Source: Deltaproteobacteria bacterium
GTDB lineage: Bacteria > Desulfobacterota > Syntrophobacteria > Syntrophobacterales > Syntrophobacteraceae
NCBI GenBank assembly: GCA_021777755.1
Contig: JAJYDE010000022.1
Span: 1-59,957 of the forward strand
DNA: 59,957 nucleotides
Direction: 5' to 3'
Shown piece by piece: positions 1 through 59,957 of the stretch. The position numbers and the translations under genes are program-made. Numbering within the stretch: position 1 is the first letter of the stretch; the number at the start of each line of letters is the position of its first letter. The notes below the pieces were generated by a model, which had not been told where the DNA came from, made no database searches, and saw only the letters and a list, made by a program, of their open reading frames with translations.

Positions 1-21
1 TTCTCGGCTTTCATCGGCCAT
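1..21 (-). CDS. 5' end of a leftward gene, cut by the window edge
   Basis: Only the first seven codons (MADESRE) lie inside the window, read leftward from the ATG at 21-19. Directly upstream on that strand is a strong purine-rich ribosome binding site, AGGAGAAAGG, at the right distance, which is the main reason to call a gene here. Nothing can be said about the product. Confidence 0.45.
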
Positions 22-128
22 TTTCCTTTCTCCTGGAATTTTCAGCCGATCATAGACTCTTTCTTATCTCCTTTCATGCTGGCTTGCCGGAAACTCACAA
101 TCGGTTTGTTGATATTTCGCGCATTCGG

Positions 129-515
129 CTACAGCTCCCCCGTTCCTATCAACGGAAGCTCCTTTTCGACCTTAAAGAAAACTGCCGACTTGGGTCCGAC
201 CTTTTCTTCCATCTCCGCGGGGTAGACCTTTCTTCGTAACGATTCGATCAGTTCCACGTCCGTTTCTTCGCGGACTTTGGTGAGGTGAAGCCTTATCCCC
301 TTATAGCCCGGGCCGTTTTCCCTGAAAAGGTATGCCGCATGGGGATTTGAACTCAGATTGTGATGCGTAAGCCGGTCGGGCATAATGAAGGCCAAAGTGC
401 CGTCATCCATGCTGTGAGGCCTGGAGTAGACAGCCGCGTTCACCTTGCCATCGCCATCCGCGGTCGAAAGCACGCCTATTCCCTGGTTGTTTTCGAAGTA
501 CTCCTTTAAATCCAT
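129..515 (-). CDS. pyridoxamine 5'-phosphate oxidase family protein (FMN-binding split barrel)
   Basis: A 128-residue protein resembling the small split-barrel flavoproteins of the PPOX superfamily. The N-terminal strand pattern (GIGVLSTADGDGKVN), the following Y-S-R-P-H segment and the HHNLSSNPHAAYLF stretch are typical of the FMN-binding core. Members are mostly cofactor-bound oxidoreductases or flavin-binding proteins with poorly defined substrates; a real PNP oxidase (PdxH) is longer and has different substrate residues, so vitamin B6 synthesis is not implied. A GGAGGA ribosome binding site sits just upstream of the ATG. It stands alone, between the cut leftward gene and the divergent RCC1 gene. 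The family call is fairly safe; the reaction is unknown. Confidence 0.85.
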   Translation of the reverse strand: MDLKEYFENNQGIGVLSTADGDGKVNAAVYSRPHSMDDGTLAFIMPDRLTHHNLSSNPHAAYLFRENGPGYKGIRLHLTKVREETDVELIESLRRKVYPAEMEEKVGPKSAVFFKVEKELPLIGTGEL

Positions 516-685
516 GCCGGTCCTCCAAAAATAAGGTTTTGCGTATGCGCCGCCTAGCAGCCACGCTCCCGCCGTCTGGTCGCATGCCGCGGGGTAACTC
601 CTGCCGTTTTTCCTGCAATCCCGCTGCTTGAATTCGTCATGGACACAATATGCGATCGTAGGCTCGGGAAAACAACCTGCCTGTG

Positions 686-714
686 TTGTAATACTTTTTC
701 AACTCTGCTAATAA
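686..714 (+). promoter_or_regulatory. possible sigma-70 promoter upstream of the RCC1-repeat gene
   Basis: TTGTAA (686-691), a 17-base spacer, then TAATAA (709-714), with an alternative TAAAAT at 712-717. It lies about 90 bases before the start at 804 in an AT-rich patch. Matches to consensus are partial, so this is only a candidate. Confidence 0.3.
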
Positions 715-803
715 AATCGTTATGAGCTGTTTGCAAAGCAGGACCGCTTTATTTGAATTGCCGTGTTTTGAAATATCGGATCTTTTTCTTCAGGAGTACT
801 TTT

Positions 804-3143
804 ATGCGGCAACAAAGGTTGGAAAATCCTTGCAATAGACTTTACCTGCTTTCAATTGTTACGCTTTTTTCCTTGCTGCCCTTTTTTGCCACAATCGCCG
901 AAGCCGCCGTCGTACCAAAATTTTCCGCCGGACAAATGGACACGGTCGCCATCAATTCCAACGGTACGCTTTGGGCTTGGGGGTTCGATTTCAATGGGCA
1001 ACTCGGTGACGGGCGTCAAAGCGATCAGCTGGCTCCCGAACTGATCGACAATCAAAACAGTTGGCTTACGGTTGCAAACGGCCCTTATCATAGTATGGCC
1101 ATCAAGTCCGATGGAACTCTGTGGGCCTGGGGTTATAATGATTTCGGTCAGTTGGGCGACGGCAGCACCAACAGCAGCTTTTATCCCGAACAGATTGGGG
1201 GGAGCGTCCGGTGGTCGTCGGTTTCCGTCGGACAATATTATACCCTTGCCATAAAATCCGATGGAACGCTGTGGGCGTGGGGCTCCAACTCTTTGGGCCA
1301 ACTGGGCGATGGAGGCACAACCGATAGACACAGTCCCGAGCAGATTGGCTCGGATAATAACTGGGTGTCCGTTTCGGCGGGCGGCTTTCATGCGGCCGCG
1401 CTCAAGTCGGACGGGACCCTGTGGGTTTGGGGGTTCAATGATTATGGCCAGTTGGGGGATGGCACGCTCACTTCCAGCTATTCCCCGGAGATGATTGGCT
1501 CGGCCAGGTGGAACTGCGTGGTCGCTTCGCGCTATAAGCACACTGTTGGTATCCGATCAGACGGTACGCTTTGGGCATGGGGTTCCAACGTTGACGGTCA
1601 ATTGGGCATCGGCAGCAGTTTCATCACCTATCAACCCAGTCCCGCGCAGATAGATTCGGGTACGAACTGGGCGAGTGTTGTTGCCGGGGATTTTCACACC
1701 GTTGCACTAAAAACCGATGGCAGCTTGTGGGCCTGGGGGATTGATTTCTACGGTGGCACGGCGATCAAGTTAAGCCCTGAACAAATCGGCAGCGATAGTG
1801 ATTGGATAGCGGTCTCCGCCGGAGATCAGCATACTGTGGCGATGAAATCCGACGGTACTTTTTGGGTTTGGGGAAGAAATAATCATGGCCAATTGGGCGA
1901 TGGCGGTATAACCGACCAGTACGCGCCCGAACAGCCGTTTTCCACTCCAAACGGCCGTGTGGATGGCGCCTGCGGGGCGTCGAACGGAATGAGTTTGCTG
2001 AAGGCCCCGACTTCAAATCTGTGCCTGGTCGGGCTGGCATCCAAAGTAACCGGCGCCGGACCCTGGTCTTGGAGCTGCAAAGGAGCTAACGGAGGTGCCA
2101 CGGCCAGTTGTTCGGCCTATCTCGCGGAGGTAAACGGCGTGTGCGGTTCCTCCAATGGAAAGGGTTCCTACACGATGCCCAAGACCAACCTTTGCAAGTC
2201 CGGCATTGCCTCCACGGTTACGGGAACCGGGCCATGGTCCTGGAGCTGTCAGGGGCAAAACGGGGGCAAAAGCAGCAACTGCTTGGCCCAACTCAAGGTG
2301 GACGGGGTTTGCGGGGCGGCCAATAAAGCCAATTTATTCACGCAACCGGCCCCGGATATTCTGTGCGGTACTGGCACCGCCTCTTCGGTTACAGGCAAAG
2401 GTCCCTGGAAATGGAGCTGCGCTGGATCAAACGGGGGCAAAAAAGCCTCCTGTTCGGCCAATCTTGAAGTAAACGGGGTCTGCGGTTCAGCGGAGGGAGG
2501 AAGCTTTCCCAAGACGCCCACCGCAAACCTTTGCAGCGCGGGACATGCTTCCAAGGTTACCGGAAATGGCTCGTGGAATTGGTCCTGCGATGGAATGAAC
2601 GGGGGCGGCTCCCAGAGTTGTTCGGCCAACATTGAAGTCATCGGTGCTTGTGGCGCGTCGAATGGAAAGAGTTTCCCCGCAATGCCCGCAGCGAACCTTT
2701 GCAAATCCGGCGCGGCTTCCTCCATTACAGGCACCGGGCCATGGGATTGGACGTGCGCGGGAACAAACGGGGGCAAAACGGCAAGTTGTTCGGCCAAATT
2801 GCTGATGAACGGGACCTGCGGATCGGCGAACGGACAAAATTTTCTCACTGCGCCGACCACGGGACTTTGTTTATCGGGGACATCTTCCGCTGTTGGCGGC
2901 AAAGGCCCCTGGACTTGGAGCTGTGCGGGCTCAAACGGCGGCAGGAACGCGCGATGTTCGGCCAATCTCGAGGTGAACGGCGTCTGCGGCCCGGCCGACG
3001 GACAGAGTTTACCGAAGGCCCCCAACTCGAATCTGTGCAGCGGTGGCAAGGCCTCAAGAGTCACGGGAAATGGTCCCTGGAGCTGGAGTTGCCAGGGATC
3101 GAACGGAGGTGCCACGGTTGGCTGTTCTGCCGATCCGCGGTAG
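804..3143 (+). CDS. exported RCC1-repeat protein with a seven-unit cysteine-repeat tail
   Basis: I place the start at the ATG at 804, behind AGGAG at 792-796; an in-frame TTG at 753 has no such site. The product is 779 residues. Residues 1-34 look like a signal peptide (hydrophobic core LYLLSIVTLFSLLPFFATI, likely cleavage after AEA), so it should be exported. Next come seven RCC1-type repeats of about 45-52 residues built on SDGTLWAWG and GQLGDG, the number needed to close a seven-bladed propeller. Then follow seven units of about 56 residues, each with four cysteines and the core GPWSWSC-x-GxNGG. RCC1 propellers usually act as binding scaffolds; the cysteine units probably form disulfide-linked modules outside the cell. 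Function unknown; an adhesin or surface-binding role is inference. No neighbour shares its strand closely. Confidence 0.9.
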   Translation: MRQQRLENPCNRLYLLSIVTLFSLLPFFATIAEAAVVPKFSAGQMDTVAINSNGTLWAWGFDFNGQLGDGRQSDQLAPELIDNQNSWLTVANGPYHSMAIKSDGTLWAWGYNDFGQLGDGSTNSSFYPEQIGGSVRWSSVSVGQYYTLAIKSDGTLWAWGSNSLGQLGDGGTTDRHSPEQIGSDNNWVSVSAGGFHAAALKSDGTLWVWGFNDYGQLGDGTLTSSYSPEMIGSARWNCVVASRYKHTVGIRSDGTLWAWGSNVDGQLGIGSSFITYQPSPAQIDSGTNWASVVAGDFHTVALKTDGSLWAWGIDFYGGTAIKLSPEQIGSDSDWIAVSAGDQHTVAMKSDGTFWVWGRNNHGQLGDGGITDQYAPEQPFSTPNGRVDGACGASNGMSLLKAPTSNLCLVGLASKVTGAGPWSWSCKGANGGATASCSAYLAEVNGVCGSSNGKGSYTMPKTNLCKSGIASTVTGTGPWSWSCQGQNGGKSSNCLAQLKVDGVCGAANKANLFTQPAPDILCGTGTASSVTGKGPWKWSCAGSNGGKKASCSANLEVNGVCGSAEGGSFPKTPTANLCSAGHASKVTGNGSWNWSCDGMNGGGSQSCSANIEVIGACGASNGKSFPAMPAANLCKSGAASSITGTGPWDWTCAGTNGGKTASCSAKLLMNGTCGSANGQNFLTAPTTGLCLSGTSSAVGGKGPWTWSCAGSNGGRNARCSANLEVNGVCGPADGQSLPKAPNSNLCSGGKASRVTGNGPWSWSCQGSNGGATVGCSADPR
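936..1937 (+). repeat. seven RCC1 (beta-propeller) coding repeats
   Basis: Seven tandem units each begin near a hydrophobic-A-[IL]-K-S-D-G-T-L-W-A-W-G motif and carry N-x-x-GQLGDG. Unit 6 has lost GQLGDG (it reads GIDFYGGTAIK) and is shorter. The first unit starts at Met-45 of the product (base 936); the last ends just before the cysteine repeats. Confidence 0.85.
1959..3140 (+). repeat. seven tandem four-cysteine repeats, about 170 bases each
   Basis: Seven units of roughly 56 codons run to the end of the gene, each opening with [VIM]-[DNI]-G-x-CG (first at base 1959, second at 2130). Within a unit the cysteines sit at about residues 5, 22, 40 and 51, with PxxxLC, a S-x-[VI]-x-G-x-GPW core and GxNGG before the last cysteine. 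Units differ by many substitutions, so the array is not a recent duplication. This unit type occurs in many bacterial surface proteins as far as I know; I am not aware of an assigned function. Confidence 0.9.
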
Positions 3144-3209
3144 TTTTTAAGCCGTGTGGTTTTTCAGCTTGCTCTGGTTTAACGGATTTGCGACAGCACT
3201 CCTTTTTGC

Positions 3210-3299
3210 TCATTTCCCGCCGGAAACCGCCTGCGCATGGTCGATTGCGGCCACGAGGAATACCCCGCCGATAATGTTGCCGACAACAGTTCCTTGCCA
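3210..3299 (-). pseudogene. C-terminal fragment of a formate/nitrite (FNT/YfdC-type) channel
   Basis: Read leftward, 29 codons ending in TGA encode GTVVGNIIGGVFLVA followed by AIDHAQAVSGGK. This resembles the last transmembrane helix and tail of FNT-family transporters (the GN[IT][IL]GG motif followed by a short hydrophobic run and a polar tail). Upstream codons (SHARRSAPKCW) do not continue the family, and there is no start. It therefore looks like a gene remnant. The rest of the 500-base gap 3144-3642 shows no other gene; a weak promoter-like pair TTGACT / TTATCG with 17-base spacing lies at 3467-3495, upstream of the ligase gene. Confidence 0.45.
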
Positions 3300-3642
3300 G
3301 CATTTCGGCGCACTTCGCCTCGCGTGACTGTACGGATGGTCATTGATCGATGGTCATGCGCGGTCGGCTTGAAACCTTCGAGGTTGCCGCAATGGCCGTA
3401 GAGCCACGCGGATTTTTTTGCGCGAGGGTCCTCGACCCGGTTCGAATAGAGCTTCCAAGTTTTGCATTGACTATTGCTTCCCGATTGAGTTATCGGAAAA
3501 CCTCGAAAACTCGCTCAGGGACGATGACAGGCAGGACCGGCCTTCTTTCCCCGTCTTGATTCGGCAGGTTATGGACTCCAGGTTCCATGGCCTTCTGGTT
3601 CCCCGTTCATGCTGTGTGGTTCAATTAGAGGAGATGGACACA

Positions 3643-4944
3643 ATGATCTACAACATCGAATTTGAAACGCTGCCGCGCGAGGCCATAGAGGCCATTCAGC
3701 TGCGGCGCCTTAAGGATACGATCGAGCGAGTCTATGCGACGGTGCCGTTTTATCGCAGGAAGTTCGACGAGGCCGGGGTGCGTCCCCAAGACCTCAAGAC
3801 CTTGAAGGAACTGACCATCCTTCCCTTTACCACCAAGCAGGACCTGAGGGACAATTACCCCTACGGAATGTTCGCCGTTCCGATGGATAACGTCGTGCGC
3901 ATTCACGCCTCTTCAGGCACCACAGGGCAGGCGACCGTGGTCGGCTACACGGCGAGAGACATCACGATGTGGTCCGAACTGATCGCGCGGGCGCTTGCCG
4001 CCGGCGGGGCCACCCGCGGCGACATCATCCACAACGCCTACGGTTACGGACTGTTTACCGGGGGCCTCGGGATCCATTACGGCGCCGAGCGCCTGGGGGC
4101 ATCGGTGATTCCCATCTCCGGGGGTAACACCAAGCGCCAGGTCCAGATTATGAGGGATTTTGGCCCGACCATTCTCACCTGCACCCCCTCCTATGCGTTG
4201 CACCTGGCCGAAGTTGCGGCTCAGGCCGGGATCGACTTCAGTACGCTTCACTTCAAGTCGGGTATTTTCGGCGCCGAGCCCTGGTCCGAGGAGATGCGCG
4301 CTGAAATAGAGCGAAAACTGCACCTGAACGCCATAGACATTTACGGGTTGAGCGAAGTGCTAGGTCCTGGCGTTTCCAGCGAGTGTATCGAGGCCAAAAA
4401 GGGCCTCCACATTGCCGAGGATCATTTCATCGCCGAAATTATCGATCCGAAGACCGGCGAGGTGCTGCCCTATGGTGAAAGGGGAGAACTTGTCTTTACC
4501 TCGATTACCAAGGAAGCCTTCCCGGTCATAAGGTATCGCACGCGCGACATAACCTCGCTAAACCCCGAGCCCTGCATCTGCGGGCGTACCCATGTGAGAA
4601 TGAATAAAGTGAGCGGTCGCTCCGATGACATGCTCATCATCCGCGGAGTCAATGTCTTTCCTTCGCAAATCGAAAGCGTTTTGATGGAAATCGAGGAGGT
4701 CGAACCCCACTATCAACTGGTTATCGACAGGGTGGACAACCTCGACACCCTGACGGTCATGGTCGAAGTGGGCGAGGCCGCCTTCTGCGACGAGGTCCGG
4801 GGACTCCAGGGGATTGAGAGAAAAATCGCCAAGAACATTAAAGAGTTTCTGGGGGTTTCGGCCACGGTGAAGCTGGCTGAGCCGAGAAGCATAGCCCGCA
4901 GTGAGGGTAAAGCGCAAAGAATCATCGACAGACGCAAAATTTGA
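3643..4944 (+). CDS. paaK: phenylacetate--CoA ligase
   Basis: A 433-residue adenylate-forming enzyme of the PaaK family that activates phenylacetate or a related aryl acid to its CoA thioester with ATP in the cytoplasm. The ATP-binding signature [16 protein letters not shown] is at about residues 87-102, and the length fits the family. Later landmarks are [15 protein letters not shown] and the C-terminal domain hinge [21 protein letters not shown]. The start at 3643 is chosen because AGAGGAG (3627-3633) lies nine bases upstream; the in-frame ATG at 3634 abuts that site. The ACT-domain gene follows after 27 bases, a common pairing in anaerobes and archaea, where the ligase often serves aromatic amino acid fermentation or arylacetate use rather than the aerobic paa pathway. 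Confidence 0.95.
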
Positions 4945-4971
4945 GCGGTATTGGACCAACAGGAGGCGATC

Positions 4972-5406
4972 ATGGAAAAACTCGAACAGATCTCGGTCTT
5001 TCTCGAAAACCAGCCCGGCAGACTCTCCGAGGTCACAAGGATTCTTGTCGATGCAAAGGTGAATATAAGAGCGCTTTCCCTTGCGGACACGACCGATTTC
5101 GGGATCCTTCGGCTGATCGTAAGCGATTATGAGAAAGCCGGAAAGGAATTGAAGGCAAACGGGTTTACGGTGGGAAGGACCGAGGTGGTCGCGGTCGAAG
5201 TCCCCGACAACCCCGGAGGTCTTCACGACATATTGAAATCTCTGAAAAATGCCGATGTCAATATCGAGTACATGTATGCCTTCGTGCAGCGCAGCGGCGA
5301 AAACGCAATCATAATTTTCAGGTTCGATAATATCAACGCCGGATTGCACCATTTGAAACAAAGCGGTGTTCGCATAATCGACGGACAGACCTTGTACGAG
5401 ATGTAA
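4972..5406 (+). CDS. tandem ACT-domain protein
   Basis: A 144-residue protein made of two ACT-like halves, the first starting at LEQISVFLENQPGRL and the second at VVAVEVPDNPGGLHDIL. Both keep the PG[RG]L turn that in ACT domains binds small ligands, usually amino acids. AGGAGG at 4961-4966 fixes the start at 4972. Its position right after paaK fits stand-alone ACT proteins found with aryl-CoA ligases; it may sense an aromatic amino acid and tune the ligase, but that is inference. No other domain is present. Confidence 0.9.
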   Translation: MEKLEQISVFLENQPGRLSEVTRILVDAKVNIRALSLADTTDFGILRLIVSDYEKAGKELKANGFTVGRTEVVAVEVPDNPGGLHDILKSLKNADVNIEYMYAFVQRSGENAIIIFRFDNINAGLHHLKQSGVRIIDGQTLYEM

Positions 5407-5566
5407 ATTGCCACGCGGCAAGGCGGGGCCGATGCCTCCCCCGGTTAGGAATGAAAAAGAAGGAGACGACCCCGGGGTCTCAGAAATACCTTTGCTTCCA
5501 ACTTTCACGGGCCTCCAAAACCTGGCAAAAAATTGAGGCGTTTCTGCTCCTTTTAATGCGGTATGG

Positions 5567-7189
5567 TTGTCCACCGGCTTGCCACTGCCGCCTTTTTTCG
5601 ACCGCGCGAAAGACTGGATGATTTTTTTGAAATCGACAACGGCTGCAAAATCAGATGGTCCGCTGCTAATTGTTCAGGTCGATGTGCCTCAGGAGGAGAA
5701 CACCGGAGATTATTACTACCGGGCCTATGCTCCAGGGATCGCAATGGCTCGATGCCAGTCCGTCCACACCGTGAATCTCACCAATGTCAACCGAGCGAAA
5801 CTCGATCTGATGCGGTTTGCCGACCTTCTCGTTTTGAACAATATCTGCGATCCGGACATTCTTCCGGTTATTGAGGCAAGAAAGAAAAGCGGAAAAATAA
5901 CAGTCTATGAACTGGCCGATGATCTGGCCGACATGCCGGCCTGCAATCCCCGCGGCGAATTCTACCGTGAATCCAAAAACCTGCTCCTGGTAAAAAGGCT
6001 TGCCAACTACTGCGACGCCCTGCAGTTCAGTTCTCGGGAGTTGCAGCGGAAATATGGCTATTTGAACGCGATTTCGGTTGTTTTCCCCAATCACATCCTG
6101 GAGGTGGCGCCGCAAAGAGAAGATGACTTTCCGGAGAAAATGGTGGTGGGCTGGGGAGGAAGCTTCGGTCACATGGAGGATGTCGAGCAGATTGCCGAGC
6201 CTTTGATGGATTGGATCTTGTCTCGAAACGATGTCCGATTCCATCTCATGAGCGCGGCGCCCATCCGGGAGCTTTTTGCAAGATTGCCAAGCGAGCGGAT
6301 AAAATGGTTTCCGCCCGGGTCTCTAAAGGATTACTACAAGTTTGTCGAAACGCTGCATGTCGGCCTGGCCCCGCTTCGCGACACCCCGTTCAACCGATCA
6401 CGGTCGGATGTGAAGTTTCTCGAATATGCCGCCCATGGAGTAGTGCCGGTTCTCCAGGCTACGGGTCCCTATCTCGATTCGGTTGAAGATCGCAAGACCG
6501 GTTTTTTGTACAGTGCAACTCGTGAGATGATTTCGATACTGGATGCACTGGCGGCCGAGCCAGGGCTGAGAGTGCGGACCGCACGAGCGGCCTGGAGCCA
6601 TGTTCAAAAAGAAAGAGACCAACTGAGGCGGGGGGGGGACCGGGTGGAGTTCTATCGGCGGCTGGTTTCCACATCCCTCACCGGCTCGGCTCGGCAGTTC
6701 TTTGAGGAGTGTTGCGGGTTGGGGGGCGCCGAGGTATGCGGCAGGAATGTCTTTCTCAGGTCCACGCGGTTCGAGTCGCTCCTTCTAAACGGGCTGATGA
6801 TCTTAAGCGATAAGCCCCGCGCCCGGGAAATGTTCCGGGAGGCCATCGAGATGATTCCCGAAAACTATATGCCCTATCTTTTCGGCGCCGGGGTATCCGA
6901 TGACCCGATCGGTTATTTACAAAAAGCCGTTGCGAAAAACCCGCTTTCCATTTCATCCCGGCTCATGCTGGCGTGGGAATATGGCCGCAAAAACAATGCT
7001 GAAATGGCCGTGAAATGTTTTAGGGCGGCGGCCGATATTTTTCCCGGCTATGAGTATCCCTACACCGAATGGGCCCACTTCCTGAAAGCAATCGGTTTGA
7101 CCTCGCAGGCTTTGCCTCTTTTAAAAATCGCCCTTGGAGTCATTCCCGATGTCCTCAAATCCGCTTCGCCCCTTCCCGGCGTCGCTTAA
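5567..7189 (+). CDS. glycosyltransferase (GT-B, group 1-like) with helical repeat tail
   Basis: About 540 residues. The first two-thirds resemble GT4-type glycosyltransferases: an N-terminal Rossmann-like half, a VVGWGGSFGHMEDVE segment opening the second half, and the donor-site region SRSDVKFLEYAAHGVVPVLQ (acidic/Glu at FLEYA, then a sugar-nucleotide loop). The last 140 residues are alanine-rich helices of TPR character (AREMFREAIEMIPENYMPYL; AEMAVKCFRAAADIFPGYEYP). The acceptor and sugar cannot be read from sequence. The start is uncertain: the TTG at 5567 has no ribosome binding site, and ATG 5618 has only GAAAG. It is flanked by unrelated genes, so it is not part of a visible polysaccharide cluster. 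Confidence 0.75.
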   Translation: MSTGLPLPPFFDRAKDWMIFLKSTTAAKSDGPLLIVQVDVPQEENTGDYYYRAYAPGIAMARCQSVHTVNLTNVNRAKLDLMRFADLLVLNNICDPDILPVIEARKKSGKITVYELADDLADMPACNPRGEFYRESKNLLLVKRLANYCDALQFSSRELQRKYGYLNAISVVFPNHILEVAPQREDDFPEKMVVGWGGSFGHMEDVEQIAEPLMDWILSRNDVRFHLMSAAPIRELFARLPSERIKWFPPGSLKDYYKFVETLHVGLAPLRDTPFNRSRSDVKFLEYAAHGVVPVLQATGPYLDSVEDRKTGFLYSATREMISILDALAAEPGLRVRTARAAWSHVQKERDQLRRGGDRVEFYRRLVSTSLTGSARQFFEECCGLGGAEVCGRNVFLRSTRFESLLLNGLMILSDKPRAREMFREAIEMIPENYMPYLFGAGVSDDPIGYLQKAVAKNPLSISSRLMLAWEYGRKNNAEMAVKCFRAAADIFPGYEYPYTEWAHFLKAIGLTSQALPLLKIALGVIPDVLKSASPLPGVA

Positions 7190-7253
7190 GGATTTCATTT
7201 TGCGTCAACCGGTATCAATCGAGGACATTGACTATCGCAGCGCAGGCAAAATT

Positions 7254-8078
7254 TCAATCCATCGGTTGTTTACAACCATCCGCGGACCTTCCCTCATCCC
7301 ATTTTTTGACCTGTTCGCTGGTCATCTTCCCGCGCGGAGGAAGTCTGGGGTCCGCAAAACCCATCCGATCGACATCCAGCCTGTATTGCTCCCGTGACAG
7401 GAGCGTGCCCAGGCAGAGGCGCCCGTGGACTTCGACTCCGCTGTCTTCTTGCAGTCGCGACAGGAGTTCGCTCATGACCCATTCGGGAATCAACCGCCGT
7501 TCCGAAGGATAGACGAAGCCAAAGAGGATGAGGTGAGACAAAAGCAATCTCCAGTTTGAATCAAAGCGGTCTATAAGCCGTTTCCAGTCGATTTTGTTCC
7601 CGCGAGCCAGAAGAATGTGATTCACATCGGCCCCGTCGTATCTTTCCCGCTCCATGACAAAGGCTTTGGACCAGATAATCTCTTCGGGCGGGGCGAATTT
7701 TACCGCGATGCCAAACAAGTTCCCGTCCACCGCTCGTTCAAACCAGATATCGTCGACTTCGCTGATGGCGTTTCCCGAATTGAAGATGATATCGATCAGA
7801 TGACCGTTCCAGGTCGATTTGGCAAGCCAGTGTTCGAAGGCAACGGTTGTTTCGAATCCCGCCCGGGTAAAAACCTCCAGTGTCTTTTCGCAATCCGCCG
7901 GTTTTATGAAAACGTCCAAATCCTTGGTATCGCGGAAAATTCCGGAGTAGTTGTGCAGAGCATAGGCGCCGCCGATCAGGAAGGGGAGCCGCGCCCTTAT
8001 TAGAATTTCCAAAGAACGCCGATAGAATCGGGTCTTCGGCGTATTTTCGAATTCGCAAACATTTGATGCGGTAGTCAT
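7254..8078 (-). CDS. nucleotidyltransferase-fold protein (AbiEii/MNT-like)
   Basis: A 274-residue protein whose N-terminal third has the nucleotidyltransferase core: the GG loop in PFLIGGAYALHNY and two acidic residues spaced as in TKDLDVFIKPAD (DxD after a short strand). A third acidic residue may be in GHLIDIIF. The family includes AbiEii-type toxins, kanamycin nucleotidyltransferase-like enzymes and many uncharacterised members. The C-terminal half is not recognised. Its ATG overlaps the stop of the upstream metallophosphoesterase by four bases (8075-8078), so the two are translationally coupled. No antitoxin-like partner such as AbiEi is present, which argues against a classic toxin role. 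Substrate unknown. Confidence 0.8.
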   Translation of the reverse strand: MTTASNVCEFENTPKTRFYRRSLEILIRARLPFLIGGAYALHNYSGIFRDTKDLDVFIKPADCEKTLEVFTRAGFETTVAFEHWLAKSTWNGHLIDIIFNSGNAISEVDDIWFERAVDGNLFGIAVKFAPPEEIIWSKAFVMERERYDGADVNHILLARGNKIDWKRLIDRFDSNWRLLLSHLILFGFVYPSERRLIPEWVMSELLSRLQEDSGVEVHGRLCLGTLLSREQYRLDVDRMGFADPRLPPRGKMTSEQVKKWDEGRSADGCKQPMD

Positions 8079-8845
8079 TGAAGCCCGATTTCTTTCGCGG
8101 GGACATTGAAAACGAAATAGGGGAGGTGATCCGGAAAATGCTTGCTCAAGACTTCAATGGAAACGTTGTAAACAGGTATATTGGTGCTGGTTCTTCCTTC
8201 CGGGGACCCTCTGTGGGCGTGGCCATGGAAAACGGCCGTTACCGCAAAACGATTCAACGGCCCTTCCAAATAACTGGAGCCCAGGAATGGAAATATTTCC
8301 AGGGGCTCACCCGCGACGGTGCCCAAAATCGGGGCATAATGCATTACTACGATCTTCGGGCCCGAATTTAGCCTCGAGAGTGCTCTTTCCAGTTTTTGTG
8401 TTTCCGCCGCGACTTCTTTTACAAAGTTTTTTATGGCCGATTCTCCCCATGGCTGGAGCGCGCGCGGGCCGAACCCGCCACCGAATCCCTTTATTCCCGT
8501 AAAGCCGATTCCATGTATCTCGCGACTGTTTCCATCGAGAATCGATATCCCCGCATCGGTAAATATCCGGTAAAGGGTCTCCTGATTTCCGGATTCGAAA
8601 TCATGATTTCCCAGAACTCCAAGCACCGGAATCTCAGCGAGAGCGCTTTCAGCTTCTTCAATAAAAAGACGTGCTTCTTCGCTGTTGCCCAAGTGAGTGA
8701 TATCGCCGCACAGGAGCAAGACATCCGCCTCTTTGGCGGCTCGTTGGAAAAGCGGGCGAAAACGGCCTTTCGATTCCAATTTGAAATGAATATCTCCGAA
8801 CGCGGCCACTCTGACCTCGTTTTCCCCCTCTGATGTTCTCAGCAT
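8075..8845 (-). CDS. calcineurin-like metallophosphoesterase
   Basis: A 256-residue phosphoesterase with the complete metal-binding motif set: FGDIH (about residue 16), CGDITH, LGNHDFE, a later MHYAP and HGHAH. These ligands bind a dinuclear metal centre that hydrolyses phosphomono- or diesters. Substrate cannot be told; members act on nucleotides, nucleic acids or proteins. AAGGGA lies just upstream of the ATG at 8845. It is the first gene of a two-gene leftward operon and overlaps the nucleotidyltransferase gene by four bases, which suggests that one product may undo or follow the reaction of the other. That idea is inference from the coupling alone. Confidence 0.92.
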   Translation of the reverse strand: MLRTSEGENEVRVAAFGDIHFKLESKGRFRPLFQRAAKEADVLLLCGDITHLGNSEEARLFIEEAESALAEIPVLGVLGNHDFESGNQETLYRIFTDAGISILDGNSREIHGIGFTGIKGFGGGFGPRALQPWGESAIKNFVKEVAAETQKLERALSRLNSGPKIVVMHYAPILGTVAGEPLEIFPFLGSSYLEGPLNRFAVTAVFHGHAHRGSPEGRTSTNIPVYNVSIEVLSKHFPDHLPYFVFNVPAKEIGLQ

Positions 8846-8948
8846 ACCCGTCCCTTGGAAAAGATCGATAAACAGACGATACGTCTATATATTTTAACCA
8901 TTCCAAGGGGCGCCGGGGACTGTCTCGGCCGGCGGCCATGAAAACTTT

Positions 8949-9200
8949 TTATTTGATGAATCGCAAGAGTATCAGCAACACGATAGCCCCCACGATCGAG
9001 AGGAAAAAGCCGGCCGGATGAAACTTGGCGCCCGCCTCCGGACTTTTGAAAACTCTTCCGAGGAGTCCGCCGAGGAGTCCGCCGACGATCCCGACGCAGG
9101 TCGTGGCAATGATCCCCAAGTGATCAGCTCCAGGCATGAGTGCTCTTGCGATCAGACCAATTATGAAACCTACGATCAGCGACCAGATAAGATGGATCAT
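8949..9200 (-). CDS. GlsB/YeaQ/YmgE family small membrane protein
   Basis: An 83-residue protein with three hydrophobic segments separated by glycine-rich turns (WSLIVGFIIGLIARALMPG, GIIATTCVGIVGGLLGGLLG, FFLSIVGAIVLLILL). This is the pattern of the transglycosylase-associated/GlsB family, small inner-membrane proteins often induced by general or envelope stress. AGGAG lies upstream of the ATG. It is a single leftward gene, separated from the following plus-strand ferredoxin by 312 bases. Confidence 0.9.
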   Translation of the reverse strand: MIHLIWSLIVGFIIGLIARALMPGADHLGIIATTCVGIVGGLLGGLLGRVFKSPEAGAKFHPAGFFLSIVGAIVLLILLRFIK

Positions 9201-9367
9201 GAGGTGCTCCTATTTTGGGGGGGCGGTTTCCCGGGGTTTTACCAGAAATTCCCCGGCGGGCTTTGGAACGGAACTCCCACAGGAAAATCTTGTCCTAATC
9301 TAATATGATTTCGCACTGGCGCAATCGGGCGTAGAGATGATTCGGTTCGCACGGAGAAGAGCCCATA

Positions 9368-9399
9368 TTTGACCGGAGGGGAGAGGGCGTCCGGTCAAA
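9368..9399. repeat. 10-bp perfect inverted repeat in the 9201-9512 intergenic region
   Basis: TTTGACCGGA at 9368-9377 and TCCGGTCAAA at 9390-9399 are exact reverse complements with a 12-base spacer. It could be an operator or an RNA hairpin. The A/T runs at its outer edges make a weak terminator possible in either direction. The rest of this 312-base divergent region shows no gene; its right part (9420-9490) is AT-rich and probably carries the ferredoxin promoter, though no clear -35/-10 pair stands out. Confidence 0.6.
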
Positions 9400-9512
9400 A
9401 GGGCTGTGCAGGCCAAATCATACTTGAGAGTTAGAGTTTTTAATGATAAATAGCGAACTCCAAATCAAGTTCACATTTAACGTTTAACCCAACTTCCAGC
9501 GATGATGATATT

Positions 9513-9761
9513 ATGGAAATTACAGCCAAAGAGGGCTTCGATCCGGGTAAGAAAGTGGTTGTGAATTCAAACTGCCCCCTGGATCATCGTTGCCCTTTGC
9601 CCGATATGTGCGAATTTATCGTTCAATCTTGCCAACAATCTAATACCGGCCCGCCAGCGACAATATATAATTTGCCCGAAATAGACCAAACCAAATGTGA
9701 ACGTTGCGGGATCTGTGTAAAAGAATGCAGACATGAGGCATTGGAGATCGTGGAGATCTAA
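9513..9761 (+). CDS. small ferredoxin-like protein with one 4Fe-4S site
   Basis: An 82-residue protein. The C-terminal motif CERCGICVKECRHEAL (CxxCxxCxxxC) can bind one 4Fe-4S cluster. The N-terminal half carries further cysteines (NCPLDHRCPLPDMC and SCQQ) that do not form a normal second ferredoxin motif but could bind a second cluster or metal. Likely a soluble electron carrier or a subunit of a redox enzyme. The ribosome binding site is poor. No redox enzyme is adjacent, so the partner is unknown. Confidence 0.8.
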   Translation: MEITAKEGFDPGKKVVVNSNCPLDHRCPLPDMCEFIVQSCQQSNTGPPATIYNLPEIDQTKCERCGICVKECRHEALEIVEI

Positions 9762-9847
9762 ATTGCCCTCCTCGGACGTTCGAGTACGGTATTTTCGCCT
9801 TTCAGAATGAAACGGGGCCACGGTCACGACCCCGTTTTCCCGGGGCG

Positions 9848-10336
9848 TCACGATTCGATCCCTGTTTGACCGGGTGGAGATCCGGTTTGCCCTCCGACAA
9901 ATTTAGCCGGTCCCCTTGGAATGATTTCCGGTTCGGTAAGGCCGGTTTGGCCCATGCCAAGCCTTTCTTTCACACTGTCCAACATATTGCTTCTGTTTTC
10001 GGGCATAAAACCGTAAAGAGCCAGACCCGCAAAAGCCAAGGCTATAGAACCCGTCATATAGGGCCGAGTTTTGATCTCTTTTTTTACCCGGTAAGCCATG
10101 GCTTGAAGTTTTTCCCGATCAAAAGCTCTCAATCGCCTGGAAATCTCTTCTCTGGCAAAGGCCATTATCAAACTCACGACTCGTTCCGAATTTAGAAGGA
10201 CCCTCAACTCCTCGATGTCTTCAACAAGCTTGTTTTCCGTCTCGATCATGCCCGATCTCAACTCTTGGATGTCCGAATTCATTTGCCGCATGCGAGTCCT
10301 TCTTTGTGACTCTATGTTAATTTGTCGCGCATCCAT
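9848..10336 (-). CDS. DUF3618-like membrane-anchored protein
   Basis: A 162-residue protein: a charged, probably coiled-coil N-terminus (residues 5-90), one transmembrane segment (TGSIALAFAGLALYGFM, about residues 95-111), then a Pro/Gly-rich tail. It matches the layout of DUF3618/YqjD-type proteins that sit in the inner membrane. AAGGAAG precedes the ATG. It is the last of three overlapping leftward genes, with its start inside the end of the holin-X-like gene by 25 bases. The trio recalls the YqjD-YqjE-YqjK set of stress-linked membrane proteins. Function unproven. Confidence 0.75.
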   Translation of the reverse strand: MDARQINIESQRRTRMRQMNSDIQELRSGMIETENKLVEDIEELRVLLNSERVVSLIMAFAREEISRRLRAFDREKLQAMAYRVKKEIKTRPYMTGSIALAFAGLALYGFMPENRSNMLDSVKERLGMGQTGLTEPEIIPRGPAKFVGGQTGSPPGQTGIES

Positions 10337-10731
10337 TTTGTGTCTTCCTTGGCGGTATCTATGGTTTCGCTTGGGAGTATATCCGCGCTCAGCCTTCTTT
10401 TACCAAGCATTACAAGTATTGCGCCTATGAGCAGGGCGGCGGCTCCAACGACCAGGAATGCCCATCCGGGGGCGATTACTCTTGAAAGTCCGAGCGCGGC
10501 GGCCAGCAGCAAAAAAATAAAACCGGCGTAGAGGACAAAGCCTCCCACGGTGAGCACGGTCGAACTCTTGCCCGCTCTCAGGGCCTTTTGGGATATTTCA
10601 ACGCCGGCCATCCTGACTTCGTCCCGAATAAGGTTGAGAGCGTTGCGGAAAAGATCCGAGGTGAGCTCTCCCAGCGGCGAGAATGCATTTTGGCTCGTGG
10701 TCCTGGTTCTATCCTGCTCAGTGGGGTCCAT
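10312..10731 (-). CDS. phage holin superfamily / YqjE-like membrane protein (Holin-X type)
   Basis: Starting at the ATG at 10731, behind GAGGAG, the product is 139 residues. It has an amphipathic N-terminal helix (LTSDLFRNALNLIRDEVRMA) and two transmembrane hairpin helices (STVLTVGGFVLYAGFIFLLL and WAFLVVGAAALLIGAILVML). This is the pattern of the holin-X/DUF1469 family, which despite the name is chromosomal and not lytic in most bacteria. It overlaps both neighbours in the leftward trio. A longer reading to 10833 would run far into the upstream gene and lacks a ribosome binding site. Confidence 0.82.
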   Translation of the reverse strand: MDPTEQDRTRTTSQNAFSPLGELTSDLFRNALNLIRDEVRMAGVEISQKALRAGKSSTVLTVGGFVLYAGFIFLLLAAALGLSRVIAPGWAFLVVGAAALLIGAILVMLGKRRLSADILPSETIDTAKEDTKWMRDKLT

Positions 10732-11233
10732 AAGGCTGCTCCTCAAGCTTTGAAAGATCTCCCGGCGCTCGCTCGGAAAGGGATTCAAATTCCTTTCGGC
10801 TCGACAGGCCCCAGAGCAGCACCCCGGCGGCAAAGGCGCCGCCCAGTAAAATCCAGAAACGATTCCGCACCAGGTCTTCCACGCCGATCGCCATCTTTTC
10901 CGTATACTTTTCCCGAAGCTGTCTCGATAAGCTGGAGACCCCCTCCGAGCCGACCTCGACCATGTCGGCGAGCGCGGCTTTTTTCTTGTCGCGAAAACTC
11001 ATGGCCGTGTTGGCGAGCACTTCCGCCACATCATCGAGTTTGACCGACAAGGATTTCAATTGCTCGAAGGTAAACGCACGCGACTCCGCCTCTATTTCCC
11101 TGGACAGGCCGTGTCTTACTTTGCTGAAATAGCCCTGGAAATCCTTGTTTTCGACAACCTCTTCAAAATCCTCGCCCGGCCCGTGTGGGGGCTCGGGTGA
11201 AACAACATTTTCGAACGACTGGTTTTCTTCCAT
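10718..11233 (-). CDS. membrane-anchored coiled-coil protein, first gene of the holin-X trio
   Basis: 171 residues: an acidic N-terminus (about residues 1-30), a long helical, probably coiled-coil stretch (LSREIEAESRAFTFEQLKSL through the region to residue 120), and one transmembrane segment (FWILLGGAFAAGVLLWGL, about 129-146). No enzymatic motif. AAAGGA precedes the ATG. It overlaps the holin-X-like gene by 14 bases. Together the three genes probably encode a small complex at the inner membrane. Confidence 0.75.
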   Translation of the reverse strand: MEENQSFENVVSPEPPHGPGEDFEEVVENKDFQGYFSKVRHGLSREIEAESRAFTFEQLKSLSVKLDDVAEVLANTAMSFRDKKKAALADMVEVGSEGVSSLSRQLREKYTEKMAIGVEDLVRNRFWILLGGAFAAGVLLWGLSSRKEFESLSERAPGDLSKLEEQPYGPH

Positions 11234-11423
11234 AGCGCATTATCCTTTCGTGGGAAGAGAGGGAGGTTTGGCGCGATGTTTCGCTAACCACATGATATAT
11301 TTATTTAAGTATGGACGGCCCATCGGTCAAATGCCCTGAGGCGCCAGGCGAAAATTTCGGGCAATCGCGAAAACCCGGTTTATCTTAAAGCAGCGGTAAG
11401 ATTTCACGGCGGAGTTTGGCGAT

Positions 11424-12284
11424 ATGTTCGGGTCGATAAAAAAATTCATTCTCGATTTGAATAACGAGGTCTCGGATCACAACGTCTACAACGGGGCTGC
11501 CGCTTTGGCGTTTTACCTGATACTGTCGATTTTCCCGGCAGCCATTGTTGTGCTGAGCGCTTTGCCCTACCTGCCGATCCCCCACCTCAGCCGTGCCATT
11601 TTAAATCTGGTCTCACAAGTGCTTCCGCGGCAATCGGCCCAACTGTTCACCGGAGTTGTGAACGAGGTCGTCTCCAACAGAAACGGCGGACTTCTATCCT
11701 TCGGGCTGATATTTACCCTATGGTCGGCCACAAGCGGCATTTATGCCATTATGCAGCAACTGAATATCACCTATGAAGTCAAAGAGGGCCGCCCTTTTTG
11801 GAAAGTCCGGGGCGCCTCGATAATACTGCTGGCCATTTTTTTCGTGCTCATAGTGGGGGGATTCAGTCTGATAATAGGCGGAGGGGCGATTCAAGGCTGG
11901 GCGGGGGATAAAATCGGCCCGAGTAAGCCTTTACTCATCCTGTTTGCCGCGTTTCGTTGGGCGATCGTTGCCCTGGCTCTTCTTTCGGCCTTTTCAATCC
12001 TGTACTATTTCGGCCCCGATGTTGAACAGAAGTTCAAGTTCATCACGCCGGGGAGCGTGCTGGGATTAATTTTGCTGGTACTCGCCTCGCTTGGTTTCCG
12101 ATTCTACGTCTCCAATTTTTCCAACTACAACGCCACCTATGGAAGCCTGGGGGCGGTGATAGTGTTGCTGATGTGGTTCTATATCGGAGGGCTCGTCATT
12201 CTGGTGGGCTCGGAGGTAAACGTCCTGTTGGAACAGCGCCACGCCGACGGCAAGCGCAAGGGGCAAAAACGGGAGCCTAGGTAA
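11424..12284 (+). CDS. YihY/BrkB family inner-membrane protein
   Basis: 286 residues with about six transmembrane helices. Family hallmarks are present: an N-terminal VSDHNVYNGAAALAFYLILS with the helix-breaking ALAFY, the region SATSGIYAIMQQLNITYEV, and the C-terminal NATYGSLGAVIVLLMWFYI. The family was once annotated as ribonuclease BN, which is wrong; transport or envelope roles are suspected. GGAG sits nine bases ahead of the start. It diverges from the membrane trio across 190 bases. Confidence 0.92.
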   Translation: MFGSIKKFILDLNNEVSDHNVYNGAAALAFYLILSIFPAAIVVLSALPYLPIPHLSRAILNLVSQVLPRQSAQLFTGVVNEVVSNRNGGLLSFGLIFTLWSATSGIYAIMQQLNITYEVKEGRPFWKVRGASIILLAIFFVLIVGGFSLIIGGGAIQGWAGDKIGPSKPLLILFAAFRWAIVALALLSAFSILYYFGPDVEQKFKFITPGSVLGLILLVLASLGFRFYVSNFSNYNATYGSLGAVIVLLMWFYIGGLVILVGSEVNVLLEQRHADGKRKGQKREPR

Positions 12285-12355
12285 GCGGGATGGCGCCTGG
12301 AGCCGGCTTCGAGGTCAATATGCCACTGTTGGGCTTCTCATATTAGGTCGAAGGC

Positions 12356-12598
12356 TTGCCTCACGGGAAGGGGCAAAACAGAAACTCGGTCGCTTCACAG
12401 GCGTTGGATGTGCGCGGGAATTCTACGGACAGCAATTTGCCTCTTGAAGGCTGTGATCACCTCCCGGTCAAAGAGGCGGTAAAAAGACTCGATTCCTTTT
12501 CCCGTAGGGAACCAAGGCAGATCGAGACCTATGAGAAAAAGCATAAGGGGCGGAAAACTCTGCTCGAAAAGCTGGAGGCAAGGCTGAGATCAAAATAG
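12356..12598 (+). CDS. small basic protein, possibly a real conserved small ORF
   Basis: An open frame of 80 codons from a TTG; the true start may be later (GTG or TTG near 12404-12413). The C-terminal half (LPVKEAVKRLDSFSRR, then IETYEKKHKGRKTLLEKLEA) has the charged helix-turn-helix look of small proteins that contain a Y-E-K-x-H-K-x-R-x-T-[LV]-L core, which I recall from other bacteria. The N-terminal part is not convincing. No strong ribosome binding site. Confidence 0.5.
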   Translation: MPHGKGQNRNSVASQALDVRGNSTDSNLPLEGCDHLPVKEAVKRLDSFSRREPRQIETYEKKHKGRKTLLEKLEARLRSK

Positions 12599-12830
12599 CA
12601 AAAGCTGCCGATCGCCCCTGCCAACTGATTTCGATTTTAATCCGCTTGCGGCGCACGATCGGTTGTTTATATTTATTTTAGAGGATTTTGGAGGCAATTC
12701 CGCACAAAAGATCGATTGAAGTCTTAAAAATCGCGCCAATCATCATGGAATACCTGTCCGTTGCTTGCACAAAGGGGAGTTCGCTTTTCCCAAGGCAATG
12801 GACTTACCAGCAAGCTGAAAGGAGAAAACA

Positions 12831-13031
12831 ATGAATTGGGATGTTTTGAAGGGCAACTGGAAACAGGCGAAAGGAAAAGTCAAACAGCAATGGGGTAAAC
12901 TGACCGACGACGACCTCGAAATAATCGAAGGCAAGCGAGATGAATTGATCGGTCGTATTCAGGAGCGTTACGGTTTAACCCGTGATGAGGCCGCAAAGCA
13001 GGTGGACGATTTCTATAGCCGTGCCGCCTGA
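12831..13031 (+). CDS. CsbD family stress-response protein
   Basis: 66 residues matching the CsbD/YjbJ family almost throughout: [40 protein letters not shown] and a C-terminal [11 protein letters not shown]. These small helical proteins accumulate under general stress in many bacteria; their biochemical role is not known. GAAAGGAG precedes the ATG. A perfect hairpin follows ten bases after the stop. Confidence 0.95.
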
Positions 13032-13040
13032 AAATATGTG

Positions 13041-13065
13041 AAGGGACGGCGCGGCGCCGTCCCTT
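13041..13065 (+). terminator. GC-rich hairpin after the CsbD gene
   Basis: AAGGGACGGCGC (13041-13052) and GCGCCGTCCCTT (13054-13065) pair perfectly around a single base. No T tract follows, so it may be a weak terminator or an mRNA-stabilising hairpin. Confidence 0.6.
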
Positions 13066-13592
13066 CCATGCCCCGCTCAATAACCCCGCCCGGCTCTAAG
13101 AACCCATTTAACATCATGAATCGTCAGACATGGATAAAGTGGAACCGTCATTTGCGAGTGAGAGCAAAAAACCGGACGGCTATAGATGGCGGCGGCTCCG
13201 GTGGTAAGGTGATCCGCGCAATGAATGTGTGGTTAAAAGCGTTGCCGGGGATGAGTGCGACAATATAAATTTCAACCGGCCGGCATGTCTGCTGAAGTGA
13301 TGGAATCAGGCCACGAACGTCTTTCAGCCGTGTTTACGCGGTGATGGGTGTTTTGTGGCTTTTTTGTCGAAAAAGGGGCTTGAACCTTGAATTGTTTCGG
13401 GGAGGGGAGCATGGGGAGGAAGCATGCTATGATGAGGTTTGAGCGGGAAATATTTACTTCCATTTGCCGGGATTATTTACATTTTTGTGGCTATCATCGG
13501 GTAGCCGGTCATCTCGGGGAAAAGTCGGCAACCTCCGTGGCAGTGGCAAAAAAAGCGCTCTGCCGCATTCTAATGGTTTTTCTTGTTTCCGT
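13066..13592. other. non-coding stretch with no recognised feature
   Basis: About 530 bases between the CsbD hairpin and the porin remnant. Open frames here are short, lack ribosome binding sites and resemble nothing I know. It may contain further decayed sequence upstream of the porin relic. Confidence 0.5.
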
Positions 13593-13863
13593 GACTATCG
13601 GGGCGTTGCTTTTGGAGTAAACGGTCCTTGCGCCCCCCATGAACGATACCTGGCCGCTGAGGGTATCCGGAATGCTCCCGGGTGATGGAAAACTCAACTA
13701 CGGCCTGGGAAAGGCCCTGGAAACCCACTATCGCTATCAGGCGGGTCGTTACGTCCAGATCAGCCCCGATTTCCAGTTGATCCAAAATCCGGGCTACAAC
13801 AAGGACAGGGGCCCGGTGGAGGTATTCGGCCTGCGTGTGAGGGGCTACTGGCTGCCGTTGTGA
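13593..13863 (+). pseudogene. decayed 3' end of a carbohydrate-selective porin-like gene
   Basis: Two frames together spell a porin tail. The first (from 13593) reads DYRGVAFGVNGPCAPHERYLAAEGI. The second, joined near 13680, continues GDGKLNYGLGKALETHYRY and ends QISPDFQLIQNPGYN, then KDRGPVEVFGLR to the stop at 13861-13863. The order FxVNG...YLAAEG, GDGxLNYG, an aromatic strand, PDxQxIxNPGYNxDRGPV is that of the last strands of OprB-like carbohydrate porins as I know them. The frame change and the missing N-terminal 80% show a broken gene. A sequencing error could explain the shift but not the missing front. Confidence 0.6.
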
Positions 13864-14002
13864 AAGCGAAATCGAAAAGCGATAAACCCTTATCTCCAGG
13901 GTGGGTAATGATTTTTGCCCGGGGGGCCTTGCATGATTGGCTCTTGACTTTATATCGGGGCGGGTTAGTTTAGCCCTTAAACTTTTAGAAGAGCAATTAA
14001 GG

Positions 14003-14380
14003 ATGAATTTGTCCATTTCAAATCGCAGAAGCGCCATACTTCGCTACCTGAGCCTGTCTCTGGCGCTCTTCATTTTCGCGCTCACCTCCTGTGTGGAGTT
14101 GACGCACGATAAGGACGACTGCGATCACGGTTTTTCCGGACAAACCGTCTTGCATTGGCGCACGGCCAAGCCCCTGTTACCACGGCATGTCTGTGTGGCC
14201 TGTCTGATGATACAGGCCTTTCAGGCAGCCCGCATCATCTGGTTCTTTCTCCTCTTGCTCGTTATGGCGGTTTCTTACCGCCGCCAGTCCTATGAGCCCA
14301 AGTTCCACTCCTCCTTTCTCTTTGAGGTCTGCCGGGTTCGCGCGCCTCCTTTTCCTGCCCCGGATTTGCCCGGCTTCTAA
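14003..14380 (+). CDS. small exported or membrane Cys/His protein ahead of the efflux operon
   Basis: From the ATG at 14003 the product is 125 residues. It has an N-terminal hydrophobic segment (ILRYLSLSLALFIFALTSC, possibly a lipoprotein-like signal), a middle rich in Cys, His and acidic residues (CVELTHDKDDCDHGF; RHVCVACLMIQAFQ), and a second hydrophobic helix (IIWFFLLLLVMAV). The metal-ligand-like middle and its place 340 bases before a metal-type RND operon suggest a periplasmic metal-binding role; this is inference. A TTGACT at 13944 may be part of its promoter. The ribosome binding site (AAGG) is too close to be ideal. Confidence 0.55.
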   Translation: MNLSISNRRSAILRYLSLSLALFIFALTSCVELTHDKDDCDHGFSGQTVLHWRTAKPLLPRHVCVACLMIQAFQAARIIWFFLLLLVMAVSYRRQSYEPKFHSSFLFEVCRVRAPPFPAPDLPGF

Positions 14381-14721
14381 TACTTTCCGCACCCGTTGTC
14401 GTAATTTGGAGCTCTTTTGCGCCCGGGGACGATGTGCTCCCGGAGCGCCAGGGCCTGGATGCAGCCCTTTCCAGCCCCCTTGTCTCAAGGAGTGCCAATA
14501 AACTCGCCTCCCGTGCGGGCAAGCAAGTTCGTAGGGAATCCATCGCGCGCCGGATAACTTTTCGCCGCCTGAATGTTTTCTTTGCATTAAGGGTGGCTGA
14601 TAGGGTTTTGTTCGCCAAATATCGGGCGCAATAAACCGGCACGATTTCCATGTTTCAGGGTGACAAAACCGCCTTTTTCTCCGCCGGGCGCCTTTGGTCC
14701 CGGTTGCTCAGGAGTAATTTC
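14381..14721. other. intergenic region before the efflux operon, no gene seen
   Basis: 340 bases. Short open frames here look like chance. The last part carries the AGGAG ribosome binding site (14710-14714) of the adaptor gene. No clear promoter or operator palindrome was found by eye. Confidence 0.5.
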
Positions 14722-15891
14722 ATGTCCGAATCCAATCACGATGCAAAGAGGATTCGCCTCGCCCTGCTTTGCGCGGCGATAGCTATATTTGCCGCTGGCC
14801 TGTGGGTTGGAACCCACACATCGTGCCTGTTCGTGGAAAACGCCGTCGCAAAGATGGCTGATCCCGTCCCCGGTTTCATCCGGCAGGGAGATGAAATCAT
14901 TATCCCGCCTGGCTCTGCGTATCGCGCTCGGCTAAAGGTGGCCCCGGTCGCTCTTGAAAACATTCCGCGCGTGTTGCAGTTGCCTGCCGTGGTGGAGGCC
15001 GAACCGGCGCGTACCGTCAATATCCTTCCGCCGGTTTCGGGCAAAGTGGTGAAGCTCGACGTTCAGTTGGGCCAGGTCGTAAAGAAAGGGCAGCCCCTTG
15101 TGCGGATAGACTCGGGAGACCTCGCCCAAGCTTATGCCGACGACGAAAAGGCCAGGGCGGCCTTGAAACAGGCAAAATTCGCTCTCGATCGCGCCTGGGG
15201 AGTCTACAAGGTTGGCGGTGGTCCCAAAAAGGACGTCGAAGGAGCACAAAACGATTACCAGCAAGCTAAGGCCGAGTTCAACCGCGCCGAATCTCGCCTC
15301 AAGGAAATCGGCGTCTGCCCTGGGGCTCGTTGCAAGACGCGTTTTTTGACGATGACTTCGCCCATAACCGGCATCGTAACCGCCCTTACCACGGCTTCGG
15401 GAGATTTCGCAAACGATGTTACAGCCACCCTCATGACCATCTCCAATCTCGATGAAGTCTGGGTTAGCGCCATGGCCCCTGAAAACGACATCGCTTACGT
15501 TTCCAGGGGGCAGGCGGTTGGAGTCTCTTTCGACGCCTATCCGGGCAGGATCTTTCACGGCAAGGTATCGTTTGTAAGCGCAGTCCTCGACCCCACCACC
15601 CGTCGCACCAGCGTGCGGATTTGCTTTGCCAATACCAAGGGCCAACTCAAGCCCAACATGTTTGCAACCGTCAGTATCCGCATACCTCAGAGTTGCGCGG
15701 TCTACGCACCCGACTCCGCCCTTCTTATGAACAATGACAGCACTACCGTTCTGGTCGAAACCAGGCCGTGGGTGTTTGTCAGGCGAATCGTTACGCCCGG
15801 CTATGACGAGGGTAATCAGACGCGCGTAGATCACGGATTGAGACCGGGGGACCGCATCGTTGTCAAGGGAGGCGTGCTGCTAAATGATTAG
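14722..15891 (+). CDS. efflux RND periplasmic adaptor subunit (CzcB-like)
   Basis: 389 residues from the ATG at 14722, which follows AGGAG by seven bases. One N-terminal membrane anchor (RLALLCAAIAIFAAGLWVG) is followed by the lipoyl-like domain (VSGKVVKLDVQLGQVVKKGQPLVRI), a helical hairpin (about residues 125-195), the second lipoyl half (TSPITGIVTALTTASGDF) and beta-barrel segments ending VVKGGVLLND. This is the membrane-fusion protein that bridges the inner-membrane pump and the outer-membrane channel. A Cys pair (VCPGARC) sits next to the second lipoyl half and could be metal-related. It overlaps the pump gene by eight bases. Confidence 0.93.
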   Translation: MSESNHDAKRIRLALLCAAIAIFAAGLWVGTHTSCLFVENAVAKMADPVPGFIRQGDEIIIPPGSAYRARLKVAPVALENIPRVLQLPAVVEAEPARTVNILPPVSGKVVKLDVQLGQVVKKGQPLVRIDSGDLAQAYADDEKARAALKQAKFALDRAWGVYKVGGGPKKDVEGAQNDYQQAKAEFNRAESRLKEIGVCPGARCKTRFLTMTSPITGIVTALTTASGDFANDVTATLMTISNLDEVWVSAMAPENDIAYVSRGQAVGVSFDAYPGRIFHGKVSFVSAVLDPTTRRTSVRICFANTKGQLKPNMFATVSIRIPQSCAVYAPDSALLMNNDSTTVLVETRPWVFVRRIVTPGYDEGNQTRVDHGLRPGDRIVVKGGVLLND

Positions 15892-18800
15892 ACGCCTTAT
15901 CGAGTTCTGTCTGCGCAAGCGGCAGGTGGTAACAATAGTTGCGATCCTGGTACTCGTTTTCGGTTACTGCGCGTGGAAAAATCTGACCGTGGAAGCCTAT
16001 CCCGACGTGGGAGACGTTCAGTGCCAGGTAATCACCCAGGCGTCCGGACTTGCTTCCGAGGAAGTCGAACAGGAGATCACCGTGCCGCTGGAACGTGCGC
16101 TGGCAAGCGTTCCGGGCGTAGCGGACATGAAGTCGAGCAGCACCTTCGGTCTCTCGCTTATAACGCTTACATTCCGCGAGGGAGCAGAAGACTACTGGGA
16201 GCGGCAGCGCGTTCAGAACATAATCGGCCAGGTCAACCTGCCGCCCGGTATCCAGCCCGGGATGGACTCGGTTACGGGGCCGTCGGGCGAAATTTATCGC
16301 TACACGCTTGAATCGGACACCAAGAACCTGATGCAGCTCTCGGAAATCGAGAAATGGATCGTTATCCCGGCCCTCCAGCAGGTCTCCGGAGTGGCCGAGG
16401 TCGACAACTTCGGCGGCTACACCATGCAATACCAGTTGCAGGTAAACCCGGTGGAACTCGAGCGCTACGGCATCGGTTTAAACGATGTTGTAACCGCCAT
16501 CGACAACAACAGTTCCAACGCCGGGGGCAGCCGGATCACCCGAGGTGAGGAAGGCTACGTGATCCGGGGCATCGGCATGGTGCGAACCCTGGGAGATCTA
16601 GGCAATATCGTTGTGACCCAGCACAACGGAGTGCCGATCCTTGTGCGCGATCTGGGCAAGCTCACCTACAGCCACCAGGAACGGGAGGGGATCCTTGGCA
16701 AAAATGGTAATCCCGATACTATCGAGGGTATCGTGTGCATGCTCAAATACCGGAATCCTTCGATAGTCCTGCGCTCGGTTCATGACAGGGTCGCGGAACT
16801 GCAAAAAAAACTCACCCCCATGGGCGTGAGCATCGTTGCCTTTATCGACCGGGATCAACTGGTCCGGCTGACCGTCCACAAGGTCGTGGAGATCGTTACG
16901 GGGGGGATCGCGCTGGTTTTCATCGTGCTCATGCTCTTTCTCGGCAACCCGAGAATAGCCCTGACCGCGGGGGTGACGATACCGTTTGGCCTGGTTACGG
17001 TTTTCATCGTTATGTATCTTACCGGCATGTCGGCCAACCTGTTTTCTCTTGGCGCCATAGACTTCGGCGTAATCGTGGACGGAGCGATCGTGGTTACCGA
17101 GGCGTGTTTGCGAATGCGTGAGGATGATCCTGCCCGCGTCCTGACCGAAGACGACGTTCTCGCCACAACCAACCAGGTGGCCAGACCGATTTTTTTCGCA
17201 ACCCTCATCATCATCACCGCCTATCTGCCGCTGTTTTCATTCCAGCATGCCGAGGCCAAGCTCTTCCTGCCGATGGCCTACGCCGTGGGGCTGGCGATTT
17301 TTGGCGCCCTTGTCTGCACCTTTACCCTTATTCCGGGCCTTACCTTCATGGCCATTCGAAAGCCAGGGCGCGTTTTTCACAACCGGGTCTTTGAAAGACT
17401 TGAGACAGGGTTTGGTCGGTATCTGAACCGTATGCTCGATTTTCCAAAACTCGCCTGGATAATCGGCGCGGCGGCCCTGGCGGCCGTGGTGGTATTGGGC
17501 ATGACAACGGGCCGTGAATTTTTGCCCGTATTGGACGAGGGCGCTCTTTGGCTTCAGGTACAGTTGCCTCCGGGCATATCTTTGGAAACCGCAAGCGCCA
17601 TGGCCGGCCAATTGCGGCGCGCTTTGCTCCAATATCCGGAAATCTCTTATGCCATTACGCAACTGGGCAGAAACGACGACGGCACCGATCCGTGGACGCC
17701 CTCGCACATCGAGGCGCCGGTAGGCCTCAAGCCCTACAGTCAGTGGCCTGCTGGCATGACCAGGGCCAGGTTTACACAACTGCTCGATGCCCGTCTTAAC
17801 CGAATGCCAGGGTTTACCGTCGGGATCAGTCAGCCGATTCAGGATAATGTCGACGATGCTGTGGGAGGGGCGCACAGTCCCCTTGTCATAAGCATCTACG
17901 GAAAGGACTTCAAGCAGATGCGCCGCATGGGCGGGCAAATCGTCAAGGTTCTCCACACCATTGGCGGCACCTCAAGCGCTTCGATCTTCGAAGAGCCCCC
18001 CATTCCGCAGATCGCCATAGACATCGATCGGGCCGCGGCGGCCCGATACGGTATAAACGTATCCGACATTACCGCCTTGATCCAGACAGGTGTGGGAGGT
18101 GCCCCGATTTGCAATATTTATGTGGGCGATCGCACCTATGGCGTCACTGTGCGTTTCCCCAAGGACTGCCGAAACAGCCCGCAGGCCCTTGGCCACCTTT
18201 TGCTTACGACTCCGGGCGGAGCCCAGATTCCGCTTTCGCAGGTGGCTCACATAAAGCTGCAGACCGGCGAGAGCACGATCTCCCATGATATGGGACACCG
18301 GGAACTTCTGGTCGCGGTCGACAGCACTCGCCCCCTGTCCGGATACCTCGTGGAGGCCCAACGCAAGATCGAGCGCGATGTGCACTATGACCACGACAAA
18401 TATCACCTTGAATGGGGAGGCGACTTCAAAAACGAGGAACGCGCCCAGAGGCGGCTCACTTTTATCTTGGGGATCGTCCTGGCGCTGATGCTGTTATTCC
18501 TTTTCGCCGAGTTTGGAAAGATCCGCCAGGCCATGCTGGTTCTTGGAGCCGTGCCACTTGCCACCCTGGGCGGTCTTATAGCCCTGCGCATACGAGGGGA
18601 GACCCTCAATGTGGCGAGCGCGGTCGGTTTTATTGCCCTTTTCGGTGTCGCCGTGCAAAACGGTATCATCATGATCTCCAATATCAAGCGAAGGAGCGGG
18701 CAGGGGCTGAGGCTTCGCGAGGCTGTGACCTCCGGCGCGGGCGAGCGTTTCCGGCCCGTTTTGATGACCGCCTCGGTTGCCACCGTCGGAATGCTTCCCG

Positions 18801-18991
18801 CCGCCATGGCTACGGGCGTAGGGACCGATGTTCAGCGTAACCTTGCCACAGTCGTCGTGGGTGGTCTTCTGGTCGCCACCCTCCTCACCCTTTTTATTCT
18901 TCCGGTGTGCTACTTTTCGATGGAGCGGTGGGTCGAGGCTCGTTCGAGCGGGAAGAACACCGGAGTGCGAGGAGACGCATCAAAATGCTGA
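15884..18991 (+). CDS. HME-type RND efflux pump, CzcA family
   Basis: 1035 residues, the normal length for an RND pump. The fourth-helix region reads SLGAIDFGVIVDGAIVVTEA, keeping the D...D...E pattern typical of heavy-metal efflux RND proteins. Other landmarks are the N-terminal AYPDVGDVQCQV, the loop GREFLPVLDEGALWLQVQLP and the C-terminal GIIMISNIKRRSGQGL. It should export divalent metal ions (Zn, Co, Ni or Cd class) driven by protons; exact metal not deducible. It shares overlapping ends with the adaptor before it (8 bases) and the outer-membrane factor after it (7 bases), so the tripartite operon is complete. Confidence 0.95.
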   Translation: MIRRLIEFCLRKRQVVTIVAILVLVFGYCAWKNLTVEAYPDVGDVQCQVITQASGLASEEVEQEITVPLERALASVPGVADMKSSSTFGLSLITLTFREGAEDYWERQRVQNIIGQVNLPPGIQPGMDSVTGPSGEIYRYTLESDTKNLMQLSEIEKWIVIPALQQVSGVAEVDNFGGYTMQYQLQVNPVELERYGIGLNDVVTAIDNNSSNAGGSRITRGEEGYVIRGIGMVRTLGDLGNIVVTQHNGVPILVRDLGKLTYSHQEREGILGKNGNPDTIEGIVCMLKYRNPSIVLRSVHDRVAELQKKLTPMGVSIVAFIDRDQLVRLTVHKVVEIVTGGIALVFIVLMLFLGNPRIALTAGVTIPFGLVTVFIVMYLTGMSANLFSLGAIDFGVIVDGAIVVTEACLRMREDDPARVLTEDDVLATTNQVARPIFFATLIIITAYLPLFSFQHAEAKLFLPMAYAVGLAIFGALVCTFTLIPGLTFMAIRKPGRVFHNRVFERLETGFGRYLNRMLDFPKLAWIIGAAALAAVVVLGMTTGREFLPVLDEGALWLQVQLPPGISLETASAMAGQLRRALLQYPEISYAITQLGRNDDGTDPWTPSHIEAPVGLKPYSQWPAGMTRARFTQLLDARLNRMPGFTVGISQPIQDNVDDAVGGAHSPLVISIYGKDFKQMRRMGGQIVKVLHTIGGTSSASIFEEPPIPQIAIDIDRAAAARYGINVSDITALIQTGVGGAPICNIYVGDRTYGVTVRFPKDCRNSPQALGHLLLTTPGGAQIPLSQVAHIKLQTGESTISHDMGHRELLVAVDSTRPLSGYLVEAQRKIERDVHYDHDKYHLEWGGDFKNEERAQRRLTFILGIVLALMLLFLFAEFGKIRQAMLVLGAVPLATLGGLIALRIRGETLNVASAVGFIALFGVAVQNGIIMISNIKRRSGQGLRLREAVTSGAGERFRPVLMTASVATVGMLPAAMATGVGTDVQRNLATVVVGGLLVATLLTLFILPVCYFSMERWVEARSSGKNTGVRGDASKC

Positions 18992-20508
18992 GGCCGTCCC
19001 TGTTTGCATATCTCAAGGCGGCCTTTAAGCCGCAAGTCCCCTGTTATGCGGGTGCCATGGCGCTCGTGCTGCTTAGCGCAGGGTGCGCCGTTGGCCCCGA
19101 CTTCAAAACGCCCGTGGTGGCGCAAAAGGCTGGTTACACCCATCATCCCTTACCGGTGAAAACTTCTTCGGCCGATGTCCATGGCGGCGATGCCCAGACT
19201 TTTGTGGAGAGGCTGGATATCCCCGGGCAGTGGTGGAAGCTTTTCGGCTCCAAGCCGCTAAACGATCTGATAGCCGAGGCGATCAAAAACAACCCGGATC
19301 TTGACAGCGCCAGGGCAGCTCTGCGAGAAGCAAGGGAAAATGTCTACGCGCAGGAAGGAGCATTTTTCCCGAGTATCGGTGTCGGCTACAGCGCGACGCG
19401 CCAGGAGGTCCCGGGGCAACTGGGCACGCCAACGGCTTCCGGCGCCTATACCTATAGTCTGCATACGGCCCAGGTCACCGTGGGCTATACGCCCGATGCA
19501 TTCGGAGGCACACGGCGCCAGGTCGAATCCCTGTTGGCCCAGGCGGATTCGCAGCGCTTTGAACTTGAGGCGGCTTACTTGACCCTTACCTCAAACGTTG
19601 TGGCCGCTGCCATAGAAGAGGCCGGGCTGCGGGCCCAGATCGCCGAGACTGTCAAAATCATAGAAATCGAGACCCATTCTCTTACCTTGTTGCAGCGTCA
19701 ATATGCGCTGGGCCAGGTTGCCAGGGCCGATGTCGTGGCGCAGGAGGCGGCCCTGGCAAATGCGAAGTCTTCACTTGCTCCTCTCGAAAAACAACTGGAG
19801 CAGCAACGCGATCTTCTGGCACGGTTTGCCGGGCGCTTCCCGAACCAGAGCCTCCCCGCTGCCTTCGAGCTCTCCTCGTTAAAGCTGCCCCGAAAGTTGC
19901 CGGTAAGCTTACCCTCCAGGCTGGTGGAGCAGCGCCCCGATGTGCGCGCGGCGCAAGCCCAGATGCACGCTGCCTGCGCACAGGTGGGAGTTGCCGTCGC
20001 CAATCGGCTCCCGGATATTACCCTGAGCGCCTCCCTTGGAAGCGGCGCCATGGAGATTGCCCGGTTGTTCAGTCCCGGGACAGGTTTCTGGACACTGGCC
20101 GCTGGCGCGACTCAGCCCATATTTGAGGGGGGCGAGTTGCTGCACAAACAGCGTGCGGCCCAGGCCGCATACAAACAAGCCGCCGCGCAGTACCGCGGTA
20201 CCGTGCTCACGGCTTTCCAAAATGTTGCCGATGTGCTCCACGCCATACAAAACGATGCCGTGGCGCTTAATGCCGCCGTCGAGGCCGAGCGAGCCGCATC
20301 CCGGAGCCTGGCTATCGCTCGGCGTCAGTTGGAGCTTGGGGCCATTGGCTATCTGTCCCTTTTAAACGCTGAACAAACCTATCAGCAGGCCGCGATCAAC
20401 CTGGCCCAGGCTCTTGCCAACCGCTACGCCGATACGGCGGCTCTTTTCCAGGCGCTGGGCGGCGGCTGGTGGAACAGGGCCGGCAAGTCGGCGCGGTCGG
20501 GGGCTTAG
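18985..20508 (+). CDS. outer-membrane efflux lipoprotein (NodT/TolC family)
   Basis: The start is the ATG at 18985, overlapping the pump stop; GAGGAGA lies upstream. The product is 507 residues. The signal peptide ends in a lipobox (VLLSAGCAVGPDF), so it should be a lipid-anchored outer-membrane channel. Two TolC-type repeats follow, with WWKLFGSKPLNDLIAEAI at the first and PSRLVEQRPDVRAAQAQM at the second. It completes the tripartite pump with the adaptor and CzcA-like protein. Confidence 0.94.
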   Translation: MLRPSLFAYLKAAFKPQVPCYAGAMALVLLSAGCAVGPDFKTPVVAQKAGYTHHPLPVKTSSADVHGGDAQTFVERLDIPGQWWKLFGSKPLNDLIAEAIKNNPDLDSARAALREARENVYAQEGAFFPSIGVGYSATRQEVPGQLGTPTASGAYTYSLHTAQVTVGYTPDAFGGTRRQVESLLAQADSQRFELEAAYLTLTSNVVAAAIEEAGLRAQIAETVKIIEIETHSLTLLQRQYALGQVARADVVAQEAALANAKSSLAPLEKQLEQQRDLLARFAGRFPNQSLPAAFELSSLKLPRKLPVSLPSRLVEQRPDVRAAQAQMHAACAQVGVAVANRLPDITLSASLGSGAMEIARLFSPGTGFWTLAAGATQPIFEGGELLHKQRAAQAAYKQAAAQYRGTVLTAFQNVADVLHAIQNDAVALNAAVEAERAASRSLAIARRQLELGAIGYLSLLNAEQTYQQAAINLAQALANRYADTAALFQALGGGWWNRAGKSARSGA

Positions 20509-20587
20509 CGGCTCAACGGGAGGCGCCGAATGTCCCGTGGGCGCGCTCTTTCATTCGAAGGAGCGCCATATTACGAGGGAGGAATCG

Positions 20588-20941
20588 ATGAAGACAAATC
20601 TGAGAGGGTCCATCCTTGTGATCTCAATCGCCATATTATTTACCGGTTACGGCATTAACGGTCGGGCGCAGCCTGCCAAGAGCATCCAGAGTCCGCCCCG
20701 CGGACTTTATACCGGCAAAACGGATTGCATTGACATGGAAAAGGAACTGCGCACTTTAAAAAGTCAAGAAAGCGAGTTGAGGACTTCCCTGTTGCCGGAA
20801 CGGCTGAACCTGGCCCGCCTTGAATCTCTTACAGGGTTAAGTGGGGCGAAGGCGGCTGAATTATCGTCGCAATTGCTCAAGGTGCGCCTTGATAAAGCCG
20901 CTGTTTTGCAAATAATGGAAAAAAAGGGGTGCCAGGACTAG
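20588..20941 (+). CDS. small exported coiled-coil protein downstream of the efflux operon
   Basis: 117 residues from ATG 20588, behind GAGGGAGGAA. A signal peptide (ILVISIAILFTGYGINGRA) is followed by a charged helical stretch (MEKELRTLKSQESELRT on to KAAVLQIMEKKGCQ). Two cysteines are near the ends of the mature part. It follows the outer-membrane factor by 79 bases on the same strand and may belong to the operon. No family recognised; function unknown. Confidence 0.7.
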   Translation: MKTNLRGSILVISIAILFTGYGINGRAQPAKSIQSPPRGLYTGKTDCIDMEKELRTLKSQESELRTSLLPERLNLARLESLTGLSGAKAAELSSQLLKVRLDKAAVLQIMEKKGCQD

Positions 20942-21053
20942 TATCCGGGAAGGGCTGCTAATGTTGATGTTTGCAATGCACTGGAATAGCGGGATAAACG
21001 GGAGCGGACCCTGGTTCGGGCCTTGACGCCGGAGCCGAAAAACCCCAGTCGAA

Positions 21054-21095
21054 AACAGCCGCCAGGAGAAGCGCCGAAATCGCAGGCGCCGAGAT
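21054..21095. repeat. 42-base direct repeat, copy A
   Basis: Bases 21054-21095 match 21727-21768 at 41 of 42 positions (only 21088 differs) in the same orientation. Copy B lies in the signal-peptide codons of the Q/N-rich exported protein. In copy A the same reading (ISALLLAAV on the minus strand) has no start codon in frame that I can see, so it looks like a fragment of a former duplicate gene end. Confidence 0.8.
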
Positions 21096-21182
21096 GGATT
21101 GGAACCGTTGCGCATCATCACCACGGGAGAAGGTGCGTGGCCCCCTTGCAGTCGCCGATTTCCCTGCGGATGGTCAAAAAAG

Positions 21183-21209
21183 CACCGGCAGAAACTGGTT
21201 CTGCCGGTG
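21183..21209. terminator. bidirectional rho-independent terminator
   Basis: CACCGGCAGAA (21183-21193) and TTCTGCCGGTG (21199-21209) form an 11-bp stem with a 5-base loop. Five Ts follow on the plus strand, and on the minus strand the stem is followed by C and six Ts (bases 21176-21181). It can stop transcription from the efflux side and from the leftward gene ending at 21244. Confidence 0.85.
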
Positions 21210-21243
21210 TTTTTGCCGCTATTGGCGACGAGGCGGGCGACTA

Positions 21244-21789
21244 CTAGCGATTTTCAGCCGGTTGCTGATTCTGTTTCGGCGTATAACCCGTATGCCCCGG
21301 TTGGGGAGGCTGCCGGCCTTGCGGCTGTGACCGAAAATTCGACTGGCTCCGGGGGTTCTTCATATTATTCTGGCCGTTCTGAGCCATATTGGACTGCCCC
21401 GCCCGAAAGCTTTCAACGTCAATGGCATTGTGGCCTTCGAACTTTGTCTCATGGCCCTGTATCGTGACCGACTTATTGACGTAGTTTCTAAGACCCGCTG
21501 CCCTGGCGCCGTTCAGGCGATATTCCATGCCGTTTTGGGCAATAAAGCCTCCGCCGGTCGTTACTTTGCCGGTGAATGTCCGCATGCCCTTCTGGTGAGC
21601 GTTTGACCGGGGTTGCTGCCGCTGTTGGGAATTGGACTGCCGCGGGTTCAACCCCGAATTCGACTGCTGTTGATTTTGCCGTGCATTGGGCTGTTGCGTC
21701 GGTTGAGCAGCCCGGGCAAGGCCGAGAACAGCCGCCAGGAGAAGCGCCGAAATCGCAGGCACCGAGATTCTTCCAAACCATTGGTTCAT
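21244..21789 (-). CDS. exported Q/N-rich protein with a small central domain
   Basis: 181 residues. A signal peptide (VPAISALLLAAVLGLARA) is followed by a Gln/Asn-rich low-complexity stretch (about residues 28-66), a compact central domain (FTGKVTTGGGFIAQNG, then NYVNKSVTIQGHE, about 70-125) and a second low-complexity tail rich in Gln, Asn, Pro and Ser. The centre resembles small OB-like DUF5818-type domains that carry a FxGK...G pattern. It is likely periplasmic or secreted. A bidirectional terminator lies 35 bases past the stop. Bases 21727-21768 inside the signal peptide are duplicated at 21054. Confidence 0.8.
   Translation of the reverse strand: MNQWFGRISVPAISALLLAAVLGLARAAQPTQQPNARQNQQQSNSGLNPRQSNSQQRQQPRSNAHQKGMRTFTGKVTTGGGFIAQNGMEYRLNGARAAGLRNYVNKSVTIQGHETKFEGHNAIDVESFRAGQSNMAQNGQNNMKNPRSQSNFRSQPQGRQPPQPGHTGYTPKQNQQPAENR
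21727..21768. repeat. 42-base direct repeat, copy B
   Basis: Partner of 21054-21095, inside the signal-peptide codons of the leftward Q/N-rich protein gene. See copy A. Confidence 0.8.
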
Positions 21790-22015
21790 CGTCTTTTCCT
21801 TTCCATGGACCAGTTTTTTTCTCTTTTTTTAAACTAATCATTCCCGGTTCGATTTCAGACTTTTCGAATTCGTCGGGCTGAGGACGCTCGCAGTGAAAAA
21901 ATGTCGAGCGGTTGCCTCTATCTTCGGGAATCCACATGCCGGGAAGGGGCGGGCTTCGCCACAAACCCTGCGATGATCCAGGCTTGCGCGCTTATGCCTA
22001 CTCGCTTCTTGTCTT

Positions 22016-22738
22016 ATGGCTGAATTCCTAATAGAATTAGCCACAATTGTGCCACGAGGATTGGACGTGAAACAACGGGCGGGAGCAAGAAAGAAGACCT
22101 GCTACTATAAGACCCTGGGGATATCGATTCGGGCTACCCAGGCCGAAATTCGGAGCGCTTTTCGCTACCTGGCGATGAAGCTGCATCCTGACCGCAACCC
22201 CGGCAACCCGATGGCGGCGGAGCGTTTCCGGGAGGTCCGCAAGGCCTACGAAACGCTGAAAGATCCCGCCGTGCGGGGTAGATACGACAGGCAGAACGGC
22301 TACAAGAAGCCAAGGGAGAGATTTTGCGATCCGCCATGGGACGAGGTTCACGGCGAGGGGGGCGAAGCGGCCTCTTTCGACGAGATATTTCAAGACGTGT
22401 TCGGAATTGGCAAACGGCATGTAAGAGTCGGCCACGGCACGGATCTGAGGTTTGACTTGCAGATAGCCAGAAGTTCTCTGAAAAACGGGGGCTTCAACGA
22501 GCAGATCAGCTATGTCAGGATGGTCTTCTGCCAATGCCATAATGGAGCCAGGCGCTCGGGATGCCGCCTTTGCGGCGGGATTGGAGAACTTGAGGAATCT
22601 ATTTCCCTCAACGTCTGGATCCCGGGTGGAATCGCCAGCGGAACAAGGATTCGAGTCTCGGGGGCGGGGGATGCCCTCGCGCCCGCGGCCGCGCCAGGCG
22701 ATCTGGTGTTGGTCGTGCAAATCATAGAAGGACATTGA
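22016..22738 (+). CDS. J-domain (DnaJ-type) co-chaperone with a reduced zinc finger
   Basis: Up to 240 residues. The J domain spans about residues 28-95 with [17 protein letters not shown], the HPD tripeptide in [11 protein letters not shown] and a final helix ending GRYDRQNG. The middle has a Phe-rich stretch ([11 protein letters not shown]). Instead of four CxxCxGxG repeats there is one degenerate pair (CQCHNG ... CRLCGG), then a C-terminal substrate-binding-like part ([21 protein letters not shown]). It should stimulate DnaK, but the zinc centre is at best partial. The start is unsure (ATG 22016 or GTG 22067). Its stop overlaps the moaC leader. Confidence 0.85.
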
Positions 22739-22752
22739 GGACTGGCGTGACT

Positions 22753-23235
22753 ATGTCTGTCGGTGAATTTACCCATATCGATTCCGAAGGGCGCCTTAAA
22801 ATGGTGGATGTGAGCGCCAAGGCGCCGACCCTCAGGGAAGCCAGGGCCGAGGCCGTTGTCAGCCTCCAGGGGGAGACGCTTCGACGAATCTGCTCGGGGG
22901 ATATGCCTAAAGGCAATGTGTTCGAAGCCGCAAGACTTGCCGGAATCCTTGCGGCCAAAAAGACATGGGAGCTGATTCCGCTTTGCCATCAGCTTCAACT
23001 GAGCGCAATCGAAGTGGATTTTTCCCCGGACCTGGTGAAAAATGAAATCAGGATCACCTCGCGGGTTCTCACCAACGACAGGACCGGAGTTGAGATGGAA
23101 GCCCTGGTTGCGGTAACCGGGGCGGCTCTGACGATATACGACATGTGCAAGGCTGTTGATCGCGGCATGACCATCCGGGAGGTTGGTCTGACCTTTAAAT
23201 CAGGCGGAAAGAGCGGGGTGTTCGAGCGCGCATAG
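22753..23235 (+). CDS. moaC: cyclic pyranopterin monophosphate synthase
   Basis: About 160 residues matching MoaC throughout: [16 protein letters not shown] at the N-terminus, [15 protein letters not shown] with the active-site His region, [17 protein letters not shown], and [12 protein letters not shown] at the end. MoaC converts the MoaA product to cyclic pyranopterin monophosphate in molybdenum cofactor synthesis. The start could be the GTG at 22747 or ATG at 22753; GAGGA lies at 22737-22741. No other molybdopterin gene is in the window. Confidence 0.96.
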
Positions 23236-23343
23236 GCCTCGGGCCAATGGTGTTTCAATAGCCGAGCCTTTTTGAAGATTTTTCTTTACAGCCGATGGAT
23301 GTTGTGCTAATCGAAAACTTTTGAGTTTTTGACGGAGCTTGAT

Positions 23344-23703
23344 ATGGATAAAGAAAAGCAGGCGTACTTCAAGGAAATCCTCATCCAAAGGTTGGACGAG
23401 CTTTACTCCGAGGCAGAAAAGACCGTTGCGGGGATGAACGATAGTGAGGAAAACTTTCCGGATCCCACCGACCGGGCTACTCTTGAATCGGACAGAAACT
23501 TCGTTCTCCGGATCCGCGACCGGGAACGAAAGTTGATTTCCAAGATCCGGGAAGCCCTTCAGAGAATAGAGGACGGAAATTTCGGCCAGTGCGAGGAATG
23601 CGGCGACGATATCGGCTTCGAGCGCTTGAGCGCCAGACCGGTAACCACCTTGTGCATCGAATGTAAGCGCAAGCAGGAAGCCGGAGAACGTGCCAGGGGG
23701 TAG
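23344..23703 (+). CDS. DksA/TraR C4-type zinc finger protein
   Basis: 119 residues: a helical coiled-coil N-terminus, the acidic turn DPTDRATLESDRN at about the coiled-coil tip, and the zinc finger CEECGDDI...TLCIECKRKQE (C4). DksA proteins bind the RNA polymerase secondary channel and work with ppGpp. GGAG at 23333-23336 supports the start at 23344. Beyond the stop, 23704-23925 has no gene; a 13-base sequence (CGCGCAGCTTGCG) occurs there twice, at 23714 and 23792. Confidence 0.93.
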   Translation: MDKEKQAYFKEILIQRLDELYSEAEKTVAGMNDSEENFPDPTDRATLESDRNFVLRIRDRERKLISKIREALQRIEDGNFGQCEECGDDIGFERLSARPVTTLCIECKRKQEAGERARG

Positions 23704-23925
23704 GGCGAAGGAGCGCGCAGCTTGCGCGGTTTGTATGCCGAAGCGGCTCTTGCCGGGCGGACAAACTTTAGCCCCCGGCCTGTAAGCGGTCCGCGCAGCT
23801 TGCGGCTGAGGCCGTGTGCCTCCCCCCCCCGGGGTGGTCCCCGCAATCCCTGGAATCACCGATTACGGGGGGGCGATTTCCTCTTTTTCATCCCGCACTT
23901 GCACTTTTCTATTTGGCCTGATTTA

Positions 23926-25602
23926 TCACACCTTGAATTCGGACATTAGGCTTTGGATCTGAGCGGCCAGTGCGGAGAGTTGCTTGGCGCTCGACTGGAC
24001 CCGATCGCTTCCGCGCTGAATTTCATCGCTCGCACCGCTCACCAGAGCAATCTCACCCGCAATCTCCAGGGATCCTGTGGCCATCTGGGCCACCTGTTCG
24101 GTCGTGCTGTGCACCCGAGTGGAAGCCTCGGCAATATTGGACGCAACATCGCGGGTCACAACCGATTGTTCCTCTATGGCCGCGGCGGTGTTCGAGACGA
24201 GGTCCCGGACCTGTTTGATGACGTCTGTGATCTGGAGGATTTCCTTTACCGCCCCGCCGGTCGATGCCTGGATGGAGGCGATTTTCGCTTTGATATCCTC
24301 TGTGGCTTCGGCGGTTTTTTGCGATAGTTCCTTGATCTCGTTGGCCACAACCGCAAAGCCTTTTCCCGCGGCGCCCGCCCGGGCTGCTTCGATGGTGGCG
24401 TTAAGGGCCAGCAGGTTCGTCTGGGTCGAAATGCTTGTGATCGTATCGCTCACATTGCCGATTTCTTCAGCCTCCCGGCCCAGTTCTTTCATGATTGCCG
24501 CCAGTGCCTCGGTCTGCTTTGCCGCCTCCTCACTGACAGACCGGGCGTTTTCCGAGTTTGCCGCAATCTCTCCGATTGTCGCGCTCATCTCTTCTGTGGC
24601 CGAAGCCACCGAAGTTATGTTGGCGCTCATCTGCTCCATGCTCTCGGCGGACGAGGCCCCGCTCGCACTCGAGCGGTCGGCGGCCGCAGCCACCGTGGAC
24701 GCCTTCAGGGAGATGTCCTTGCCGCCGGAAGCCAACTGATCGGATATTGTCAAAAGAGCCGCCGATGAGGAGTTGAGATGTTGGGCGGCTGTTAATATTT
24801 CGCTTATCATTTTACGCAAGGATTCATTTACAAGGTTCATCCTGGCGCACATGTGTCCGATTTCAGACCGGCCCTTGACGTCGACGTGGACCGTGAGGTC
24901 GCCTTGTCGCATGCGAGCGCCGGCTTCGAGCAGTTTGCGAATGGGAAGATCGACTATCTTTCTCACCATGAAGTACATCGTGACCACAAAGATGAGCGCT
25001 CCGAAAACTCCGAAGGCAATGCTTCGGTTACGGGCCGAAGAGGCGGCTTCGACCTCGTCGGCTATGGATTGGCGAACCAGAACGCCCCCGAGAACTTTCC
25101 TGGAGTTTGCGTGGCAGTGGATGCACTCGGGAGCGTTTAAAATGGGTCTGAAGATGGTGAGCGCGGGTTTTCCGTTGAAGCTGTCTTCGACTTGATCACT
25201 GGTTGCCTTGCCCCTGTTCAGTGCGGCTCGTATCCGCTCAGCCGCGGTTTTGTTTGCAATGAGACTTTCCGCTTTTTTGCCAATGGCCCCCGGACTGCCT
25301 GCGAAGGTAATGAGGCCGTTAAAATCGAAAATCGCCACCTCCAGCCCTTTTGTATTCCTCTGCAACCTTCGAAGCTGGTTTTCGACGCTTTTGCTGTCGC
25401 CCCTGGCAAGGTCTTCGAACATCCCGCCCTCGATCGTTCGGATAAGCCTTTGTCCATCCTTTCGGAGCTGAAGTCCGGCAAGGTCCCTTTGCGCCCGAAT
25501 GCCTCCCCATATGATGAACCCGAGGATGCAGAGGACAAGCCCCAGAAGCGGCAGGGCCAACTTCACCCACAGTCGCTCATTTAGCAGGGCGAATAGTTTC
25601 AT
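23926..25602 (-). CDS. methyl-accepting chemotaxis protein with a heme c motif in its sensor domain
   Basis: 558 residues from the ATG at 25602 (GGAG upstream). It has a first transmembrane helix (residues 14-34), an extracytoplasmic sensor domain, and at residues 160-164 the sequence CIHCH, a CxxCH heme c attachment site, in the context RPILNAPECIHCHANSRK. A second transmembrane helix (about 194-214), a HAMP domain and the methyl-accepting domain follow; the tip reads NATIEAARAGAAGKGFAVVANE. Heme-bearing chemoreceptors sense redox state or oxygen in delta-type anaerobes. A tetraheme cytochrome gene ends 31 bases upstream, so the two are probably one operon and may exchange electrons (inference). 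Confidence 0.95.
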   Translation of the reverse strand: MKLFALLNERLWVKLALPLLGLVLCILGFIIWGGIRAQRDLAGLQLRKDGQRLIRTIEGGMFEDLARGDSKSVENQLRRLQRNTKGLEVAIFDFNGLITFAGSPGAIGKKAESLIANKTAAERIRAALNRGKATSDQVEDSFNGKPALTIFRPILNAPECIHCHANSRKVLGGVLVRQSIADEVEAASSARNRSIAFGVFGALIFVVTMYFMVRKIVDLPIRKLLEAGARMRQGDLTVHVDVKGRSEIGHMCARMNLVNESLRKMISEILTAAQHLNSSSAALLTISDQLASGGKDISLKASTVAAAADRSSASGASSAESMEQMSANITSVASATEEMSATIGEIAANSENARSVSEEAAKQTEALAAIMKELGREAEEIGNVSDTITSISTQTNLLALNATIEAARAGAAGKGFAVVANEIKELSQKTAEATEDIKAKIASIQASTGGAVKEILQITDVIKQVRDLVSNTAAAIEEQSVVTRDVASNIAEASTRVHSTTEQVAQMATGSLEIAGEIALVSGASDEIQRGSDRVQSSAKQLSALAAQIQSLMSEFKV

Positions 25603-25633
25603 AAAAGAGGCTCCCTTCAATCAACAGTCGATT

Positions 25634-26095
25634 TTAGTGGACACCGCCGTAAACCAGGGGCTTTACGCCGAAGGATTGAATTGTCCGATCGCTGTGACAC
25701 TGTTTGCAATCGGCGGCGGTGAGTTTGCCCTTGATGTCCTTCTTGTCCCCTGTCTGGTAGTGGAGGCTTCCCGGACCGTGGCATGTTTCACAGCCGGCCT
25801 CCTTTAGCCGCGGGGTTTGCCGCAAGGAACGGAACCCTCCCGGTTGCCCGTAACCGGTCGTGTGGCATTTGTAGCATCCCTGCAATTCCGATTCGGTCAG
25901 CCCTTTTTTCATCAATGCCACACTTTCGTAGGATTTTGCCTGCTTCGAATATTTCATGAACCTTTCATACTCTTGCGCATGGCATGTCTTGCATGCCTCG
26001 GAGCCCACGTAGGTTTTTTTATCTCCGGCTCCCGCCGCGCCGGAACAAGTACAGCAGATTCCGATAAAAAGCATGATTGCCGATGCGTATCGCAT
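25634..26095 (-). CDS. periplasmic tetraheme cytochrome c
   Basis: 153 residues with a signal peptide (AIMLFIGICCTCSGAAGA) and four CxxCH sites: CKTCH, CYKCH, CETCH and CKQCH. The spacing and the YVGSEACKTCHAQEY start resemble cytochrome c554-type multiheme proteins. It is exported to the periplasm, where hemes are attached. Being just upstream of a heme-type chemoreceptor on the same strand, it may report electron flow to that receptor, or carry electrons in respiration. No terminator separates the two genes. Confidence 0.93.
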   Translation of the reverse strand: MRYASAIMLFIGICCTCSGAAGAGDKKTYVGSEACKTCHAQEYERFMKYSKQAKSYESVALMKKGLTESELQGCYKCHTTGYGQPGGFRSLRQTPRLKEAGCETCHGPGSLHYQTGDKKDIKGKLTAADCKQCHSDRTIQSFGVKPLVYGGVH

Positions 26096-26380
26096 GCCGA
26101 ATGTCCCTTCTGGCTGTTACTTTCGGTGAAGCACTTTTGGCCCTTGCTCCGGCGGCAGACGGCCGTCGGCGGACAGATGAAGCGGAAAAGCTAAAGCAAA
26201 GAAGTGGCCCCCGCCTGTCAGGCTTGGAATGCCAATCGGAAAAATGGATAAAAACCTTTAAAACAAAGAATTCCTTCAAGCCCCGAGCTTTGTTTTACGA
26301 TCCATTAATGTAAACCCCGGACTGCGACGGCCTCCTTGGGTTTAAGCGCGGGAAAGTTTTTGGCAACTGAAAGGAACACG

Positions 26381-28015
26381 ATGACCCAAACAGATTTTCA
26401 GCACCTAAGAGACGAGCTTCGCTATGACCTTGAAAAAAAAGACTGGAGAAAGGCACTAATCGTTCTTTCCCATCTGGAGCAAATCGAGGAGGGCCAGCGA
26501 AGGGTCGTGCTCCTGGAATTGAGCCGGGGAGACGCCGACTTCGTCCTGCCTCTGCTGGTCGCCTTCTCCGCCTGCTACCCCCGGATATATCAAGCGCAAC
26601 CGATGCTTCGGGGGTTGCTCATCTCAAAGGCGATCGATTATCCCGACCTTTTGCTCAAAACTCTTTGCGACCTCGAGACTCAAAACAAGAAGTTGTGCGT
26701 GGAGATAACGGGTGAAATGCGCCTGGAAAAGGCCGTGCCGCATCTGATCGAAATGCTGCTTTCGGCCGGGGACCCCGAACTCATAAAGTCGATCATCGAT
26801 ACTCTGGGGCTCATCGGACTCTCGGACGCCGTGAGCGTTATAAGCGATTTTCTCTATGTGGATAACAGGGAGTTGGTGGGGTGCGCGGTTCGGGCGCTCG
26901 GGAAAATCGCCGCCCCCTCGGCCATGTTTCGACTGGCCGAACGGGTGGGAGGCGATCACGACCTGGACAAGGTGATCCTCGAGGTCTTCTCCGAGGTCCA
27001 GGACAACACGGCGCTCAAAAAACTCAGTGAGACGATCGGTTCCCACCATGCTCACATACGCAGCTTGGCCAAAAAGCTCTTGGTTCGCATCGGAGAAAAG
27101 TCCGTCCCCTATGTTCTGGAAAATCTGCGATCCGATGATGTCGACCTGCAGATCAATTCCCTGAATGTGTTGGGAGATATCGGCGATGTGAGCGCGGCAG
27201 CCCCGATTCGCAAACTGCTCGGCTCCGGGGTCAAAAACGCCAACGTGCGCTTTGCGGCCTATGAAGCGCTCTCCTTTATGCCCGCGGTCCAGGGGGCCTA
27301 TGTGCTTGCCGGTGGACTGACAGATCCGGTTGAGCATGTGCGGATCGCCGCGGCCCGGGCCGTTGACCGTAATTACAACGATCTGCTGAGTATGGGGCTG
27401 CGCAATATGGTTCGGTTCAAAAACGAGGATTGCGACCGCATGGTGAATACGATCATCCATGCTCAGGCCGATAAGATCTTCCTTGATCTGCTGGACGAAG
27501 TGGTTTTTCAGCAAACCGCGGTCGAAGTGATTCGAAAGGTTCACGCCGATCTAAGGGATCATTACGCGGCTCTTCTGCTCTCCAGGGGATACAAGGAAAT
27601 AGCCGAAAAAATCCTGCCTGAAAAAGCCTCCGAGGCAAGGAAAACCAGGGCCTGCGCCGTGGACGATTCCCGTATGATTCTGAGCTTCTATAAAAACACT
27701 CTTCACGAACTTGGAGTCGAGTCCGTGCTGTTCGAGTTTCCCGCGGGCGCAATCGAGTGGCTCGAAAAGGAAAAGCCCGATATCGTCTTTACCGACCTTA
27801 ACATGCCAGAGATAACCGGGATCGAGTTGACCCGAAGAGTTCGCCAAATATATTCGGCTCAAGAACTGCCTATCATCATGGTGACCACCCAAAGCGATGT
27901 TCAGGACCATGAAGCGGCAAGGAGGGCCGGGGTCAGCAGCATCCTCTTTAAACCCTTCGACAAGGCGGCTTTGAAACATTGCCTGGACGAGTATTGCCCC
28001 GCCGAAACTTCATAG
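26381..28015 (+). CDS. HEAT-repeat protein with C-terminal receiver domain
   Basis: 544 residues from ATG 26381, behind AAAGGAA. The first 400 residues are alpha-helical HEAT-like repeats (AVPHLIEMLLSAGDPELI, AVSVISDFLYVDNREL, SVPYVLENLRSDDVDLQ and others). The last 125 form a CheY-type receiver with all phosphorylation residues: VDDSR acid pair, TDLNMPE (the phospho-acceptor Asp), the VTTQS switch region and FKPF lysine. There is no DNA-binding or enzyme output domain, so phosphorylation probably changes protein binding by the HEAT scaffold. It diverges from the cytochrome/chemoreceptor operon across 285 bases; a shared pathway is inference. Confidence 0.9.
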   Translation: MTQTDFQHLRDELRYDLEKKDWRKALIVLSHLEQIEEGQRRVVLLELSRGDADFVLPLLVAFSACYPRIYQAQPMLRGLLISKAIDYPDLLLKTLCDLETQNKKLCVEITGEMRLEKAVPHLIEMLLSAGDPELIKSIIDTLGLIGLSDAVSVISDFLYVDNRELVGCAVRALGKIAAPSAMFRLAERVGGDHDLDKVILEVFSEVQDNTALKKLSETIGSHHAHIRSLAKKLLVRIGEKSVPYVLENLRSDDVDLQINSLNVLGDIGDVSAAAPIRKLLGSGVKNANVRFAAYEALSFMPAVQGAYVLAGGLTDPVEHVRIAAARAVDRNYNDLLSMGLRNMVRFKNEDCDRMVNTIIHAQADKIFLDLLDEVVFQQTAVEVIRKVHADLRDHYAALLLSRGYKEIAEKILPEKASEARKTRACAVDDSRMILSFYKNTLHELGVESVLFEFPAGAIEWLEKEKPDIVFTDLNMPEITGIELTRRVRQIYSAQELPIIMVTTQSDVQDHEAARRAGVSSILFKPFDKAALKHCLDEYCPAETS

Positions 28016-28178
28016 CGGTTCGACTTTGTCCACTGCCCGGAACACGCCGATCCCGTACCGTGTCGGCACATGAGCGGGGAGAAACGAAACACTGTCTAAA
28101 AAGGGCTGCGCGGTGTCCTCTTCGACATTATGTTTAGCTTACGAGTCGGTTTGATGTCATGGCGGAGTTTATCGGGCG

Positions 28179-28784
28179 ATGGAAGACTTCGATACTCAAA
28201 GCGCGCGGGAAAGCGGGGCATCCCGAGGATTTGCGATAGCCACGTTCGCCGGGGGGTGCTTTTGGTGCGCGCAGGCGGATTTTTGCAAAGTCGAGGGCGT
28301 GTTGAAAGTCACATCGGGTTATACGGGAGGCGACACCGAAAACCCGAGTTACGAAGAAGTCTGCTCCGGCAGAACCGGGCATGTTGAAGCGGTTCAGCTG
28401 GTCTTCGACCCGCGCCGGGTAAAATATGAGCGGTTGCTCGAATATTTTTGGGAACATGTGGACCCCACAGATCCCGGAGGGCAGTTCGTCGACCGCGGAC
28501 CTCAGTACCGCAGCGCAATCTTCTATCACAACGAGGAGCAGCGGGAGGCCGCCGAGGCCTCCAAACGAATGCTGATAGATTCGGGCAGGCTCAAAAAACC
28601 CGTCGTCACCCGGATTCTGCCGTTTTCGAAATTCTACGAGGCGGAAGGCTATCACCAGGACTATAATGAAAAGAACCCGACTCATTACAACCATTACCGG
28701 TTTTTTTCCGGCAGGGATCAGTTTTTGGCAAAACTTTGGGGGAAGGTTGATGAAGTGGATGGAGGAGGAAAGGCCAAAGAGTAG
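28179..28784 (+). CDS. msrA: peptide-methionine (S)-S-oxide reductase MsrA
   Basis: 201 residues with the MsrA active-site motif GGCFWC (about residues 25-30), followed by VTSGYTGGDTENPSYEEVC. It repairs S-methionine sulfoxide in proteins with thioredoxin as reductant. The YHQDY motif near residue 160 is also present. It ends 15 bases from the convergent rsmG gene; a CCCCCGGGGG palindrome with a T run (28788-28807) there may act as a terminator. Confidence 0.95.
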   Translation: MEDFDTQSARESGASRGFAIATFAGGCFWCAQADFCKVEGVLKVTSGYTGGDTENPSYEEVCSGRTGHVEAVQLVFDPRRVKYERLLEYFWEHVDPTDPGGQFVDRGPQYRSAIFYHNEEQREAAEASKRMLIDSGRLKKPVVTRILPFSKFYEAEGYHQDYNEKNPTHYNHYRFFSGRDQFLAKLWGKVDEVDGGGKAKE

Positions 28785-28799
28785 AAGCCCCCGGGGGAC

Positions 28800-29489
28800 T
28801 CATTTTTTCCGCCACAAGCGCACGACTCTTCGTCGTGTCATGCCAGGGAGCGAATAATCGAAATCGCCACAAAATTCAACGTCCTGTCGCTCCTCCACCT
28901 TTTGGGCGCCGACGCGGGTGTTCCCGCCATCCGGGCCGAGGACCTCCCAGCGGGCGAAAAAGCCGCCGGGCGTAAGCAGGGAGGAAGCAAGGCGGCTGAT
29001 GTGTTCAGGTTCGGGTCTTAGCGCCCGCATGACAATCAGTTCAAATTTGCCCCTTCTGCCCTTATCTTGCCTGAAGTCCTGCCAACTGCCATGCAGGGGC
29101 AATATTCCCGTCAATTCGAGCGAGGCGGCGGCCGAGGTGAGAAAACTTGCCTTTTTTCGGCTCGATTCCAGAAGAATCATCTGAAGACCGGGATTGAGGA
29201 TCTTTAAGGGAATGCCCGGAAAGCCCGCGCCGGCCCCGACGTCCAGGGCGTGGCCCGATGAAGGAAGATACCGGGCCGGGGCGATGGAATCGAGCAGGTG
29301 TTTGACGATCACTTCCTCGGGCCTCGTTATCCTGGTGAGATTTAAACGCGAGTTCCATTCCAGCATGATCCGCACATGACGGCTGAGAAGCAGGGCCTGA
29401 CCCGGGGTCAGGGTGATGTGCGCCTCGGCGGCGTAACGGAGGATAAGATCTGCGAAGTCGCTTTCGGATATGTTGTCTTGCAGTTCCAT
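28800..29489 (-). CDS. rsmG: 16S rRNA (guanine-527-N7) methyltransferase
   Basis: From ATG 29489 the product is 229 residues, near the RsmG norm. The SAM-binding motif is DVGAGAGFPGIPLKI, followed by LLESSRKKASFL; the N-terminal WNSRLNLTRI and HLLDSI are typical. RsmG methylates N7 of G527 in 16S rRNA and its loss gives low-level streptomycin resistance. It is the last gene of the rpmH-mnmE operon, 19 bases after mnmE. The open frame extends further up, but that part overlaps mnmE and is not conserved. Confidence 0.95.
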   Translation of the reverse strand: MELQDNISESDFADLILRYAAEAHITLTPGQALLLSRHVRIMLEWNSRLNLTRITRPEEVIVKHLLDSIAPARYLPSSGHALDVGAGAGFPGIPLKILNPGLQMILLESSRKKASFLTSAAASLELTGILPLHGSWQDFRQDKGRRGKFELIVMRALRPEPEHISRLASSLLTPGGFFARWEVLGPDGGNTRVGAQKVEERQDVEFCGDFDYSLPGMTRRRVVRLWRKK

Positions 29490-29508
29490 AGAGTGTAGGT
29501 TCCGTGTG

Positions 29509-30918
29509 TTATTTGCCGACGCAAAACCGCAGAAAAATCCTGTCGAGAAGATCCACGTCGTGGGATCGACCGAGGATGGTCTCGAGTTGTTTGCGCGCGA
29601 GTTCGATTTCGAAGCTGATGAGTTCGCCGAAAGCCTTTTCGCCAAGCAGTCGCCCGGCCTTTAGAAGTGAGTCCAAGGCTTTTTCCAGGCATTCCTTTTG
29701 TCTCAGGTTCGGCACGATCTGCGAACGGCAATTGTGGACCGGCCTGTTTATGAAGGTTTCGGCCAAATGGGCTTTGAGCCGTTGGACCTCGCGCGGGTTA
29801 TGAACCGACATGGCGATGGCGGGACTCAGTCCGGGGAAACGGTTCTCAAGGCTTTCGGCGGGGAAGGCGGCCGGAAGATCGCTCTTGTTTAGAACCACGA
29901 CGCAGGGCGTATCACCAAGGGCTTCGAAGACCCCCTGGTCCTCCTCGCAAAGAGGCCTGCTTCGATCGAGCATCCAAAGGGCCGCATCGGCATGCGAAAG
30001 GGATCGTATGGTCATTTCAATGCCCAGGGATTCGATTTCATCGGGTTTTGCGCGAATACCGGCGGTATCGAGGAGCCGAACCTGAACGCCGCCCAGAAGA
30101 AACATATCCTCGATGACGTCTCTGGTCGTCCCCGGCGCCGCGGAGACAATGGCGCGGTCTTTTCCAAGGAGCGAGTTAAGCATCGATGATTTGCCCACAT
30201 TGGGCTTTCCAACCAGAACAAAAGTAAGGCCTTCGCGCAGCACGCGCCCTTGCTCGAACCTTTCGAGGGCGCTTCGAATCGGTTCCGCGACCTCCTCGAA
30301 AACCTTGCGGCATAGCGACTCGTAGAGCAATTGTTCCTGTTCGGCTTCCTCCGCAAGGTCGTCGGAAAAGTCGATAAGGGCTTCAAGGCCGGCTTGTGCT
30401 TCGGAAAGGATTTCGAGCCAGGATTCGACGAGTTGCCTGAAATCTCCGCGCAAGTGACGATTTGCGAGCATCAGGCCCTGATCGGAACGCGAGCGGATCG
30501 TCTCAATGACTGCTTCAGCCTGTGAGAGGTCGATGCGTCCGTTCAAAAAAGCGCGGCGTGTAAATTCGCCGGGGCGGGCAAGCCGCACCCCGGCGCCCAG
30601 AAGAAGACCAAGAATGCGATCGAGCACCGCATATCCGCTGTGGCAGTTGATTTCAACCACGTCTTCGCGGGTGTAGGTGCGCGGAGCGGCCATGAAGCAG
30701 GTAAGAACCTGATCAACTTCTTCACCCGAAACAGGATCGACGATCCAACCGTAGCGAAGCATGTGGGATCTCGGCCCGGAATCGCGGTCTTTCGGCCTGA
30801 AAATTTTTCGGGCAGTCTCGATAGCCTCCGGCCCGCTCAATCTGATGAGACCGATACCGGCCTCACCAACGGGGGTGGCTATGGCGCAAATGGTGTCTCG
30901 TAATGGTTCGAAATCCAT
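29509..30918 (-). CDS. mnmE: tRNA modification GTPase MnmE
   Basis: 469 residues with full MnmE architecture: the N-terminal formyl-THF-binding domain (TICAIATPVGEAGIGLIRLS), the helical domain, the inserted G domain with P-loop GKPNVGKSSMLNSLLG, switch DTAGIR, and NKSD, and the C-terminal FCVGK, whose Cys is conserved. With MnmG it modifies the wobble uridine of certain tRNAs. It follows jag after 23 bases and precedes rsmG. Confidence 0.97.
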   Translation of the reverse strand: MDFEPLRDTICAIATPVGEAGIGLIRLSGPEAIETARKIFRPKDRDSGPRSHMLRYGWIVDPVSGEEVDQVLTCFMAAPRTYTREDVVEINCHSGYAVLDRILGLLLGAGVRLARPGEFTRRAFLNGRIDLSQAEAVIETIRSRSDQGLMLANRHLRGDFRQLVESWLEILSEAQAGLEALIDFSDDLAEEAEQEQLLYESLCRKVFEEVAEPIRSALERFEQGRVLREGLTFVLVGKPNVGKSSMLNSLLGKDRAIVSAAPGTTRDVIEDMFLLGGVQVRLLDTAGIRAKPDEIESLGIEMTIRSLSHADAALWMLDRSRPLCEEDQGVFEALGDTPCVVVLNKSDLPAAFPAESLENRFPGLSPAIAMSVHNPREVQRLKAHLAETFINRPVHNCRSQIVPNLRQKECLEKALDSLLKAGRLLGEKAFGELISFEIELARKQLETILGRSHDVDLLDRIFLRFCVGK

Positions 30919-30941
30919 GACATCGGGCCGGGAATGTGTGG

Positions 30942-31613
30942 TTATTCCGCGCTCTCCGGGGCTTTATCGGCCTCCTTGGCCTTTTTCACCGGATAGATGA
31001 TAACGCGCCGAAGATTTCCCTCGCCCTTGGATTTGGTGCGGACCTCGTGGTCTTCTTTGAGCGCGAGGTGCACCACCCGGCGATCCTGCGCGCTCATCGG
31101 CCCGGTTGTAAGAGACCTGTGGGTCTTCTTGACCTTCTCGCTGAGTTGTCGGGCAAGTTCGTAGAGGCTTTCCTCGCGTTTCGAGCGATAGTTTTCCGTA
31201 TCCACAACGAGGGAAACATTTTCCCCGGTCTGTCTGCTAACGATTTTGGACACGAGAAACTGAAGCGCGTTAAGCGTCTTGCCCCGTTTGCCGATGAGCA
31301 GTCCCGAGCCGTTGCTGATAATGTTCAAATAGCAGTAGCCCTCTCTTGTTTCGGCTTCCACCACCATGGGCAAATCGACGTGTTTTAAAATCTCGTCGAG
31401 GACTTCCTTGGACTTTTCAGCCGCAAGCCCCGCGGCGGGAATTTTTGTCGTGACGCGAATCTTGGCCCTTCTGGCGCCGACAATGCCGAAGATTCCGGAG
31501 GAACCCTTCGAGACGACCTCGATTTCAAGCTTTTCGCGCGGAAGCTTGAGTTGCCTGGAGGCCAACTCGATAGCCTCTTCGACCGATTTTTCTTCGAATT
31601 CAAAAGTGGACAT
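30942..31613 (-). CDS. jag: Jag (KhpB) RNA-binding protein with Jag-N, KH and R3H domains
   Basis: 223 residues. The Jag N-terminal domain (EFEEKSVEEAIELASRQL) leads to a KH domain with the glycine loop GLLIGKRGKTLNALQFL, then an R3H domain with RVVHLALKEDHEVRT. It binds RNA; in other bacteria it affects division and cell-wall synthesis. It lies 56 bases after yidC in the conserved rpmH-mnmE operon. Confidence 0.95.
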   Translation of the reverse strand: MSTFEFEEKSVEEAIELASRQLKLPREKLEIEVVSKGSSGIFGIVGARRAKIRVTTKIPAAGLAAEKSKEVLDEILKHVDLPMVVEAETREGYCYLNIISNGSGLLIGKRGKTLNALQFLVSKIVSRQTGENVSLVVDTENYRSKREESLYELARQLSEKVKKTHRSLTTGPMSAQDRRVVHLALKEDHEVRTKSKGEGNLRRVIIYPVKKAKEADKAPESAE

Positions 31614-31669
31614 GCGCTCCTCCGTCGTTTACGGGAAGGTGGGGAATGGCTTGCGGAAGAGACTTCCGT

Positions 31670-33343
31670 CTACGCTGCGGCATGGCGGTTGATCCAATAC
31701 TGCTGCCCAATGGAGAGAAGATTGTTTACAAACCAGTAAAGCACGAGACCGGATGGAAAATTGATAAAGAAAAAAGTGAACATGACCGGCATCAGGAGCA
31801 TGATTTTTTCCTGCATGGGATCGCCTCCGGTAGGTGTCATTTTCTGCTGGAGAAACATCGTGATTCCCATGAGGATCGTAAGAACCGGCAGCCCGTTCAA
31901 ATTGCCGATAAACGTGCCAAGAAGCGGAATGCCGGTGAAATTGACAGAAAATCCCATGTGCAATCGGTCCGGAGCCGTAAGATCGTTGATCCAGAGGATG
32001 AAGGGCTTGTGGCGCAGTTGAACCGTCTGCTCGAGCATGCGGTAAAGGGCGAAAAAGACGGGGATTTGAAGCAGCATGGGAAGGCAGCCGCCTGCCGGGT
32101 TGACCTTGTAGGTCTTGTAGACCTGCATCATCTCCTGATTGAGCTTGTCGCGGTCGTTTTTGTATCTTTCGCGGATCTGCTGGATCTTGGGCTGGAGTTT
32201 TTTCATTTTCTGCATCGACGTATAGCTCTTATGCGTCAGGGGCCAGAAAACAATTTTAATCATCATGGTGAGTAAAATGATCGCCACTCCGTAATTTCCG
32301 GTATAGGCGAAGATCCAGGAAAGAACGACGAGGAGCGGTTTTGCAAGAAAGCTGAACCAGCCGTAATCGACCGAGGCGGCCAGATTGTGGCCGGCCAGTT
32401 TCAAGGCCGATATTTGCTTGGGACCGTTGTAGAGTTCCAGATTGTAGGTGCCGGCCTCATTGGGGGCTAGATGGAAATCGTTAGTGAGGTAGACCACCCG
32501 GGTGATTTCATCGGGGCTGTCGGGGTTGATCAGGCTGGGAATGAGCTGATAACCGCCCTGAGTTGCGGGGACGATGGCCTGGATGAAGTAGTTGTCCTGG
32601 AAGCCCAGCCAGTCGATGCGGGGGGGAATGGCGCCGGGTTTGTCAAAAGATTTCGGACTGACATCATGGTTGGAGCCGGCTACGCAGTAGGTCAGCCGTG
32701 AGGGATTGTATCTTTCCCCCGTGGTGTAAGGCTTGAAATAGAAACTGATACCGAGGCGGTCTGAAAAGACCTTCGGGGAAAGATTTCGGATCCGGACCTG
32801 CATGGTCATGGCGTAGGAACCGGGTTTTACGGTGAAAATCTTGGTGATGCGAAGCTTGCCCTGGATTTCACCCCTGAAGGAAATATTTTGAGAACCCTTT
32901 GCCTGTGAGACTTGCTCGTCGGCAGGGGCCGAACTCGTATAATCGAGCCCGCTCAGATCGAGATCCCTGTGGGTTACCAGTTGAACGTCCAGCGGCAGGT
33001 AGTTGGACTCGCGCACCAGTTGGATGGGAGGCGAATCGGGTTTTAGGCTCTGTTTGAACTTCAGAAGCTCGAAGGAACTCTCGCGCGCTCCCCGGGAAAT
33101 GATCTTCATTTTGTAGAGAAGATCTCCTATCGACCATGTCTTGAGAGTCGCCGGGTTGACTTCGGGGACCGAAGGGGGAGAAAGGGCGGCCCGTGGAGGC
33201 GCGGGCGAAGCGGGCGCGGCGGTCTTTCCGGTTGTTACCTGCTGTTGGGGAGGATGGATGAGCTCGGGTGGGGCAAAGTAATAGCGCCAGACGAAAAAAA
33301 GCGCCAAAGACAACACTATGGCCAGAAAAGATTTTGAATCCAT
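31670..33343 (-). CDS. yidC: membrane protein insertase YidC
   Basis: 557 residues. It has an N-terminal anchor (LAIVLSLALFFVWRYYF), a large periplasmic domain typical of Gram-negative YidC (about residues 60-340) and the conserved C-terminal insertase core, including NYGVAIILLTMMIKIVFWPL, NPAGGCLPMLLQIPVFFALY and FPSGLVLYWFVNNLLS. It inserts membrane proteins with or without SecYEG. It lies 14 bases after yidD. The window's ATP synthase operon lacks the c subunit that YidC classically inserts. Confidence 0.97.
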   Translation of the reverse strand: MDSKSFLAIVLSLALFFVWRYYFAPPELIHPPQQQVTTGKTAAPASPAPPRAALSPPSVPEVNPATLKTWSIGDLLYKMKIISRGARESSFELLKFKQSLKPDSPPIQLVRESNYLPLDVQLVTHRDLDLSGLDYTSSAPADEQVSQAKGSQNISFRGEIQGKLRITKIFTVKPGSYAMTMQVRIRNLSPKVFSDRLGISFYFKPYTTGERYNPSRLTYCVAGSNHDVSPKSFDKPGAIPPRIDWLGFQDNYFIQAIVPATQGGYQLIPSLINPDSPDEITRVVYLTNDFHLAPNEAGTYNLELYNGPKQISALKLAGHNLAASVDYGWFSFLAKPLLVVLSWIFAYTGNYGVAIILLTMMIKIVFWPLTHKSYTSMQKMKKLQPKIQQIRERYKNDRDKLNQEMMQVYKTYKVNPAGGCLPMLLQIPVFFALYRMLEQTVQLRHKPFILWINDLTAPDRLHMGFSVNFTGIPLLGTFIGNLNGLPVLTILMGITMFLQQKMTPTGGDPMQEKIMLLMPVMFTFFFINFPSGLVLYWFVNNLLSIGQQYWINRHAAA

Positions 33344-33357
33344 TCAATAAATCTCCA

Positions 33358-33603
33358 CTATCGCGATCTTTTCGCGCCCCGAAACGCATGTTCGGGAACA
33401 GGGTCGTAGCCGCCCGGGTGAAATGGGTGGCAGCGCAGAATTCGCCTCAGACCAAGGTAGATTCCTCGCGCGACGCCGTAATTTTCTATCGCGTCATGGG
33501 CATACTGGGAGCAACTCGGCGAAAATCGACAGGCCTTAGGAAACAGCGGCGAGATCAAAATTTGATATGCTCGAATCAGACCCAGAAAAAGCGACCGGAT
33601 CAT
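33358..33603 (-). CDS. yidD: membrane protein insertion efficiency factor YidD
   Basis: 81 residues with the YidD core: [23 protein letters not shown], then [24 protein letters not shown]. This small amphipathic protein assists YidC-dependent insertion. Its ATG overlaps the rnpA stop by one base (TGATG). Confidence 0.96.
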
Positions 33604-34001
33604 CAGCTATTTTCCCGTTTATGGAAAACCCGGTTGAACTCCTTACGAAGCTCTGCCGGGGAAAGTTTTTCAGCTCCCGGGCGCGCAATGACCACGATAT
33701 CCTTAGCCGGTGGTGCGATTTCACCCTTATTAAGCCTGAACCACTCGCGAATGACCCTTTTGATGCGGTTGCGCCTGACGGCCGAAGGCCAGAACCGCTT
33801 TTGCACAACAAGGCCCAAACGATGATATTCAAGACCATTGGGGGCGAAATTAAGGCCGAAATGGAAGGATTTCGCGCGTTTTCCCGCCATTTTGACTCGC
33901 TGGAAATCGGCGGAGCAACGAATCCTTTCATGGGGCCGAAAAGTCTGAGTGGCCTTCAAAGAGTTGTGGTCCGAGGATTGCCGCGGTCCATGTCCGCTCA
34001 C
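33603..34001 (-). CDS. rnpA: ribonuclease P protein component
   Basis: 132 residues from a GTG that overlaps the rpmH stop as GTGA. The core is [16 protein letters not shown] at the N-terminus and the RNR motif in [17 protein letters not shown]. It helps RNase P RNA remove 5' leaders from pre-tRNA. The RNA partner (rnpB) is not in the window. An internal start slightly downstream is possible. Confidence 0.95.
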
Positions 34002-34135
34002 ACAGAGAGGCGTTTTCGCCCCTTTGCGCGCCGGCGTCTGAGTACGTCGCGCCCGGCCTTTGTGGCCATGCGCTCAAGGAAGCCGTGGGTGCGATTTCTT
34101 TTCACGTTGCTTGGTTGAAATGTTCTTTTGGACAT
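33998..34135 (-). CDS. rpmH: ribosomal protein L34
   Basis: 45 residues, the usual size: [19 protein letters not shown], then [25 protein letters not shown] precedes the ATG at 34135. First gene of the leftward operon. Confidence 0.97.
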
Positions 34136-34230
34136 AAAGCTTCCTCTGCAAGTATGATTAGCCCGCCTGGAAAAAGGGCGGGAGGTTGGCTCCAAGCCGT
34201 TTCAAATGACGCGGCACACGCAAAAACCCA

Positions 34231-34260
34231 ATTTTAGTCGCAAATCGGCATGCTTGTCAA
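34231..34260 (-). promoter_or_regulatory. sigma-70 promoter of the rpmH operon
   Basis: On the minus strand, TTGACA (34260-34255) matches the -35 consensus exactly, and TAAAAT (34236-34231) is one base off the -10 consensus, with an 18-base spacer. Transcription should begin near 34224, about 90 bases before rpmH. The rest of 34136-34482 is the divergent region to mreB; a weak TTGCGT / TTATTT pair at 34413-34441 could serve mreB. No DnaA boxes were seen. Confidence 0.8.
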
Positions 34261-34443
34261 CAATTCAAAAACGCCGCCGGGACTTTTTCAGAACCGGCCA
34301 TCGCCATCTTTTCGCAAAGGAAATTTCTCGATATGCTTGGAACCCTTGCGAGTGTCGCAACGCGGTATTTTAGCAAATTAAGGGCTCCCTGGTAACATTT
34401 TCTCTTAAGGCGTTGCGTGCGTCGGGGTTCTCGTGTTATTTAG

Positions 34444-35514
<1,071 letters not shown>

Positions 35515-35538
35515 GATATTCAAGTTGAAGTGCCTGAT

Positions 35539-36636
35539 ATGAGATTTTTAAGTACGGGCTTTTGGTTGCGTCGGTTGCGGGGCGCGCTTTTGGTCCTCGT
35601 GTTCGTCAGCGCCTTTCTATATATATTTTCTTTGAATTTCCGAATACCCGACAAAATGGATCGATTGCAGCGCTTTGCGACTGAAATCGCAAGTCCGCCG
35701 CTGCAACTGGTTGGAAACGTGTTTTCCTATTTTGAAGGGTTTTTCAAAAGCTACATCTGGTTAAGAAATCTGCGCACCGAAAACGAGTCCTTAAAACAGC
35801 GGATTGCCAAACTGCAAAACCAGGTGACCGCCTACCAGGAAGCGTTCATTGAAAATCAGAAACTGAGGCGGCTGCTCGATTTCAAAAAGACGACCGGCTA
35901 CGAGACCATAGCCGCCCAGGTGGTGGTCCACGACCTGACCGGATGGTTTCAGACCTTGATGGTCGATAAGGGCTTTCGCGACGGGGTCGGGCCCGATATG
36001 CCCGTGGTTAACGAAGAAGGGGTTGTCGGACGAATTCTGGATGTATCCGACCACTACAGCCGGGTCTTGTTGATAACCGATCAGGGCAGCGCCGTAGACG
36101 CAATCGATGTGCGAAACCGCCTTCGGGGTATTCTTTGCGGTAAGGACGCAAGCGGGTGTCTTCTCAAATATGTCAACGCCAATTTGGACATGGATGAAGG
36201 CGACCTCATAATAACCTCGGGCAAGGATGGTATTTTCCCCAAAGGGCTAAGACTTGGCATCGTGCACGCGGTCTACAGGGACCCGGCCAGCATGTTCCAG
36301 CGAATCGGCGTAAAACCTCTTGTGCAGTTGAGCACGATCGAGGAAGTTCTGATTATAAAGCGCGGTAAGATCACGATGGGGCCGGTGGTCAATGCCGTGC
36401 CGAAAACCGTTGACCGCAAGGGGGCCGGGACAGCCGTTCCGACCGGCGTTGGTGCCGATGCGGCCGCCCAAAAGAGGCGATCGTATCGGGCGAAGCACGG
36501 GGCCAAGGCGGGCAGTGCCCGAGTTGTGTCCGGGGGTGAAAAAAAGACTCGACTCCATCGCGCTCAAGCGGTCGGGGATAAAAAGATTCGATCTTCCGGG
36601 CAGTCCCCGCGCGTTCCCGCAAAAAAACAGCGATGA
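35539..36636 (+). CDS. mreC: rod-shape-determining protein MreC
   Basis: About 365 residues. A membrane anchor (ALLVLVFVSAFLYIFSL) is followed by a coiled coil (LRTENESLKQRIAKLQNQV) and the beta-rich periplasmic domain with DKGFRDGVGPDMPVVNEEGVVG. The last 80 residues are a basic, Ala/Lys/Arg-rich tail that is not part of the usual fold. GAAG precedes ATG 35539; a GTG at 35530 is the alternative start. Confidence 0.94.
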   Translation: MRFLSTGFWLRRLRGALLVLVFVSAFLYIFSLNFRIPDKMDRLQRFATEIASPPLQLVGNVFSYFEGFFKSYIWLRNLRTENESLKQRIAKLQNQVTAYQEAFIENQKLRRLLDFKKTTGYETIAAQVVVHDLTGWFQTLMVDKGFRDGVGPDMPVVNEEGVVGRILDVSDHYSRVLLITDQGSAVDAIDVRNRLRGILCGKDASGCLLKYVNANLDMDEGDLIITSGKDGIFPKGLRLGIVHAVYRDPASMFQRIGVKPLVQLSTIEEVLIIKRGKITMGPVVNAVPKTVDRKGAGTAVPTGVGADAAAQKRRSYRAKHGAKAGSARVVSGGEKKTRLHRAQAVGDKKIRSSGQSPRVPAKKQR

Positions 36637-36651
36637 GCGTTTTAGAGGGCG

Positions 36652-37155
36652 ATGGTTCATGGTGCGGCTTTGAAAAAGGCGATCAAGTTTTCTTCTTACG
36701 GGTTTGTGCTTTTGGCTCTACAGGCTCAAGTGGTCCCGCAGCTTCCCTACACGGCCCTGCGCATCGATCTGTTTTTACCCTTCATGTTCGCCGTGGCGGT
36801 GGAATACCCTCCCCTGACGGCCCTGCTGTGGGCGGGTGGTCTGGGCTTCGTGGCGGATGTCTTCTCGGGTGAATTCTGGGGGCTGCACGTGGGCTCCTAT
36901 ATTATCAGCGTCTGCCTTGTGCAAATGGCTGCCGGCGGCTTCGAGTCCGACAATCCCGCCTATCAGATGTTTCTGGTCGGGCTTTGCGCCCTTGGCCAGT
37001 CTATCGCCCTCGGGTTGTTTTTATCCTATGTTCCAACGGATTCGGCGACGCTGGCCTCGATATGGGTCGGTTTGAGCGTAAGAACGCTTCTTTGCGCCAC
37101 GATTGCGCCTCTTTTGATTTATCCGCTCCTTGGCGGACAAGCCTTTTGCGTTTGA
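36652..37155 (+). CDS. mreD: rod-shape-determining protein MreD
   Basis: 167 residues with about five transmembrane helices (SYGFVLLALQAQVVPQLP, LFLPFMFAVAVEYPPLTALL, then GLGFVADVFSGEFWGLHV). This hydrophobic, weakly conserved protein sits between mreC and mrdA, which fixes the call. AGAGGG is just upstream of the ATG. Confidence 0.9.
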   Translation: MVHGAALKKAIKFSSYGFVLLALQAQVVPQLPYTALRIDLFLPFMFAVAVEYPPLTALLWAGGLGFVADVFSGEFWGLHVGSYIISVCLVQMAAGGFESDNPAYQMFLVGLCALGQSIALGLFLSYVPTDSATLASIWVGLSVRTLLCATIAPLLIYPLLGGQAFCV

Positions 37156-37174
37156 GTCGGTCGGGTGTTCCACA

Positions 37175-39028
37175 ATGATGAAAACAAAGGGCAGAAAAGA
37201 CGGACCCAGAGTGATGAGCCTGGAGAGCGCGGAGGCGCTGTCCTTTAAAAAGCAATATATTGTTTTTTTTGCGGTCATGCTCCTGGTGATGATGATTTAT
37301 CTTGCCCGGCTGTGGTACCTGCAAGTGCTCTGCGGCCAATTTTACCGGTATCAGTCCGAAAATAACAGGATCAGGGTCGAGGATGTGGTGGCCCCGCGGG
37401 GCATCATATACGACCGTAACGGCGTGCCAATCGTGGAGAATCGTCCGGCTTACGACCTCATGATCATAAGGGAGGACGTAAAGGACCTCAATGGAACGAT
37501 CGAGGAGCTTGCGCGCCTGTGCGAGTGTAACCCTTCCGATTTGTTTGCGGTCCTTGAGGCCAACAAATCGACCCCGAAGTTCATTCCTCTGAGGCTGGTA
37601 TCCGACATCGACCGGGATTGTCTGGCCCGGGTCGAGTCCGAGCTGATAAGGCTGCCCGGAGTCGAAATAGTGATCGAACCGAAGCGCGAATACAACTGGG
37701 ACGGGACGGCGGCCCACCTGATAGGATATCTCAGCCAGATTACGGAGGGGGAACTCAAGAGCGGAAAATACCCCGGCTATTATCCCGGGGAGGACATCGG
37801 CAAGGTGGGGGTGGAGTACGGCTTCGAAAAGTATCTCCATGGAGTGCGGGGTCACCGGCAGGTCGAGGTGGATGCGGTTGGAAGAAGAACGAGGTTGCTC
37901 GAAGAGCAACCCCCGGTAGCCGGCCACGATGTATGGCTGACCATCGACATGGATGTCCAAAGAACAGCCGAATCCCTGCTTGAAGGCAAAGCCGGGGCTA
38001 TCGTGGCGCTCGATCCGAACAACGGAGAGGTGCTCGCGTTCGCCTCCAGTCCCACCTACAACCAGGAGAAATTCATAAAGGGGCTAAGCGAGCACGACTG
38101 GCATGAGATGGCCAAAGACCCCGGCCATCCGATGCTCAACCGGGTCTGCGGGGCGGCCTATCCCCCGGGGTCCACCTACAAGCCCCTGGTGGCTCTTGGC
38201 GCCCTGCAAAGCGGGGCGATAAACCCCTCGACCACTTTTCTTTGTCCGGGCTACCTTTCCTTTGCCGGCCGTCAGTACCATTGCTGGAGAAAGGGCGGAC
38301 ACGGGACGATTTCGGTGGAAAGGGCGCTAATGCAGAGCTGTGATGTTTTCTTCTACCACACCGGGCTTTTGATGGGCGTCGACCGATTGGCCGAATATGT
38401 CAAAATGTTCGGTCTCGGGGCAAAGACGGGCATCGGGCTTCCGGGGGAAAACCCGGGTCTTATCCCCACCTCGGCGTGGAAAAGGAGGGCGACCGGTCAT
38501 CCGTGGGAAAAGGGGGAGACGATTTCCATATCGATCGGGCAGGGCTACGACCTGGTGACCCCGCTGCAGATGGCTGTGGCCTACGGGGCGATCGCCAACA
38601 GCGGGAAGCTGTGGAGGCCTTTCGTGGTGAAAAGGATCGAGGGGATGGCGAAGGGCGAAGTGCAGGCTGCGGGGCCCCTGCTCAAGCTCGAGATCCCGGT
38701 CGATCCTCGTTGGTTTGCCCTGGTGCAGAAGGCGCTCTCCGAAGTGGTGAGCGATCCGAGAGGAACGGCCCATTCGTTGTACGACCCGGCAATGCCCCTT
38801 GCGGGCAAGACCGGTACGGCCCAGGTGGTGGGATTGGGCCGCGGCAAGGCCGGGGTTAACAATAAGGACGATGCATGGTTTGTCGCCTATGCGCCCGCTT
38901 CGGATCCCAAAATATGCGTGGCCGCTATTGTCGAGCACGGGGGGCACGGAGGTTCGGCCGCGGGGCCGCTGGTAAAACAGGTGATGGCGGCTTATTTGAA
39001 AAGCAGGCATGAACCCGCCCAAAAATAG
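37175..39028 (+). CDS. mrdA: penicillin-binding protein 2 (elongation transpeptidase)
   Basis: 617 residues from ATG 37175. A cytoplasmic tail and one transmembrane helix (IVFFAVMLLVMMIYLARLW) precede the dimerisation domain (PRGIIYDRNGVPIVENRPAYDL) and the transpeptidase domain. Catalytic motifs are all present: STYK in AYPPGSTYKPLVAL, SCD as the SxN-type motif in MQSCDVFFY, and KTG in AGKTGTAQV. It crosslinks side-wall peptidoglycan with RodA. The frame continues upstream into mreD, but that part is not family-like. Confidence 0.96.
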   Translation: MMKTKGRKDGPRVMSLESAEALSFKKQYIVFFAVMLLVMMIYLARLWYLQVLCGQFYRYQSENNRIRVEDVVAPRGIIYDRNGVPIVENRPAYDLMIIREDVKDLNGTIEELARLCECNPSDLFAVLEANKSTPKFIPLRLVSDIDRDCLARVESELIRLPGVEIVIEPKREYNWDGTAAHLIGYLSQITEGELKSGKYPGYYPGEDIGKVGVEYGFEKYLHGVRGHRQVEVDAVGRRTRLLEEQPPVAGHDVWLTIDMDVQRTAESLLEGKAGAIVALDPNNGEVLAFASSPTYNQEKFIKGLSEHDWHEMAKDPGHPMLNRVCGAAYPPGSTYKPLVALGALQSGAINPSTTFLCPGYLSFAGRQYHCWRKGGHGTISVERALMQSCDVFFYHTGLLMGVDRLAEYVKMFGLGAKTGIGLPGENPGLIPTSAWKRRATGHPWEKGETISISIGQGYDLVTPLQMAVAYGAIANSGKLWRPFVVKRIEGMAKGEVQAAGPLLKLEIPVDPRWFALVQKALSEVVSDPRGTAHSLYDPAMPLAGKTGTAQVVGLGRGKAGVNNKDDAWFVAYAPASDPKICVAAIVEHGGHGGSAAGPLVKQVMAAYLKSRHEPAQK

Positions 39029-39082
39029 TTTGTGTCCCTTGGGGCGGATTTTTCCAAAAGATTCGGAAGGCAATTATCGACT

Positions 39083-40198
39083 ATGATGGATAGACGCCTC
39101 ATCGAAAATTTCGACTGGTCCATAATCTGGGTTTTGTCGGCTATCATGTGCATCGGACTGCTCAGCATTTACAGCGCTGTCTATACGCAAATTCAAGCCC
39201 GGCCGACAAGCAATCTGTTTGTAAAGCAGATTGTCTGGCTGGCGATCGGTTTGACGCTGATGTGCGCTTCGCTTTTCATCAATTACCAGCGGTTGAAGGC
39301 CGTAAGCCCCTGGCTCTACGGTATGATCGTGTTTCTGCTGGCGGCAGTTTTGGCCCTTGGCCGGGATGTTCACGGCTCCAAGAGGTGGCTCGAGATCGCG
39401 GGCTTTCAGTTCCAGCCCTCCGAGTTTGTCAAAATCATCATTATCATCCAACTCGCCGGATACTTCTCATCCCAGGAGGTGGCCAATTTCCCGAGGATCA
39501 GGAAGTTGATATTTCCCGTGATGTTGACCATTGTGCCCGTGCTGCTGGTGCTTGCCGAACCCGATCTTGGAAGCGCGATCGCCCTGGCCGCCGTTGCCGG
39601 CTCCATGATTCTTTTCGTTGGAGTTCGCTGGCGCTACCTGGCGATCGTTGTTTTGACCATCATCCCTCTGGCGATGCCCATGTGGCAACGCGTGCTCAAG
39701 CCCTATCAAAAACAGCGCGTTCTTATCCTGCTGAGCCCCGACCGCGATCCACTCGGGGCGGGATACCACATCAGGCAGTCAAAGATCGCCATAGGCTCGG
39801 GGATGCTTTGGGGAAAAGGTTTTCTTAAAGGCACGCAGAACAAGCTCCATTTTTTGCCCGAAAAGCAGACCGATTTTATTTTCTCCGTGTGGGCCGAAGA
39901 ATGGGGATTTGTTGGCTGCGCGGTGCTCATCCTGTTGTTTGGCCTGCTGATTTTTCTTGTCTTGAGGATTGCGGCCAGATCTCGGGACAGGTTCGGCTCG
40001 CTCATCGCGGTGGGTGTTGGCGGGCTGATAATGTGGCAGGCGCTTATAAACATCGGAATGGTGCTGGGGCTGCTTCCCGTTGTGGGAATACCCTTGCCCT
40101 TCGTAAGCTACGGCGGCTCATCGGTCATTGCCCTGTGCCTTGCGGTCGGGTTGGCGGAGAATGTGAGTATGCGCCGCTACGTATTCCAGTCCCACTGA
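39083..40198 (+). CDS. rodA: SEDS peptidoglycan glycosyltransferase RodA
   Basis: 371 residues from ATG 39083 with about ten transmembrane helices. SEDS landmarks are GSKRWLEIAGFQFQPSE (including the conserved FQPSE), GAGYHIRQSKIAIGSG and LPFVSYGGSS near the end. It polymerises lipid II glycan chains in partnership with the preceding PBP2. Last gene of the rod-shape operon. Confidence 0.96.
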   Translation: MMDRRLIENFDWSIIWVLSAIMCIGLLSIYSAVYTQIQARPTSNLFVKQIVWLAIGLTLMCASLFINYQRLKAVSPWLYGMIVFLLAAVLALGRDVHGSKRWLEIAGFQFQPSEFVKIIIIIQLAGYFSSQEVANFPRIRKLIFPVMLTIVPVLLVLAEPDLGSAIALAAVAGSMILFVGVRWRYLAIVVLTIIPLAMPMWQRVLKPYQKQRVLILLSPDRDPLGAGYHIRQSKIAIGSGMLWGKGFLKGTQNKLHFLPEKQTDFIFSVWAEEWGFVGCAVLILLFGLLIFLVLRIAARSRDRFGSLIAVGVGGLIMWQALINIGMVLGLLPVVGIPLPFVSYGGSSVIALCLAVGLAENVSMRRYVFQSH

Positions 40199-40267
40199 AG
40201 TCCGCGAAAACTGGGCGGAAAAATCGGACCTCATGTCATAATTGTAACAGGTGGTTCCGCTTTTCAC

Positions 40268-40296
40268 TTGCCAAGATTGCCTGTCTGTGCTAGTAA
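40268..40296 (+). promoter_or_regulatory. probable promoter of the ATP synthase operon
   Basis: TTGCCA (40268-40273, one base off consensus), a 17-base spacer, then TAGTAA (40291-40296) preceded by TGC, an extended -10 feature. It lies about 225 bases before the first atp gene, in the 323-base gap after rodA; the rest of that gap shows no gene. Confidence 0.5.
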
Positions 40297-40521
40297 GCTC
40301 GCCCAGTCAAAGGTCAAGTGAGAGTTTGAAATACCTTGCTGGAGCGTCGGGTTTTGCTTGGGTGCGATACGCTTCGGTCAACGGGATTCCGGCTGGGCGC
40401 ACTGGCCTGTTTTAGCGTAAGAGGGCCTTTTCCCGGTGGGGGATGGGCTGAACATAATTTTGCGACGTGCATGTCGTAAGGGCAATAGGATCTTTTGTCT
40501 TAGCGGGAGGGTGGAGCGACA

Positions 40522-40950
40522 ATGACAGTAATACCGGATTGCACGCTATTTATCCAAATGGCCAATTTCATCATTTTCCTTATCCTGATGAACCTCGTGC
40601 TGTACCGCCCGATTCGTCGGATAGTTGCCGAGAGGAAAAAATTCGTTCTCGATCGGCAGGAAGGGATTGAAAGGATCGAAGGACTGACGCGGGCCGGCTT
40701 GTCGGACTTCGATTCGAGGCTGAAGGAAGCCAGAGGGGCCGGCGCTCGGAGAATCCAGGAACTCAAGGTCGAGGGCTACGAGCAGGAAAAGGAACTTCTC
40801 AGGCAGGCCTCCGAAGAGACCGCGGGGAAGGTGCAGCAGTTGCGCGGAAAGATTCAGAAAGACGTTGCGACTGCTCGAAAGGATCTCAAGCAGCAGGTGA
40901 AGATGTTTTCAGGCGAACTGGCGCAGAAGATTCTCGGGAGGAAAGTTTGA
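40522..40950 (+). CDS. ATP synthase F0 subunit b'
   Basis: 142 residues: an N-terminal membrane helix (LFIQMANFIIFLILMNLVLY) and a long charged helix (RPIRRIVAERKKFVLDRQ onward). This is the layout of the b/b' peripheral stalk. Having two different b-type genes in a row means one is b' as in photosynthetic and many delta bacteria. A GGGAGG-type ribosome binding site lies upstream. Its TGA overlaps the next start as TGATG. Confidence 0.92.
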   Translation: MTVIPDCTLFIQMANFIIFLILMNLVLYRPIRRIVAERKKFVLDRQEGIERIEGLTRAGLSDFDSRLKEARGAGARRIQELKVEGYEQEKELLRQASEETAGKVQQLRGKIQKDVATARKDLKQQVKMFSGELAQKILGRKV

Positions 40951-41552
40951 TGCACGCGGGTCTAAGAGCAAAGATGTTCAAGTCCGGATTGTTCGCCTCT
41001 ATTGCCGGGGTGCTGTTTTCTCTTACCTGGCTGAGCGATGCATTCGCGGCGGAGGCCGAGGCTGCCCAGCCCAATAATTGGTACGATTTCATACTCCGCC
41101 TGGTTGCCTTCATCATAGTGGTCGTCGTGCTGGTGAAGCTGCTCAAAAAGCCCATAGTCACCTTTCTGAGTTCGCGCCAGGAAGAAATCAAGACGCTGCT
41201 TGCCGAGCTGGAAACCAAGACCGCCGAGGCCAAAGCCGAGCATGAGAGGGTTCAGGCCCGGCTTTCTTCCCTGGAAGATGAAACCAAAAGAATAGTCGAC
41301 GAGTTGATTTCGGAGGGTGAAGCCGAGAGGCAAAAAATCATCGCGAGTGCCCAGCGAGAGGCCGAATACATCCGGCAGCAGGCCGAGATCGCCATCGGGC
41401 AGGAAGTTCAGGCTGCCCGTGACAAGCTGCAGGACGAGGTGGCGGAGTTGTCCGTGGCCGCGGCCGAGAGCATCATTCAAAAGAAAATTCGGGCGGAGGA
41501 TCAACAACGTCTGATCAGTGAATTCATGACGAAGGTGGTGGAGGCGAAGTGA
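40950..41552 (+). CDS. atpF: ATP synthase F0 subunit b with a signal-like N-terminal extension
   Basis: 200 residues from ATG 40950. Ahead of the usual b helix (WYDFILRLVAFIIVVVVLVK) there is an extra hydrophobic segment ending in an AxA-type site (LFASIAGVLFSLTWLSDAFAAEA), like a cleaved signal peptide. The long stalk helix follows (LLAELETKTAEAKAEHER through IQKKIRAEDQQRL). Such extended b subunits are known to me from delta-type bacteria. It overlaps atpH by four bases. Confidence 0.93.
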   Translation: MHAGLRAKMFKSGLFASIAGVLFSLTWLSDAFAAEAEAAQPNNWYDFILRLVAFIIVVVVLVKLLKKPIVTFLSSRQEEIKTLLAELETKTAEAKAEHERVQARLSSLEDETKRIVDELISEGEAERQKIIASAQREAEYIRQQAEIAIGQEVQAARDKLQDEVAELSVAAAESIIQKKIRAEDQQRLISEFMTKVVEAK

Positions 41553-42100
41553 AAAACCAGGTTATTGCGAAGCGTTATTCAAGGGCTCTGTTCAATCTCG
41601 CCGTTGAGGGCAACGCAATTGAACAGTTTGGAACCGAGCTTGACGGCTTCAATCAGCTCCTCAAAGCTCTGCCCGATTTCGAAAACATGCTCCGAAACCC
41701 GCTTTATCCCGAGGCGGTCAAAAAGAGCCTTTACCAGAAAGTATCCGCTCAAATGGGGCTCTCCCCGTTGGTCGGCAGCTTTTTGAACCTTCTGGTTGAA
41801 AAGAAACGAATTCAGCACTTGCCCGAAATAACCGATTACTATCACCGGTTGATTGACGAGCATTCCAACATTTCGAGGGCCAAAGTCAAGGCTGCGGTAA
41901 AACTTGACGCCGCGGAGATCGACAAGATCGCCGCCGCCCTGGAAAAAAGAATCGGAAAGAAAATAGTCGTCGAATTCGAGCAGGACTCCTCTTTGCTTGG
42001 CGGAGTGGTGGCCCGGATCGGCGATTTTGTTTTAGACGGGAGTGTAAAGCGTCAACTGCTTAATTTTAAAGAATCTTTGAAGAGGGGTGCGGTAGGATAA
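41549..42100 (+). CDS. atpH: ATP synthase F1 subunit delta
   Basis: 183 residues. The N-terminal KRYSRALFNLAVEG and the C-terminal GGVVARIGDFVLDGSVKRQL are the family's signature ends. It links the peripheral stalk to the F1 head. The GTG start overlaps atpF's TGA, and its stop is directly followed by the atpA ATG. Confidence 0.96.
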   Translation: MKNQVIAKRYSRALFNLAVEGNAIEQFGTELDGFNQLLKALPDFENMLRNPLYPEAVKKSLYQKVSAQMGLSPLVGSFLNLLVEKKRIQHLPEITDYYHRLIDEHSNISRAKVKAAVKLDAAEIDKIAAALEKRIGKKIVVEFEQDSSLLGGVVARIGDFVLDGSVKRQLLNFKESLKRGAVG

Positions 42101-43618
42101 ATGGAAATCAGATCAGAAGAAATCAGCCAAATCATCAGGGAGCAGATCAAGGACTACGAGAAGAAGGTTGATCTCAGCGAAACCGGACGTGTGCTCTCCG
42201 TAGGTGATGGTATCGCCCGCGTCTACGGAGTTGAAAGATGCATGTCCATGGAATTGCTTGAGTTCCCTACGGCACATGGAACCATCTACGGACTGGCCCT
42301 AAACCTTGAAGAAGACAACGTGGGTGTCGCCATCATGGGCGAAGATACCCACATCAAGGAAGGCGATGAGGTTAGAAGGACCGGTCGTATCGCGGAAGTC
42401 CCGGTTGGCGACGCCGTTTTGGGCAGGGTTATCGACTCTGTCGGAAATCCGCTCGACGGTAAAGGCCCCATCAACGCTTCCGAATTTCGCCGCATCGAAG
42501 TCATCGCTCCCGGCGTTATCGCCAGGCAGTCGGTTAACGAACCGATGTACACCGGGCTTAAGGCCATCGATGCAATGACCCCGGTCGGGCGCGGACAGCG
42601 AGAACTGATCATTGGCGACCGCCAGATTGGTAAGACCGCCATCGCGGTCGATGCGATCATCAATCAGAAGGGCTCCGGCCTGATCTGTATCTACGTCGCG
42701 GTCGGCCAGAAAAAGTCCACAGTCGCCCAGGTGGTGGAGACTCTGCGCAAGCACGGCGCAATGGACTACACCGTGGTTGTTGCGGCCAACGCAAGCGACG
42801 CCGCCGCCCTTCAGTTCATCGCTCCTTATGCCGGGACCGCCATGGGCGAGTACTACAGGGATAAGGGGGGCCACGCGCTTATCATTTACGATGATCTTTC
42901 CAAGCAGGCCACCGCTTACAGGCAGGTTTCGCTTCTTTTGCGCCGCCCGCCCGCACGTGAAGCCTATCCTGGTGACATTTTCTACAACCACTCGCGGCTT
43001 CTCGAAAGGTCCTCCAAGCTCAACAAGGAGCTTGGCGGCGGTTCCCTGACCGCGCTGCCCATCATTGAAACCCAGGCCGGTGACGTTTCGGCCTACATTC
43101 CGACCAACGTTATTTCGATTACCGACGGCCAGATTTACCTTGAGCCGAACCTGTTTTTCGCTGGCGTTCGTCCTGCCATTAACGTCGGTTTGTCGGTATC
43201 TCGCGTTGGCGGCGCCGCCCAGACCAAGGCGATGAAGCAGGTTGCCGGCCGGCTTCGTTTGGAGCTTGCCCAGTTTCGCGAACTGGAGGCTTTCGCCAAG
43301 TTTGGAAGCGACCTTGACAAATCGACCCTGGCCCAGTTGAACCGCGGTATGCGCCTGGTTGAATTGCTCAAGCAGCCCCAGTATCAGCCAATGCCCGCCG
43401 AGAAGGAGATCATGTCTCTTTATGCGGGTACAAGAGGGCATCTCGATACGGTTCCGGTGGAAAAAGTCGGGCAGTACGAGCAGCAGATGCTTGCGTTCAT
43501 GGACCGAAAATATGCTGAAGTTCTGGCCGAGATCAAAGAAAAGCAGGCCATCGACGACTCTTTGGATCAGAAGATGGGCGCAGCCCTGAAGGAATTTGCG
43601 GGGGTGTTCCAGGCTTAA
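42101..43618 (+). CDS. atpA: ATP synthase F1 subunit alpha
   Basis: 505 residues with the alpha P-loop GDRQIGKTA, the region [17 protein letters not shown] and the signature [14 protein letters not shown]. It holds the non-catalytic nucleotide sites of the F1 head. It begins at the base after the atpH stop. Confidence 0.98.
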
Positions 43619-43652
43619 TCGCCGAGGAATAAATCAGAGGACAGAATGTGAC

Positions 43653-44525
43653 ATGGCAACTCTAAGAGACATAAAGAGGAAGATCGACGCTGTCAAGAAG
43701 ACCTCGCAGATTACGAAGGCTATGAACATGGTCGCCGCGTCCAAGTTGCGCGGCGCCCAGCAGAACATGGAAAAATTCCACCCTTATGCGCTCAAGTTCC
43801 GTGAATTCATCGGTCGGCTTGCCGCGGGGGTGGAAGATACCAGCGCCTACACGTTGCTCACGCCCAAAGAGGAAGTCAAAAGGGTTGAGCTTCTGCTTGT
43901 CACCGCCGACCGGGGTCTTTGCGGCAGCTTTAACACAAACCTTTTGGTTGCGGCTGAAAGGTTCATCAGGGCCAAAAAGGCCGAAGGCGTTGAAGTTACT
44001 CTTGTCAATGCCGGCAGGAAGGCCAGGGACTATTTCAAGCGCCGTCCGGTCAATGTTCGGGATTCCTACACGGGGCTTCTGAACAAGGTGGCATACGAAG
44101 ACGGTCGCCGCATCGGGGGCTCGCTCATCGAACGGTTCGAGAGCGGCGAAGCCGACGAGGTCTACATTCTCTATAGCCATTTCATCAATATAGTTAAACA
44201 GCAGCCATCGGTTGTGAGGCTTCTGCCCATCGCTCCGGAGAGCCAGGAGTCGGGGCAAAAGGGCTTCGAGTATCTCTTCGAGCCCTCTCATGAGGCGCTT
44301 TTGACCGATCTGTTGCCCAACTATATTTATGTACAGGTTCTGGAAAGTCTCTATCAGACCTGCGTTGGCGAGCAGGCCGCGCGGATGGCGGCTATGGAGA
44401 ACGCGACCAACAACTGCAAGGATTTGGGCAGAACGCTTACTCTTACCTACAACAAGGCGAGACAGGCGGGCATTACCAAGGAACTCATGGATATAGTTGG
44501 CGGCGCTGAGGCCCTCAAGAAATAA
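43653..44525 (+). CDS. atpG: ATP synthase F1 subunit gamma
   Basis: 290 residues from ATG 43653, behind AGAGGA. Signature ends are ATLRDIKRKIDAVKKTSQITKAM (first part of it) and MAAMENATNNCKDL near the C-terminus. It is the rotating central shaft of the enzyme. Confidence 0.97.
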   Translation: MATLRDIKRKIDAVKKTSQITKAMNMVAASKLRGAQQNMEKFHPYALKFREFIGRLAAGVEDTSAYTLLTPKEEVKRVELLLVTADRGLCGSFNTNLLVAAERFIRAKKAEGVEVTLVNAGRKARDYFKRRPVNVRDSYTGLLNKVAYEDGRRIGGSLIERFESGEADEVYILYSHFINIVKQQPSVVRLLPIAPESQESGQKGFEYLFEPSHEALLTDLLPNYIYVQVLESLYQTCVGEQAARMAAMENATNNCKDLGRTLTLTYNKARQAGITKELMDIVGGAEALKK

Positions 44526-45959
<1,434 letters not shown>

Positions 45960-46080
45960 GGAGGCTGCCCGCGGAAGGGCCCGGCTCTGTTTTGTGGCCC
46001 GGCCCTTCCTTGGTCGATCTGGATTGATGGAATTCTTTCCAGGCAAATAGTTAGCCTGACATTGAGAAGATGGTGATAGT

Positions 46081-46485
46081 ATGGCCGATAAAATTTTCCT
46101 GGAAATCGTTACGCCCGAGAAGAAGGTCCTCAGCGAGACGGTGGACATTGTTGTTGCGCCCGGAGAGATGGGGGAATTCGGCGTTCTTCCCGGCCACATT
46201 CCCTTTCTTTGCAAGCTCAAGGTTGGTGAACTGAGATTCCGTCAGGGCGCTTCCATGCGGCATGTGGCTGTGATGGGGGGCTACGCGGAGGTTTTGAACA
46301 ATCAGGTTACGATCCTTGCAACCGCGGCCGAAACGGCTTCGGACATAGATCTGATTCGTGCGAAGGCCGCTCGGGAAAGAGCTGAAAGGCGGATCGCCGA
46401 GTCCAGGGACAAGGTTGATTTTGCGCGTGCCCAGGCAGCTCTGCAAAGGGCGATTGCGCGTCTTAAGATAGCCGAAAGGCAGTAA
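46081..46485 (+). CDS. atpC: ATP synthase F1 subunit epsilon
   Basis: 134 residues: the N-terminal beta sandwich (FLEIVTPEKKVLSETVD; GEMGEFGVLPGHIPFL) and a C-terminal helical pair (ERAERRIAESRDKVD onward) that can inhibit hydrolysis. It lies 121 bases after atpD, the only sizeable gap in the operon, and is followed by a terminator. Confidence 0.96.
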   Translation: MADKIFLEIVTPEKKVLSETVDIVVAPGEMGEFGVLPGHIPFLCKLKVGELRFRQGASMRHVAVMGGYAEVLNNQVTILATAAETASDIDLIRAKAARERAERRIAESRDKVDFARAQAALQRAIARLKIAERQ

Positions 46486-46498
46486 TTTCGATCATGAC

Positions 46499-46531
46499 AA
46501 GAAAGGCCCCACGTTCCAGGGGGCCTTTCTT
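46499..46531 (+). terminator. terminator of the ATP synthase operon
   Basis: AAGAAAGGCCCC (46499-46510) and GGGGCCTTTCTT (46520-46531) form a perfect 12-bp stem with a 9-base loop, starting 13 bases after atpC. The T tract is short and interrupted, but the arms themselves supply A and T runs. Confidence 0.75.
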
Positions 46532-46611
46532 GCTCCTCGTGGATTATCCCGCCTCTTATGCAGATTTTATCTTCGATAACCCGGGACCTGCCAGGGTTGC
46601 TTTGCCAAGGT

Positions 46612-46799
46612 TTAACGCACTTTTGAATGCACTTCCCGCTCGATGTGCCACAGGGCGATTTCCATTGCCCAAACAGGAGCGAGGTATACAACGGGGGTAT
46701 CCTCGATCATTTGAAGGGTGCTTTGTGAGATTTTGCTCCGGCCCCGGGTCGCAATTGCAAAGCGCAAGTGTCGAGCAGGATCGCTCGAGCTCTGCCCAT
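46612..46799 (-). pseudogene. frameshifted, truncated PIN-domain toxin
   Basis: Reading leftward from ATG 46799, the frame gives MGRARAILLDTCAL, the PIN-domain start with its first catalytic Asp. After a frame change near 46760 the sequence continues ATRGRSKISQSTLQMIED, then TPVVYLAPVWAMEIALWH, which matches the next PIN helices and the acidic motif region (WEIAL in relatives). It stops at 46612, about half the usual length. PIN toxins are ribonucleases inhibited by a partner antitoxin, whose remains lie just upstream. The gene is broken and should be inactive. Confidence 0.65.
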
Positions 46800-46887
46800 T
46801 GATTCTCGGAGAGTTCTTCGACCGGGTCATGGTCGATCCGGATATTGCTTAAAAACTGGGTGGTATTGCAGGCGCTTGCGATGCCGG

Positions 46888-47030
46888 TCAAGGAAACGGT
46901 TGCGCCACCGGTTTTCCATTGCGGCAGATAACGAAAGTCTCGCCCTCTGGTCGAGTTCGGAGAGCAAGGCGGACAGATTCCTCCTGGCCGCGTGAATGCT
47001 GAGTGTTCGCAAGGGCAGGCTCCTTGCCAT
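46888..47030 (-). pseudogene. frameshifted Phd/YefM-type antitoxin
   Basis: Leftward from ATG 47030, the first frame reads LRTLSIHAARRNLSALLSEL. One base out of frame, it continues EGETFVICRNGKPVAQPFP and stops at 46888. Joined, this is the compact Phd/YefM antitoxin pattern (H-x-A-[RK]-x-N-L-S-x-L ... GE-x-x-x-I-x-R-x-GKPVA). The shift falls within the codons after SELDQ. Such antitoxins bind their own promoter and neutralise the toxin encoded next to them. Confidence 0.7.
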
Positions 47031-47374
47031 CGTTATCGGTTATTTCAGACTGGTGCGCGGGAGCGCAACCGTCAAGGCCCCTTTTGCCCGGGTTGCGATA
47101 ATCGATCTTGACTACTTCCTTTGTTTTTGGCTACAATATCAGTCGAGAGGATATGGAATCTATCCCTGATGCCTGCCATCAGCGGGGCCGTCAATGGGGT
47201 GCATTGTTGCTGCTGTTTTTCGAGCCCTTCGGATCCGCGGGTGCGGGATTTAATGGTTGGATTGTCTGAAGGGTGAAAGGGTGAGATCGGCTTAACCGTT
47301 CATCCATTACCGAATTATTCGGCTTAAATTTCTTATTTTTGACTCCGGTCCCCCGGTGCTGTTATCCGGCGCTC
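47031..47374. other. intergenic region before 6S RNA, no gene seen
   Basis: About 340 bases. In relatives a zapA gene commonly precedes 6S RNA, but I find no zapA-like frame here. A TTGACT (47338-47343) with TTATCC 17 bases later is a second promoter-like pair, less likely than the one at 47375. Confidence 0.45.
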
Positions 47375-47403
47375 TTGAGGGGCCGAAAGAATAAATCGTT
47401 AAT
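47375..47403 (+). promoter_or_regulatory. candidate promoter of 6S RNA
   Basis: TTGAGG (47375-47380), 17-base spacer, GTTAAT (47398-47403), each 4 of 6 to consensus. It would start transcription near 47410, where the predicted closing stem of the 6S RNA begins. Confidence 0.4.
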
Positions 47404-47407
47404 GCTC

Positions 47408-47592
47408 GGTTTGCCCCTGCTGTGTTTGTGATTGGCAGAATGTTTCTGAGCCAACATTAACTGAACGGGAGCCCTGCCTGCCTCCGGTGTGCAAGTCAGT
47501 TTCGGCTGAAAGCCTGAAGGAGTCATAGGGCGCCCACCTGAACCTTAAGGTTCAAGACCACCTGTCAACACGGCATAATGCGGGGGCAATGC
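47408..47592 (+). ncRNA. ssrS: 6S RNA (SsrS), regulator of sigma-70 RNA polymerase
   Basis: The segment has the conserved 6S blocks in order: TCTGAGCCAACATTAA, GGGAGCCCTGCCTGCC, TGTGCAAGTC, AAGCCTGAAGG, GGCGCCCACCTGAACCTT, then AAGGTTCAAGACCACCTG. The ends close as a stem: GCCCCTGCTGTGTTTG near 47413-47428 pairs with CAACACGGCATAATGCGGGGGC near 47567-47587 (in two parts, GCCCCTGC with GCGGGGGC and TGTGTT with AACACG). 6S RNA mimics an open promoter and holds RNA polymerase in stationary phase. It lies upstream of rny, a frequent context in delta bacteria. Exact ends are uncertain by about ten bases. Confidence 0.88.
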
Positions 47593-47829
47593 CCTTCTTG
47601 TCCTTTTCCTCGCTCTTCCCGGCCCTTTTTGGACGGCCTGGCGACGGTCTCCTGTCCTCCGGCGTCAATCCCTGTTTATTCTCTCTATTGTTTTTCGCCT
47701 ATCGCCTGTGATTTTGGCTATGATCACGGTTATGTACCGAGGTCGTCTGCTTGCGGTGATCCGTGTTTTTCTCGCCCGGCGTTGTTTTGCAGCCCTGCGG
47801 GTTTTTATGGCTGAAAGGATGTTGCACTG

Positions 47830-49392
47830 ATGAGCTATGTGATTTTCACATTGAGTTTTATCGTCATTTTCGCCGCCGGAGGGGCCTTGGGGTATCTGGG
47901 AAGATACTTGTGGCTCGAAAAGAAACGTCGGGGGGTTGAAAACGATGCGAGGAATTTGATCGCCGAGGCAAAAAAGGAGGCCGAAACCATCAAAAAGGAG
48001 GCCATTCTGCAGGCCAAGGACAATGTCTTGCAGATGAAACTCGAATTCGAGAGGGAGTCCAAGGAGGGTCGAAAAGAGTTCCAGAACCTGGAAAAGAGAA
48101 TCCTCCAGAAGGAGGAAAATCTGGATCGCAAGGCCGAAAGCCTCGATCGCAGGGAGACGGGACTGGGAAAGCGGGAAAAGCAGCTTGCCCAGCAGGAAAA
48201 AGATTTGGTTAGCCGGGAAAAGGAACTCGATCAGATTCTCAAAGAAGAGCGAGAGCGGCTGGAAAACATCTCCGGAATGTCGATGCAGGAAGCCAAGGAG
48301 CTGCTGGTGCGCTCGATGGAAAACGAAGCCCGCCACGATGCCGCGTTGCTTGTCAAGAAGATCGAAACCGAGGCCCGGGAGCTGGGGGACAGGAAGGCAA
48401 AGGACATCATTTCGGTTGCCGTGCAAAGGTATGCGGGCGATTATGTGGCCGAAAAGACCGTCTCTGTGGTGAGCCTGCCAAACGAAGAGATGAAGGGGCG
48501 AATAATCGGAAGAGAAGGCAGGAACATCCGGGCCATAGAAGCGGCGACCGGCGTTGACCTCATTATAGACGACACCCCCGAGGCGGTTATTTTGTCGGGG
48601 TTTAATCCGGTGCGCCGCGAGGTGGCGAGGATCTCGCTTGAAAGGCTGATATCCGATGGCAGGATTCACCCTGCGCGAATCGAGGAAATAGTTGAAAAGG
48701 TGAGCGCGGAGATCGACACCTCCATTCGTGAAGCTGGCGAGCAGGCGGCCTTCGACGTCGGGGTGCACGGCATAAATCCCGAGTTGATAAAGCTCATCGG
48801 GAAGCTCAAATTTCGAACGAGTTACGCGCAAAACGTCCTGCAGCATTCAAGGGAGGTGGCTTTTCTGTGCGGGATCATGGCCGCCGAGCTTGGTTTGAAT
48901 GAAAAGCAGGCCCGTAGGGCGGGGCTTCTCCATGATATCGGAAAGGCGATAGACCACGAAATGGAAGGGCCTCACGCCGCAATAGGAGCCGATCTGGCGC
49001 GGCGCTACGGGGAGAGCCACGCGGTGGTCCATTCGATAGCGGCCCACCACGAGGATATACCTGCGGAGGATGTTATCGCCACCCTGGTGCAGGCCGCCGA
49101 TGCCTTATCCGGGGCAAGGCCGGGGGCTCGAAAAGAACTTCTCGAAACGTATGTGCGCCGGCTCGAGGACCTCGAGCGCATCGCCGCTTCCTTCAACGGC
49201 ATCACTAAAGCCTATGCCATTCAGGCGGGAAGGGAGCTGAGAATTTCGGTGGAAAGCAACGTTGTCGGTGACGGCGACGTGGTCCTTTTGAGCCGGGATA
49301 TCGCCAAGAAAATCGAGAGCGAATTGAGCTATCCCGGTCAGATCAAGGTTACGGTCATCCGGGAGACAAGGGCCGTTGACTACGCCAAGTGA
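47830..49392 (+). CDS. rny: ribonuclease Y
   Basis: 520 residues. N-terminal membrane helix ([19 protein letters not shown]), long coiled coil (about residues 30-190), a KH domain ([19 protein letters not shown]) and an HD domain ([12 protein letters not shown], then IAAHHED). It is a membrane-bound endoribonuclease starting mRNA decay. AAAGGA precedes the ATG. The downstream tyrS follows closely and may be co-transcribed. Confidence 0.96.
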
Positions 49393-49423
49393 TCCTTCAC
49401 CCCATGAACGAGAGATTGCCGCA

Positions 49424-50698
49424 GTGACTGATGTTTTCGATATCCTTAAAGAACGCGGATTTGTAGCCCAGGCCACAGATGTTGACGAATTAAGGCTTTA
49501 TCTGTCCGACCCGTCCTCATGCTATATCGGGTTCGATCCCACAGCCAACAGCCTGCACGTTGGAAGCCTTGTTCCCATTATGGCCCTGGCCCACATGCAG
49601 CGGGCGGGACATCGGCCGATCGTTGTGGTTGGTGGCGGTACGGGCCTTGTCGGAGACCCGAGCGGCAAGACCGAAATGCGGCAAATGCTTACGCTCGAAC
49701 AGATCGAGGCAAACGTGGACGCGCTTAGAGTTCAGCTCTCACGCTTCCTCGATTTTGCGGACGATAAGGCCATCATGGCAAACAACGCCGACTGGCTTGT
49801 CGAACTTCGCTACATCGACTTTTTGCGCGATATCGGAAAACACTTCAGTGTCAACCGGATGCTTGCCGCCGAAAGCTACAAGATTCGCATGGAGACGGGT
49901 CTAAACTTTATCGAATTCAATTACATGCTGCTTCAGTCCTACGATTTCTATCATCTGGCCAAGGTCTACGACTGCCGACTCCAGATGGGGGGCGACGACC
50001 AGTGGGGAAATATTGTTGCCGGAATCGACCTGGTGCGGAAAAAGCTCAAAAAATCCGCCCATTGCATAACCTTCCCGCTTCTAACCACGGCCTCGGGGGC
50101 CAAGATGGGAAAAACGGCCGCGGGGGCCGTGTGGCTTAGCGCCGACAGGACCTCCCCGTTCGATTTCTACCAATTCTGGATTAACACCGATGATCGGGAC
50201 GTGGAGCGTTTCTTGAAGCTCTACACCTTCCTTGCGGTAAGTGAAATCGCGGTCGTGGCCACCCTGGAGGGCAGGGACCTTAACGCCGCCAAATCCATTC
50301 TTGCCTACGAGGTGACCAAACTCGTTCATGGCAGGGAGGCTGCCCTTGCTGCCATGGAGGCCGCTTCAGCGGTTTTCGGCGAAAGGCGGCTTCAGCCTGA
50401 GCTGCTTTCTTCGAGCGATATCCCCAGAACAGCGGGTGAGAAGGCCGATGGAGTGCCCACCACGATTGTTTCACTCGAGCGGTTGCAAGCCGGGATCGCG
50501 GCCTTCGATCTTTTCGCTCAAATCCAGCTTTGCGACTCGAAAAGCGGGGCCCGCCGCCTGATCAAGCAGGGTGGGGCCTATGTCAACGAAGATCGCATAA
50601 ACGGGGAGGATTTTCTGATCCGTGACTCGCACCTCCGGGACGGGTCGCTTCTGCTCAAGGCTGGAAAGAAAAAGGTCCATCGCATAAAGGCGGGTTGA
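49424..50698 (+). CDS. tyrS: tyrosyl-tRNA synthetase
   Basis: About 424 residues from GTG 49424 (the frame extends up to 49376, overlapping rny). Class I motifs: HIGH-type HVGS in NSLHVGSLVPIMALAH, the tyrosine pocket VGDPSGKTEMR, and a KMSKS-type KMGKTAAGAVWL. The C-terminal S4-like domain (SKSGARRLIKQGGAYVNED) is present. It charges tRNA-Tyr. A GAGAG precedes the GTG; another start nearby is possible. Confidence 0.95.
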   Translation: MTDVFDILKERGFVAQATDVDELRLYLSDPSSCYIGFDPTANSLHVGSLVPIMALAHMQRAGHRPIVVVGGGTGLVGDPSGKTEMRQMLTLEQIEANVDALRVQLSRFLDFADDKAIMANNADWLVELRYIDFLRDIGKHFSVNRMLAAESYKIRMETGLNFIEFNYMLLQSYDFYHLAKVYDCRLQMGGDDQWGNIVAGIDLVRKKLKKSAHCITFPLLTTASGAKMGKTAAGAVWLSADRTSPFDFYQFWINTDDRDVERFLKLYTFLAVSEIAVVATLEGRDLNAAKSILAYEVTKLVHGREAALAAMEAASAVFGERRLQPELLSSSDIPRTAGEKADGVPTTIVSLERLQAGIAAFDLFAQIQLCDSKSGARRLIKQGGAYVNEDRINGEDFLIRDSHLRDGSLLLKAGKKKVHRIKAG

Positions 50699-50738
50699 GC
50701 TGATTAACCGTGCGTCTGCCTGAAAGGCGGCAGCACCC

Positions 50739-50915
50739 CTGTTTAAAACCGATTTTTCCCGGATCGAGTATGCTCCCCTCATTGCCCGGCTCTTCCGTGA
50801 GACCTATGGGGAAGGCCACCCCATCAAGAGCTGCCACATAAAGCAAATGGATCACCTTTCTCGGTCGGGCGACCGCGCTCCCCGTTCATCATCGCTCCTT
50901 TGGAGAAACTTTTAA
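50739..50915 (+). pseudogene. possible N-terminal fragment of a GNAT acetyltransferase
   Basis: In the 337-base gap after tyrS one frame reads FKTDFSRIEYAPLIARLF, then RETYGEGHPIKSC, and ends at a TAA at 50913. Segments like APxIARLFxxTYGxxYP are seen at the start of some GNAT-family proteins of delta bacteria. The rest of the domain (acetyl-CoA loop) is absent, and codons after GHPIKSCH do not fit. There is no good start. It looks like a remnant; a chance match is possible. Confidence 0.35.
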
Positions 50916-51107
50916 GATTCTCTCAGCTTCGGCCGATCAGAACGAAAAGGCGGATCAACGCCGGCGTCGCCATTGGCGCATCATTTGATTATGAGATTTG
51001 ACCGGATTGGGGGATTTTCTTGAAATCGGCCTTTCATGGCGAAAAGTCCGCGGTTTCGAACCATGCTCCGCAGCTTTTACTCGAAAAATTGCAAAGGCGA
51101 TCTTTCC

Positions 51108-53855
51108 ATGACATTCCAATCAAGAGCGAATGAGAGTTGTTGCAGGCTTGGACAGGATGTTGCCCCCGAAGGATCGATTCCTGCGGACAGCGGCAGGATC
51201 TTGATGGAAGTCCTGTATTTCTTGAGAAAAGACACCCCTGTGCCGGTGTTGCTAAAAGAAGTTGTAAAGGTTCTCGCCGAAAGGACCGGTTTTGAGACGG
51301 TCGGACTCAGGCTCAAGGATGGAGACGATTATCCATTTTTTGAGACAAGAGGCATGAGCGAACAGTTCATTCGCCTGGAAAACAGTTTGTGTCCCGGAGA
51401 TCATTCGGGAAACCCGGGGGCCGGGGAGAGCGGAGGCGAACCTCTCGAGTGCGTTTGCGGGGCGGTGATCGAGGGGAAAATCGAGTATTCCAAGCCATAT
51501 TTTACCGAATTTGGCAGTTTCTGGTCAAACTGCAACGGGCGCCTTCTTGACGAGTACCCCGAGTTGCGCAAGGTGATCCGCGGCAATTGTGTGCGGGAAG
51601 GCTACGAGTCGTCGGCTATCATCCCTTTGAGACTTGGCGCGCAGACCTTCGGACTTCTCCTGTTCGAGGACAAGCGGCCAGACATGCTTCCCGCGGACCT
51701 TGTTCGGGTTCTCGAATCCATTGCGGTAAGCCTTGCCCTTGCTCTTTCCCAGCGGCAACACATTCTGGAACTTTGCGCACAAAACGATCTGCTCGAAACA
51801 CGTGTGAGGCGGAGAAGCCGGGAACTTTCCGATTCCAATGAGCGTCTGCGGCTGGAAATATCCAGGATGAAAAGAACTGAACTGGCATTACGGGAGAGCG
51901 AAGAGCGGTTCCGCAGTCTTTTCCAAAACTCTCCCGTGGCCTACCAGTCCCTGGATGTGGATGGGCGCTATATTGATGTCAATAATGAACTTTGCAGGCT
52001 TATGGGCTACTCGGAAAGTGAACTTTTGGGGAAATGTTTTGGCGAGTTCTGGTCCGAGGAGACCAAGGAGAAGTTTCGAGCGGCCTTCGAAGATTTTAAG
52101 AGAAGCGGTCAGGGGCGGGCGGAGTTGAGTCTCAGGAGCAAAAAAGGGGCTCCTGTGGCCGTCATTCTCGACGGGCGTGTGCAAAAAGACGACCGGGGCA
52201 GTTTCATTAGAACCCATTGCACTCTTACCGATATTACCGGACGCAAACAGGCTGAAAACGAGGTTAAAAAACAGCAGGAAACGCTGACACGGATTTTCGA
52301 GAGCGCCCCGTATATCATGATGGTGGTCGATAGAGAAAATCGCGTGGACAATATCAACCGGAAGGGAATCCCCTTTGCGGGAAAAGACAAAATGCGATTG
52401 TTAGGGCTTTGGGGAGGTGACGTTTTGGCCTGTCTGAACTCTTTTAAAGCTCCGGGGTGTGGAAGGAATCCCGAATGCGGCTATTGTATCATCCGAAACA
52501 GCGTGCGCCAAACTTTCGAGTCGGGTCACGGTGTCAACGATCAGGAAGGCCGCCTCATGGTTCGCAGACTATCGGGCGATGTCCCCGTTGAAATCCTGAT
52601 CAGCACGGTGCTTGTAAACGTCAGGGATGAGGACAAGGTGCTTGTGACCATAAGCGATATCACGGAGCGAAAACGCGCTTTGCTGGAACGGGAGAGATTG
52701 CAGGCTCAGCTTATGCGAGCGCATAGAATCGAAGCCATCGGCCGATTGGCCGGAGGTGTGGCCCACGATTTCAACAATATGTTGGGAGTGATCCTTGGAC
52801 ATGCGGAAATGGCCATGGAGAGCGTCAAGCCCGATGATTCCATCTATTCGGACCTGCGGGAGATCCGCACGGCCGGTGTGCGCTCCGCGCAACTTACCCG
52901 GCAACTTTTGGCTTTTGCCCGCAAGCAGTCCGTTGAACCCAAATTGTTGGACATAAACGACACGGTCTCCAGCATGCTCAAGATGCTTCAACGGCTGATC
53001 GGTGAGAATATCGATTTGACCTGGACGCCGGGGCGTGATGTCTTGAAAGTGAAAATGGATCCCTCTCAGGTGGACCAAATGCTGGTCAATTTAGCCGTCA
53101 ATGCCCGGGATGCCATCAACGGGGTGGGCAAAATAGCCATTGAGACTTCCAACGCCGTGATCGAGGAGCCGGATTGCCCTGTGTTGCATGAGGCCGCGCC
53201 GGGTGAGTATCTATTGCTCTGCTTTGGCGATAGCGGTGTTGGAATGAGCAAGGAAGTGACCGATCACATTTTCGAGCCTTTTTTTACCACCAAGGAGGTA
53301 GGGAAGGGAACCGGCCTGGGACTGGCCACGGTGTACGGCATAATCAAACAGAATAACGGGTTTGTCCATGTAAACAGTGAGCCCGGCAAGGGGACTATCT
53401 TCAGAATCTATCTGCCAGGGGCAAAGGGTGAGACCGGCGAAACCGAAGTGGTTGCAGCTGCAAAGTCTTTAACGGGAACCGAAACGGTGCTATTGGTGGA
53501 AGACGAGCAGGCGATGCTCAATCTTGGCGAAATGGTACTGAAACGGCTGGGATACACGGTTTTGGCCGCCGACAATCCCGAAGAGGCGATTCGTTTGGCA
53601 ACCAGGCATACGGGAGATATTCAACTGCTGGTTACCGACGTGGTCATGCCGGAGATGAACGGCAAAGAACTGGCGCAGCGGATTGGCGCAATCAAACCGG
53701 CCATCAGGTGCCTTTTCATGTCGGGCTATACGGACGACGTCATAGGACGGCAGGGCATCATCGAAGAGGGTTTGGATTTTCTGCAAAAGCCCTTTTCAGT
53801 AAAATCGCTGGTTGACAAAGTCCGCGAAGTCCTGGATCGAGAGCACGTTCTTTAG
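51108..53855 (+). CDS. hybrid sensor histidine kinase (GAF-PAS-PAS-HisKA-HATPase-REC)
   Basis: About 915 residues. A GAF domain (ILMEVLYFLRKDTPVPVLL through ALALSQRQ) contains the CVCG...FGSFWSN pattern seen in a delta-type GAF group. A coiled coil, PAS1 (RFRSLFQNSPVAYQSLD), PAS2 (RIFESAPYIMMVVDREN) with a cysteine cluster (CGRNPECGYC), the dimerisation helix with the phospho-acceptor His in GGVAHDFNNMLGVILGH, an ATPase domain (NLAVNARDAI; FTTKEVGKGTGLGL) and a receiver (VEDEQ, TDVVMPEMNG, LQKPF) follow. No membrane segment, so a cytoplasmic sensor. The start is 51108 (AAAGG upstream) or 51036. No DNA-binding partner is adjacent. Confidence 0.95.
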   Translation: MTFQSRANESCCRLGQDVAPEGSIPADSGRILMEVLYFLRKDTPVPVLLKEVVKVLAERTGFETVGLRLKDGDDYPFFETRGMSEQFIRLENSLCPGDHSGNPGAGESGGEPLECVCGAVIEGKIEYSKPYFTEFGSFWSNCNGRLLDEYPELRKVIRGNCVREGYESSAIIPLRLGAQTFGLLLFEDKRPDMLPADLVRVLESIAVSLALALSQRQHILELCAQNDLLETRVRRRSRELSDSNERLRLEISRMKRTELALRESEERFRSLFQNSPVAYQSLDVDGRYIDVNNELCRLMGYSESELLGKCFGEFWSEETKEKFRAAFEDFKRSGQGRAELSLRSKKGAPVAVILDGRVQKDDRGSFIRTHCTLTDITGRKQAENEVKKQQETLTRIFESAPYIMMVVDRENRVDNINRKGIPFAGKDKMRLLGLWGGDVLACLNSFKAPGCGRNPECGYCIIRNSVRQTFESGHGVNDQEGRLMVRRLSGDVPVEILISTVLVNVRDEDKVLVTISDITERKRALLERERLQAQLMRAHRIEAIGRLAGGVAHDFNNMLGVILGHAEMAMESVKPDDSIYSDLREIRTAGVRSAQLTRQLLAFARKQSVEPKLLDINDTVSSMLKMLQRLIGENIDLTWTPGRDVLKVKMDPSQVDQMLVNLAVNARDAINGVGKIAIETSNAVIEEPDCPVLHEAAPGEYLLLCFGDSGVGMSKEVTDHIFEPFFTTKEVGKGTGLGLATVYGIIKQNNGFVHVNSEPGKGTIFRIYLPGAKGETGETEVVAAAKSLTGTETVLLVEDEQAMLNLGEMVLKRLGYTVLAADNPEEAIRLATRHTGDIQLLVTDVVMPEMNGKELAQRIGAIKPAIRCLFMSGYTDDVIGRQGIIEEGLDFLQKPFSVKSLVDKVREVLDREHVL

Positions 53856-53901
53856 TCACGCTTCTCTTTGGTGTTCTACCCCATGCATTGAAGGCCGGCC
53901 G

Positions 53902-55251
53902 ATGCTTCGGGATATCGTGGTCGCTGCTGGCGAGGTTCAGAGTGGAAGGAATTTGCAATTGAGACACCCGGGAAGCCCGGCGGGCGGCTCCGGCCGTTTC
54001 CAAAACATCTTCAGAGCGCTCCGGTACAGGAATTATCGCCTGTTTTTCTTCGGCCAGGGGATCTCGCTGATCGGCACCTGGACCCAGCAGATCGCTCTTG
54101 GCTGGCTGGTTTTCAGACTTACCGGCTCCACTGTCCTTCTCGGGACCGTGGCCTTTTGCAACCAGGTCCCCACCCTTGTGCTAGGTCCTTTTGCCGGGGT
54201 ATGCGCCGACAGGTTCGATCGCAAGCAATTGCTGCTTCTGACCCAGGGCCTGGCCATGGTGCAGGCGTTCGTGCTGGCCGGATTGGTGCTGGGCGGCATG
54301 ATCAGTTCCTGGGAGATCGTCGCCCTCAGCCTTGTGATGGGGATCATCAACGCCTTCGACATCCCCGTCAGGCAGTCTTTCGTGCTGGCCATGGTGGACA
54401 ACCGGGAAGATCTTGGCAACGCCATAGCTCTTAGTTCGGCCATGTTTAACGGAGCTCGTTTGATCGGCCCTGCAATTGCGGGAATTATCATCTCGGCTTT
54501 CGGCGAAGGAATCTGCTTTTTGATCAATGGCTTCAGTTTCGTTGCCGTTCTGGTGGCTCTCCTGGCTGTCAAGGTGAGCGATAGGCCGGGGCGCGGGGCA
54601 AAGGGCAGGGTATACAGTGAATTTCGTGAGGCCGTCGTCTATGCCCGCGGGTTCGAGCCCATTATCGCCATCCTGGCCATGCTGTCTTTGTTTGCCCTTG
54701 CGGGATCGCCTTACATTGTCCTGATGCCGGCTTTCGCAAAAAATGTCCTTGGCGGAAACGCAAGCACTTACGGATTGCTGATGTCTTCTTCCGGGCTGGG
54801 CGCCGTTGCCGGTACCATCTATCTGGCTTCCCGCAGGAATGCGCATGGGCTGATAAAAGTTATTCCTGTGTCCGTGGGGCTCTTCGGAGCGGCCATAGCC
54901 GCTTTTGCCCTGTCGCACACCTTTTCGATCTGCATGTTCTTTTTATTCCTTGCAGGTTTTTCCATGATGATCCAGATCGCTTCGAGCAATACGATCATCC
55001 AGACGGTGGTCGATGAAGATAAACGGGGGCGGATTATGAGTCTTTACGCGATGTCGCTCATGGGGGTCATGCCTTTTGGCAGCCTTCTTGCGGGGAGCCT
55101 CGCCGGGGCACTGGGTGTTCGAAACACCCTGCTTGCGGGCGCGTTGATTTGTTTTGCCGGTGCGGCTGTTTTTGCCCGCAGACTCTCGCGCCTCGGCCGA
55201 ATTCTGCAACCTTTGTTCGCACGGATCGAGGCCGGGGCGGGGGAACCATGA
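53902..55251 (+). CDS. MFS transporter (MFS_3/EntS-like exporter)
   Basis: 449 residues from ATG 53902, behind AAGG. About twelve transmembrane helices; the first-loop motif appears as GVCADRFDRKQLLL and the start as RNYRLFFFGQGISLIGTWTQ, typical of the group with EntS and other drug or siderophore exporters. The C-terminal half has a matching VVDEDKRGRIMSLY loop. Substrate unknown. It follows the histidine kinase by 46 bases on the same strand. Confidence 0.93.
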   Translation: MLRDIVVAAGEVQSGRNLQLRHPGSPAGGSGRFQNIFRALRYRNYRLFFFGQGISLIGTWTQQIALGWLVFRLTGSTVLLGTVAFCNQVPTLVLGPFAGVCADRFDRKQLLLLTQGLAMVQAFVLAGLVLGGMISSWEIVALSLVMGIINAFDIPVRQSFVLAMVDNREDLGNAIALSSAMFNGARLIGPAIAGIIISAFGEGICFLINGFSFVAVLVALLAVKVSDRPGRGAKGRVYSEFREAVVYARGFEPIIAILAMLSLFALAGSPYIVLMPAFAKNVLGGNASTYGLLMSSSGLGAVAGTIYLASRRNAHGLIKVIPVSVGLFGAAIAAFALSHTFSICMFFLFLAGFSMMIQIASSNTIIQTVVDEDKRGRIMSLYAMSLMGVMPFGSLLAGSLAGALGVRNTLLAGALICFAGAAVFARRLSRLGRILQPLFARIEAGAGEP

Positions 55252-55320
55252 ACTGAGCATTTCTTGGTGCCGGGATCATAGATATAGCGATCCCGGTTGG
55301 CAGAGAGGGGGCTTAAGCCC

Positions 55321-57036
55321 ATGATCATAAGGAAGGCCATGACTTGCGAGATGAACGTATCGGGCGAGAAGAGCGGCAATGATATGCCCCCGGTTTCCGG
55401 ATTGAGCGAAGTTAATTGCGCTGTAGCGGGCAATCGCCAGAAAATTGCGCTTCTAATATGGGCTCTCCCACTAATTCTTGCGCTAATGGCAGGTTTGTTT
55501 ACGATCGACGGCCATTTTATCCAGGACGACTACATGGCGATTTTGCATAATCGCGTAGTGACTCAAAAATCCATTCCCTGGACTGAGCCCTTCGAGAAAG
55601 ACTTTTGGGGAAGATCGATTCAAAAACCTGTTACCACCTGGAGACCTCTTCTGCCAGTGATCTGGAGAATGGTATGGTCGGACCTGCCGCATTCACCATT
55701 TCCTTTTCGTCTGTTGACCGCTTTACTGAACATTGTCGCTACCGGAATGGTCCTTCTGCTCAGCTATCGCCTCTTGGGCAATCGATGGATAGCTTGCGCG
55801 GCGGCCGCGCTGTTCGCTGTCAATCCGATTCATGCCGAAGCAATGGGGGAAGTTGTGGGGCAGGCCGATATTTTGGCTACGGTTCTCGGGCTGTTGGCCC
55901 TGTACTTAGCTCTGGGGCATCCCCGCAAAAGCACCCCGTTTCTGGTTGCAGCCATTCTCATGGCGGCCTGCCTCGCCAAGGAATCCGCAGTGGTTTTCTC
56001 GGCCTTGGTCACAGTGGTTGCCCTGATGCCGGAAAAGGTCAAATTTCGCAAGCGGTTGAGTATTTCCGCCGGAGCTGCTCTGGTCACCATACTGACTGTT
56101 TTTCTTCAGCTTTCGTTTAAGCGGGTCCTCCCCAGTCCGTTCGACAACATTGCCTGTATTGCCAATGGAAGCCAGAAAATTATCCACGCGCTCTATATCA
56201 TAGGGCGCGGCATGGGCATGTGCTTCGTTCCTCTCGGGATGAGCCCCTACCACGATTATGCGGCCATCGATCTGAGTCCCGCCACACTTTTGCCTTACGC
56301 CATCCCGGGGGCTTTATTTCTGGGTCTTGGCATCCTCGCCTTCGCGATTTCTTTGAAAAAACGTAGCGCAATCGGGGTAATCGGGGTTGGATTGCTGTTA
56401 GGCCCGCTCGTCATAAATTCCAGCCTCATCGCGTCCATAGCCTCCGAACTTGCCGAAAGATTACTATATCCGGCTTCGGCGGTTGCCGCGGCCATAACGG
56501 CATTCGCTGTTTATAAGGCGCTTGGTCCACGTTGGCGCAATGTCGTTTTTGCTTTATTGATCCTGTTTTTTTCCGTGGCAAGCTGGTCAGCTCAGAGGCC
56601 GTGGAGAAAAAACGTCGATCTTTACACCTATGCGGTAAAAGTCGAGCCTCTCTCGGTAAGACTTAATCAAGTAGCGGGGTTCATTGCTCTTCGCCACCGA
56701 GATGCCGATACCGCGGCCTGGCGCTTTATGGTGATTACATACATTCTGAGAAAATTTCCCGAACGAGTTGATTCGTCGCCCATCATGGCCCTCAAGGAGT
56801 TGCCTGTTGGAAAAAGGGTGATAGCTGGACCTTCTATACTCGCCCCGCAAGATACTTGCGGGTTCCTGGCCGACTATTTTGAATTTCTGGATCGAAAGGC
56901 GCCCCATTTTGCGCCACTCGCGCGCAAAGGCCTGTTGAAGGCCTATCCCGCGTGTGCTGGCGCACTTTCGCGCAAAACGCCCGAAAATAAAAGATTTAGA
57001 CAAATAATGGGGATTATGCCTGTGGTTTTGCACTGA
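55321..57036 (+). CDS. multi-pass membrane glycosyltransferase-like protein (TMTC/GT-C type)
   Basis: About 571 residues with ten or more transmembrane helices. After the first helix a luminal-type loop has the acidic pair in FIQDDYMAILHNRVV, then TWRPLLPVIW and the motif NPIHAEAMGEVVGQADILAT, with AACLAKESAVVF later. This order is that of GT-C enzymes related to TMTC O-mannosyltransferases, which use lipid-linked sugars. Relatives usually carry C-terminal TPRs; here the tail is short and non-repetitive. A sugar-transfer role is likely but unproven. Start ATG 55321 or 55339. Confidence 0.75.
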   Translation: MIIRKAMTCEMNVSGEKSGNDMPPVSGLSEVNCAVAGNRQKIALLIWALPLILALMAGLFTIDGHFIQDDYMAILHNRVVTQKSIPWTEPFEKDFWGRSIQKPVTTWRPLLPVIWRMVWSDLPHSPFPFRLLTALLNIVATGMVLLLSYRLLGNRWIACAAAALFAVNPIHAEAMGEVVGQADILATVLGLLALYLALGHPRKSTPFLVAAILMAACLAKESAVVFSALVTVVALMPEKVKFRKRLSISAGAALVTILTVFLQLSFKRVLPSPFDNIACIANGSQKIIHALYIIGRGMGMCFVPLGMSPYHDYAAIDLSPATLLPYAIPGALFLGLGILAFAISLKKRSAIGVIGVGLLLGPLVINSSLIASIASELAERLLYPASAVAAAITAFAVYKALGPRWRNVVFALLILFFSVASWSAQRPWRKNVDLYTYAVKVEPLSVRLNQVAGFIALRHRDADTAAWRFMVITYILRKFPERVDSSPIMALKELPVGKRVIAGPSILAPQDTCGFLADYFEFLDRKAPHFAPLARKGLLKAYPACAGALSRKTPENKRFRQIMGIMPVVLH

Positions 57037-57059
57037 GGCGCAGGCAATTGCGATTCTGC

Positions 57060-57680
57060 TCAAGAGGAGGACACAAGCAATTCGATGAAGGCTCCGAACC
57101 GGCCGGTTGCCTGCTCGATGTTGTTTTCAAGCGAGGTCATCTCGCTTTGCATGTGAGTGACGAAGTTTTTGTCGTCGATTTTCGCAAGATTGGCCCGGAC
57201 GTTGTCAACCGCACCTCCGGCGGCCGCCCTGATCATCCGGACCGCCATCGCCGTGTCGCAAAGGCAGTTGGGATTGCCCTTTTCGATGACCTCTTCGATA
57301 AGATCGGTGATTTCGGCCAGCACCCGAAGGGTTTCCATTGGAACGATAGCGGCCTGTTTCATCGCCGCCTGAATGCTGCGGGCGCGCTCTTCGCCGCCGG
57401 CTATTTTGTAAGCCGCAAGGACACGTTCGTAAGCCTCGGCGTCCTGCTCCGCCAGTTCCATGGAGCGTAAGACCAGGGGCTCCATGGAACGGCTGAGCGT
57501 TTCCATGGCACTCCAGGCGTCGCTCGATTTCTTCCTGCCCAGGGTGAGCCTTGCCGTCATGAGGCAAAGGGCGCCGCTAAGGGCGCACACCAGTGCGCAG
57601 ACGCTGCCTCCTCCGGGAGCGGCTGTTCCAGCGGCCACCCTTGCGACGTATTCTTTTACCGATAAGCCGGTAAGTCCCAT
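57060..57680 (-). CDS. FchA-like cyclodeaminase / methenyl-THF cyclohydrolase
   Basis: 206 residues of the FTCD cyclodeaminase family. The N-terminal LSVKEYVARVAAGTAAPGGGS is the family signature, followed by helical parts with LTLGRKKS and CDTAMAVRMIRAAAGGAVDNV. FchA acts on formimino- or methenyl-tetrahydrofolate in one-carbon metabolism, which fits the acetogenic or syntrophic physiology of delta anaerobes. It follows the class IV aminotransferase after 22 bases and is probably co-transcribed. Confidence 0.92.
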   Translation of the reverse strand: MGLTGLSVKEYVARVAAGTAAPGGGSVCALVCALSGALCLMTARLTLGRKKSSDAWSAMETLSRSMEPLVLRSMELAEQDAEAYERVLAAYKIAGGEERARSIQAAMKQAAIVPMETLRVLAEITDLIEEVIEKGNPNCLCDTAMAVRMIRAAAGGAVDNVRANLAKIDDKNFVTHMQSEMTSLENNIEQATGRFGAFIELLVSSS

Positions 57681-57702
57681 TCCATTTTATCCTGCTCGGG
57701 CT

Positions 57703-58611
57703 CTATGAGCCGGTTGCTCCGGATTTGCCGGCCTCGCCTTCAATTAAGAGCCGGGGCAGGGGCAACCGCGACTTGCCCTGGCCGTAGGAATCCGCATAGT
57801 CGCTGAAAGCCTCCATGATTTTCCTCACTCGCCAGCCCACACGGCCGTCTGCAATCGGCAGATCATTGATCATGACAACCGGCATGACCTCCTTGTTGGA
57901 AGCAGTTATGAACACCTCCCGCATCCGCGGCACCTCGCACATGCGGATCTCTTTTTCCTCCAGGTCGAAGAAACCTTTTGCAAGCTCCATAATCACGCTT
58001 CGAGTGACCCCGGATAAAACATCCTGGCGCGGGGTAATCAGGCGGTCGTCGATAAAGCAGAAAAAATTGGTGGTGGCGCCCTCCAGAATGCGGTTTTCCC
58101 GATCGACGTACAATGCCTCGACGGCCCCCTGATTTTTGGCGGCCTGAGTGGCATGGACGGCGGAAAGATAACACGTGCTTTTTGCCGCGGGAAGAAACCG
58201 GCCGGCATCCACTGTGATGACTTTGGCACCTTCGGTGTAGAGACGGGGCGGCAGATCCGGCCTTTGGGCGACCATCACCATGAGAATTCCACGACCTTCC
58301 GGGGTTAGACCATCCGAACTGATGCCTCCAGTATAGACGATGCGAATGGCCGATTCGCCTTGGTGCGGATTTCTTGAAACGGTCTCCCGAACTATTTGGC
58401 AGATCTCGGTAGTTGTATGGCGAATGTGGAGCCCGATGCGCGCAGCGGAATTTTGGAGCCTTCCCACGTGTTCTTCAAGGTGGAAAGGGCGCCTGTGGTA
58501 GGTTACGAGAAAATCGAATACTCCGAAACCGCGCAGTACGATGATATCGTTTGCGCTGATAAACGCCTTGTCGTCGTCCACGAATTGTCCGTCAATGTAA
58601 TAAGTGTCCAT
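57703..58611 (-). CDS. class IV aminotransferase (branched-chain or D-amino acid type)
   Basis: 302 residues from ATG 58611. The catalytic Lys lies in FLPAAKSTCYLSAVHATQ, followed by AVEALYVDRENRILEGAT with the family E-G-[AST]-T motif and NFFCFID. Fold-type IV PLP enzymes include IlvE, D-amino acid transaminase and 4-amino-4-deoxychorismate lyase. Length and motif fit IlvE-like or Dat-like enzymes; which substrate cannot be decided here. First gene of a leftward pair with the FchA-like gene. Confidence 0.92.
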   Translation of the reverse strand: MDTYYIDGQFVDDDKAFISANDIIVLRGFGVFDFLVTYHRRPFHLEEHVGRLQNSAARIGLHIRHTTTEICQIVRETVSRNPHQGESAIRIVYTGGISSDGLTPEGRGILMVMVAQRPDLPPRLYTEGAKVITVDAGRFLPAAKSTCYLSAVHATQAAKNQGAVEALYVDRENRILEGATTNFFCFIDDRLITPRQDVLSGVTRSVIMELAKGFFDLEEKEIRMCEVPRMREVFITASNKEVMPVVMINDLPIADGRVGWRVRKIMEAFSDYADSYGQGKSRLPLPRLLIEGEAGKSGATGS

Positions 58612-58879
58612 GAGAGTCACATCACCGGGCGCAATGGTTGATTATCCCTGCCATCGTCTTGGGGCGGCTCCGGCAGGGCATGGAATAGTCCGCTTCATTT
58701 CGAAAATATCACGAAACCGGTTCAACCGCCAATATTCAATACGGCATTATACGATTCGGAGTAGGGGAAAATACAGTCGTTTGCTACTGTCGGCTACTTT
58801 GGAAATCTACTATTTTGAGAATCGGAATAGCGGTAATTTTAACCAATTATGCCGATTATACCCGAAAAGGCGCCTCCAA

Positions 58880-59236
58880 ATGGCAAGAATCCTCCTGGTA
58901 GACGACGACGAAGAGCTGGCCATTCTAATAAGCGAATATCTCAACGCTCACGGCTTTCAGGCCGAAGTTGCGGCAAACGTGGCCGAGGCCCGCCGACAGT
59001 TGGAACAATCCCGATTCGATGCCGTCCTTTCAGATTTCAGCATGCCTGGCGAATCCGGACTCGATCTTCTTGGTTTTGTCTGCTCCATGTATCCGGGGTT
59101 GCCCTTTATCATGATGAGTGGTTCGGACTATTCCACTTTGAAAGACCGGGCGTTGGAAATGGGCAGTATGGAATTCATCCCCAAGCCGTTCGAATTCAGA
59201 AAGATGGTGGGCCTTTTGGAAAAGGCCATCGGCTGA
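58880..59236 (+). CDS. single-domain response regulator
   Basis: 118 residues, a bare CheY-like receiver: LLVDDDEELA (acidic pair), the phospho-acceptor Asp in VLSDFSMPGESG, the MMSGS switch region and PKPF lysine. No output domain. The frame is open upstream to 58604 but the receiver starts at the ATG at 58880. It may serve the hybrid kinase at 51-54 kb or another sensor; no pairing can be seen. Confidence 0.9.
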   Translation: MARILLVDDDEELAILISEYLNAHGFQAEVAANVAEARRQLEQSRFDAVLSDFSMPGESGLDLLGFVCSMYPGLPFIMMSGSDYSTLKDRALEMGSMEFIPKPFEFRKMVGLLEKAIG

Positions 59237-59295
59237 GCGCGCCGCGGCCCGCAAAACCCCTCATTTATGCCTTCATGGCGCTTGGCCTTCCCCCA

Positions 59296-59957
59296 TGAGG
59301 GCAGTCATGATGAAGGACTTATACGTAAATAACGCCACATTTCCTGAACGCAATTATTGCCGCGGCAAGGTGCGGTAGCGCTTCGTATGATTCGATGGAT
59401 TTCTCGTATCTAACGAGTAGCTTCCTGAAGCGGTTGAACCAGGAATGAGCGGCCTCAACGACCCAGCGGCGGGCTTTGAAATCGGGGTTGGCTCTTTTTT
59501 CCGGGATCTCCTCACCTCGCTGTTTTACGTGCGGAATGTAATTATGCTTTTTCATAACTTTTTGAGCCGGCTTGCCCGCATAACCCTTATCGCCGCAAAG
59601 ATGCTGTTCCCTGTCGTCTGGCCGGTAGATCATAATTTCGTCCAGTACCGCTTCAAGCCGGGTGACGTCATGTCTGTTCGCCCCTGTTACGACAATCGAT
59701 AGCGGGACGCCACGGGCGTCTACCAGGAGATGACGCTTGGTTTCATTTTTTCCCCTATCCGCTGGGTTTCTTCCAACGGCTTCTTGTGCTAAAGGGGCTT
59801 TGACCATTGTCCCGTCAATGCTTTGCCATACCAGGCTATGCCCTCCATGTCGTCGTACTCGGCGAGGCCTGCCTGCCAGAGCCGGGCAAAGAATCCGGCC
59901 CGCAACCACCGCTTAAAATGGGTGTGGACGGCGCCAGGACTGCCAAACCGTTCTTTA
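59296..59957 (-). mobile_element. IS5-family insertion sequence, cut by the window edge
   Basis: The element contains a transposase read leftward and runs past base 59957. Its left end lies just after the transposase stop, somewhere around 59296-59318; no terminal inverted repeat could be matched since the other end is outside. It is directly downstream of the response regulator gene. Confidence 0.75.
59319..59957 (-). pseudogene. IS5-type (IS427-like) transposase in two frames, 5' end outside
   Basis: The upstream frame (from the window edge) reads GAVHTHFKRWLRAGFFARLW, then EYDDMEGIAWY. The downstream frame starts WQSIDGTMVKAPLAQEAVG, then DRGKNETKRHLLVDARGVPL, with the acidic DDE residues in D-G-T, CGDKGYAG and the C-terminal RWVVEAAHSWFNRF. 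Relatives read G-I-x-W-x-W-Q-S-I-D-G in one frame; here one T appears to be missing at TGG-TA-TGG (about 59840). IS427 elements may use programmed frameshifting, but no run of As is present at this spot, so I call it broken. It ends GVIYV at 59319. Confidence 0.75.

Follow-up and report, generated by a model that had tools for sequence, protein, structure and literature searches.

Periplasmic receptors with a c-type heme have been known since DcrA of Desulfovibrio vulgaris, and both the signal that they sense (redox, oxygen or NO) and the source of electrons for their heme are unsettled. DcrA is a c-type heme chemoreceptor responding to oxygen or redox, and the heme domains of GSU0582 and GSU0935 from Geobacter sulfurreducens titrate at -156 and -251 mV, respectively, and change axial ligand with redox state (PMC8396549). 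A signalling-type protein of the kind named sCache_heme holds NO tightly and does not yield a stable complex with O2 (PMC12889525).

Here, we analysed a chemoreceptor gene with a heme motif and the tetraheme cytochrome gene that precedes it in the window, i.e. the whole stretch of 59,957 nucleotides under analysis. Receptors of this kind and cytochromes of this family are already known; a search of largely open-access literature found no description of their pairing, which may be new. We report that a tetraheme cytochrome of the c554 family and a Cache receptor of the c-heme kind form an almost obligate gene pair, the conservation of which suggests that both proteins may together report redox or oxygen to the swimming machinery. 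A near-obligate cytochrome partner would provide a concrete answer, testable in genetically tractable sulfate reducers.

Gene layout and domain composition

Both genes lie on the minus strand, the cytochrome gene (26095-25634) upstream and the receptor gene (25602-23926) downstream, with a gap of 31 bp. The best receptor start is the ATG at 25602, which has GAAGGGAG directly upstream and gives a protein of 558 aa; a TTG at 25620 was set aside in its favour. A search for a sigma-70-type promoter upstream of the pair found none, which carries little weight. The divergent upstream neighbour (26336-28015, plus strand) encodes a protein with HEAT repeats that ends in a response regulator receiver domain, and no oxygen-defence genes were found among the neighbours of the pair. 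The host genome encodes FlhA as well as proteins for cytochrome c assembly, which makes both motility and heme attachment plausible. The features of the locus are as follows:

23926..25602, minus strand: methyl-accepting chemotaxis receptor, 558 aa (TM, heme Cache sensor, TM, HAMP, MCP signalling domain)
24076..24555, minus strand: MCP signalling domain, residues 350-509 (Pfam MCPsignal, 1.6e-28)
25015..25497, minus strand: periplasmic single-Cache sensor domain, about residues 36-196 (AF2 pLDDT 91)
25111..25125, minus strand: receptor heme site CIHCH, residues 160-164, with His162 as the family-specific middle His
25634..26095, minus strand: tetraheme c-type cytochrome gene, 153 aa, exported, Cytochrome_C554 family (Pfam and AF2 fold match to 1bvb)
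25637..25645, minus strand: C-terminal G-V-H of the cytochrome, last residue His153 invariant in the family (GGAH-type end)
25694..25708, minus strand: heme site 4, CKQCH, residues 130-134, nearly invariant (CIHYH in L068)
25778..25792, minus strand: heme site 3, CETCH, residues 102-106, followed by GPGSLH with the invariant His112, which aligns with His102 of 1bvb
25862..25876, minus strand: heme site 2, CYKCH, residues 74-78, invariant in the cytochrome family
25979..25993, minus strand: heme site 1, CKTCH, residues 35-39, Cys-Cys-His invariant in the cytochrome family

The first-pass annotation had proposed a heme-binding chemoreceptor with CIHCH at residues 160-164 of its sensor domain, preceded by a gene for a periplasmic protein with four CxxCH sites. 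The receptor motif occurs at those residues, with agreeing coordinates, and lies on the periplasmic side, since it is flanked by the two hydrophobic transmembrane segments (residues 9-38 and 193-217). The sensor domain matches the Pfam model Mcp40H-20_sensor (PF21563) at 34.9 bits, for a cut-off of 27, and the output region matches HAMP (1.7e-7) and MCPsignal (1.6e-28); the Tll0287-like model PF11845 gave only 17.5 bits, under its cut-off of 24.1. Foldseek ranked GSU0935 (3b42) first for the model of the sensor domain, followed by the Cache domains of WalK, CitA and others, and the receptor displays a CxxCH inserted in a periplasmic single-Cache fold. The proposal of a heme-binding receptor is hence supported, the protein being a predicted member of the known kind of c-heme Cache sensors (GSU0582/GSU0935; "sCache_heme"). 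The axial Met60 of the Geobacter proteins aligns with Leu65 here, so that their redox-driven Met switch is not directly transferable; across the sensors of our set, Met occupies this position in 51/72 and Leu in 20/72. The window receptor also has Ala165 where the sensor family has Gly. The host genome encodes a second CxHCH (CTHCH) MCP (L172:1938-3464), whose N-terminus is very like that of the window receptor; it has no adjacent cytochrome and may share that of the window pair.

The upstream protein, as had been proposed, contains exactly four CxxCH sites (residues 35-39, 74-78, 102-106 and 130-134) behind an N-terminal hydrophobic signal segment. It belongs to Cytochrome_C554 (PF13435; E 9.6e-19, 68.6 bits for a cut-off of 20.8), and its AF2 model (pLDDT 85) has cytochrome c554 (1bvb) as best fold match (Foldseek E 2e-3, TM 0.50; VIA Z 9.3, 3.6 angstroms over 125 residues, 26% identity). 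A terminal His ends every cytochrome of a 45-row alignment, mostly as GGAH, in a C-terminal tail that the AF2 model gives with low confidence. One family member (L068:3992-4384) lacks a Cys in its fourth site, which reads CIHYH. The distal heme ligands of c554 are His102, His27 and His179, its heme 2 being five-coordinate. The position of His27 in 1bvb is Tyr49 in the window cytochrome, and a His is not conserved there across the family; by comparison with c554, two of the four hemes may lack a distal His.

An almost obligate gene pair with interchangeable outputs

Among the first 59 relatives, close cytochrome homologues were found at 16 loci besides the window (L002-L017), each with a CxHCH sensor protein encoded immediately 3' of the cytochrome. 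We searched 395 genomes of the phylum with two profiles, one for the cytochrome and one for the sensor domain, and matched the positions of their hits. Every cytochrome above 160 bits (44/44) is followed by a heme sensor as next downstream gene on the same strand, and the cytochrome precedes 42 of the 56 sensors scoring over 100 bits. Almost every genome with the close cytochrome holds a single copy of it (44 in 41 genomes), located at the receptor gene. A divergent cytochrome subfamily, at about 100-113 bits, is paired with a sensor in 11/14 cases, and the next-lower C554 homologues in 0/7; these last, UshA-like or larger proteins, were set apart from the family. The divergent pairs, of which the phylum sample holds at least 11, are exemplified by L095:3962-6554 and L101:3887-6539, where a C554-type cytochrome with another C-terminus precedes a CYKCH sensor with kinase output.

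Inspection of 44 contigs (L051-L094) found the sensor downstream of the cytochrome in 37. The sensor starts downstream of the cytochrome and is incomplete in L064 and L082, the contig ends at once in L053, and the order is reversed in L092. No heme receptor was found beside the cytochrome in L056, L083 and L093; at L056:3902-6773 the cytochrome lies within a che operon and is followed by CheA, although that MAG also contains a regular pair, at L055. Where assigned in detail, these contigs belong to Desulfobacterota and Nitrospirota, the latter including L059, L063 and L065.

The gene pair that the first-pass annotation had described is thus conserved far beyond the strain, in dozens of genomes and with further members in Nitrospirota, so that a strain-specific pair was rejected, and the 44/44 linkage likewise rejects chance co-location. 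The Pfam matches of both proteins, together with motifs and gene order kept across dozens of genomes, argue that the observation itself is not due to chance. Distances between cytochromes and those between their partner sensors co-vary (r 0.62 vs a permutation maximum of 0.23), to which shared genome ancestry contributes. Of the two partners, the cytochrome has diverged less (median identity 53%, compared with 25% in the sensor domain), as would be anticipated if it makes contact through several surfaces. The host's L172 receptor is one of 14 strong sensors with no adjacent cytochrome, so that the receptor may work alone or share a cytochrome.

All 72 sensors whose loci were collected by way of the cytochrome carry CxHCH, with a His before the second Cys, and the motif is absent from the 20 weaker unpaired heme sensors examined. 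It occurs in 9/14 strong unpaired sensors, against 72/72 in the paired set (Fisher p 6e-5). The strong sensors at L177, L178, L179, L180 and L185 have CYNCH or CYQCH and no adjacent cytochrome, and 4/5 of their genomes also have no close cytochrome. Losing the middle His may hence go with losing the cytochrome partner; as a sequence mark of pairing, CxHCH is only suggestive, because four of the five exceptions belong to one genus.

Domain scans of 40 receptors assigned an MCP domain to 29 and a histidine kinase domain to 11, two of the latter being of the divergent CYKCH type (L095, L101). The outputs of the pair are thus interchangeable, MCP or histidine kinase. We do not claim repeated swapping, as the cytochrome tree, itself weakly supported, needs only one change between the two. 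Pairs adjoin CheA, CheR or CheW in che operons (L051, L052, L061), and response-regulator genes follow several kinase-type pairs. The pair had initially been read as an energy-taxis sensor pair: the pair itself is conserved, but the label is too narrow for the family, because a minority of loci feed a histidine kinase and not chemotaxis. At L078:1-3922 and L094:86-3888, two large multiheme cytochromes (18-19 and 15 CxxCH) are encoded directly upstream of a kinase-type pair, which suggests a link of the pair to a long electron-transfer chain.

Several Desulfovibrionaceae loci (L079/L171, from one species, L087, L089 and L170) have a desulfoferrodoxin gene at most about 4 kb from the pair, and in this family rubrerythrin lies near it in L072, L079, L087 and L170. 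At L089, the gene order is cytochrome, CHHCH receptor (MCP), desulfoferrodoxin, rubredoxin and Roo-like protein. The dcrA gene of D. vulgaris reportedly adjoins rbo-rub, and its product is said to carry CHHCH. As a lead, we take the desulfoferrodoxin-rubredoxin-Roo neighbourhood of the L089 type to be that of the DcrA (dcrA/rbo) locus.

Probable redox or oxygen sensing and rival explanations

Because a gene for a multiheme electron carrier accompanies that of the heme receptor in nearly all cases, electron exchange between the two proteins is the most economical reading. On balance, we consider it probable that they form a redox or oxygen sensing pair that works by electron exchange between the cytochrome and the heme of the receptor; what we observe is the pairing, from which we infer the exchange, the ligand and the behaviour. 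Both genes would encode one sensory unit. The cytochrome would be located in the periplasm, equilibrate with the electron-transfer chain, oxygen or another oxidant and pass electrons to or from the single heme c of the receptor. The redox and ligation state of this heme would shift the Cache dimer along with the transmembrane helices and set CheA activity, the cell thereby swimming by redox potential or oxygen. His162 of the receptor and the His that invariably ends the cytochrome could make the contact or serve as heme ligands. The gene order at L089 fits a DcrA that senses oxygen or redox. The reciprocal linkage, the co-varying distances, the CxHCH of all 72 sensors and the pairs within che operons speak for this reading; the Leu65 of the window receptor, the strong sensors that lack an adjacent cytochrome, the few cytochromes with no heme receptor found beside them and the tight NO binding of a signalling-type sCache_heme protein speak against it.

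The main rival of electron exchange, in our view rather unlikely, is direct sensing of NO (or another gas) by the receptor heme, with the cytochrome assisting it, either by clearing NO or related oxidants or by holding the receptor heme in the ferrous state. One heme of Nitrosomonas cytochrome c554 is able to bind NO, and the cytochrome family, lacking the c554 His27 in its alignment, could have an open heme as well. The receptor could also have an open site, with Leu in place of the axial Met, and a membrane-bound sCache_heme protein with HAMP releases NO slowly (koff about 6e-4 per s; PMC12889525). However, a partial neighbourhood survey found no NO-handling genes in the loci examined, where oxygen-defence genes are present, and DcrA is reported as an O2/redox sensor (PMC8396549).

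We judge it improbable that signalling relies on binding and not on electron transfer, the receptor reading the redox or heme-loading state of the cytochrome through protein contact. Apo-TorC acts on TorS and is a precedent for such contact signalling by a cytochrome; the near-obligate pairing, the co-variation of the partners and the invariant His-ended tail, of low confidence in the model, would all suit it. Yet the receptor heme site, kept in 72/72 sensors, would be needless for contact signalling alone, and the terminal His of the cytochrome may simply ligate heme 4. An operon of convenience, in which the cytochrome serves the periplasm as a general electron carrier and the receptor does its sensing unaided, is very improbable despite the existence of orphan receptors such as L172, being strongly disfavoured by a 44/44 linkage that, over many families and a second phylum, is unexpected for a general carrier, and by a cytochrome whose usually single copy is placed at the receptor gene.

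Returning to electron exchange, we tentatively advance a joint reading, plausible though short of probable, in which the cytochrome is the component in touch with the surroundings or the electron-transfer chain and imposes its own redox state on the receptor heme via a specific docked complex. Docking would involve the CxHCH His and the invariant C-terminal His of the cytochrome, the same unit would serve chemotaxis or histidine-kinase outputs in Desulfobacterota and Nitrospirota, and DcrA would be its classical, incompletely described example. If true, multiheme electron transfer would be tied directly to swimming behaviour, and work on isolated sensor domains would be predicted to miss half of the system.

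Comparison with known systems

A possible likeness to DcrA lies in the CHHCH members of Desulfovibrionaceae, which adjoin desulfoferrodoxin, rubredoxin and Roo (L089) in what is presumably the arrangement of the DcrA locus. The literature that we found describes DcrA as a lone receptor and names no cytochrome partner for it. The window receptor differs from it in having no PAS domain, Ala165 for the family Gly and no oxygen-defence neighbours. GSU0582 and GSU0935, with the Mcp40H-20 sensor (PF21563), have the same domain order and fold as the window receptor, but carry CQSCH where CxHCH is found here and the axial Met60 where Leu65 is found; we found no report of a paired cytochrome for either in the literature. 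The sCache_heme proteins (DUF3365/Tll0287-like) share the Cache fold, the CxxCH inserted between beta strands and the MCP or HK outputs (PMC12889525), whereas the window receptor falls under the PF11845 cut-off (17.5 vs 24.1). The same paper assigns NO sensing to them and makes no mention of an adjacent tetraheme cytochrome (PMC12889525).

On the cytochrome side, c554 of Nitrosomonas europaea (PF13435) has the same fold and heme spacing, with its His102 aligned with His112. The window cytochrome is shorter, has no aligned His27 and ends on the invariant His, and its neighbour gene encodes a receptor instead of hydroxylamine oxidoreductase. TorS is, to our knowledge, not itself a heme protein, and its domains are unrelated to those of the window pair; TorC is a respiratory subunit, unlike the window cytochrome. 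What TorC/TorS and the pair described here have in common is the use of a dedicated c-type cytochrome together with a membrane sensor.
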